Under the pieces are notes generated by a model. That model ran no database searches and was not told where the DNA came from. It was given only the letters and a program-made list of their open reading frames with translations. From a virus, in IMG/VR virus record IMGVR_UViG_3300002907_000004, positions 1 through 35,183 of that record: 35,183 bases of DNA. The stretch is one strand, 5' to 3'. Both the position numbers and the translations under genes were made by a program. Numbering within the stretch: position 1 is the stretch's first letter; each line of letters opens with the position of its first letter. This document shows positions 1 to 35,183 of the stretch, piece by piece.

Positions 1-462
1 CGATCACCCACGGTGTCGGATTATATTCCCATCCTTAGTGATAAGGAGATGATTGATCTGACCGGTACTTTGGCCAAATTCATCGACCGTGATAAAGTCC
101 CTTCGGCACTGGATATCCAGAAAATGGAAGCACCATGGCCAGTATTCTCCGAAAAATCTGGCATTCCTTTCATAGACACTTTTCGTTGGCGTCTGGGCGA
201 GGAAATCAGCAAACTCGAACGTAAGGCTTTGGAACTGTTGTATCTAGAAACTCGGCGTGAGCTAATTCAGAAATGGGACCCCAGCGGCTTCGTTGCTTCA
301 GTCAAAGTTGGCGCCGAAACTGCCAAACATGTAGCAGCCAAGGAAATACTCAAGCCTGGCGAGACCAAGCAGGTTGGCAGCACCACCTTCAAGGCTGCTG
401 CTGAACCGACCACTGCAGCAGCAAAGAGGAATGCCTTGTTCGGTATCAAGAAATCAGCTTAG
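1..462 (+). CDS. Unknown protein, probably truncated at the left edge
   Basis: The reading frame is open from the first base, so this is most likely the C-terminal part of a longer gene. A GTG at 13 would give 149 residues, but too little upstream sequence is present to see a ribosome binding site. The visible part is a mostly helical, charged segment followed by an alanine- and threonine-rich low-complexity stretch (about residues 105-140) and a short basic end (NALFGIKKSA). I do not recognise the family. It lies directly before the replication genes and is followed by two hairpins, so it may end a transcript or be separated from the next gene by RNA processing. Confidence 0.6.
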   Translation, partial: RSPTVSDYIPILSDKEMIDLTGTLAKFIDRDKVPSALDIQKMEAPWPVFSEKSGIPFIDTFRWRLGEEISKLERKALELLYLETRRELIQKWDPSGFVASVKVGAETAKHVAAKEILKPGETKQVGSTTFKAAAEPTTAAAKRNALFGIKKSA

Positions 463-496
463 TTACTCACGAACGTGGAGCGAACGATGGGTAACT
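461..496 (+). other. Stem-loop after the first gene
   Basis: AGTTAC (461-466) pairs with GTAACT (491-496), enclosing a second small hairpin CACGAACGTG (468-477). It starts inside the stop codon of the first gene. There is no T-run, so it is not a standard intrinsic terminator. Confidence 0.4.
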
Positions 497-500
497 GAGG

Positions 501-534
501 CAGGCGTGGGCCGTCCCCCAACGGCTCACGTCTG
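501..534 (+). other. Strong 14-bp hairpin upstream of the 554 gene
   Basis: Positions 501-514 pair with 521-534 over 14 bp (with G-U pairs), with a C-rich six-base loop. It is followed by TTCCTT and then the ribosome binding site AGGAGG of the next gene, so it sits in that gene's leader. It may be a weak terminator, an RNA-processing site or a stabilising 5' stem-loop. The 5' arm is almost identical to a hairpin at 9140-9154 (GGCAGGSGTGGGCCG, 14 of 15 bases), which also precedes a gene start. Confidence 0.55.
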
Positions 535-553
535 TTCCTTATAGGAGGAACTG

Positions 554-1186
554 ATGAACCCACACATTCTCAACATGGTTGCTTTAACCAACACTAAATT
601 CACCCCAGACATTGCAGTACTTGAGCAAAACCAGTTTCAATTGGTGTTCGTATGTGATGATCTGATGTTGGCAGGAAGGAGTTATCCATTGATTGCTGAC
701 TGTTCTGCCAAAATCGCTAGAGCCTTTACTGCCCGGCATTATAACTTCTATCGAAAGAATACTGATGGAAGTTCTGTAGTCATGAACCCAACAGGTATGG
801 TGGAGACCGGATGTCATAAAATCAAAGGAGAGATCCATTCTATGATATCTTCTGAGATGATTAGACTTGACAATCATTATCAGAATGGAGTACAATTCAA
901 GCGTCGTCGAACTAAGCTACTATATCCTACCACTGCTGTTAAAATAGTCCCAGATGTAGATGAAGATGGCAAACTTTTGCCCTATACATTACAAGGCAAT
1001 GGCCACAAGAAAGTTTATTATCTCCCCGAACGAGTTGATCTTATAGAAGCGTGGATGTATATTGGTCTGCGATCCTATTGGGATGATCTGTTGGACGGAG
1101 GCTTTGCCTTTGAACCTGTACGCATTGTTGAACCTGAGAAAGAACGTAATTGGCTACCCAAGTATTACCATTGGCAGAACAAATAA
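554..1186 (+). CDS. Unknown protein with gamma-glutamylcyclotransferase-like features
   Basis: This protein has 210 residues, and an ATG preceded by a strong AGGAGG ribosome binding site fixes the start. The pattern LVFVCDDLM near residues 30-38, followed later by a VETG..KIKGEIH strand and an LDNHY segment, resembles the GGCT/AIG2-like fold, where a YGTLM-type start, a G-x-V-x-G strand and an LDxxEG segment occur in this order. The YG of the first motif and the glutamate expected in LDxxEG are absent, so a cyclotransferase activity is doubtful and the assignment is only a fold-level guess. The gene overlaps the start of the primase-helicase by 37 bases, so the two are probably cotranscribed and coupled. 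Confidence 0.75.
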   Translation: MNPHILNMVALTNTKFTPDIAVLEQNQFQLVFVCDDLMLAGRSYPLIADCSAKIARAFTARHYNFYRKNTDGSSVVMNPTGMVETGCHKIKGEIHSMISSEMIRLDNHYQNGVQFKRRRTKLLYPTTAVKIVPDVDEDGKLLPYTLQGNGHKKVYYLPERVDLIEAWMYIGLRSYWDDLLDGGFAFEPVRIVEPEKERNWLPKYYHWQNK

Positions 1187-2721
1187 TCGAGAAACATATT
1201 GCCTGCCCAGACTGTGGATCGTCCGATGCTTTGTGTAAGTATTCAGATGGTCACAGTTATTGTTTTAGTTGTCTAACTTATACACCACCGGAGAAATCAG
1301 ATGCCACATACAGCTATGAATATCTCCCGTACAGAGGTATTACAAAGGATGTCTTCACCTTCTATGGGGCGAAGACCAAGATCGCAGCAGATGGACGCCC
1401 TATATCCATTGGTTTCCCGTATGCTGGAAATAGTTTTAAGATACGAACACTCGATAAAAAAGGATTCTATTCACAAGGCGATATAACCAAGGCTGGTTTG
1501 TTTGGTAGTAATAAGTTTGCGGCAAGTAGTCACAAGACCGTGACTATAACAGAGGGAGAGCTAGATGCTTTATCGTTTTATCAAGTCCTACGCAGTCCTG
1601 TCGTCTCTGTTCACAGCGCTTCTAGTGCTGGAACTGATGTTAGCTTGGACCGATCCTGGGTTAACTCATTCGACAAAATATTACTCGCATTTGATGGAGA
1701 TGAGGCAGGACGTGAAGCAGCATCTAAAGTGGCAAAGTTGTTTGATTACAACAAAGTTTTCATGGTGCGATTCCCTGGCGGAACCCGCAAAGATGCCAAC
1801 GACTACCTCCGAGCCGGAGAAAGAGACGAACTAGCCACATTGTGGTACAACGCTAAGAAGTTTCTCCCTGAAACCATCATCTCGACTTTCCCTGAATTCG
1901 AGAAGGTTATCCGAGAGCAACCTCAACACGGTGTGCCATACCCTTTTCCTACCTTGAACTTCATGACTTATGGTATCCGTACCAGTGAGTCGGTGTTAAT
2001 CACCGCTCAAGAAGGTATTGGTAAAACAGAGGTGATGCATGCAATCGAACATCAACTACTCGTGGAGACGAAGGATGCAATTGGCGCGATCTTCTTGGAA
2101 GAACCTAAACGCCGACATCTCCAAGCTATCGCTGGTATTCACCTCCAGCGTCCCGCACATCTTCCGGACAGTGGTGTCACAAACGAGGAAACTATCCAAG
2201 CCATACAAAACGTGGTTAGGGTGGACGAGCGTCTTCACATCTACTCTCACTTTGGATCAGATGATCCTGAGATCATTCTCGATACCATTAGATTTCTGGT
2301 ATCCGCACGTGGTTGCCGTTATATTCTTCTCGACCACATCACTATGGTTGTTGCTGGTATTGGAGGGAAAGATGAACGTACTACGCTCGACTATCTTTCC
2401 ACCCGACTAGAAATGATGGTTAAAGAGCTGGACTTCGCTCTAATCATAGTGAGTCATGTCAATGACGATGGTCTTACACGTGGTTCCCGGAACATCTCTA
2501 AGATTGCCGACATTCGAATTGATCTGTACCGAGAGATCACTCATCCTGATCCCGTTATCCGGAGAATTACACGTATGGTCGTCTCCAAGAACCGGTTCTG
2601 TGGTCGTACGGGACCAGCGGGGGAACTCTTATTCGATCCTGCAACTTACACCCTAACGGAGGATTTAGGTTATGGTATACAGACTCAGAATAACTTGCGA
2701 ACTGAAGCAATGGCATCTTGA
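1150..2721 (+). CDS. T7-type DNA primase-helicase
   Basis: This is the replicative primase-helicase, 523 residues against 566 in T7 gp4. An N-terminal zinc ribbon (C19, C22, C38, C41) would read the priming site. The TOPRIM primase core shows the EGE motif (135-137), DGDEAG (182-187) and a DANDYL segment near 215-220. The RecA-like helicase has Walker A (QEGIGKT, 287-293), Walker B (YILLDHI, 391-397) and an IVSH motif (433-436), and ends with the SKNRFCGRTG strand that matches T7 KCRFTGDTG. It unwinds the fork 5' to 3' and lays primers for the family A polymerase at 5232. The start appears to be TTG at 1150, inside the preceding gene; another TTG at 1171 is possible. The zinc ribbon begins soon after, so little could be missing. 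Confidence 0.95.
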   Translation: MATQVLPLAEQIIEKHIACPDCGSSDALCKYSDGHSYCFSCLTYTPPEKSDATYSYEYLPYRGITKDVFTFYGAKTKIAADGRPISIGFPYAGNSFKIRTLDKKGFYSQGDITKAGLFGSNKFAASSHKTVTITEGELDALSFYQVLRSPVVSVHSASSAGTDVSLDRSWVNSFDKILLAFDGDEAGREAASKVAKLFDYNKVFMVRFPGGTRKDANDYLRAGERDELATLWYNAKKFLPETIISTFPEFEKVIREQPQHGVPYPFPTLNFMTYGIRTSESVLITAQEGIGKTEVMHAIEHQLLVETKDAIGAIFLEEPKRRHLQAIAGIHLQRPAHLPDSGVTNEETIQAIQNVVRVDERLHIYSHFGSDDPEIILDTIRFLVSARGCRYILLDHITMVVAGIGGKDERTTLDYLSTRLEMMVKELDFALIIVSHVNDDGLTRGSRNISKIADIRIDLYREITHPDPVIRRITRMVVSKNRFCGRTGPAGELLFDPATYTLTEDLGYGIQTQNNLRTEAMAS

Positions 2722-2932
2722 TGAGGAACATCGAACGGTGACTGGAATAATCCACAACACTACTAATCAAAAAGAATATCCAGAAGGTGAGAAATATTCT
2801 ATTCTAAACTATAAAGGCCGAACACATTACCCGGCATTCGATGTTGACCCGGTGGCCAACAAAGAACATTGGTTAGTTGAAACACACATGAGCAACTTCT
2901 TTGTCCTCTATACAGCTGAAGAGCGAAAATGA
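2672..2932 (+). CDS. Small unknown protein
   Basis: This protein has 86 residues. The ATG at 2672 lies inside the end of the primase-helicase gene and is preceded by GGAGG (2657-2661) at a suitable distance, so the 50-base overlap is probably real. The middle part (VTGIIHN..NQKEYPEGEKY) looks like a small beta-rich domain. No catalytic or metal motif is visible and I do not recognise the family. Its stop overlaps the start of the uracil-DNA glycosylase (ATGA), which implies coupled translation with that gene and possibly a related role in replication or nucleotide handling. Confidence 0.75.
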   Translation: MVYRLRITCELKQWHLDEEHRTVTGIIHNTTNQKEYPEGEKYSILNYKGRTHYPAFDVDPVANKEHWLVETHMSNFFVLYTAEERK

Positions 2933-3735
2933 TCTATCCATGGAAACTTAACTTCTGGCAATCAGGCGAATGGCAGGTGTGCAATGAACGTCTCAAGGAT
3001 ATGGAAAAGTCTGGTATTACATACAACCCGACGCGGACACAATTGTTCGCAGCTCTTCGAACGACATCAGATCGAGATGTTCGTGTCGCAATTATCGGAC
3101 AAGACCCTTATCCCGATAGAAGGTACGCCACTGGTTTTGCCTTCTCAATACCAGGGCATTTCGGACGGGAAAACTATCCACCTACACTCAACACCATCTT
3201 CCGAGAGTACATCGCCGACCTCGGATACCCGTTTCCACATACTGGTGATCTCGGAAGATGGGCAGCACAAGGGGTGCTTCTTTGGAACGCGATCCCAACT
3301 TGCCAGTCAGGTCGATCTCTTTCTCATGACTGGAAAGAGTATTCCTTCCTCACGCGTGAGATCATTCAACGTCTGTCTGGACGAGGTGTGGTATTTGCAT
3401 TTCTCGGATCAGTTGCAAGACGGTACTTAGAATATGTTGATCTGACTAAGAATGAAATCCTATTGACATCCCACCCATCGCCACGTGCCAATAGATTTTC
3501 AAGGACTCCATTCGAAGGGTCTAGGTTGTTCTCAACCATCAACGATAAACTTATCTCTCAAGGCCTAACTCCAATCAATTGGAGACTAGACGATGTTCCA
3601 GATCGGAATAACTCAAGTGAAACGGAAGTTCGGCAACATGGACGTATATGGGATAGTAAACGATCTCTATCGTGGCAACCGGGGCAAACTATTGGTGGAA
3701 GTAATAGCGAAGGGCGGTTGGTTATTCATGAGTGA
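2929..3735 (+). CDS. ung: Uracil-DNA glycosylase, family 1
   Basis: This enzyme removes uracil from DNA, leaving an abasic site. All main family 1 motifs are visible: the water-activating loop GQDPY (57-61, D59), GFAFS (69-73) with the uracil-stacking Phe, LLWNAIP with the uracil-recognising Asn (N120), and HPSP (182-185) with the catalytic His. The His that normally follows GQDPY is Pro here, and the residue after HPSP, Leu in E. coli, is Arg. The family normally ends near TPINWRL (214-220). About 48 residues beyond that have low-complexity character and overlap the next gene in another frame. The start is the ATG that overlaps the previous stop. A UDG inside a T7-like replication operon is unusual; it may correct misincorporated uracil or act on host DNA. 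Confidence 0.93.
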   Translation: MIYPWKLNFWQSGEWQVCNERLKDMEKSGITYNPTRTQLFAALRTTSDRDVRVAIIGQDPYPDRRYATGFAFSIPGHFGRENYPPTLNTIFREYIADLGYPFPHTGDLGRWAAQGVLLWNAIPTCQSGRSLSHDWKEYSFLTREIIQRLSGRGVVFAFLGSVARRYLEYVDLTKNEILLTSHPSPRANRFSRTPFEGSRLFSTINDKLISQGLTPINWRLDDVPDRNNSSETEVRQHGRIWDSKRSLSWQPGQTIGGSNSEGRLVIHE

Positions 3736-3853
3736 TCCCTCCCATCTGGAGATCATCGACGATGAAGTTCCGTATTCTCTGGAGATTAATTCAAGGACAA
3801 TCAACCGCGAAGATAGCTCAGAAGGAAAAGGTCAGCAAAGATTACGTACGTAA
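3593..3853 (+). CDS. Small unknown protein overlapping the UDG 3' end
   Basis: This protein has 86 residues. The ATG at 3593 is preceded by GGAG (3582-3585) and starts almost exactly where the conserved UDG core ends, so it overlaps the UDG tail by 143 bases in another frame. The first 65 residues look like a real compact alpha/beta protein (for example VYGIVNDLYRGNRGKLLVEV). The last 25 or so are polar and overlap the next small gene. I do not recognise the family and no active-site motif is visible. Confidence 0.6.
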   Translation: MFQIGITQVKRKFGNMDVYGIVNDLYRGNRGKLLVEVIAKGGWLFMSDPSHLEIIDDEVPYSLEINSRTINREDSSEGKGQQRLRT

Positions 3854-3917
3854 AGTCAAACATCGGTTTCCATTATTCTTCTGGCGTGAGAGGAGAAGAT
3901 ATATGAGATGGAAATGA
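3762..3917 (+). CDS. Small basic protein with a helix-turn-helix-like segment
   Basis: This protein has 51 residues and is strongly basic at its C-terminus (FFWRERRRYMRWK). Residues about 18-38 (STAKIAQKEKVSKDYVRKVK) follow the spacing of a helix-turn-helix as seen in resolvase or sigma region 4-like DNA-binding segments. The ATG at 3762 has GGAG at 3748-3751. A longer reading from 3732 is possible but its extra N-terminus looks non-coding. It overlaps the previous gene by 92 bases. A role as a small DNA-binding regulator is inference. Confidence 0.55.
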   Translation: MKFRILWRLIQGQSTAKIAQKEKVSKDYVRKVKHRFPLFFWRERRRYMRWK

Positions 3918-3968
3918 TACGTATTAAAATTGTGCGGTAAATTTTAAGGTCAATACAAGGAGATGAAA

Positions 3969-4124
3969 ATGGCACCGCGTAAAGAGGGTCAACCTCACAA
4001 GGGTTGGAAAACCTCAGCTAGAGAAAATACTAGGAGACTGCGACAGATCGAGAAGGGTCAATTAAAGGAAGAAAATGGTCTGATTTCTAGTGAAGAGTCA
4101 TTTCCCCGGTACCCTGGTACCTAA
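3969..4124 (+). CDS. Small basic protein
   Basis: This protein has 51 residues, starting at an ATG six bases after AAGGAG (3957-3962); the nearer ATG at 3963 is too close to that site. The N-terminal half is rich in Lys, Arg and polar residues (APRKEGQPHKGWKTSARENT), the centre looks helical, and the end is Pro/Gly-rich. It may bind nucleic acid, but no family is recognised. The last codons form a GGTACC inverted repeat. Confidence 0.55.
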   Translation: MAPRKEGQPHKGWKTSARENTRRLRQIEKGQLKEENGLISSEESFPRYPGT

Positions 4125-4144
4125 AAACAATTTAAACGCACCAC

Positions 4145-4171
4145 GGGCCTTCCTAGGGCCTTACAGGGCCT
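4145..4171 (+). repeat. Three GGGCCT direct repeats
   Basis: GGGCCT occurs at 4145-4150, 4156-4161 and 4166-4171, with periods of 11 and 10 bases, in the gap just before the ribosome binding site of the 4190 gene. TAGGGCCT and AGGGCCTA can also fold together with one mismatch around a TAC loop. The near-helical spacing would suit a protein binding site; a leader hairpin is the alternative. Confidence 0.4.
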
Positions 4172-4189
4172 ATCTAGAAGGAGTGGAGC

Positions 4190-4507
4190 ATGCTTAAATT
4201 GGTGGTTAATAACAATAAAACTGAGGAAGAGGCAGAACAGCCTCGACTTCGACTGGCAGGTAAGGGTCCACCACCGGGTTGGGATTGGCTTAGTCCGATG
4301 GAGTCAGGCACGGAGTTTAATTGTAAACATAAACAAATGAACCCTTGGCTGTTGCAAAACTTTACTCATGGTGGTAAAAAAGAAGGAGATGTATTACTAA
4401 TACCAACAGCAACTATGAACAATCACAGTAGTTGGATCTGGGTTGACCCAGTAGAATTTTGTAAAGTATTTGAACTGAGAGCAGTGTTGGAGATACCCGA
4501 TGGATAA
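4190..4507 (+). CDS. Unknown protein
   Basis: This protein has 105 residues, with an ATG after AGAAGGAG. The N-terminus is polar and acidic (NNNKTEEEAEQ), followed by a Pro/Gly/Trp-rich segment (PPPGWDWLSP) and two possible strands around VLLIPT and FELRAVLEI. There is no recognised family or catalytic motif. It overlaps the next small gene by 8 bases and opens a run of small genes between UDG and the polymerase. Confidence 0.65.
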   Translation: MLKLVVNNNKTEEEAEQPRLRLAGKGPPPGWDWLSPMESGTEFNCKHKQMNPWLLQNFTHGGKKEGDVLLIPTATMNNHSSWIWVDPVEFCKVFELRAVLEIPDG

Positions 4508-4649
4508 ACTATATGTAGTGACCTATGATTTCTATCCTTGGATAGCCTTCGTAACCAAAGAAGCAGCAGAGAAATATATCGAAGAAAATCCTGATAACTT
4601 AGTCAAATCTGAATTAGATATAGCTTGGATTAAATTTAAGAATGAATAA
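4500..4649 (+). CDS. Small unknown protein
   Basis: This protein has 49 residues, with an ATG at 4500 overlapping the end of the preceding gene. It begins MDKLYVVTYDFYPW and has a helical segment TKEAAEKYIEENPDNL, the pattern of a small alpha/beta protein. It overlaps the next ATG by 8 bases. Support is moderate: the overlaps at both ends fit the tight packing of this arm, but there is no recognised family. Confidence 0.5.
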   Translation: MDKLYVVTYDFYPWIAFVTKEAAEKYIEENPDNLVKSELDIAWIKFKNE

Positions 4650-4842
4650 TATAATTGATATGACTAGCGTAGCCAATAACTGGACTATGAATATATTAAA
4701 GAAATCTATTAAACATATGAAAGCTAAGAATACAAAAGGACAGTACGACGTTGCAATTATCAAGGAAGAAAATATACTTAGGTCATTCTTTGAGCAAGCG
4801 CTCAAGAAGCCAGAAGCTGAGGTCACAAAGATCGCAGCCTAA
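4642..4842 (+). CDS. Small helical charged protein
   Basis: This protein has 66 residues, probably all-helical and lysine-rich (ILKKSIKHMKAKNTKGQ, then IIKEENILRSFFEQALKKPE). There is no membrane segment or known motif. The start overlaps the end of the preceding small gene, so translation is likely coupled. The function is not recognised. Confidence 0.55.
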   Translation: MNNIIDMTSVANNWTMNILKKSIKHMKAKNTKGQYDVAIIKEENILRSFFEQALKKPEAEVTKIAA

Positions 4843-4855
4843 CCAGGAGCTACGA

Positions 4856-4963
4856 ATGTACACCAGCAAGACTACCGAGATCATCGTTGCTATTGCCATG
4901 ATTGTTGCCGCCGTCGCTGGCGTCATCTACATCTACGTCCACACTATGCCTCTCGTCCACTAA
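4856..4963 (+). CDS. 35-residue membrane peptide
   Basis: A short polar N-terminus (MYTSKTTE) is followed by a single hydrophobic helix of about 22 residues (IIVAIAMIVAAVAGVIYIY) and a short tail ending PLVH. The ATG is preceded by CAGGAG. Codons end mostly in C, unlike the AT-rich neighbours, which may point to high expression. It sits directly before a strong hairpin, so it may be the last gene of a transcript. The other tiny membrane peptide, at 7839-7949, also ends in Val-His. A function in host membrane takeover or lysis timing is a guess. Confidence 0.6.
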   Translation: MYTSKTTEIIVAIAMIVAAVAGVIYIYVHTMPLVH

Positions 4964-4972
4964 CACAAGGAT

Positions 4973-5005
4973 ACCCTCGGCGGTCTCCTCTCTCCCGCCG
5001 GGGGT
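4973..5005 (+). terminator. Strong 11-bp GC-rich hairpin, possible terminator or attenuator
   Basis: ACCCTCGGCGG (4973-4983) pairs with CCGCCGGGGGT (4995-5005) around an 11-base pyrimidine loop. It is followed only by GTATTTAT, a weak T-run, so termination may be partial. It ends 11 bases before the ATG at 5017, and the G-rich 3' arm is the only purine-rich stretch there, so the hairpin could also hide the ribosome binding site. Confidence 0.5.
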
Positions 5006-5016
5006 GTATTTATACC

Positions 5017-5238
5017 ATGATTGTTTCAGAATTAATTGATAAATTAAAAACTTATCCTGCTCAAACTATAATACTTGGCAGAGGATATGAAAGTGGTTAT
5101 AACAGTATTGAAAATGTAGAATTACAGAACGTTCTCCATATTCCAGATGGTGCATGGTATGATGGTGAATATCAGGAACCTGCATCTTACAATTCAGACA
5201 AAGGTTATGAACAAGTAACAGCGATAACACTTTGTTGA
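5017..5238 (+). CDS. Small conserved-looking phage protein
   Basis: This protein has 73 residues. The order ELIDKLKTYPAQTIILGRGYESGYNSI resembles a group of small phage and bacterial proteins of unknown function that begin with a short helix and a GYExGYD-type loop. The function is unknown. No clear Shine-Dalgarno sequence precedes the ATG; the G-run of the upstream hairpin lies 11-17 bases before it. Its stop overlaps the polymerase start region. Confidence 0.65.
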   Translation: MIVSELIDKLKTYPAQTIILGRGYESGYNSIENVELQNVLHIPDGAWYDGEYQEPASYNSDKGYEQVTAITLC

Positions 5239-7190
5239 AGGTTGTAATTGACATTGAATGTAATTCTTTAAACAATCCTAGTCAGGTGTGGCTGATTGTT
5301 TGTAAAGATATTGAGACTAAAACCTATCACATTTTCAGAAATTTAACGCAAGACGATACCGAAAGGCAAAGATTTAATGACTTCACTCGAACCGTCGACC
5401 ATTGGATTGGCCATAATTTTCTCGGTTATGATTACCCTATTCTCCGCAATCACAACCTGCTATGTAATAAAGATATCGGAAGACATTGCACGGATACGCT
5501 CATCATATCTAAGCTCGTGGACTACCCCAGGCCGGGACATTCCATCGAAGATTACGGTCTGGAGTTCTCATACCCTAAGATAAAATTCAATGATTGGACT
5601 AAGTATTCTAAGGACATGGAAGAATATTGTATTAGAGATGTAGACATATGTCATAAGATATATCTAAAGTATAAGAATTATATAGAAGACCATAAACATA
5701 CATCATCTATTCTATTAGAACATAGGTTTCAATTCATAGTCAATGATCTATCTACTAATGGATTCTACTTTAATAATAACAAGGCAACAGAACTACTACG
5801 TAGGGTAGAAAGAGACCTAAGTACTTTAGATATCTCTATCTTAGAGACCTTTGTACCTAAGCTTAAATACATTAGAACCATTGTACCTAAGGAGACTAAG
5901 TATGGCACTATTTCCCTTACTTCAATTCCTAAGGAAATGCGCAGTAGCATTGCTGACCTTACTGTTGATGCTCCTTTCTGCTATTGCCGTTGGCATAGCT
6001 TTAATCCTAGTTCTCATAAACAAATCATTGAAGTCCTTGGAGCCGCCGGATGGCGACCAGTAGATAAAACTAAGACTCATGTAGATACCGAGAGAGAACT
6101 AAATAAATTAAAGTATACTAAGAGAACTCCTGAGCTTGACATACGTCTCAAACAACTGTATGCTAAGCTTGAAATAATGAAGAAGGCTGGATGGAAGATC
6201 AACGAGAACAATCTCGATACTTTACCACAAACAGCCCCGCTATCCGCTCGCAGTCTTGCGAAGCGTATCCTCCTTGAGTCTAGGCGTCGAACTCTGGTCG
6301 AATGGACCAACCTCGTAGACGGAGACCAGAGAATTCGAGGTGCCTTCTATGGTATCGGTGCCTGGACTCATCGAATGGCTCACCGAAATCCCAATACTGC
6401 CAACATACCTCTTGAGTTTGACACGGGAGGCAAGCGTAAGCTGCTCGGTAAAGAACTCAGGTCACTATGGTGCGCACCTAAGAACCGATTACTAATCGGC
6501 GTGGATGCCGAAGGCATTCAGTTGCGCATCTTTGCTCATTACATCAATGATCCAGAATTTACCAAAGCTTTAGTCGAAGGTAAGAAGGAGAACAAAAGTG
6601 ATCCTCACTCCCTTAACCAAAGAATTCTTGGATCTGTTTGTAGATCCAGAGCTGCCGCTAAGCGGTATATTTATGCCCTACTACTCGGCGCGGGCAATGG
6701 AAAACTTACCGAAATACTGGGATGCTCGACTGCAGATGCCGATGCCGCTCTCCAGCGTCTTATGGATAGATACCAAGGTTTCGAACTTATCAAGTCTAAC
6801 CTCATACCATCCGATGCAAAGCGAGGATGGTTTCGTGGACTTGATGGTCGAAAGGTTAGGATACTTGGCGATACCATATCGGAAAGGAAACACCGATGTA
6901 TGTCAGGCTATCTGCAGAACGGTGAGGCTATTGTAATGAAGTCTGCCACATTATTGTGGCACGATAAGCTAAAGGATTATGATGCTAAATTGGTTAACCT
7001 CGTACACGATGAATGGCAAGTAGAATGTCCGAACAACATGAACACAGCATTACATATCGCAGAGATGATGGCTTCATCATTGAACACAGTTGGAAAGGAC
7101 CTAAAATTGAACTGTCCTTTGGCTGGGAATTATTGGAATGATGATCTCAAAGACTATACGATAGCGACAAACTGGAGTAGAACACATTGA
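5232..7190 (+). CDS. T7-type family A DNA polymerase with 3'-5' exonuclease
   Basis: This is the replicative polymerase, 652 residues against 704 in T7 gp5. Exonuclease motifs: IDIE (D7, E9), HNFLGYD (N62, D67) and YCIRDVD (Y132, D136). The FNPSS segment (257-261) matches the same stretch in T7. Polymerase motifs: A, GVDAEGIQLR (D425); B, KRYIYALLLGAG (K477, Y481, the Tyr that corresponds to T7 Y526); C, VHDE (591-594). It copies DNA with the helicase at 1150 and the SSB at 7330. The start is TTG at 5232 or 5235, overlapping the previous stop; the first exonuclease motif begins at residue 6, so little is missing upstream. The thumb region is short, and whether it recruits host thioredoxin cannot be told. 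Confidence 0.96.
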   Translation: MLKVVIDIECNSLNNPSQVWLIVCKDIETKTYHIFRNLTQDDTERQRFNDFTRTVDHWIGHNFLGYDYPILRNHNLLCNKDIGRHCTDTLIISKLVDYPRPGHSIEDYGLEFSYPKIKFNDWTKYSKDMEEYCIRDVDICHKIYLKYKNYIEDHKHTSSILLEHRFQFIVNDLSTNGFYFNNNKATELLRRVERDLSTLDISILETFVPKLKYIRTIVPKETKYGTISLTSIPKEMRSSIADLTVDAPFCYCRWHSFNPSSHKQIIEVLGAAGWRPVDKTKTHVDTERELNKLKYTKRTPELDIRLKQLYAKLEIMKKAGWKINENNLDTLPQTAPLSARSLAKRILLESRRRTLVEWTNLVDGDQRIRGAFYGIGAWTHRMAHRNPNTANIPLEFDTGGKRKLLGKELRSLWCAPKNRLLIGVDAEGIQLRIFAHYINDPEFTKALVEGKKENKSDPHSLNQRILGSVCRSRAAAKRYIYALLLGAGNGKLTEILGCSTADADAALQRLMDRYQGFELIKSNLIPSDAKRGWFRGLDGRKVRILGDTISERKHRCMSGYLQNGEAIVMKSATLLWHDKLKDYDAKLVNLVHDEWQVECPNNMNTALHIAEMMASSLNTVGKDLKLNCPLAGNYWNDDLKDYTIATNWSRTH

Positions 7191-7327
7191 CTAAGCTCGA
7201 AGAAGATATTAATGAAGTACTTAGATTGATTGAAACATACAAAACTTCTATGACTGAGTTTGATGAAGATCAAATGGATCTAATTATTGATGCTCTGGTC
7301 TTTTATAAGGAAATGCAGGTAATATAA
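7187..7327 (+). CDS. Small acidic helical protein
   Basis: This protein has 46 residues, starting at a TTG whose last bases overlap the polymerase stop (TTGA). It is rich in Glu and Asp and mostly helical (KLEEDINEVLRLIETYK, FDEDQMDLIIDALVFY). It fills the gap between polymerase and SSB and ends 2 bases before the SSB start. The overlap, the GGAG upstream at 7174 and the tight packing support it; no family is recognised. Confidence 0.55.
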   Translation: MTKLEEDINEVLRLIETYKTSMTEFDEDQMDLIIDALVFYKEMQVI

Positions 7328-7329
7328 CG

Positions 7330-7827
7330 ATGGTTAAATACGGTAAGACAGAAAATATTTATATACAAGGTAAGGTATCTTGGTTTAGAAACAAGACTCC
7401 TAACCAATGGAACAAGTATGCAGTTCAAATTCATCCTAATGTTAAGGACTTGGAAGTCATTCGTGAACTTCAAGCCCAAGGTTTGAAGAATACTATCAAG
7501 AAGGATGATGATGGATACTTCATTAGCTTTTCTAGACCAGTGACTAAGACCTACGGAAGTGGTAAGATACAAAGCTATGCACCACCTACAGTCACTGATA
7601 AAGATGGTAACATCTTTGAAGGTATGGTAGGTAATGGTAGTGATGCTACTCTGAAGATTGAGGTCTATGAACATGCAACACCAGCCGGCGGTAAAGCCAA
7701 GGCTGCTAGGTGGGTGTCTGCTAGAATAGATAACTTAGTACCATTTGAAACTGAAACCGATACTTTCCCTGAACAGAGGGAAGCTATCGCTGGACTTAAG
7801 GAACAACCTGAACAGTTATGGAACTAA
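7330..7827 (+). CDS. Single-stranded DNA-binding protein
   Basis: This protein has 165 residues. It begins with two strands (YGKTENIYIQGKVSW, then YAVQIHPN), followed by a helix with VIRELQAQG and the GNGSDATLKIEVYEH signature. That signature is typical of the phage SSB family that does for many podoviruses what gp2.5 does in T7. The fold is probably an OB fold. The C-terminus (FPEQREAIAGLKEQPEQLWN) is polar and moderately acidic, as expected for a tail that contacts polymerase and helicase. Its place directly after the polymerase supports the call. Confidence 0.85.
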   Translation: MVKYGKTENIYIQGKVSWFRNKTPNQWNKYAVQIHPNVKDLEVIRELQAQGLKNTIKKDDDGYFISFSRPVTKTYGSGKIQSYAPPTVTDKDGNIFEGMVGNGSDATLKIEVYEHATPAGGKAKAARWVSARIDNLVPFETETDTFPEQREAIAGLKEQPEQLWN

Positions 7828-7838
7828 AGGAGAAGAAA

Positions 7839-7949
7839 ATGAAGTTAGAAGGTTGGAAGGCTGGTGTTGTGCTAACAGCATCAATAATCATTATACTAAA
7901 TCTTCTCGTAACAGTTCCTGTTATAGTTGGTTTAGCCTTCGTCCACTAA
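7839..7949 (+). CDS. 36-residue membrane peptide
   Basis: A short N-terminus (MKLEGWKAG) is followed by one long hydrophobic helix containing ASIIIILNLLV and a tail ending AFVH. The ATG follows AAAGGAGAAGAA, a strong ribosome binding site. The size, single membrane helix and Val-His end recall the peptide at 4856-4963. It is the last gene before the 1.2-kb gene-free stretch. The function is unknown. Confidence 0.6.
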   Translation: MKLEGWKAGVVLTASIIIILNLLVTVPVIVGLAFVH

Positions 7950-8388
7950 TACTTAATTCTACAGCATGAACCCTCCCCGCCTCGGGATACCCCACCCTCC
8001 TGCCGGACTCAGGTACCGGGCTGTAGTAGGTCGCCTTCTTTCGGTTGGCGACAAACCAAGTGCAATCCCTACTAGGAATGTAGCCATCAGGGTGACGCCC
8101 CATAACTTCGTCAGCAACAGTGCCAGAGAGTCCTACCCTTAGAGTGGGTCTTGTCGAGCTGGCTGAGCAAGATGGTGAGCGAAGGTAGTGAGCACAACCG
8201 TAGCAGAAACCGGTCTCATTAGCCGGCGCGGTAGATAGCAAATAGATGTCGCAGATCCTATGGGCCATGGTGCATGGTGCATATGAACTCCTTAGGAGTG
8301 GATGTATGAGGATAAAGGACTTGTCTTAAATGGCTAACGATCTGAAGTGGAATAAGGTGGCGGAATAAAGGTTGATCTACCACTCCCT

Positions 8389-8421
8389 GTTGGTTCGATC
8401 CCAACACTCCGTGTGACGGAG
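8389..8421 (+). other. tRNA T-arm joined to a mini-acceptor hairpin, permuted order
   Basis: GTTGG (8389-8393), TTCGATC loop (8394-8400) and CCAAC (8401-8405) form a perfect T-arm. It is followed by CTCCGT (8407-8412), which pairs with ACGGAG (8416-8421) across a 3-base loop. The would-be 3' acceptor strand therefore comes before its partner, as in a circularly permuted tRNA. No matching 5' acceptor strand lies upstream. No CCA is encoded. Confidence 0.5.
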
Positions 8422-8460
8422 ACTGGCGGCAATGGTGGCGCGCAGAAAACTGAGCAAGTT

Positions 8461-8499
8461 TCGGTTCGATGCCGATAGAGCTTGGGTAGCAGATGGCTC
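8461..8499 (+). other. Second T-arm-like hairpin with downstream partner
   Basis: TCGG (8461-8464), TTCGATG loop and CCGA (8472-8475) form a 4-bp T-arm. GAGC (8478-8481), just after it, can pair with GCTC (8496-8499) over a 14-base loop. I found no upstream acceptor strand for a normal tRNA. GGGTA (8484-8488) can also pair with TACCC (8506-8510). Confidence 0.35.
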
Positions 8500-8563
8500 G
8501 GTGAGTACCCCGTAGTAGATAGATAGATGACCGAGGGACGCACGCATCGTGAATGGTGTGTAT

Positions 8564-8602
8564 GCTGGTTCGAGTCCAGCCCTAGTTTCATAATGTAGTA
8601 GG
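8564..8602 (+). other. Third T-arm-like hairpin with downstream partner
   Basis: GCTGG (8564-8568), TTCGAGT loop and CCAGC (8576-8580) form a perfect 5-bp T-arm. CCTA (8581-8584) can pair with TAGG (8599-8602) over 14 bases, competing with the 7-bp hairpin 8599-8605/8619-8625. The expected upstream acceptor strand of a normal tRNA is missing. Confidence 0.35.
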
Positions 8603-9143
8603 ATCGTGATAAAAGCGAGATCCTATGTAGGTTAAACTCAGCTACTAAGTCGTACTGCACGAACTGAGTTAGCATTAATGGTAAGAGATACCTCTCAGCC
8701 TCTCTGACCCGACTGCTGCCACACCCTAATGTGGCTCTGGTTGCGAGACGCAACATCTATGTACCGCACACTGGATACGGATAACCTCCAGGCCTATGAG
8801 CGTGATGTGCAAAGAGTCGGAAGACCGTAGATGTGCAGCGATGGATTGTTTATCCATTTGGCTGGATATAGACTGCCACTTGGCAGGGATGGTGCCGTAC
8901 GTAAAGATCACCGTTCAGGCACGTCAAGCCGCAGACTACTGAGACTGGATGTACCGCCCAACCGGAAGCGAGGGCATACGTCGACGGTAGAATAAGACGA
9001 ACTATAGTAGGTCGTTACATGGCTGAGATAGTCCGCATCAAGCCTGTCCAGCAAGTCCATAACCCCTCTAGCTGATGGAGTACGCGATGAACATCCGTTC
9101 CTCTCAGCAGAAACCCAGACCTCCTTAAGAAAATCAACAGGCA

Positions 9144-9170
9144 GGGGTGGGCCGCGAACGAGCCCACCCC
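9144..9170 (+). other. 9-bp GC-rich hairpin in the leader of the 9193 gene
   Basis: GGGGTGGGC (9144-9152) pairs with GCCCACCCC (9162-9170) around a 9-base loop. It is not followed by a T-run. It sits just upstream of the GAAGGAGAG ribosome binding site. The 5' arm and flank (9140-9154) are nearly identical to 499-513. Confidence 0.55.
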
Positions 9171-9192
9171 GAGCTACGAAGGAGAGCGTGTC

Positions 9193-9483
9193 ATGAAGAA
9201 ACTTATGCTGGTTGACCCGGAAGATTTCTTCTCTCAGGGTCGTCGAGACAAGCGAACCATCCCGATGGATGATCTGAAAATATACAAGAAGTGGAAGAAG
9301 TTCTTGAAGAAGGAAGAAGAAGAAAAGAATAAGAAGAATAGTCCCAGTGGTTGGTGGAACAAGAAATCTGTCGCTGAAAGGACAACCATCATTATGGTCT
9401 TTGGTCCACCTGTAGGTTTAGCTTATGCCTTCACGTTGTACCAGTTTACTAAAATGTTAGCCATGTCTGTGGGGATACACTGA
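9193..9483 (+). CDS. Small membrane protein with a charged N-terminal region
   Basis: This protein has 96 residues, with an ATG after GAAGGAGAG. The first 60 residues are polar and strongly charged, with a lysine- and glutamate-rich helix (KKWKKFLKKEEEEKNKKN). The C-terminus has one or two hydrophobic segments (TTIIMVFGPPVGLAYAFTLY and FTKMLAMSVGI). It may be anchored in the inner membrane with its charged part in the cytoplasm. It is the first gene after the structured gene-free stretch and overlaps the next gene by one base (TGATG). The family is not recognised. Confidence 0.7.
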   Translation: MKKLMLVDPEDFFSQGRRDKRTIPMDDLKIYKKWKKFLKKEEEEKNKKNSPSGWWNKKSVAERTTIIMVFGPPVGLAYAFTLYQFTKMLAMSVGIH

Positions 9484-9695
9484 TGACAACCTCAAAACAA
9501 ATCAACAGTACCGAATTTCCTCGTGGAAGGAGGATTGACAGGATAGAATGGCTGAAGAAAGAAATAACTGACAATCCTAACCATCCGACTAATGTATACC
9601 TAGAGAAAGAATTGAATAGACTTGAAAGAAATACGAACACTGATACAAGATATCTACCGGATGGTAGACAAGGAAGAGAATTGGCTGACGAATGA
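9483..9695 (+). CDS. Small charged helical protein
   Basis: This protein has 70 residues, starting at an ATG that shares a base with the previous stop. It is polar, with two probable helices (IDRIEWLKKEITDN and NVYLEKELNRLER) that look like a short coiled coil. The last 24 codons overlap the exonuclease gene in another frame. No known family. Confidence 0.55.
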   Translation: MTTSKQINSTEFPRGRRIDRIEWLKKEITDNPNHPTNVYLEKELNRLERNTNTDTRYLPDGRQGRELADE

Positions 9696-10503
9696 CATCG
9701 CTGCCCAATTTACATCTGAACTCACGATTAAACTCCAAGGATCCTTTAGTCCGCAAAGCCGCGCTGAATTACGTCTCAGCGCTCTGGGTCCAAAGTGCCC
9801 AGCACAGTTGTGGTACTCGATACATACCCCATTGGCTGCAGAACCTCTCCCCCCGTGGGCCAGGATCAAATATACCTACGGACACATACTTGAAGCGCTT
9901 GTAATTGCAATGGCCAAAGCTTGTGGCCACGAAGTAACAGGAGAACAAGATGCTGTATCTGTTGATGGGGTCATCGGCCACCGCGATTGTATCATCGACG
10001 GGAACATCGTTGATGTTAAGTCTGCTAGCAGCGAGTCTTTCAAAAAGTTCAAAGATGGTTCAATCGCATCCGAAGATAGCTTTGGCTATCTTGATCAACT
10101 TGATGGGTATGTTGTGGGGTCCCTGGGTGATCCCCTGGTAACAAATAAAACTACTGGTTACCTATTAGTAATCGACAAACAACTAGGACATATGTGTTTA
10201 TATGAGCATACTGCGCGCCAAGAAAGTATTAGAAAACGAATTGCAGATTATCGAATTATCCTCACTCTTGGTCAAGCTCCGCCATGTACTTGTGGAGAAG
10301 TTCCCGACGGAAAGTCCGGAAACTATCGACTGGGCATTGCAGGCAGCTATAACCCGTTTAAGTACTGCTGTAACCCACGACTTCGGTGTTTCCTCTATGC
10401 CGGAGGCCCCAGATATTTAACCAAGGTAGTACGGAGACCTACCAGACAGGATGGCAGCCTCATTACAGAGGTAGACAAACATGGAAAAATCGTGTATACT
10501 TAA
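9622..10503 (+). CDS. Cas4/RecB-like PD-(D/E)XK exonuclease with likely Fe-S cluster
   Basis: This protein has 293 residues; the ATG at 9661 (residue 14) is a possible alternative start. It carries the phage exonuclease signature: KCPAQLWY with C59, YGHILE (H88, E91), GHRD with D122, VDVKS with D131 and K133, and the QxxxY motif (Q159, Y163). These make up the PD-(D/E)XK metal site. Cysteines at 222, 224, 249, 250 and 256, together with C59, follow the one-plus-three Cys layout of Fe-S nucleases such as Cas4 and AddB. In podoviruses of this type it stands in for T7 gp6, removing primers, degrading host DNA and feeding recombination. It is followed by the endonuclease I homologue, as expected for a DNA-processing set. 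Confidence 0.9.
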   Translation: MKEIRTLIQDIYRMVDKEENWLTNDIAAQFTSELTIKLQGSFSPQSRAELRLSALGPKCPAQLWYSIHTPLAAEPLPPWARIKYTYGHILEALVIAMAKACGHEVTGEQDAVSVDGVIGHRDCIIDGNIVDVKSASSESFKKFKDGSIASEDSFGYLDQLDGYVVGSLGDPLVTNKTTGYLLVIDKQLGHMCLYEHTARQESIRKRIADYRIILTLGQAPPCTCGEVPDGKSGNYRLGIAGSYNPFKYCCNPRLRCFLYAGGPRYLTKVVRRPTRQDGSLITEVDKHGKIVYT

Positions 10504-10609
10504 AGATAAAGAATATTTAGTTAAACGATTACAAGAATTATATGCAGAGGAACACGAACTAAGCCACAAACTATGGCAGATACTTTGGAATGAAGAGCCC
10601 AAGAAATAA
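10481..10609 (+). CDS. Small helical charged protein
   Basis: This protein has 42 residues, with an ATG inside the exonuclease 3' end after AGAGGT (10467-10472). It is one long amphipathic helix by appearance (EYLVKRLQELYAEEHELSHK). It overlaps the endonuclease I gene by 20 bases. The position as a bridge between two nuclease genes and the visible ribosome binding site support it. The function is unknown. Confidence 0.5.
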   Translation: MEKSCILKDKEYLVKRLQELYAEEHELSHKLWQILWNEEPKK

Positions 10610-10928
10610 ATTCGAGGCTAGGATATATGCTAGCCTCAAGAACAAGAAGATTAAGTTTAAATATGAGTCTGAGAAAATACCGTACCTTATCTCGGGGCAC
10701 TATACCCCTGACTTCGTCCTTACAACTAGAGCTGGTAAAATATACATAGAAACTAAGGGACATTTTAGGCCAGAGGCCAAGAGAAAGATGGCGGCTGTTA
10801 AGAAGTTAAATCCTCAATTAGATATTAGAATATTATTCTATTCTTATAGCAAAAGCAGCATCAAGTGGTGTACCAAATATAACTTTCCGTATGCAATAGG
10901 AGATATCCCTGATGAATGGTTTAAATGA
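10590..10928 (+). CDS. T7 endonuclease I-type Holliday junction resolvase
   Basis: This protein has 112 residues against 149 in T7 gp3; the N-terminus and the basic C-terminal tail are shorter. Catalytic residues of the PD-(D/E)XK site are visible: E9 in NKFEARIYASL, D41 in HYTPDF, and E54 and K56 in YIETKGHF. The helix and strand that follow (KRKMAAVKKLNPQLDIRILF) and the end (IPDEWFK) match T7 (QHPELDIRIVF and IPAEWIK). It resolves branched phage DNA before packaging and helps break down host DNA. It acts as a dimer in known members. The start overlaps the preceding small gene, and the weak ribosome binding site suggests coupling. Confidence 0.92.
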   Translation: MKSPRNKFEARIYASLKNKKIKFKYESEKIPYLISGHYTPDFVLTTRAGKIYIETKGHFRPEAKRKMAAVKKLNPQLDIRILFYSYSKSSIKWCTKYNFPYAIGDIPDEWFK

Positions 10929-11001
10929 AATGTTCTGGTATTTCGCCGGTGCTTTATCTATGCTATTTATTCTTCTACTATTAGGAATATACTTACACTG
11001 A
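10912..11001 (+). CDS. 29-residue membrane peptide
   Basis: The start is an ATG inside the endonuclease I 3' end, preceded by GGAGAT. After a short polar start it is almost entirely hydrophobic (YFAGALSMLFILLLLGIYL). It is most likely a single membrane helix; no family is recognised. Confidence 0.5.
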   Translation: MNGLNEMFWYFAGALSMLFILLLLGIYLH

Positions 11002-11147
11002 CTAGTTATGCTACCCTATTAGAAGTATACACTTTGGAAGAAATACTTGAACTGAATGATAAGACCGAAGAAGATTGCTTAGAATTCCTAGTTGAAGAGA
11101 AGTTTATTAAATTACCCACTATTAAACCATTGGATTTTGAAGAATGA
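10998..11147 (+). CDS. Small acidic protein without an ATG
   Basis: This open frame has 49 codons. No ATG exists in frame; initiation at CTG 10998 (overlapping the previous stop as CTGA) or TTG 11034 (about 37 residues) would be needed. The product is acidic and looks helical (TLEEILELNDKTEEDCLEFL). Its stop overlaps the next ATG (ATGA). The case rests on composition and packing only. Confidence 0.35.
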   Translation: MTSYATLLEVYTLEEILELNDKTEEDCLEFLVEEKFIKLPTIKPLDFEE

Positions 11148-11209
11148 TTAGTGATGAAGATTGGGACAAGCTAATGGTCTTATTGAGATATTGCTATCGC
11201 AGTGAATAA
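11144..11209 (+). CDS. 21-residue peptide
   Basis: An ATG overlaps the stop of the preceding frame (ATGA). The product is MISDEDWDKLMVLLRYCYRSE, a short amphipathic helix. It ends 2 bases before the next ATG. It may be a leader peptide that couples translation of the neighbours rather than a functional protein. Confidence 0.3.
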   Translation: MISDEDWDKLMVLLRYCYRSE

Positions 11210-11211
11210 GC

Positions 11212-11406
11212 ATGATCAAACATCCAACTACCAGAGCTGAGAGACTACGTCTTAAATACTTAAAGGATAACTTTGAACCTAAATCTAAACGACTCTCCGC
11301 CAAGTACAAGAGGCAGGAAATCGAAGCAAAGGAACTCGAAGATGAGCTTAGGAAGCAAGTACTTGGCTCGCAAGAGGAAGCAGAGTTCGCAGCCAATTCA
11401 GTCTGA
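11212..11406 (+). CDS. Small charged coiled-coil-like protein
   Basis: This protein has 64 residues, rich in Lys, Arg and Glu (RAERLRLKYLKDNFEPK, then KYKRQEIEAKELEDEL), probably a single long helix or coiled coil. The start lies 2 bases after the previous stop. It overlaps the next gene by 65 bases. No family recognised. Confidence 0.5.
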   Translation: MIKHPTTRAERLRLKYLKDNFEPKSKRLSAKYKRQEIEAKELEDELRKQVLGSQEEAEFAANSV

Positions 11407-11578
11407 GATATCTTTGGCTAATGTTAGAGATGGACTGATGCCCTTGCTGTACACTCTCAATGTAATCAAGCCTAAGGATGAAATCGTAGAGATTGATTTC
11501 GACTGGCATAACATCAAGGACGAGATCTGTCCAATAACCATATATGTGAAAGGAGCGCCAAAGAGTAATAGTGGCTAG
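11342..11578 (+). CDS. Small unknown protein
   Basis: This protein has 78 residues, with an ATG following AAAGGAAC. A basic N-terminus (KYLARKRKQSSQ) is followed by a helix-like stretch and two strands (DEIVEIDFDWHN and CPITIYVKG). An upstream in-frame ATG at 11273 would add 23 residues but has no ribosome binding site. It overlaps the next GTG start by 8 bases. No family recognised. Confidence 0.55.
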   Translation: MSLGSKYLARKRKQSSQPIQSEISLANVRDGLMPLLYTLNVIKPKDEIVEIDFDWHNIKDEICPITIYVKGAPKSNSG

Positions 11579-11816
11579 AAATTATAAGAAAGAAACGGCC
11601 TATGAAGAGAATCCTCAACAGGTTAAGCGACGAGAAGCCCGTAATAGAGCCCGTCGTAAAGCACTCAAGGCCGGAAGAGTACGCAAAGGAGACAAGAAGG
11701 AACTTGACCACCTTGGATACCATCGCACTGGTAGCCTTGACAATGTTCCCACTAGGGTTGTTAGTGAGCATACCAACGTTGTTAGACAGCCTCCGACGAA
11801 ACGAAAAAGAAGATAA
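11571..11816 (+). CDS. HNH-like small basic phage protein
   Basis: This protein has 81 residues with a GTG start. The layout MARNYKKE, then QVKRREARNRARRKALKAG, RKGDKKELDH and a final N/R-rich end follows a common family of small phage proteins related to HNH nucleases. The Asp-His pair (LDH) of that fold is present, but the usual NxxxN region is degenerate (SLDNVPTRVVSEHTN), so catalysis is uncertain. The protein is very basic and probably binds DNA. A second long frame (11602-11823) runs through the same bases. Confidence 0.65.
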   Translation: MARNYKKETAYEENPQQVKRREARNRARRKALKAGRVRKGDKKELDHLGYHRTGSLDNVPTRVVSEHTNVVRQPPTKRKRR

Positions 11817-11823
11817 TAATTAG
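11602..11823 (+). CDS. Possible embedded membrane protein in another frame
   Basis: This is a 73-residue frame lying almost wholly inside the HNH-like gene and extending 7 bases beyond it. The first half is polar and charged; the second has a convincing membrane helix (TIALVALTMFPLGLLVSIPT) followed by a charged end (RRNEKEDNN). The ribosome binding site is weak (AAAGAAAC). Either an overprinted gene or a chance frame. Confidence 0.35.
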   Translation: MKRILNRLSDEKPVIEPVVKHSRPEEYAKETRRNLTTLDTIALVALTMFPLGLLVSIPTLLDSLRRNEKEDNN

Positions 11824-11852
11824 GCTATACTAGCCCAAGAAAAGGAAACATC

Positions 11853-12023
11853 ATGAATGAAATCCTTCAGGAACCTGTGGCACTGGATCACTTCGTCCTC
11901 GGCCTCGACGACGAAGGCAACGAAGTCAAGATCAAGATCGACGAGGCGGGCGAACTCACGCACGTCCAGGACATCGAAGACCGCGACGAAGCCGTCGCTG
12001 ACAAGGATGAAACCATCCGTTGA
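11853..12023 (+). CDS. Small, very acidic protein
   Basis: This protein has 56 residues; 18 are Asp or Glu and only 5 are Lys or Arg, so the net charge is near -13. The ATG follows AAAAGGAAAC. Nearly all codons end in C or G, unlike the neighbours, which suggests strong expression. It is followed by a 9-bp hairpin and an intrinsic terminator, so it is the last gene of its transcript. Small acidic phage proteins often act as DNA mimics or inhibit host enzymes; this is inference only. No family recognised. Confidence 0.6.
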   Translation: MNEILQEPVALDHFVLGLDDEGNEVKIKIDEAGELTHVQDIEDRDEAVADKDETIR

Positions 12024-12038
12024 TCTCCCCTTCTAACT

Positions 12039-12069
12039 CCTAGGGTACCTCCCGAGCCTATACCCTAGG
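12039..12069 (+). other. 9-bp hairpin before the terminator
   Basis: CCTAGGGTA (12039-12047) pairs with TACCCTAGG (12061-12069) around a 13-base loop. It lies between the acidic gene and the intrinsic terminator and may protect the mRNA 3' end. Confidence 0.55.
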
Positions 12070-12077
12070 TAAACTTG

Positions 12078-12114
12078 ACCCCGGCACTCTCAAGAGGAGG
12101 CCGGGGTTTCTTTT
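12078..12114 (+). terminator. Intrinsic terminator
   Basis: ACCCCGGC (12078-12085) pairs with GCCGGGGT (12100-12107), followed by TTTCTTTT. This is a standard rho-independent terminator reading on the + strand, downstream of the acidic protein gene. Confidence 0.85.
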
Positions 12115-12132
12115 GATCTATTGGATATTATA

Positions 12133-13035
12133 ATGAATAATCCTGCTTACTACCTAGAATACGAAGATGGATTAGGAGCTTACTGGAAATGTTTTGATGG
12201 TGATGATGGACTATGTATATCCACGCGGAGAACTAAGCAAGAGTCTATGTCTTGGTGTCGTGGATGGAATCATATCCTATTAAATGAAATAGGCTATCCT
12301 CCCCTTTCTCGCAGACAATGGAAGAAGTGGTTCCCTGGTTGTCCTAATTCTAAACATACATACAATGCATACAAGGAAAATCAAATGCATACTTTAGCAC
12401 CTACTACCTGCACGTCTACTGAGGTGCCGTGCCAAAAAGGTCCGGATCCTCGCTATTACGACGTAGAAAACTTTAATTGGATCTACGGAACTAATGGTTG
12501 GACTCCAACCCCAAAAGAAAAAGGGAATAATCCCATGTATACCGAAGATTGTATTGTTACTACTCCGAAGAAGTGTTCACAGGCCAATGCTCAGTCTGTG
12601 ATTCAGGTAATCACGGATTCCAAGCCGGATACCACTGTCAGTCAGCGTACTTTCCTTGAGCGCCGTGTTCATGACATCAAGTATGTCAAGTACGGGGAAA
12701 TCTCTGAGCAGTTTTATCTTCATGAGCCCGCTGGTCCAAAGACTGTGGCTGAGTTGAAGGAGCGTCTGAAGAAAGGCCTCTACACGGTTGCGTTGCCGAA
12801 AGGTTACGGTAATAGCGATTTCGACGAAGATGAGGATGAAATCTACTGGCGGGATGCCTTTTCTTGGCGGACGCCGGAGACTCAGTACGATAAGGTTGGC
12901 TACGAAGCTGCCTACAAAGAGTTGGACACTTTCATCCGAGACATCCTCGACCAGATTGCTATCCTTGATCCCAAGGAAGGTCTGGCTCTGTTGGATGATC
13001 TGAAGAAATGGAAGCCTAGCAAGGCTAAGAAGTAA
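12133..13035 (+). CDS. Unknown 300-residue protein, possibly two-part
   Basis: The ATG at 12133 is chosen; a TTG at 12121 is an alternative. The N-terminal part (about 1-90) is aromatic-rich with Trp, Tyr and Cys (SWCRGWNHILLNE, WKKWFPGCPNS). A Cys/Pro-rich linker follows. The C-terminal part, from an in-frame ATG at 12535, is more charged, with an acidic patch (FDEDEDEI) and helical end (EGLALLDDLKKW), and its codons are less AT-rich. This suggests a fusion or a second start inside the gene. It lies after a terminator, so it needs readthrough or its own promoter, and it is the last + strand gene before the convergent junction. Not recognised. Confidence 0.75.
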   Translation: MNNPAYYLEYEDGLGAYWKCFDGDDGLCISTRRTKQESMSWCRGWNHILLNEIGYPPLSRRQWKKWFPGCPNSKHTYNAYKENQMHTLAPTTCTSTEVPCQKGPDPRYYDVENFNWIYGTNGWTPTPKEKGNNPMYTEDCIVTTPKKCSQANAQSVIQVITDSKPDTTVSQRTFLERRVHDIKYVKYGEISEQFYLHEPAGPKTVAELKERLKKGLYTVALPKGYGNSDFDEDEDEIYWRDAFSWRTPETQYDKVGYEAAYKELDTFIRDILDQIAILDPKEGLALLDDLKKWKPSKAKK

Positions 13036-13038
13036 TTT

Positions 13039-13080
13039 CCTGGCTTAATGTAAACCAGGGTTGGTGGAAGGTACACCAAC
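13039..13080 (+). other. Two adjacent hairpins at the convergent junction
   Basis: CCTGG (13039-13043) pairs with CCAGG (13055-13059), and GTTGGTG (13060-13066) pairs with CACCAAC (13074-13080) over a 7-base loop. They directly precede the main terminator. Confidence 0.55.
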
Positions 13081-13102
13081 GAGAGTAAGTACCGACTAAA
13101 AG

Positions 13103-13136
13103 AACCCCGTAGGGAGAAATCCTTACGGGGTTTTTT
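13103..13136. terminator. Strong bidirectional terminator between the two arms
   Basis: AACCCCGTAGGG (13103-13114) pairs with CCTTACGGGGTT (13121-13132). On the + strand it is followed by TTTT; on the - strand the other arm is followed by CTTTTAG. It lies between the convergent + and - units and would stop both. Confidence 0.9.
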
Positions 13137-13164
13137 CGTGTCTAAATTCATAAGAATGATAGGT

Positions 13165-14829
13165 TTACATAAATATTCGATCAAATAATTTCTTTTTATC
13201 AGCTTGCATTTTTATTAATCTAGCCTTTTCAAGCTCAGTTAAACTATCCTTTTTCTTTAACTTCTCTATATCTTCAAATAATTTATTATGTTTTTCAGAT
13301 ATAGCTTTAAATTCTTCAGAGGATAATGGTGGATTTATTTTAGGAGGCAGTCTTTCTCCTATTTCATGGGATAAATTATTCCAGGATTTGTCAAGTTCTT
13401 CTTCAGATATTCCTGTACCTAAGTCTAGCTTCTTATTATCATTAGCAGCACGTCTGAATTGAGTCGGCTCCGACTTCATTATCATACCAGTCTTTGGATC
13501 CATTACCCCATAGGCAGAGGTGACTACCGGTTCCTTGATAACTATTTGATGTTCACGAGGAATATCTTCACCGCCTAAATATTTAGGAGTACTTACCGGA
13601 TGTAATGCACGACGTTGTTCTTCAGTCATGTACAGTCTATTAGCTGTATTTCTAGCTTCAGCCTCTCCGGCTAACCTAAGATAATATTTAGCAGCTTCTT
13701 CATTACCAGCTTCTTTATATTCTACATATTTTTTAAATACTGCAGTCAGATATTTACTTCTAGCATATTCTTCTTCAGTCAAACCTTTAGTATTAATTTT
13801 CTTTATTATATCCTGGGATTCAGGAATCAAAGCTTCAACATCCTTAGTATATTTTAAACTGAAATCTTTTTCAGCTCTACCAGGTGCACCTCCTTTAGCA
13901 AAACCTTCGATATCCTGAATAGCATGTTGGATTTCATGCATTAAAGTACCTTGATTCTTGGCAGCCTCCGTCCCCATCCTTATAGTCTTTGACCCAGAAG
14001 CCCACTCCGCACCTGTGGAAGGATACTTAGGATCTACAACTACTCTGATATCTTTTAACTGAGGATAAGCTTTATACAATTCAGGATGATCTAGTATAGC
14101 AGTTAAGGCTCGATATCTTTCTCCTGGACCTCCCTCGAATGAACTGACTCGGCGTCCAGTATCCGTCCACTGTCTATCAAAGCTAGCCTTACTATCGTCT
14201 ATCTCATAACGCCATTTACCTTCAGCACCACGCATAAATCCAGTCTTATTCCAGATTTCCTCGGGATGAGCTCCCTGAGCTTCTAAGACTTGAGCATATC
14301 CGAAATCAGATAGCTTGTTCTTCATACCCACAGATCTTACTCCGGCAAAGGATCCTAAGGTACCTTCTGCCATCTTAGAAGCTACTGGCGCAGGACCAAA
14401 AATCATAAGACCTGCTAAGTCTGCGGCCTTCTCAATAGCTTGGGGTGAAGTATGGAACTCTCCAGTTTCCGGATCCATTGCCCAAGGCGGAGCTTGAGTT
14501 AAACCCAATGCATTCTTAGCAGTATCGTAGAAACCTTTTAATATCTCAGAAGTACGTGGCCTGAATGCAGGAGCATTCTCAGGAGGATTCATATAATCCG
14601 GGGTTGGATGGATAAAGTTAGTCTCGGGATGATTTTCCGGTACATTGGTACCTCCCTCTGGTTTTAACGCACCAGCGGGCTCCGTAGGGCTTCCTACGGG
14701 CATTGTAGAAGTAGTGGAGGATGGCTCTTGCACAGGCCTAATGGTAATAGCCTGCTGCTTCTTAGCCTGATCGACTAATAGAGCCCCATCATCAGCAAAG
14801 TATTCTCCGGAGCTAGAACCGATAGGCAT
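13165..14829 (-). CDS. Predicted zincin metallopeptidase of the polyvalent-protein type, probable virion protein
   Basis: This protein has 554 residues. A low-complexity, Pro-rich N-terminus (about 1-95) precedes a strand region (IRVVVDPKYPSTGAEW), then MHEIQHAIQDIEGFAKGG with the HExxH zinc motif (H298, E299, H302), and downstream GEAEARN (388-394) that could supply a third ligand. This combination matches the metallopeptidase-like domain found in large phage polyvalent proteins and conjugative-element proteins. The C-terminus is a charged coiled-coil-like region (KLKKKDSLTELEKARL). It is the last gene of the late operon, coupled by TAATG to the internal virion protein gene, so it is probably packaged and ejected into the host. 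The peptide substrate is unknown; protein processing or defence countering are possible. Confidence 0.8.
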   Translation of the reverse strand: MPIGSSSGEYFADDGALLVDQAKKQQAITIRPVQEPSSTTSTMPVGSPTEPAGALKPEGGTNVPENHPETNFIHPTPDYMNPPENAPAFRPRTSEILKGFYDTAKNALGLTQAPPWAMDPETGEFHTSPQAIEKAADLAGLMIFGPAPVASKMAEGTLGSFAGVRSVGMKNKLSDFGYAQVLEAQGAHPEEIWNKTGFMRGAEGKWRYEIDDSKASFDRQWTDTGRRVSSFEGGPGERYRALTAILDHPELYKAYPQLKDIRVVVDPKYPSTGAEWASGSKTIRMGTEAAKNQGTLMHEIQHAIQDIEGFAKGGAPGRAEKDFSLKYTKDVEALIPESQDIIKKINTKGLTEEEYARSKYLTAVFKKYVEYKEAGNEEAAKYYLRLAGEAEARNTANRLYMTEEQRRALHPVSTPKYLGGEDIPREHQIVIKEPVVTSAYGVMDPKTGMIMKSEPTQFRRAANDNKKLDLGTGISEEELDKSWNNLSHEIGERLPPKINPPLSSEEFKAISEKHNKLFEDIEKLKKKDSLTELEKARLIKMQADKKKLFDRIFM

Positions 14830-17030
14830 TATTGTGCTCGCTTCTTATTGAACTCTTCTTCTAACCTCTGTAGAGTTTTATCATAGGAAGAAGTAATAGC
14901 TTTCATCATTGGTTGAGTAATAGAACGCACTGCAGGATCAGCATTATGCAACAGACCTAGAACATAAGCACTAGTATTACCACCTTCCTTAGATTGGATA
15001 TTACCTAATTGACCTATGGCACTATTAATTCTACGAATGATTACATTAGCACTAGCAGCGAATTGATTGTCTGTAGTATCTGCACCAGCACCACCAAAGG
15101 TTCTACCTTTAACAGGTAATTCTAAGAATCTATTATTTTCATTATCCCAATGCATATCAAACTTAGCAGCTCCACCACTTATAGGAGTTTCTAATGGATG
15201 GATGGTTGTTTGCATTTGATTCTTGTAAGTCTCTCCCATCCTTACTATGTTATGAAGATCTTCTCTGAATAGATTAGGAAATTCAATCTCTCCCATCTTC
15301 TTCATATTATCCCAGGCTACTCTGCCATCACCACCTTGCTGTCGAAGCTTCCACATATTGTCAATGATCTCATCTGAGAAAATACGATCAAAGGCAGCAT
15401 ACTTACCGGGAACAGGCTGTCCCTTTTGATTAGTATAATCCATTTTAAGCTCATCCATTAGCCCCCAATTCTTAGGATCAAAGGCATACTTAGCTACATT
15501 AAGTTTAACTTCATCAGAAGCTTTAGGATCAGCTATAATTCTAGGAATATAAGTATAGTTATCAATTAGACGAGTAGATGGAGCAACACCTGCTGCTTTA
15601 GCTTGTTGAATATCCGCTTTAGCAGTGGCTGGATTGAGAGGATCAATTTGAGCGACAGCAGCAGCTAGCTTACCTTGATAGACTGGGATTAGATCTTGAG
15701 GTAGATTAGATAATAGACCTGCCTTCAACATAGCATCCCCCCATTGTGGAGCAATCTTAGCCATGCCAGCGATAATTCTTAACTGTGCTCCAACCTTAGG
15801 TTGATTGTAAAGATCTAGATGAGTTCCTTCATCAATAGATTGAGTTATCCGTGAAGCAGTATGAGCAAAGCCTAACTTCTCATCCGAGATATATTTAATA
15901 TATTCATCCAGAGGTTTAACTTGCTCAGCAATATGATTCTTAACTTTATCTGGACCAATTAGACCTACAGTTGTTTGACCGTTGGCGTCAGGTTCATTAG
16001 CTTTACGTGTTGCGGCAGCAATTAAATTAGTTCGTAAACCAGTGAGCCCCATTAAGGCTTGATCAAGCCTGGCTGGATCTATTTTACTTCCTTCTGCATT
16101 AGCTTTATTAATGACATCAATCAGACCTTGAGCTGTTTGGGTACCTCCGGCTATAGCTGTAATATCGAGAGCAGCCATGGTATCATGACCTACAGTCTTA
16201 GCAAAGGATTGTTCAGCTTTAGTTTGTATGTCAGAAAGTTTACCTTGATCATTAGCACGTTCGTTCATCTCTTGAGTACGCTGCCAATCTTTAGCAGAAT
16301 ACTTAGCGATATAAGCATAGACTTGATCGGGTGTTACTTGCCCACGATCCCACATCGAAGATAGTATAGCAGCATTAGGAATACCATTAGGACCGATTCC
16401 ACCTACACCACCAGTTACTGCGGCCCTAACCATAGTAGTAACTTTGTCATGTTCAGACTTGGCATTAGAAGCATTACGATTAATATCTTCTAATAGATTA
16501 CGCATCACTGCATTAGCGGGATCAACTCCACTGACACTCTTAATTGTATCATCAATGTAATCTTTATAACCGGGATACTGAGTACGTAGTTGCTTAGCCA
16601 GAGAATGAAGATTCATATCATAGAGGGTATCGTTAACATGACCCATATTCTGAGCTTGAGCTATACCTAATTTAGTGGCTTGGTCTAGACCAGACTTCAG
16701 CCTCCCAGGAATTGAAGGAGCATCTGCCTGAGCTAAAGTCTGAGGTTGATCGGGAATTAAACCTTGTTGTTGATTACGAATATTAGTATAGGCATCAATA
16801 TAATCATCTCTTAACTTATCAACACCGGTAGTAACTTTATCTTTGAGATAAGACTTCTCACTAGTATCATAGAGTTTAGCTGCTTCTTCAATGCCAGTGC
16901 CGAGAGTACTAAGAGCTATACCCTTGGAAGCATCTGCTTTAGTAATATGTTCAGGTTCTGGAATAGCTCGAGATACTCGAGTCCAGTCCGGAGCATTTAT
17001 CTGCGGAGGTTGAATATCAAAGCTAGCCAT
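14829..17030 (-). CDS. Internal virion protein, gp15-like
   Basis: This protein has 733 residues, close to T7 gp15 (747). It is mostly helical and Gln/Ala-rich with no membrane segment visible, and it begins MASFDIQPPQINAPDW. The length, helical make-up and place next to a very large ejection-type protein and the nozzle genes support an internal core or ejection role. No enzymatic motif is seen. It shares a TAATG stop-start with both neighbours. The order of the large protein before the gp15-like one differs from T7, where 15 precedes 16. Motif-level evidence is weak, so the call leans on synteny. Confidence 0.75.
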   Translation of the reverse strand: MASFDIQPPQINAPDWTRVSRAIPEPEHITKADASKGIALSTLGTGIEEAAKLYDTSEKSYLKDKVTTGVDKLRDDYIDAYTNIRNQQQGLIPDQPQTLAQADAPSIPGRLKSGLDQATKLGIAQAQNMGHVNDTLYDMNLHSLAKQLRTQYPGYKDYIDDTIKSVSGVDPANAVMRNLLEDINRNASNAKSEHDKVTTMVRAAVTGGVGGIGPNGIPNAAILSSMWDRGQVTPDQVYAYIAKYSAKDWQRTQEMNERANDQGKLSDIQTKAEQSFAKTVGHDTMAALDITAIAGGTQTAQGLIDVINKANAEGSKIDPARLDQALMGLTGLRTNLIAAATRKANEPDANGQTTVGLIGPDKVKNHIAEQVKPLDEYIKYISDEKLGFAHTASRITQSIDEGTHLDLYNQPKVGAQLRIIAGMAKIAPQWGDAMLKAGLLSNLPQDLIPVYQGKLAAAVAQIDPLNPATAKADIQQAKAAGVAPSTRLIDNYTYIPRIIADPKASDEVKLNVAKYAFDPKNWGLMDELKMDYTNQKGQPVPGKYAAFDRIFSDEIIDNMWKLRQQGGDGRVAWDNMKKMGEIEFPNLFREDLHNIVRMGETYKNQMQTTIHPLETPISGGAAKFDMHWDNENNRFLELPVKGRTFGGAGADTTDNQFAASANVIIRRINSAIGQLGNIQSKEGGNTSAYVLGLLHNADPAVRSITQPMMKAITSSYDKTLQRLEEEFNKKRAQ

Positions 17031-20000
17031 TATGGTTTATTTTCCTGTTGTAATTTAGTTCGGTATTGTTCAAGACGAGCGCTAGGCACATCTGACTGGA
17101 ACCACTTCTTGGTTGGTACCTTAGAAGTTGCAAAGTATTGATTGACTTGGTCAGCTTGAGTTTCATAACCATTGAGAGCTTTAGCTATTACTTCAGCTCG
17201 CATCTCTATTGGCATACCTGACCATTCCATTCTACCAAAAGCACGACGCATATATTCATTAGCTTGATTCTGATCTAAGTTAGCAGAATCTTGTAGACCA
17301 CGTCTAATTTCTTTAATAACCATCTTCTCAGTATATTTCTGAAACTCTTCCTCAGCTTTACGAATATTAGTTATCTGATAAGCATCATCATCCTTCTGAC
17401 TGTGTAGACCAGTAGCACCTTGGAACAAAGCATTCATAGTACCAATAGGACCTTGATAACCTTCATTCTTAGATAACCATCTTCCAGTATTCATAGCAGT
17501 CAATACTTGCCAACTAGCATTAATACTAGATACTTCTTTAAAGACATCTAAAGCATCTTCTATTTTAAAAGGATGATCCATCTCTTTAGGATTGCCTCGG
17601 ATACCAGCTATAATAGATAAAGCTAATGGACTAGTAGCAGCGATAGTATTAGCAAAGATACTAACAGATGCACCACCTAATAGTTTCCACCATACATTAT
17701 CAGACCACAGTTGAGTGAAGCCTTGGATACCATAGCGAGGACCAATGTTATAGAAGTTACCTTTCTCCAAATCACCCTTACCTGTTACCAAGGCCAATAG
17801 AGTAGCTGGTAAACCTTCATTCATAGTGGTAGTAAACCAGTTATGTCCCATCACATAGCCACGATCAATAGCTTCCTTACGCCAGACATCATAGAGTGGC
17901 AAACCAGTTATACCAAAGGCAGTTGGAATACCATAGAGACCTGAATATATTGCAGCCATTCTAAGTTTAGCAGCACCACTAATTCTATTACTAAACATTA
18001 ACTCTGCAGTACGTAGAGTATAAGTTAAGAATTGAGTAGTAAGGCTAGCAACTCCAGTATGTAGTTGAGAGCTAGAAGCTCTAGACATATTAGTATTTAA
18101 TAGATCTGCTCGATTTAATATCTCTGCTCTTTGTGTATTAGTAATTGCTCCTGTAGGATGGATCTCTCTGAATTCTCTGTAAGCAGTATACCAAGCTCCG
18201 AGTCTAGATGTTTTCTCACCTAGTCTAAAGAATGCTTGACCTGCATTTAGAAAGTTACTCCAATCATTACCAATAAATTTATGTTGAACATTATCTAACA
18301 TAGCATATTCACCGGAGACGTGTTCAAAACCAGTCTCGCCTAGAAGTCTATTAGCTTCTAACCAATCCCCTGCCTTACCAAATCCCATAGCAGTGGCCTT
18401 CTCATCTAGCTTAGCCAAGAAGCCTGGAGTTTTATTAATGTTAGCCCAACCATGTATCAGAGTAGCGAAAGCACCTCCTGCTGCATGCCGAGGTCCAGCT
18501 ATGGCAGCGATAGTTGCGTAATTCTGAGTTTGAACTAATATCTGCGCTGGATTAAATAGTCCTAGCTTAGCATTGAAAGCAAAGGATCTTAATAGTCGAA
18601 CAGGATCATGAACATGACTCAATGCCCACAAAGGAATGATAGCAGCCTTCTCAGTCAATCCACCTTTCTCATAGGCAGTATCAGCTAAACGTTGGGTTAT
18701 ACCATGTACCCAAGTATCAAAGGTATTAGGTAGACCTACGAATTGATCTATCTTCAGCTTGTTGCCGAGAAGCTTATTCACTATCTCAATAGGAGTTGCA
18801 GATTTAAAAGAATCCTTATTGGTAACTTGATTATAATTCCAGAAAGGAGACGCTCGTATAGAAGATTCATTCTCTTTTAGATACGGACCTGCTTCACGGA
18901 GCCAATGCTCAACAGCGAAAATCTTATAGTCATCCATATAAGTACTATTGATTGCTCTGTTGAGAGCCCGGTTCATGGTAGGAATAGGATCAACTAATTT
19001 AGCTATCTCATACTTCCATAGCGAACTATCTCTACCACCAGTTATAGTTCCTACTTCATCAGCATCTCTCTGTAGATTGAAAGCAACTCTATTCTGAGCT
19101 GCATCAGACCCTTCTCTAGTACCATCTCTAAAGGTACCTGGGTAACGTTGTTCTAAAGATTTATCTAGATCATATATCTTCTTATTCTTAGGTACGACAT
19201 AGAAAGGTTCAGTCTTACTTAGCCTTGGAGGAAGAATATTACCTTTAGGATCTCTAGTAGGATTAAACCATCCTTTAAGTTGATCCCATTTAATAGGTAG
19301 AGTTCTCTCTGCGAGAACTTTAGCTTCGTCTAATTTATCATCTCTAATCAAGACACGGACAGCATCTAATCGTCTAGCAATGTCTCGGCCTTTAGCTCTA
19401 TTATCTATTGGCATTACAGTCTGATCTCCAGTATAGAGATCATTGTACTTAGTTCTCTTATCGCTGGCTACTGAGCCAGCACGTTCAGGAATTATCTGAG
19501 CTTGCTTGATGTAATGTTCATAGTCATATTCAAAGTGACCACCACTACGTCTTGTCACATGATTGAAATCAAGTGGTTTAGTGTCAATCCGATCTGATAG
19601 AACATATCTAATTCGTTCTGCACCTGCGACATCGCTGAAATCCTTGAGAGGATATTCATCTGGATTATAAATTCTTACCACTCTCTTAGCACCTGAAGAA
19701 ACCTCTTTATCAAGCTTCTCCCAAATCTGAGGATTGAGAGCACGACTCTGCAGATTATATAACTTCTCATCTCCTCTGCGAGCACCCATGATTAAGATAT
19801 TATCCTTACCATGAGGCATTGCATTCTCTGGAATACCATCAAAGTATCCGGAGGTAGCGGTAATCTTAGTTCTACCAGGACCTAGTACAGAGACCTGATG
19901 TTGTTCAGTACCAATTCGAGCACGGTTACGAAACTCAGCTATCTCCGAGAATATTCTATTACCTTCAGTTAACTTGACATGAGCGAAGTAAGCTTCCACT

Positions 20001-22414
20001 TCAGGGAAGGTTGGGGAACGTCTGTAATATCTAAGATAGTGATCTTCTAATTCACCTGGAGTCTTGAAGAAGTAACCCTTCTGTAAAGTATCAGGATCTT
20101 CCATCATCCTAGCTCTATCTAAAGTATCAGTGAACTCTTTCCAAACTTGTCTTTGTTTTAGTGAGACCTTGTTGAGAATAGATCTAGGCTTAGCGCTCCA
20201 ATAACCAACACTGATACCAGTAATAGGATCATTCTTATAATAGCCTGTTGCAATTGCTTCGATCTTAGCTTGCTCATCTTTAGCCCACTGTTTGAAGAGA
20301 TTCTGAGTATACACCGCAACCTTACGTTGGATGGAATCATTTAAAGCTAGAGTATCATCTGCCCCCCTCCACTTACTTAGAGCAGCCTTGATCATACTCT
20401 TTTCGTTATTAACACTACTAGCGCCAGCACCAGTGAACTCACCTTTGATATCACGTTCAATCTGATAGTTGCGGACTAGATCATCAGTCTCCTTATATGG
20501 TTTGATGACTACAATCTTATAGCCTAAGCCTTGCTGTTCGACTACTGCAGGTGCTTTAGTAATTCTAGCGTTGGCTACTTTGAGAGTTTCCTTATCTCTT
20601 TTAAGCAAGGCCCTTATGCCATCCTCGCCATTGACATGAGACAGAATCTCTGCCTTTTCTTCAGGAGTCTTGGCAATTCTGGCGTTAGCCACATACTGTT
20701 TTAAAGCAGCTTCAGTCTCTGGAATAGACTTCTCAAGTCTATTCTTAGTAGCTATATCAGTCTTACTACCAACCAATCTTTCTGGAATAGTTTGGACACG
20801 GCCCTCAGCAGGAACAATCTTAGCTCCGCCTATACCATGATCTTCAATAAATGTCTTGGCTACATTCTCATTAGAGAATAGATCACCACCAATGTTACTT
20901 AAGTGAATTTCAGTATGCCAGGTATTAGTAATAGGCTCACGAATTGGTGGAGTAAAATCTAAAATAGCTCCTTCTAAACCGGGGAACTTACCAGGAATGG
21001 TTGTAGCATAGGCACGTAAAGCATTCTCCATTTCCAAAGGAATGGGAGTTCTATTAACTCTAGCTGCATTAACTGCAGTCTGTAGAATAGTATTAGCAGA
21101 CTTACCAAACCCATCTTGTAGACGAGTCATCTGCTCTCTACTCAAGGCACCTGGACGAGAGTAATCGTAATCTCTAGCTAAGTTATCTAGATCTAATCTA
21201 AAGTTAGATGGTAGCTTATCAATTATCTCTTGAAAGAAATCTGTCGTACCATTAAGAGTTTTATTAATTTTATCAGCAGCTCGGACTACTCCAGCTTCAG
21301 TTACATTACCTGCACCTTCGGCAGCAGCGGCCTTAATGGGGATATCCTTGCCAGCTTGCGCAGCAGACTCCACTATATTCTTGACAGCTTGATTAGATCT
21401 ATTCCAAATAGATATCTTACGAGCTAAGGTTAGACCGCCTTTTAAACCAGCAGAAATATCTACTGGAGCTAATGCAGTAAAGGCACTATCAATGAACCGC
21501 TGCGCAGAAGTAGTACCAACCAGATAATCAGCAAACTGTTTAGCCAGACTAGGATTATCTTGACGTAGAGTGTTGAGAATAATATCGACACGCGTTTTAA
21601 AAATCGCATCATCAGGTATTCGTAATAGGGCATCAGCCTGTGCCTTTAGGTTAGTTCCTAATAGCAGACCAGCGCCTAAAGTACCACCAGCTTCTGGAAC
21701 CAGGCCCCGCATCTTAGCTTCAGGATATATCTGGGTTAGACTTTTAGCTTGATCAGCTAAGTAAGGTAGCCAGCTTTGTTCATGAACTTCTTGAGCTAGA
21801 TTATCCTGCCAAGTACGAGCGTACTCCATTCTAAATACAGCAGCATTACCCTTATCTATTAAAGGTTGTACTTGTTCTGGAATATCTTTAACGGCCTCAT
21901 CTAATATAGTATCCTTCATAGCAGCCGCAGCTTCATGAATAGAACCTATATAAGTTCTACCATAATTATCTTCTAAGACTGTAGTAGGATCACTAGGTTT
22001 ATTAGCCGGATTAAAAGGATCTAAGATCTTTCTAACATCAGTATAATCTAATGGTCTGCCTTTCTGATTGGCAGCGTCTAACAACATCTGCTGTTTCTGC
22101 TGAGCTTTCTGTTGATCTAAATGAGCAGAGAACTCTTCACGTATACCAGGCTCTTCACCACGTAGAATACGCATGTAAACCTGGGCAGAATCCATTACTC
22201 CATCTTTACCAAAGGTATAGTTAAACTTATCAGCTCGTTGTTTAGCTATTGGTTGAGGAGGAGGACTAGCTGGAGTGGCATCTAATGGAGCTAAACTAAT
22301 CTGATTATTATCTGTAGCAGGTGGTTCTGAAATAGAAATAGGACCAGTTGTCTGCAGTGGCGACGGACTTGGATCTTGGTCAGTAATAATATTAGGATCT
22401 ACTTGTTGTGCCAT
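17030..22414 (-). CDS. Very large internal virion or ejection protein, gp16-like
   Basis: This protein has 1794 residues against 1318 for T7 gp16. The N-terminus is Pro/Ser-rich and disordered in character. The middle is a long charged, mixed helical region. The last third (about 1290-1640) has hydrophobic stretches (YSGLYGIPTAFGITG; SVSIFANTIAATSPLALSII) that could insert into the host membrane during DNA ejection. I see no lytic transglycosylase signature of the T7 gp16 N-terminus. The C-terminal organisation resembles large polyvalent ejected phage proteins, which fits with the metallopeptidase gene downstream. It is preceded by AGGAAAATATAATG and shares bases with both neighbours. Confidence 0.8.
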   Translation of the reverse strand: MAQQVDPNIITDQDPSPSPLQTTGPISISEPPATDNNQISLAPLDATPASPPPQPIAKQRADKFNYTFGKDGVMDSAQVYMRILRGEEPGIREEFSAHLDQQKAQQKQQMLLDAANQKGRPLDYTDVRKILDPFNPANKPSDPTTVLEDNYGRTYIGSIHEAAAAMKDTILDEAVKDIPEQVQPLIDKGNAAVFRMEYARTWQDNLAQEVHEQSWLPYLADQAKSLTQIYPEAKMRGLVPEAGGTLGAGLLLGTNLKAQADALLRIPDDAIFKTRVDIILNTLRQDNPSLAKQFADYLVGTTSAQRFIDSAFTALAPVDISAGLKGGLTLARKISIWNRSNQAVKNIVESAAQAGKDIPIKAAAAEGAGNVTEAGVVRAADKINKTLNGTTDFFQEIIDKLPSNFRLDLDNLARDYDYSRPGALSREQMTRLQDGFGKSANTILQTAVNAARVNRTPIPLEMENALRAYATTIPGKFPGLEGAILDFTPPIREPITNTWHTEIHLSNIGGDLFSNENVAKTFIEDHGIGGAKIVPAEGRVQTIPERLVGSKTDIATKNRLEKSIPETEAALKQYVANARIAKTPEEKAEILSHVNGEDGIRALLKRDKETLKVANARITKAPAVVEQQGLGYKIVVIKPYKETDDLVRNYQIERDIKGEFTGAGASSVNNEKSMIKAALSKWRGADDTLALNDSIQRKVAVYTQNLFKQWAKDEQAKIEAIATGYYKNDPITGISVGYWSAKPRSILNKVSLKQRQVWKEFTDTLDRARMMEDPDTLQKGYFFKTPGELEDHYLRYYRRSPTFPEVEAYFAHVKLTEGNRIFSEIAEFRNRARIGTEQHQVSVLGPGRTKITATSGYFDGIPENAMPHGKDNILIMGARRGDEKLYNLQSRALNPQIWEKLDKEVSSGAKRVVRIYNPDEYPLKDFSDVAGAERIRYVLSDRIDTKPLDFNHVTRRSGGHFEYDYEHYIKQAQIIPERAGSVASDKRTKYNDLYTGDQTVMPIDNRAKGRDIARRLDAVRVLIRDDKLDEAKVLAERTLPIKWDQLKGWFNPTRDPKGNILPPRLSKTEPFYVVPKNKKIYDLDKSLEQRYPGTFRDGTREGSDAAQNRVAFNLQRDADEVGTITGGRDSSLWKYEIAKLVDPIPTMNRALNRAINSTYMDDYKIFAVEHWLREAGPYLKENESSIRASPFWNYNQVTNKDSFKSATPIEIVNKLLGNKLKIDQFVGLPNTFDTWVHGITQRLADTAYEKGGLTEKAAIIPLWALSHVHDPVRLLRSFAFNAKLGLFNPAQILVQTQNYATIAAIAGPRHAAGGAFATLIHGWANINKTPGFLAKLDEKATAMGFGKAGDWLEANRLLGETGFEHVSGEYAMLDNVQHKFIGNDWSNFLNAGQAFFRLGEKTSRLGAWYTAYREFREIHPTGAITNTQRAEILNRADLLNTNMSRASSSQLHTGVASLTTQFLTYTLRTAELMFSNRISGAAKLRMAAIYSGLYGIPTAFGITGLPLYDVWRKEAIDRGYVMGHNWFTTTMNEGLPATLLALVTGKGDLEKGNFYNIGPRYGIQGFTQLWSDNVWWKLLGGASVSIFANTIAATSPLALSIIAGIRGNPKEMDHPFKIEDALDVFKEVSSINASWQVLTAMNTGRWLSKNEGYQGPIGTMNALFQGATGLHSQKDDDAYQITNIRKAEEEFQKYTEKMVIKEIRRGLQDSANLDQNQANEYMRRAFGRMEWSGMPIEMRAEVIAKALNGYETQADQVNQYFATSKVPTKKWFQSDVPSARLEQYRTKLQQENKP

Positions 22415-22968
22415 TATATTTTCCTAACACCTTGATTCTGAGCAAAGGCACCAATGATTGGTCCAGCTTTAAGGAAGGCACCACCTAGGGATTGATAACC
22501 CTGTGCTGTAGCAGCTTCTCCACCAAGCAAAGCTGATTTACTTTGCAGACCAGCAATCTGAATCCTCTTCTGACTTATGTCGGTATCAATACCAAAGATA
22601 TTTCTACCAATTTCTAAATTCTGACTAATACCTAAAGCATTAATACCACCTTCAGTAGAAGCTGCAGCTAAACCGCCTTGCAATCCTGATCCGAATTGAG
22701 CCCCTTCACTAGTAGCTCCAGCTAAGCTTTGCGCTCTAGCTTGTTGAACATTACGAAAGTTTTGTAGTTGTTGTCGATTGGCTTCTAATTCCATTTGCTG
22801 TTTCTTTTGAGCTTGAACCTGTAATTCATCTCCAGCTATCTGTCCGCTAACACCTGCTACCTGAGCACTTATCTGAGCTTGCTGTTTAGAAATATCAGCT
22901 TGTTGTGCTCCTCCGAAGAGAGATAATCCTAAACCAGCCAAACCTAAACCAATTGAAATAGGATCCAT
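22414..22968 (-). CDS. Internal virion protein, gp14-like
   Basis: This protein has 184 residues, close to T7 gp14 (196). It has a Gly/Leu-rich hydrophobic N-terminus (DPISIGLGLAGLGLSLFGG), then a long Gln- and Ala-rich helix (QQADISKQQAQISAQVAG; QKKQQMELEANRQQLQNFR) and a Gly-rich end. In T7, gp14 forms the outer membrane part of the ejection channel. Its place between the nozzle gene and the two large internal proteins is the same as in T7 relatives. Confidence 0.8.
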   Translation of the reverse strand: MDPISIGLGLAGLGLSLFGGAQQADISKQQAQISAQVAGVSGQIAGDELQVQAQKKQQMELEANRQQLQNFRNVQQARAQSLAGATSEGAQFGSGLQGGLAAASTEGGINALGISQNLEIGRNIFGIDTDISQKRIQIAGLQSKSALLGGEAATAQGYQSLGGAFLKAGPIIGAFAQNQGVRKI

Positions 22969-25367
22969 TATACGCCCTGATTAGCAGTTTCGTAGAGAGA
23001 CCAGCCCATGATATCAAATGGTTGTCCGTCTACTGAAGTTATTCTTATTTGTAATACCAATCCCCAGCCTCGTAATCTATGTCTTCGAAATGCCATACCA
23101 AAGTTAGGACTATTAATATTCACTAGCTGATTAACACCCCATCTACCTGAATCTACATTCAAGGGATAATCCCATAAACTTTGAATGTAATAAGATACTG
23201 GTTGTCCTAATCTAGAATAAACGTAGATATATGGTATCTGAAATCTACGTTCACCTTGGCCATGCAGTTTATATCCAGTGGTAAAAGTGGAGACATAATT
23301 GACTCCACCTGAACCATTGCCGTTCAGCCAATCTACTAGAGTACTATCGTGCTCATCTGCCCAATAAATATTACCATTATTCCTTGAAGCTACATACTTA
23401 ATCTGAGCAGGAGGTGCCCCTGTTCCCCCCGGACCTACAACATATATAATTCCATTTATAGAAGTATTAGAATTATCTACTGTATAAGGAAAGAAAGCTT
23501 TATTAGCTGTATTATAATTTAATATTTTATTGAAGGTATATCTATCTGCAACATTAGAAGCTTCAGTATCGCGATATACCCATTGAACAACATATTCTAT
23601 CGGATCATATGCACCTCTAGCATATTGTTTGCTACTCTGAGGAATAGAATTATAGAATGATAATATAGTTCCTAGTGTAATCGGATTAACTTCCAGAGGA
23701 TTAACATGTAAAGGCTGAGCTAGAAGATGGGTTCCCTGTTTGGCAAATTCAACTTGGTAGATACCTTCTTGGTTCCAGAACATCGGCAAGCCAAGAACAT
23801 CTACAAAAGAGAAACTGGAAATACTTCGAACCGAAGATAGTTTAATTATAGTATAATCATTAGCCGCAAAGCCTATACCAGTACTGCCAGTAATATACCA
23901 AACACCATTGGCTGCAAATACAAGTAATGCATTCTGAAGTGGGAATAACTTATAGATACTGCCACAACCTTGTATTTGAATAATCCCTCCATCAGTTGGT
24001 AATAGATTAAATAGAGTCTGCGATGTAGGATCGTTAGTTTGATAGCAATTGCCAAACTGACTAGGATCGGTAATAATCTGACTGAAATATAATTGTTCAG
24101 TCCAAGAATATGAATTAGCTGTACCAGTCGCCGGCTGCGAAGCATCTACTCCAGTGTACCAGACTCGACCTTGAAACCAACATCCTGTTCGTGGACGTAC
24201 TGTAGTAGTAATGTCAGTTATTCCAGATATAGAAGAAACAAAACTTCTAAGTTGTTTGAAAGCTTGAAGAATGAAGTGACCTCTAGGAGCACCTCCAGAA
24301 CCTAAGGTTACATTGGCTAAAGTAGTTGAAGGAGCGAATATTCCTGAACTATTTTTAAAATACCACCAAACATCTGCATTACTAGGAATACCTCCTACTT
24401 GAGTAGTCCAGGTAGATATTAGACTTGAATTTAATTGAATTATGGCCCAACCGGTAGAATTAAATTGACTGGCAGGAATATTATAAAAGTTACCCGGAAA
24501 AGCATTACTATACGTAATATTTATTGTAAGAGTAGTCCCCGAATAGGCTGTAACATTTCCTTGAAAACCTTGATTATAATCAACACCAGCAGGGGGTACT
24601 ATAGTTTCATTCATAGTACTGAATCCACTACAAAGGTCTCCAGGAGTTATGGAAAGACCAGCTGCAACAGTAAAAACGAATGATCCTAATATACCTGATA
24701 TTTGAGCACCAGTGTAGACTGTATTTGAACTAGCATTCCAAGCTGAGCCTGAAGTCCAACCTTGGTTAGTTAAATTATATAAATGAGGATTAGTATTAGT
24801 AGTAGGTCTGGTGGTTACTGCAAAACCATCGATGTCTCCTACAAAATCTCTAATCTGAACAGTAATTACGTTAGCTGTTATTACTCCATTATTATAGGAA
24901 CAATAGATTGGATCTATACTCGGTTGAAAAATAAATAGATATCCATTACCATCTGCATATTGACATTCTAAAGCAGGATCAAATGTTCCTCCAGGAACTT
25001 GAAAAACGCCTAGATTAATTGTCGAAACTAATAATTGAGTAGATAATGGAAATGCTGTAGTAGCTACAGAAGATTTATAGAAGCTTATAGTACCTCCGAT
25101 CTGCTCAACAACTAATTGTGTTGCTCCATCTCCACCTACGTTATTCCATTTATAAGTAGATACAGCAGAATTAATTCTAAGCGCATTTCTAAAAATTCCA
25201 TTAGTTTCTACATCAATACCTTCACGACGTAAGACATCGCCAATGAGTGTGTATTCAGTATTATCAGAATCAGTTGCTGCATTCTCTGGAAAGTTAAGAC
25301 CAGTGAATTCAGTTATTAAACCTTTAGTAAAGTTATTTTCAATAGAATTTAGAACTTGCTGTGGCAA
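22968..25367 (-). CDS. Tail nozzle protein (tail tubular protein B, gp12-like)
   Basis: This protein has 799 residues, near T7 gp12 (794). It begins NSIENNFTKGLITEFTGLNFPENAATD in character, the typical opening of this family, in which the N-terminus contains a GL.TE..ALN-type motif. The rest is beta-rich, consistent with a hexameric nozzle at the tail tip. A Thr/Ser/Gly-rich insert at about 214-295 contains GNVTAYSGTTLTINIT, nearly the same as a segment in the adaptor protein encoded at 25694. The start is ATG at 25367. The gp14-like gene begins at its last base. Confidence 0.88.
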   Translation of the reverse strand: MPQQVLNSIENNFTKGLITEFTGLNFPENAATDSDNTEYTLIGDVLRREGIDVETNGIFRNALRINSAVSTYKWNNVGGDGATQLVVEQIGGTISFYKSSVATTAFPLSTQLLVSTINLGVFQVPGGTFDPALECQYADGNGYLFIFQPSIDPIYCSYNNGVITANVITVQIRDFVGDIDGFAVTTRPTTNTNPHLYNLTNQGWTSGSAWNASSNTVYTGAQISGILGSFVFTVAAGLSITPGDLCSGFSTMNETIVPPAGVDYNQGFQGNVTAYSGTTLTINITYSNAFPGNFYNIPASQFNSTGWAIIQLNSSLISTWTTQVGGIPSNADVWWYFKNSSGIFAPSTTLANVTLGSGGAPRGHFILQAFKQLRSFVSSISGITDITTTVRPRTGCWFQGRVWYTGVDASQPATGTANSYSWTEQLYFSQIITDPSQFGNCYQTNDPTSQTLFNLLPTDGGIIQIQGCGSIYKLFPLQNALLVFAANGVWYITGSTGIGFAANDYTIIKLSSVRSISSFSFVDVLGLPMFWNQEGIYQVEFAKQGTHLLAQPLHVNPLEVNPITLGTILSFYNSIPQSSKQYARGAYDPIEYVVQWVYRDTEASNVADRYTFNKILNYNTANKAFFPYTVDNSNTSINGIIYVVGPGGTGAPPAQIKYVASRNNGNIYWADEHDSTLVDWLNGNGSGGVNYVSTFTTGYKLHGQGERRFQIPYIYVYSRLGQPVSYYIQSLWDYPLNVDSGRWGVNQLVNINSPNFGMAFRRHRLRGWGLVLQIRITSVDGQPFDIMGWSLYETANQGV

Positions 25368-25389
25368 TTAATTTATTCTCATAAATTTG

Positions 25390-25701
25390 TTAATCTACTA
25401 CTTCTTTAATTTCTATATTTCTAGTTCTAAAGTAATCTTCAGCATATCTTTTCAAAGCTGGAAAAGAAGTAAAGTTGACCTTCAAAGGTTGTGGTAATGC
25501 ACCACCACTTTCATACTGCAGAAACCAGAAACAAGTCTCTGGATCCATTTTAGCATGTAGGGCATTCTCTCCACTAAACAATCTAGTATCTACCATACCT
25601 GTACTATTCTTAGGTAATTTCTTATCAATTATTCCAAGTTTAAAGACCCGATCTTTAGCTCGCATCTTAGTTGTATCTGGAGTAAAGTTATACTCAGCCA
25701 T
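25390..25701 (-). CDS. Small tail-associated unknown protein
   Basis: This protein has 103 residues. It contains basic and polar segments (TKMRAKDRVFKLGIIDKKLPK) and an aromatic stretch (ETCFWFLQYESG). It overlaps the end of the adaptor gene by 8 bases and lies before the nozzle gene. The position between two tail-tube genes suggests a small virion or assembly protein. I do not recognise the family; no enzymatic motif or membrane helix is seen. Confidence 0.65.
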   Translation of the reverse strand: MAEYNFTPDTTKMRAKDRVFKLGIIDKKLPKNSTGMVDTRLFSGENALHAKMDPETCFWFLQYESGGALPQPLKVNFTSFPALKRYAEDYFRTRNIEIKEVVD

Positions 25702-26833
25702 TAGAAGAATCCCATCCTCTCATCTTAAAATCACTAGCCCTACTTGTTACCATACCGCCACGTCTGCCGTAATCAGGCAATTCATTAAAATAAGTTGGTC
25801 GATTAGTTACTGATTTATTCTTCTGTACATTACTCCATCCACGTTTAATTTCTTGTTCTGCTTTAGGATGAACAGACTGTTTAATCTCAAAATAAGCTAA
25901 AGCCTTAGCTTCATTTAGAAGTAAAGTAAATTGTTCATCATCTAGATTAGGAATAAAACTATCTATCATCTGCCATTTAGGAACTATTCGTCCCCAGCAC
26001 ATAGTCTTGCTAGACTGTAAAGTTGAGTCTTGAGTATTATCAAAGGCATCGAAAATGACGTTGAAGTTACTTAGAATACAACAGTAAGAAGGCTGTCTAT
26101 CAGTCTTATAGTAGAAAGTATAATTACCCGGAAAGTTATTTACATTATTAGAAAATTGAAAACTTCCAACATTAATTTCTTGTGGATTAAAACTATTAAC
26201 TCTTTCTATAAATTGACTAATAGGAAGAATAGTAACATACTGATAACCAGGAACAGCTTGATTATTACTGGAGATGGCATTAATAAGCCAGGAACTAAAA
26301 GTTCCTGATCCTTGTATTGAAGTCACATTAATTATTAATGTAGTTCCAGAATAGCTAGTTACATTGCCGGTTACACTATTAGAACCTGAAGTAGCAGTAG
26401 TCTGTTGACCTATTTTAATTGGAAGCGTAGCAGAAGTTACTACAAAAGTCATAGAACCTAAACCAATAGTATTAGTAGTCAAAGAAGTAGTAGCCCATAA
26501 AACTGTAGGTTTAATATCTACGTTAACACCATGAGTAGCTGTAACTGTATTAACATTATTAAATATATTAGTATTGAAATATTTAATCCATTTAATCTCT
26601 GTTACGCCATCCGGAACAAGCATTTCCACTGGAGTTATATTACTGAGAGAAGATTCTAATTGAACTAATTGTTCATGCTCAGGCAATCTAGTACGATTAA
26701 CAATATCATAATACTTATTCTTTAGTATCAGGGCTATCTGTTGTGACTCAACATTATCTCCTATGCTATTAACTTCATCTGAAGATAAAGCACTTAGAAC
26801 ATTTTGAGTCATATCTAATAAAGTCATCTGCAT
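25694..26833 (-). CDS. Tail adaptor (tail tubular protein A, gp11-like) with inserted domain
   Basis: This protein has 379 residues, about twice T7 gp11 (196). Residues 1-80 (LLDMTQNVLSALSSDEVNSI; ILKNKYYDIVNR) and the C-terminal part (LLNEAKALAYFEIKQ; EIKRGWSNVQK) follow the helical adaptor fold that joins portal to nozzle. Between them, about 113-187, is a Thr/Ser/Gly-rich beta domain (IGLGSMTFVVTSA; GNVTSYSGTTLIINVT; GSGTFSSW) of a type found in many phage structural proteins. The same kind of segment occurs in the nozzle protein, so both tail parts carry it as surface decoration. Confidence 0.82.
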   Translation of the reverse strand: MQMTLLDMTQNVLSALSSDEVNSIGDNVESQQIALILKNKYYDIVNRTRLPEHEQLVQLESSLSNITPVEMLVPDGVTEIKWIKYFNTNIFNNVNTVTATHGVNVDIKPTVLWATTSLTTNTIGLGSMTFVVTSATLPIKIGQQTTATSGSNSVTGNVTSYSGTTLIINVTSIQGSGTFSSWLINAISSNNQAVPGYQYVTILPISQFIERVNSFNPQEINVGSFQFSNNVNNFPGNYTFYYKTDRQPSYCCILSNFNVIFDAFDNTQDSTLQSSKTMCWGRIVPKWQMIDSFIPNLDDEQFTLLLNEAKALAYFEIKQSVHPKAEQEIKRGWSNVQKNKSVTNRPTYFNELPDYGRRGGMVTSRASDFKMRGWDSSNG

Positions 26834-27207
26834 TATTTTATAAACTTACTTGCTAAGAAATAGAAAGCTACTTGAGCCATTATAACCCACCATAGATTAT
26901 CATCCAATTTATCAGTATGTCCATGAGTCCAATCACCTAATGCCTTATCCCAAATATAGATTTTAGTTAAAAGAAAAGCTGGACCAACGCCAAAGGCAAA
27001 CATGATCCAGCGCTGAAAGGGATTATTAGCATTGGCTAATAGAAGATCTTTTCTAGCTTGAAGTGTAGCTAAACGTTCCTGAGAGATAATACGCTGCTGA
27101 TCTGTCTGAGCATTAATACCCGCTATCTTTTCATTAGCAATGGCATTGGTAATACCATTAATAGTTTGAAATGCCCCCGGTATTAAACCGAGAAGAATGG
27201 ATAACAT
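26833..27207 (-). CDS. Holin-like membrane protein with three hydrophobic segments
   Basis: This protein has 124 residues, with hydrophobic stretches at the N-terminus (LSILLGLIPGAFQTI), centre (WIMFAFGVGPAFLLTKIYIW) and C-terminus (WWVIMAQVAFYFLASKF), separated by a charged Gln/Arg-rich loop. The layout recalls three-helix holins of the gene-transfer-agent type. It follows the endolysin and a second small membrane protein in a tight row with shared stop-start bases. Whether this or the 80-residue neighbour is the true holin cannot be told; one may be an antiholin or a spanin-like part. Confidence 0.6.
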   Translation of the reverse strand: MLSILLGLIPGAFQTINGITNAIANEKIAGINAQTDQQRIISQERLATLQARKDLLLANANNPFQRWIMFAFGVGPAFLLTKIYIWDKALGDWTHGHTDKLDDNLWWVIMAQVAFYFLASKFIK

Positions 27208-27449
27208 CAGGCATTCTCACGTCCATGCGCAACCCAAGTTACTAGACCAAGTACACCAAGACTGACACTTACTGAATTGGGAACATGGATAGTATCAAGG
27301 TATCCTTTTAAGGTAGAATCATTAACCCAAGGATAAAGATTAGATAATCCTACCCATACCGCTGCAGCAGCCATCTGAGTTTTACCCCATGTGGTTGTCC
27401 AGCTCTTAGTCCATACAGCTTTAGCTGTAGTTAGAAGATTTTGTAACAT
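27207..27449 (-). CDS. Small membrane protein, candidate holin
   Basis: This protein has 80 residues. Two hydrophobic segments (MAAAAVWVGLSNLYPW and VSVSLGVLGLVTWVA) flank a polar loop. The charged N-terminus contains several Trp and Lys. The gene shares a TAATG with the endolysin upstream and a TGATG with the 124-residue membrane protein downstream, forming a three-gene lysis cassette. A class II holin is the likely role by position and topology. Confidence 0.65.
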   Translation of the reverse strand: MLQNLLTTAKAVWTKSWTTTWGKTQMAAAAVWVGLSNLYPWVNDSTLKGYLDTIHVPNSVSVSLGVLGLVTWVAHGRENA

Positions 27450-28075
27450 TATTTTTTCCTATTCATGAAGTAATGGACGGCGAAACCAATGGCTATTGCA
27501 ATAGCAACGCTAGCTATGATTATAGCAGTCTGATGAGAGTGGAAGTATTGCGACAAGGCTGCACCAATACCGATGGTGGTAGTTCCAATGATTGGACCTG
27601 TAGTATTATCTTTTCTAGTTGCTAGGAACTTACTGTATTCTCTAACTCCATTCACCCGTCTAATCCAACCTTTTCCAAACACTGGAAAGGTATGCAGTGA
27701 CCTTAGAAAGGCCGTACGTTCGTTATTTATAGCATCTATGAGGGGAATACCAGACAGAGATTTAAATCGCTGTAGAGCCTTCCTAGGCCGTCCTAGCCCA
27801 CTATTAACGCCATAATCGAAACAAGTATAATCAACACCAGAGGCAAGATTATCACAACCCAGAGCATTCCAGTACTTGGTTCTGTAAATCTGTTTGGCAT
27901 CTGCTAACCTCATATTCTTTACATCATTAGCAGTTCCTCTCGGATTAATATTATCACGATAATCCCTGAGGGTAATGCCATAATTAGTTGGGCCGCCAGG
28001 ATCAGCAGGATGATTACTATATCCTCCTTCATCCTTTAAAACGCGATTAAGACAATCATTAAAATTATTCTTCAT
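27449..28075 (-). CDS. Endolysin, GH108-type N-acetylmuramidase with a C-terminal membrane region
   Basis: This protein has 208 residues. The N-terminal catalytic domain carries DEGGYSNHPADPGGPTNYGI with the catalytic Glu (E16), the GH108 hallmark. The following part (VFGKGWIRRVNGVRE) fits the peptidoglycan-binding type 3 domain that normally pairs with it. It cleaves the glycan chain of peptidoglycan. After about residue 155 come one or two hydrophobic segments (IIGTTTIGIGAAL; TAIIIASVAIAIAIGFAVHYF) and a basic end (MNRKK), so the enzyme is tail-anchored, unlike simple soluble endolysins. Release from or flipping of this anchor could time lysis. No signal peptide is seen at the N-terminus. 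Confidence 0.9.
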   Translation of the reverse strand: MKNNFNDCLNRVLKDEGGYSNHPADPGGPTNYGITLRDYRDNINPRGTANDVKNMRLADAKQIYRTKYWNALGCDNLASGVDYTCFDYGVNSGLGRPRKALQRFKSLSGIPLIDAINNERTAFLRSLHTFPVFGKGWIRRVNGVREYSKFLATRKDNTTGPIIGTTTIGIGAALSQYFHSHQTAIIIASVAIAIAIGFAVHYFMNRKK

Positions 28076-28077
28076 TA

Positions 28078-29610
28078 TTATCCTCGAATTTCCACAAAGC
28101 TTTCACCAATTAGAGAGGTCGTTGCCGGTCCCGTTAGCGTACCATCATAGGAATGATTTCCTTCAGTACTCGTCATAGTTCGCAAGGCCGTAAGAGCATC
28201 AGCAGCATTTGCCAGGGCAGATGATCCGCTAAAGACAGCGCCAACTAAGCCAGCATCTAACCTATTCTGAAATGAAAAACTTGCAGGCGTATTACATATA
28301 TAATCTCCAGCAGTAACTATCGTAAATGCCTCTTCTGCCCACGTCACGAAAGCAATTGCAGTAGAATTTGCTGAGGTACTTGTTGTAAAATTTTGCACGA
28401 CAGGCGTTGCTGTTTTCCTACGCCGGTTGAACCATGAAGCAGTGCGGATATCATCAGCATAGACAACAGTTGCACCTGTACGTACCATTCCGATTAAAGA
28501 TCGAGTATCATCTCCAGTCTTAATTTCAACCCCAATATTACCGGCTGTAGCGGATGATGAATGTCCAGTAGTTGAAAAATCAGCGGTAATTGTTCCTGAG
28601 TTATTGAAGGCATATATAAAGTAAGTAGTTGCAGCTACCAAACTCTGTCCGGCAACACCATTGAGAAATACACTTATAGGGGAACCTAGACCTGCAATAC
28701 CGGCAGAAGGTATTTGAAATATGGTACCATTAATTTTTATCGTATCTCCATTATATGGTTTGAATGCTAAGGCAGTAGTACTGGTGAAAGTAAGTTGCCC
28801 CGAATTTGTGGGTCCGGCATAAACAATCGCATTAGTCGAATTGGAAATAGGATAATTAAGTGTAAATGCACCTACATTACCTGCGATAGATGAGACACCA
28901 GAAGTGGTGCCAATTCCTGCGACAGTAGCTTTCTTAAGCATTGCACCGGCTACGTCCCAAATAATAACTTCATCACCAGCGACAGGACTAGTCTTCAATG
29001 TCAAACCATCTATCGTTTGTGCAGTAGGTCCAGCCGCTCCGCTGGTATTATTTACTAGAAAGGTCCAAGCGGCTTGATTAGCTAAAGAAGATATCGGAAC
29101 ATTAGATAATGTAGGAGAATTAGAGAAGACTAAATTACCTGTGCCTGTAGCACCTGTACTCGTAACACCTTCTGCAGTAATATGACTAAATGTCGGACTA
29201 GCTATAGTACTAACAACAGCCGGAGAAGTTCCAGTTATTGCTATATTAGTTCCACCTGTTAATAGTCCAGAATCTGCTCCCCATTTAATATCATAGTTAA
29301 TATTACTATTCTTTACTAGAGCATCTCCAGCATTACCCCCCGTAGGTATTGCAACAATAGATCCTCCACTATTAAATAAACTTAAATCTGAAAGTCTTAA
29401 CGGAGAATTATTAGAAGTTGGAGCTGGGAGATTTAATATTTGATTGGAGTTCATATCCAAACTAGCATTCATACTATTAGGTTGGGTTCCATCCCTAGAT
29501 ACTGTGTTATCCATAGCTGTTTGAACAGTACTATTATTAGCATTAATAGTATTAACTGCTGTAGTAGCATCAATTAAATTAGCTATATTGTTTAATGTAA
29601 TCTTTGTCAT
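28078..29610 (-). CDS. Tailspike or fibre protein, second copy of the anchor
   Basis: This protein has 510 residues. The first 80 or so are homologous to those of the neighbouring spike ([30 protein letters not shown]), and probably bind the tail. The rest is Thr/Ser/Gly-rich beta structure, ending with a C-terminal region containing [14 protein letters not shown] and [12 protein letters not shown] that may be the receptor-contacting or trimer head. No enzymatic motif is visible. It overlaps the first spike by 4 bases (ATGA). Its stop lies two bases before the endolysin start. Confidence 0.8.
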
Positions 29611-31253
29611 ATTACACCTGCACCTAAGCTGTTATTAGCAATAAGGACTCGGATATTACCCGATCCTGCCACGCCAGAAACTGTGCCTCCTCCAGAGATT
29701 AATGTATTTCCAACAATCGTAAAATCTTGAATACCACTAGCAGCTATAACTGGAGCACCTCCTCCTGCACCATAGACTAAATTACTGTTAATACATCCTG
29801 CCAGAACCCAAGGATTAGTACCTGTAGGTGCTGCCTGAATAGTTATACCGCCAACAATCTCATTGCCTATAATTAAAAGATTTCCAACTAATTCAGTAGC
29901 ATTAACAATACGTTGAATAAGAATTCCAAAAGCAGTGTCTCCCTCTATACTATTATTAGCTATGAACAAAGGAGAAATACCTTGAGAAGTTACAACATTA
30001 GCTTGTATGACAATACCCTGACCTCCTCCTCCGCTGCTATTAAGTTTATTATTTACAATACGTAATCCACCTGCAGAAAAAATAAATAGGTGGCAAATTG
30101 AGGGTGATCCTGAAAATACACAATTTGTTATTACCGAATCTCCAGACCCGGGAACATTTGTATTTGATATAAAACAACTGGCAAAGACGGCTCCGTCCAC
30201 TCTTACATTCTCTAAAGTAAATGTGTAAGCATTAATAGTTTTAAAACCAACATAGGGTCCTGCAATTCCTATATTACTTATGTAAGAATCAATATTACCA
30301 TTTATTCCACCTCCGGTAGAATCTAATTGAATTCCATAGGTACTTGAATTAGGAGTAGATAACCAAGTTATTTGGAAGTCTTTAAGAATAATCGCATCCT
30401 GACAATTAATGGAAAAAGCACTATTACTAACACTAGGAAGTATTACACTTTGTTTAGCCGCACCACTAGCTTTAGCAGGACCATCTCCATAGATTTCAAT
30501 GTGACTTGTTATATTCAATACTGCAGTAGTTTTATATTTACCTGCTTGAAGATAAACTGAACCACCAGTTGCTTGAGCTGCAGTAATAGCTGCCTGAAGG
30601 GCAACTGTATCGTCAGCAACTCCATCTCCTACCGCACCAAAGGCACGGACATTGAAATTACCTGTAACTGCAGCTCCCCCGGCGGTAGTTTGCCAAGTAC
30701 CATCCCCGCGCCAGAAAGTAGTTGAAGAAGCATTTGTACCTGAATTAAGCCGAGTTACCGGAAGATTTCCAGTAATACCTGAAGATAAAGGTAGGCCTGT
30801 CGCACTAGTTAAAACAAGATTAGAAGGTGTTCCTAGATTAGCCGGAGAAGCAAATGTTGCAGTATTATTAAAAGTATCTGTTCCGGAATGTATTACTGGA
30901 CCAGAGAATGTATTAGAACCGGAGAATGTATTATTACCTGAATCTGTCTTATTAGTATTTAGTAGACCAACTACACTTCCAGAAGTTCCTATAGTAGGAA
31001 TTGTAATAGTAGGATTAGAAACTACGTCTACCAATCTTGCTGGAGAATTCATTGTTGCAGGTAAAGGAAGATTCACAATCTGAAAAGCATTCATATCCAG
31101 ATTGGAACCCATCTGATTAGGTTGGGTTCCATCTCTAGATAGCGTATTATCAATACCAAGTTCTATGATTTCATTATTGGTATTAATCGCGTTAACCGCG
31201 GTAGTTTGATTTGTTAGATTAACCAGATCGGTTAACGTGATTTTATTTGCCAT
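29607..31253 (-). CDS. Tailspike with pectate lyase-like beta-helix
   Basis: This protein has 548 residues. The N-terminal anchor (about 1-80) is shared with the following spike. A Thr/Ser-rich linker leads to [20 protein letters not shown] (about 200-220), the characteristic opening of the pectate lyase superfamily beta-helix, followed by repeated N/G/I-rich rungs to the end. Such spikes bind and often cut surface polysaccharide of the host. The catalytic site cannot be identified from sequence. It is the primary candidate for host-range determination. Confidence 0.88.
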
Positions 31254-31735
31254 TAGAAATACACTACATAAGCTTCAGAACCACTCGTCACGTTAGTAAG
31301 ACGAATAATTACCCAGCGACTTGCATTTACTGCAATAACCCTATTGGGTTGGTTAGTATCAAATGCACCACTGGCGGGAACTGCTAACGTAATAGTATTA
31401 GCAGCACTACCATTGATGATAAGAGCAGAGATATAATCTCCTACAACAGCACCAGCAGAAATAGTATTGACAGCAGCAACTATATTAGCCGCAGTATCAA
31501 AAGTAGCTGTATTCGCAACACTAGGGTTAAACGTAATAATACCAGTCAGCAAATTAGCTGCTGTTAATGTTACGGAAGCCCCTGGAGTACCTGTAGTAGG
31601 AGTGCCGGCACCCTCGATCCAATTAACCCCAAGAGGTTGAGCGGTCGATGCACGTGTGCGAGCATTACCTAAGATTTCATCCATGCCGCCAAACTGGAAC
31701 ATTTGTACGGGATTAACTGTACCTGGATTAGCCAT
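31253..31735 (-). CDS. Probable structural (head decoration or fibre-base) protein
   Basis: This protein has 160 residues. It is rich in Thr, Ala, Val and Gly with alternating hydrophobic residues, typical of an all-beta surface protein ([32 protein letters not shown]), and ends on a hydrophobic strand (EAYVVYF). It lies between capsid-region genes and the spikes and shares TAATG with the first spike. A head-decoration or spike-attachment role is inferred from position only. Confidence 0.65.
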
Positions 31736-31752
31736 TTATTAATTTCCTTTCT

Positions 31753-31783
31753 ATGTTAGTGGGGACCGAAATCCCCACAACAT
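31753..31783 (-). other. Hairpin between two structural genes
   Basis: GTGGGGA (31759-31765) pairs with TCCCCAC (31772-31778), extended by ATGTT/AACAT with a one-base bulge to about 12 bp. On the - strand it is followed by TAACATAG, not a T-run, so it is not a clear terminator. It may tune the mRNA level between the capsid block and the spikes. Confidence 0.5.
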
Positions 31784-31791
31784 AACAATCA

Positions 31792-32508
31792 TTACTGACT
31801 GATAGATCCGTACATCGTATAACGAATACGAACTTTTACTAGACCGTTAGTGAATGTACCTGAAGCAATGCACGAGAGATACGCCTTCGAAGGAAGGGGT
31901 GTCACTGCATTCGTTACTAGAGGAACAGTACCGAGCCAGTCTCCGCCGCCAGCGACAGTATTAGCAACGCCGCCTTGAATACCCTTGGCACCGGGAAGGT
32001 TCCAAGTTGTTTTCATTCCAGACGTAGACATAGCTGTCGTCTGTAAGGCTGCATTGAGAATCTGCGTGCCAGCATTAGGGGTTACTTGTACAAACGAACT
32101 ACTTGGAGTACCAGGCTGAACGAACGCAAGTCCGACAGAAAGATTGGTACCACCAGTAGCGGCTATGATCGTATCAAGTTCCACTTGCTCAAAGAAGAGC
32201 TGAGTAGTAGTGAAATTCAAGATACCACCAGAGACCGTAGTTACTGGAGTAATTTGTAAAGGTACAATATTAGTTAAAGACTGAATACCAGCCGCAATCG
32301 GGAGACCTGTACCAACGAACGATGTCGGTGGTGCGGGTACCTGAATTGTAGTGCCCGGGCCAATAGCCATAGGAACTAGAGGGACAAGTTGTTCAATCTC
32401 GCGAGTTTCGCCGTAGACGAGATAATCGCCTCCGACTTCTTCGATGGCCTTCTGCGTGCCAAACTGCAGCGGAAGTCCATCTTGGTTAAGCCAAAAACCT
32501 GCTACCAT
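31792..32508 (-). CDS. Structural protein downstream of the capsid
   Basis: This protein has 238 residues. It begins MVAGFWLNQDGLPLQFGTQKA and continues as a beta-rich, Pro/Thr/Val-rich protein (VPAPPTSFVG; LFFEQVELDTIIAATGG; VRIRYTMYGSI). A clear AAGGAGAT ribosome binding site precedes the ATG and the gene directly follows the capsid gene, the usual place of a decoration or minor head protein in such phages. Abundance similar to the capsid is likely from the strong start. The family is not recognised by motif. Confidence 0.7.
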   Translation of the reverse strand: MVAGFWLNQDGLPLQFGTQKAIEEVGGDYLVYGETREIEQLVPLVPMAIGPGTTIQVPAPPTSFVGTGLPIAAGIQSLTNIVPLQITPVTTVSGGILNFTTTQLFFEQVELDTIIAATGGTNLSVGLAFVQPGTPSSSFVQVTPNAGTQILNAALQTTAMSTSGMKTTWNLPGAKGIQGGVANTVAGGGDWLGTVPLVTNAVTPLPSKAYLSCIASGTFTNGLVKVRIRYTMYGSISQ

Positions 32509-32519
32509 TTCATATCTCC

Positions 32520-33479
32520 TTAACTTGGAACTGCACTGGTGGCGGTAATCACTGTAACCATGTTTTCAGGCCGATAAAGCTTGAAACCATACTCAGCAAT
32601 GGTGAGGTATTCTTCTTGCTGTAAGTCCTTGTTAAACTCACTGTAGACTGTGGGCATCTGTCGGAAGCCACCAATCCAAGGTGTAGTATCCCCGGGAGTT
32701 GCAGAGAAGAAATAGTTGGCTACGCCGCCAGTTACTGCCACACTATTGATCGTTTCCGAAGCAATGGAGGGAAGGTAATTGGAAACATAGATATCAAACC
32801 CATAGATATTGTAACGGAATTTGAAGCCCGTCATAATACCTTCGCGAGTGATGTCGCCCCACATTTGCATGGGAGAGAGTAAATTCACGAGATTTGTTTG
32901 AGTTTGAAGTGTATACGCAACTGAAGGATCAATCACCGCACACATGTTTACCAAAGGCACGTTAGCCTTGAATAATGCATATTGTGCACGAGCAAAGTCA
33001 GGCAATGAAATTGACTGACCTGTGCCGCCTGCCACCCAACGGTGGTCGGCGAGATTGATGATATTAGGATTGCCAGCAGTCTGTCCATTATTCGCTTGTG
33101 CGAAAATGCGAGTCTCCACGGCTTCCATCAAAGCTCTGTGTTGCCGCGGCACGAATGCAGCGATAACGTCGGCTGAGTAGAAACTATCCCGTTTAAATTT
33201 CTCGCTGATCGCATGAGCAGAATACTTGTATTGATCGAACGAAAACTGGAAGTTACCAGTATCCATTGCGTTATACTTGACCGCTTGATTTTCTGTAAAA
33301 TCTAGCGTTTCTGCTTCACCGATAGACGGAATGTTAATAGTATAGCCATCTGGGAAGTCTTGGATAATCTTGACAAACTTCATAGCATTCAATTCATCAA
33401 GTAGAAGTTCCTTGATCTGACGTGACCAAAGTTGACTTCTAATGAGATATTGATTATTGGCATCGTTAAAACCTGCCAT
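32520..33479 (-). CDS. Major capsid protein
   Basis: This protein has 319 residues, near T7 gp10A (345). It shows an N-terminal helix (IKELLLDELNAMKFVKIIQD), a YTINIPSIGEAET strand-turn, a long helix region, and the TREGIMTGFKFRYNIYGFDIYVS stretch that matches the A-domain of HK97-fold capsids, where G-x-hyd-G-hyd-x-hyd motifs recur. It forms the icosahedral shell. Its place right after the scaffold gene and a strong AAGGAGA ribosome binding site support the call. There is no protease gene nearby, so maturation without proteolysis is likely. Confidence 0.9.
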   Translation of the reverse strand: MAGFNDANNQYLIRSQLWSRQIKELLLDELNAMKFVKIIQDFPDGYTINIPSIGEAETLDFTENQAVKYNAMDTGNFQFSFDQYKYSAHAISEKFKRDSFYSADVIAAFVPRQHRALMEAVETRIFAQANNGQTAGNPNIINLADHRWVAGGTGQSISLPDFARAQYALFKANVPLVNMCAVIDPSVAYTLQTQTNLVNLLSPMQMWGDITREGIMTGFKFRYNIYGFDIYVSNYLPSIASETINSVAVTGGVANYFFSATPGDTTPWIGGFRQMPTVYSEFNKDLQQEEYLTIAEYGFKLYRPENMVTVITATSAVPS

Positions 33480-33500
33480 AATGAAGTCTCCTTAGATTAA

Positions 33501-34232
33501 TTAATTCTCGGGCATACCAAATGCATCACCTAAGGAGATAGCATCGTTATGCATTTGAATAGCGATTTTAGGGTCTAGATACGCTCTTGGATCTCTTTTA
33601 TTTAATTCCTGATAATAATTCCAATCCCGCTTCTGCACTGTGGGAGCGAATTTGTCAGTTCGCAAGCTAGAGCGCGGTGGAGCTACATTAGTAGATGATC
33701 TAACTTCATCTAATCCAAATGTCCTTATAAAGACAGAAGGATGAGATTTAGCTAAGTCGTCGGTAAAAGTTTGATCTAAACCTAACGTATCCATACGTTG
33801 TTTGAGAATTTCTGAGGCTTTATCGCCAAATTGTTCCCTAAGTTTTGCCTTAATCATATTGAAGTTTTCAGTCTGTTTAGTCAGTTTCTCACGTGCTGTG
33901 AGCTTCTGCTCCAGAATGGAATCAATATCCTCGGGCTTAATCGATGGCTTGGGTTCTTCCACGGGGGTGAATGTGGGTTGTTCGGGGTTAGCAAGAAGTT
34001 TCTCTTGTCGAGCTATTAATTCTTCTAACGAGGCCTTCGCTGTAGCTTCTTCTCTTAATTTAAGATAATCTTCTCGAATATTGTCAAAACGAGCATTTTG
34101 TGTCTTAATAAAAAGATCAGATTCTACCTTTGCCGCTAAAAGCTCTTCCTTGGATTTGTCTTTCCATTTATTGAGGAGTTCATCACGGTCATTTTGAGTG
34201 TGGTCCACTTCGTCTAATAGGCTGTCAGCCAT
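33501..34232 (-). CDS. Capsid scaffold protein
   Basis: This protein has 243 residues, acidic and highly helical (LLNKWKDKSKEELLAAKVE; ASLEELIARQEKLL; LEQKLTAREKLTKQ), with a proline-rich gap at about 95-110. It is encoded between the portal region and the major capsid, the same place as T7 gp9, and has the coiled-coil make-up of phage scaffolds. It would guide procapsid assembly and leave the head before DNA is packaged. The gene shares a TAATG with the upstream small gene. Confidence 0.85.
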   Translation of the reverse strand: MADSLLDEVDHTQNDRDELLNKWKDKSKEELLAAKVESDLFIKTQNARFDNIREDYLKLREEATAKASLEELIARQEKLLANPEQPTFTPVEEPKPSIKPEDIDSILEQKLTAREKLTKQTENFNMIKAKLREQFGDKASEILKQRMDTLGLDQTFTDDLAKSHPSVFIRTFGLDEVRSSTNVAPPRSSLRTDKFAPTVQKRDWNYYQELNKRDPRAYLDPKIAIQMHNDAISLGDAFGMPEN

Positions 34233-34495
34233 TATTTATTCTCCGGGTCTAGGGTAATTAGTTTGGACACCATTCTTAAAGCAGCTTTAAAACCATTGGT
34301 GTGAGCTTGCTTATAGTCCCAATTAGGTGTCTCATATATCTTAGGACTTATCTCTGCGGACTCTAATCCGGCTTTCTCTTCATCTAATAGTTGCTGCAAC
34401 CGATCTAAAATATATCGGGAGGCTTTTAAACTCTTAGTGAATTTATCTTTCTCTTCGTCTGTCTTTAAATGCTTGGTCCAAGCAGAGACTGTCAC
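34232..34495 (-). CDS. Small helical protein next to the scaffold
   Basis: This protein has 87 residues with a GTG start at 34495 that overlaps the previous stop (GTGA). It is charged and helical (HLKTDEEKDKFTKSLK; LDRLQQLLDEEKAGLE; KAALRMVSKLITL). It is a likely assembly or minor virion protein by position. The family is not recognised; no enzymatic motif. Confidence 0.7.
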   Translation of the reverse strand: MTVSAWTKHLKTDEEKDKFTKSLKASRYILDRLQQLLDEEKAGLESAEISPKIYETPNWDYKQAHTNGFKAALRMVSKLITLDPENK

Positions 34496-34647
34496 ATGCC
34501 AGTTCCATCATGTCCTACTTCTCCTACACGTGGAGTAAGATTAGGATCTTCATGAGTAACATTATGTAAATGTTTCAAATGTGGAGTATGTGCATTATCT
34601 TGGCTAGAGGGAAAAGACTTGTGCATATAAGATTTGTGATCGACCAT
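34492..34647 (-). CDS. His-rich 51-residue protein between portal and scaffold genes
   Basis: This frame starts at 34647, sharing a base with the portal stop (TAATG), and ends overlapping the next gene's GTG. 8 of 51 residues are His (for example AHTPHLKHLHN). It has no hydrophobic segment. The two exact stop-start overlaps in the late operon support it as a real gene; a metal-binding role is a guess. Confidence 0.55.
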   Translation of the reverse strand: MVDHKSYMHKSFPSSQDNAHTPHLKHLHNVTHEDPNLTPRVGEVGHDGTGM

Positions 34648-35183
34648 TATTGTGTTCCTAAAGTTCCTGTTGGTGTTGCGTTAGTGGGTGGATTACGTTG
34701 TAGTCCTAAACCAGGGCGAGCTGGAGTCTGGGGAGGCGGGGGAGAGAATTGACCCTGTTGATTGGTATCGTAATCATGTCCGATCCCAGTGGCTGTTCCC
34801 ATCTCCTGATGAAGCTGTTCCTGAAGGGCCTGTACCATTCGCTGTCCGTCGGCTTGTTCAGCGAGTTGAATGTATGGAGTAACGGCTCTGTAGTCTTTAA
34901 GATCAAAAATAGACTCGAGAATTCTTGCCAACACAACCCCGGAGAAGTGAGGCTGGACAGTAGCCCATAGATTCGAACCAGTGAGGGCAGTGAGATTTTG
35001 GACGAGTTCAGCTTGTTCAGCAAAGTGTCGTGCTCCAATTGGCTTAATTCGACCAATTCCTGTGATGTCATCGACTGTAAGAGTTTGGAACGTGGTAGCA
35101 TTGAGATCATTATCAAATACCTTTATAGTTAGTGCACCTGATAAGTTCCTACGAGCTAACTCAAGCATGTAGTTAAGTAGCAT
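34647..35183 (-). CDS. Portal (head-tail connector) protein, C-terminal part
   Basis: The frame is open to the right edge, so this is the end of a longer gene; the first Met seen is not the true start. The visible part contains GRIKPIGARHFAEQAELVQNL, a stretch typical of podovirus head-tail connector proteins, followed by a helix-rich region (RMVQALQEQLHQEMG) and a Pro/Gln/Gly-rich flexible tail. It would form the dodecameric portal through which DNA enters and leaves. It lies upstream of scaffold and capsid genes, as in T7 (gp8-gp9-gp10). Confidence 0.88.
   Translation of the reverse strand: MLLNYMLELARRNLSGALTIKVFDNDLNATTFQTLTVDDITGIGRIKPIGARHFAEQAELVQNLTALTGSNLWATVQPHFSGVVLARILESIFDLKDYRAVTPYIQLAEQADGQRMVQALQEQLHQEMGTATGIGHDYDTNQQGQFSPPPPQTPARPGLGLQRNPPTNATPTGTLGTQ

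Follow-up and report, generated by a model that had tools for sequence, protein, structure and literature searches.

A conserved large RNA with a permuted tRNA-like module and a Pro-Pro-stop leader ORF in a lineage of uncultured phages

Comparison of related genomes indicates that a stretch of about 1.2 kb between two replication genes of an uncultured phage encodes a conserved structured RNA. The RNA family is absent from Rfam, and its carriers form an entire lineage of uncultured, podophage-like viruses. Its central domain contains a circularly permuted tRNA-like module (8388–8443), and a short ORF with an invariant Pro-Pro-stop ending lies near its 3′ end. We favor, with a probability of roughly 0.55, a reading in which this large RNA would dock on host machinery by means of a tRNA mimic and would have, at its end, an arrest-type switch that acts on the next gene. 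To our knowledge very few large structured phage RNAs have been described, and the functions of two of them, GOLLD and ROOL, are still unknown. If the favored reading is true, a giant phage RNA would be connected with translation or with RNA decay. The tRNA-like module, which has a small relative in YrlA, and the conserved Pro-Pro-stop ORF are two handles that make the function of the RNA directly testable.

The window, meaning the whole stretch of DNA analysed, is a 35,183-base IMG/VR record and a linear fragment. Its replication block is T7-like by Pfam and PHROG matches, with a primase/helicase, DNA polymerase A, an SSB-like gene, a Cas4-type exonuclease and endonuclease I; the SSB-like gene itself has no Pfam or PHROG match and keeps the name given to it in the preliminary description of this DNA. 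The window also encodes a uracil-DNA-glycosylase-like protein (PF03167, 2929–3735) and an LPD23-domain protein (PF18838, 13165–14829). The stretch at 7959–9120, between the SSB-like and exonuclease genes, had been described as gene-free, densely folded and a candidate large phage ncRNA. Relatives were gathered from IMG/VR by searching first with the SSB-like protein and then with alignments of both the SSB-like protein and the exonuclease. After removal of duplicates 81 contigs had a stretch to examine, a few of them cut at the contig end. The gap between the two genes was 1.4–4.2 kb in most of the 81. In a nucleotide-profile comparison, the alignment spans much of the RNA in about 20 contigs and the core in about a dozen more, and nearly all the rest match only in the 3′ part, including the downstream gene. 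The large RNA is present in at least twenty related uncultured phages and probably in about 75; beyond the approximately 20 contigs with full-RNA nucleotide homology, membership is judged by position, by T-arms and by the leader ORF. Direct DNA comparison of the RNA stretch with named phages gave chance-level matches only, and a scan of genome contigs for the host of the window phage gave no useful match. Two named phages with related exonucleases were inspected, Roseobacter phage CRP-13 and Sinorhizobium phage phiM6, and both lack an RNA insertion before the exonuclease gene.

The longest protein encoded between approximately 7947 and 9192 is 13 amino acids. The earlier claim that the stretch holds no credible gene is correct for 7950–9080, where there is no gene-like ORF, but a real 13-codon ORF lies at 9087–9128. 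Pairwise comparison of the window with L002, L004, L006 and L011 revealed that 18/20, 20/24, 20/24 and 18/23 indels in the stretch, respectively, are not multiples of three, and that substitutions are spread evenly across the three codon positions. In contrast, the flanking SSB-like and exonuclease genes have no frame-breaking indels and their substitutions fall mostly in the third position. These results rule out a protein-coding reading and a hidden gene in the stretch; conserved codon structure in one frame, named beforehand as an observation that would count against an RNA, was absent. The GC content is raised as had been reported, 0.48–0.52 compared with mostly 0.37–0.46 in the neighbours. 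The conserved extent of the RNA is greater than had been stated. The best estimate is 7947–9192 on the + strand, based on homologues that are 69–80% identical and in the same place in L002–L006, and on covariation. It begins with a conserved 5′ sequence, TAATACTTAATTCTACAGCA (7947–7966, + strand), identified by alignment. A pattern search found a single copy of this sequence in the window, which rules out a phage-wide repeated promoter at 7947. No standard promoter or intrinsic terminator was found at the RNA ends. A 36-amino-acid hydrophobic ORF 3′ of the SSB-like gene (7839–7949), absent from the aligned homologues, has a stop codon that overlaps the conserved 5′ sequence.

Folding of the single sequence (7950–8900) was no better than that of shuffles (z −0.09), so hairpins drawn by eye are no evidence in themselves. 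Dense folding, as claimed earlier, was not borne out by the single sequence but was borne out by comparison. The consensus structure obtained with alifold from nine full or near-full homologues has 235 pairs, with 90.5% of cells paired. Its consensus energy was −376, compared with −238 ± 8 for 12 column-shuffled alignments folded in the same way and −342 for the reverse complement. The + strand was assigned from the T-loops and the lower + strand energy together. Base pairs that changed on both sides and still paired numbered 106, compared with 54.5 ± 4.6 in shuffles (0/500) and 19–32 when partners were slid, kinship among the sequences inflating the shuffle-based contrasts. Refolding the 12 column-shuffled alignments gave 39 ± 7 such pairs. 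The alignment used for these counts is also the one from which the structure was derived. Eight more distant sequences left out of the structure gave weaker support, with 52–67% paired compared with roughly 30–47% when slid. The covariation across homologues that had been proposed as a check is therefore present, and the stretch is non-coding, conserved, covarying and without an Rfam match, in keeping with its description as a candidate large phage ncRNA that could be a new class.

The structure has three domains, all on the + strand. The 5′ domain (7964–8313) includes covarying helices 8003–8008/8013–8019, 8066–8073/8184–8191 and 8083–8088/8171–8176. The central domain (8317–8623) is closed by an invariant helix (8317–8323/8616–8623), inside which are helices 8337–8343/8601–8607 and 8347–8351/8587–8591 with five and three both-side changes, respectively. 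The 3′ domain (8671–9024) has many covarying helices, such as 8679–8688/8701–8710 and 8948–8958/8973–8982. Two short sequences recur among the gap stretches. The motif GTCTCATTAG occurs in approximately 22/81, on the + strand only, and is found at about 8214 in the window. The hairpin loop AGTATCCTAGAA is kept in 8 stretches, including L093, L110, L096, L098 and L045, while its stem varies.

The central domain of the window RNA contains three perfect T-arms (8388–8406, 8461–8475 and 8564–8580), the first of which opens the permuted module. T-arm 1, with stem TGTTGG/CCAACA and loop TTCGATC (helix 21), is 100% paired, and 5/6 of its pairs changed on both sides. It is followed by an acceptor-like hairpin, CTCCG/CGGAG (8407–8421, helix 22), in which a short loop replaces the free CCA end, and by a D-arm-like hairpin, TGGCGGCAATGGTGGCGCGC (8424–8443), whose pairing evidence is weak, helix 23 having no both-side changes. 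T-arm 2 and a hairpin at 8480–8490 are enclosed by helix 24 (8450–8455/8496–8501), in which 6/6 pairs covary and 83% are paired; this unit (8450–8501) comprises helices 24–26. A hairpin at 8542–8561 precedes T-arm 3, with stem GCTGG/CCAGC and loop TTCGAGT (helices 27 and 28). All of these features are on the + strand. Across the gap loci all 118 T-arm hairpins found were on the + strand, the − strand having none, and 61/81 contigs had at least one. Their density was 0.62 per kb inside the gaps compared with 0.01 per kb outside. A pattern search found a T-arm followed by a D-arm-like hairpin, either directly or via a short hairpin, in 16 contigs and none on the other strand. A covariance model trained on 14 of the 16 matched L084, L100, L040, L121 and L039, which were outside the training set (E ≤ 0.0003), and only 2/118 of its matches were on the − strand.

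When the modules were reordered to tRNA order and given a generic anticodon arm, ARAGORN called 10/12 tRNA. In a control with ten modules, 8 were accepted intact, compared with 23/300 when the T- and D-loops were shuffled, 17/300 when the T-loop alone was shuffled, 68/300 when the acceptor hairpin was shuffled and 0/15 for other hairpin pairs. Since 229/300 were still accepted when the D-loop alone was shuffled, the D-arm is the least certain part of the module. A stem at the anticodon-stem position was significant in several contigs (L093, L026, L084, L110 and L039) and had no support in the window. Circularly permuted tRNA genes place the 3′ half before the 5′ half (PMC3978253). The module shares this order; unlike those genes, it has no evident anticodon arm or free CCA end, and its acceptor is shut by a short stable loop. 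A search for permuted tRNA in phages found nothing on point among the papers it covered. The association with tRNAs known for large phage RNAs had been raised at the outset; tRNA-like parts are indeed present, but inside the RNA and not beside it. The mimic module had gone unnoticed in what was called a gene-free stretch, as had the Pro-Pro-stop ORF and the link to a small-protein gene.

The leader ORF at 9087–9128 (+ strand) encodes MNIRSSQQKPRPP followed by a stop codon and is preceded by the Shine-Dalgarno (SD) sequence GGAG at 9077–9080. A scan that required an SD sequence and accepted ATG, GTG or TTG starts found a short ORF ending in Pro-Pro-stop in the gap of 75/81 contigs. Two of the other six are cut off before this point (L015 and L027), and four have no detectable RNA match (L047, L119, L120 and L122). 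Such ORFs numbered 76 in 190 kb of gap sequence, whereas the opposite strand had 2 and the 717 kb outside the gaps had 6. The 69 distinct peptides, whose lengths cluster at 11–15 and 20–24 residues, have a median identity of 9% apart from the ending, whereas Pro-Pro-stop is invariant. Since the proline codons vary (CCT, CCA, CCG and CCC), selection seems to act on the peptide. Pro-Pro before a stop codon slows termination, C-terminal prolines induce tmRNA tagging, and TnaC stalls at a proline before its stop codon. The leader ORF has the attributes of an arrest leader peptide, being short, SD-led, conserved at the C-terminus and upstream of a gene. TnaC, SecM and Sec/YidC-linked peptides are likewise short ORFs upstream of a regulated gene, which in several cases is one for membrane-insertion machinery (PMC10987492, PMC8429421). 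Unlike these peptides, the leader ORF is conserved at Pro-Pro-stop alone and lies 3′ of a structured RNA of >1 kb.

The gene downstream of the leader ORF encodes a 96-amino-acid protein with a C-terminal hydrophobic segment (9193–9483, + strand) and no Pfam or PHROG match. In most contigs the leader ORF is likewise followed by a gene for such a small protein, with exceptions such as L043, L103, L116 and L117. In most contigs these small proteins have a charged or Pro/Tyr-rich start before the hydrophobic segment. A GC-rich hairpin (9144–9170, + strand, helix 47), with 7/11 pairs changed on both sides, lies between the leader ORF and the gene. CUCCU at 9121–9125, within the two proline codons, can pair with AGGAG at 9180–9184, the SD sequence of the next gene (+ strand). 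This helix (helix 46) is 92.5% paired with no both-side changes, evidence that is compatible with the pairing rather than proof of it.

The tRNA look-alike and the Pro-Pro-stop ORF suggest a link to host translation or RNA-decay machinery. In the favored reading the module would fold like a tRNA elbow and dock the RNA onto a tRNA-recognising host factor. By analogy with the equivalent domain of YrlA, which docks on PNPase and on tRNA-modifying enzymes, candidates are PNPase, the ribosome and modification enzymes. Ribosomes that start on the leader ORF would arrest or terminate slowly at Pro-Pro-stop, and their occupancy there may control how the downstream gene is translated. For the window clade, occupancy may act by keeping the downstream SD sequence from pairing with the proline codons. 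The remainder of the RNA would be a scaffold and may act in trans. More tentatively, a new class of giant phage RNA might combine tRNA mimicry and a Pro-Pro-stop arrest ORF in one molecule, the parked ribosome and tRNA-like core jointly capturing or reprogramming host ribosomes or RNA-decay machinery during infection.

Of the alternatives, the one that fares best, although we consider it rather improbable, is that the entire stretch serves as a very long 5′ leader acting in cis on the gene at 9193–9483, with no separate ncRNA. In this riboregulator the tRNA-like parts and the domains would sense the state of translation and feed the Pro-Pro-stop switch. There is no terminator between the RNA and the gene, most contigs keep the leader ORF and the gene together with similar spacing, and the proline codons can pair with the SD sequence of the gene. 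However, known leader-peptide attenuators are far smaller than this elaborate conserved structure of over 1 kb, most of which has no visible pairing to the gene.

It is unlikely that the RNA is a YrlA-type Y RNA grown large, its module binding PNPase and another part binding host Ro60 (Rsr) to redirect RNA decay during infection. YrlA is 90–150 nt long and tethers Rsr, the Ro60 relative, to PNPase, its tRNA-like domain binding PNPase and its stem binding Rsr (PMC8394870). Several phages are said to carry YrlA (PMC7765460). The module and YrlA (RF02553) share the order T-arm, loop-capped acceptor hairpin, D-arm, and RF02553 aligns to the same arms, also in that order, scoring 29.4 bits in L087 and 22.4 bits in L101. 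The higher of these scores, the best obtained, is below the gathering score of 69 bits, and the window has no RF02553 match. Furthermore, the window RNA is about 1.2 kb, approximately ten times longer than YrlA with its Ro60-binding stem, and unlike YrlA it has several T-arms and a 3′ leader ORF. A Ro60/TROVE gene was found in 0/36 phage contigs of the lineage, although the host might carry a copy. The module therefore works, at most, like the tRNA mimic of YrlA, and the whole RNA is not YrlA.

Similarly doubtful is a self-assembling RNA cage like those of GOLLD and ROOL, in which the T-loops would make intra- or intermolecular contacts and there would be no functional tRNA mimicry. GOLLD and ROOL form RNA-only cages (PMC12286853), and the window RNA resembles them in being large, ornate, phage-encoded and connected with tRNA, as well as in its size class and its large covarying structure. 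Unlike them, it has internal tRNA-like parts and another gene neighbourhood, and the order of T-arm, acceptor and D-arm is specific to tRNA. The preliminary description offered membership of GOLLD or ROOL and proposed an Rfam search for these families, tmRNA and tRNA. No family matched in the window or nine relatives, and neither the GOLLD nor the ROOL covariance model gave a hit even at E ≤ 10. The RNA is therefore not recognised as GOLLD or ROOL.

A canonical tRNA or tmRNA was ruled out, since ARAGORN found none in the window or L002–L010; this covers tRNA genes with a complete cloverleaf in normal order, and neither Rfam nor ARAGORN matched tmRNA in the window or its relatives. Permuted (two-piece) tmRNA has a permuted tRNA-like domain upstream and a short frame ending in a stop codon downstream, as does the window RNA. 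The tmRNA tag frame lacks its own SD sequence and start codon (PMC8012679), whereas the leader ORF is SD-led with its own start in 75 contigs. Decayed remains of a tRNA gene array, suggested by the perfect T-loops and by an antisense frame (8334–8756) with the strings GLDSNQ and VGIEPTGS typical of antisense tRNA translation, are highly improbable because decay would preserve neither the compensatory changes found in the stems nor the permuted order that recurs in diverged phages.

Pattern scans of IMG/VR showed that other phages, many of them with tRNA arrays, have the arrangement of the module as well, with loops of the TTCG or GNRA type. The module model from the window lineage scores the best of these sites at 35–49 bits, and Rfam calls some of them sub-threshold YrlA (RF02553). 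Such YrlA-like permuted mimics occur in L130, L165, L192, L221, L224, L237, L249, L263, L269, L318, L376 and others. They amount to 39 sites, 36 of them without a canonical tRNA over the T-arm and many with a TACTTC motif upstream. In L250 (201–274) and L318 (1075–1149), tRNA genes read in antisense give sub-threshold matches to RF04354 (Plastid-ycf2), which is possibly a model built on antisense tRNA.
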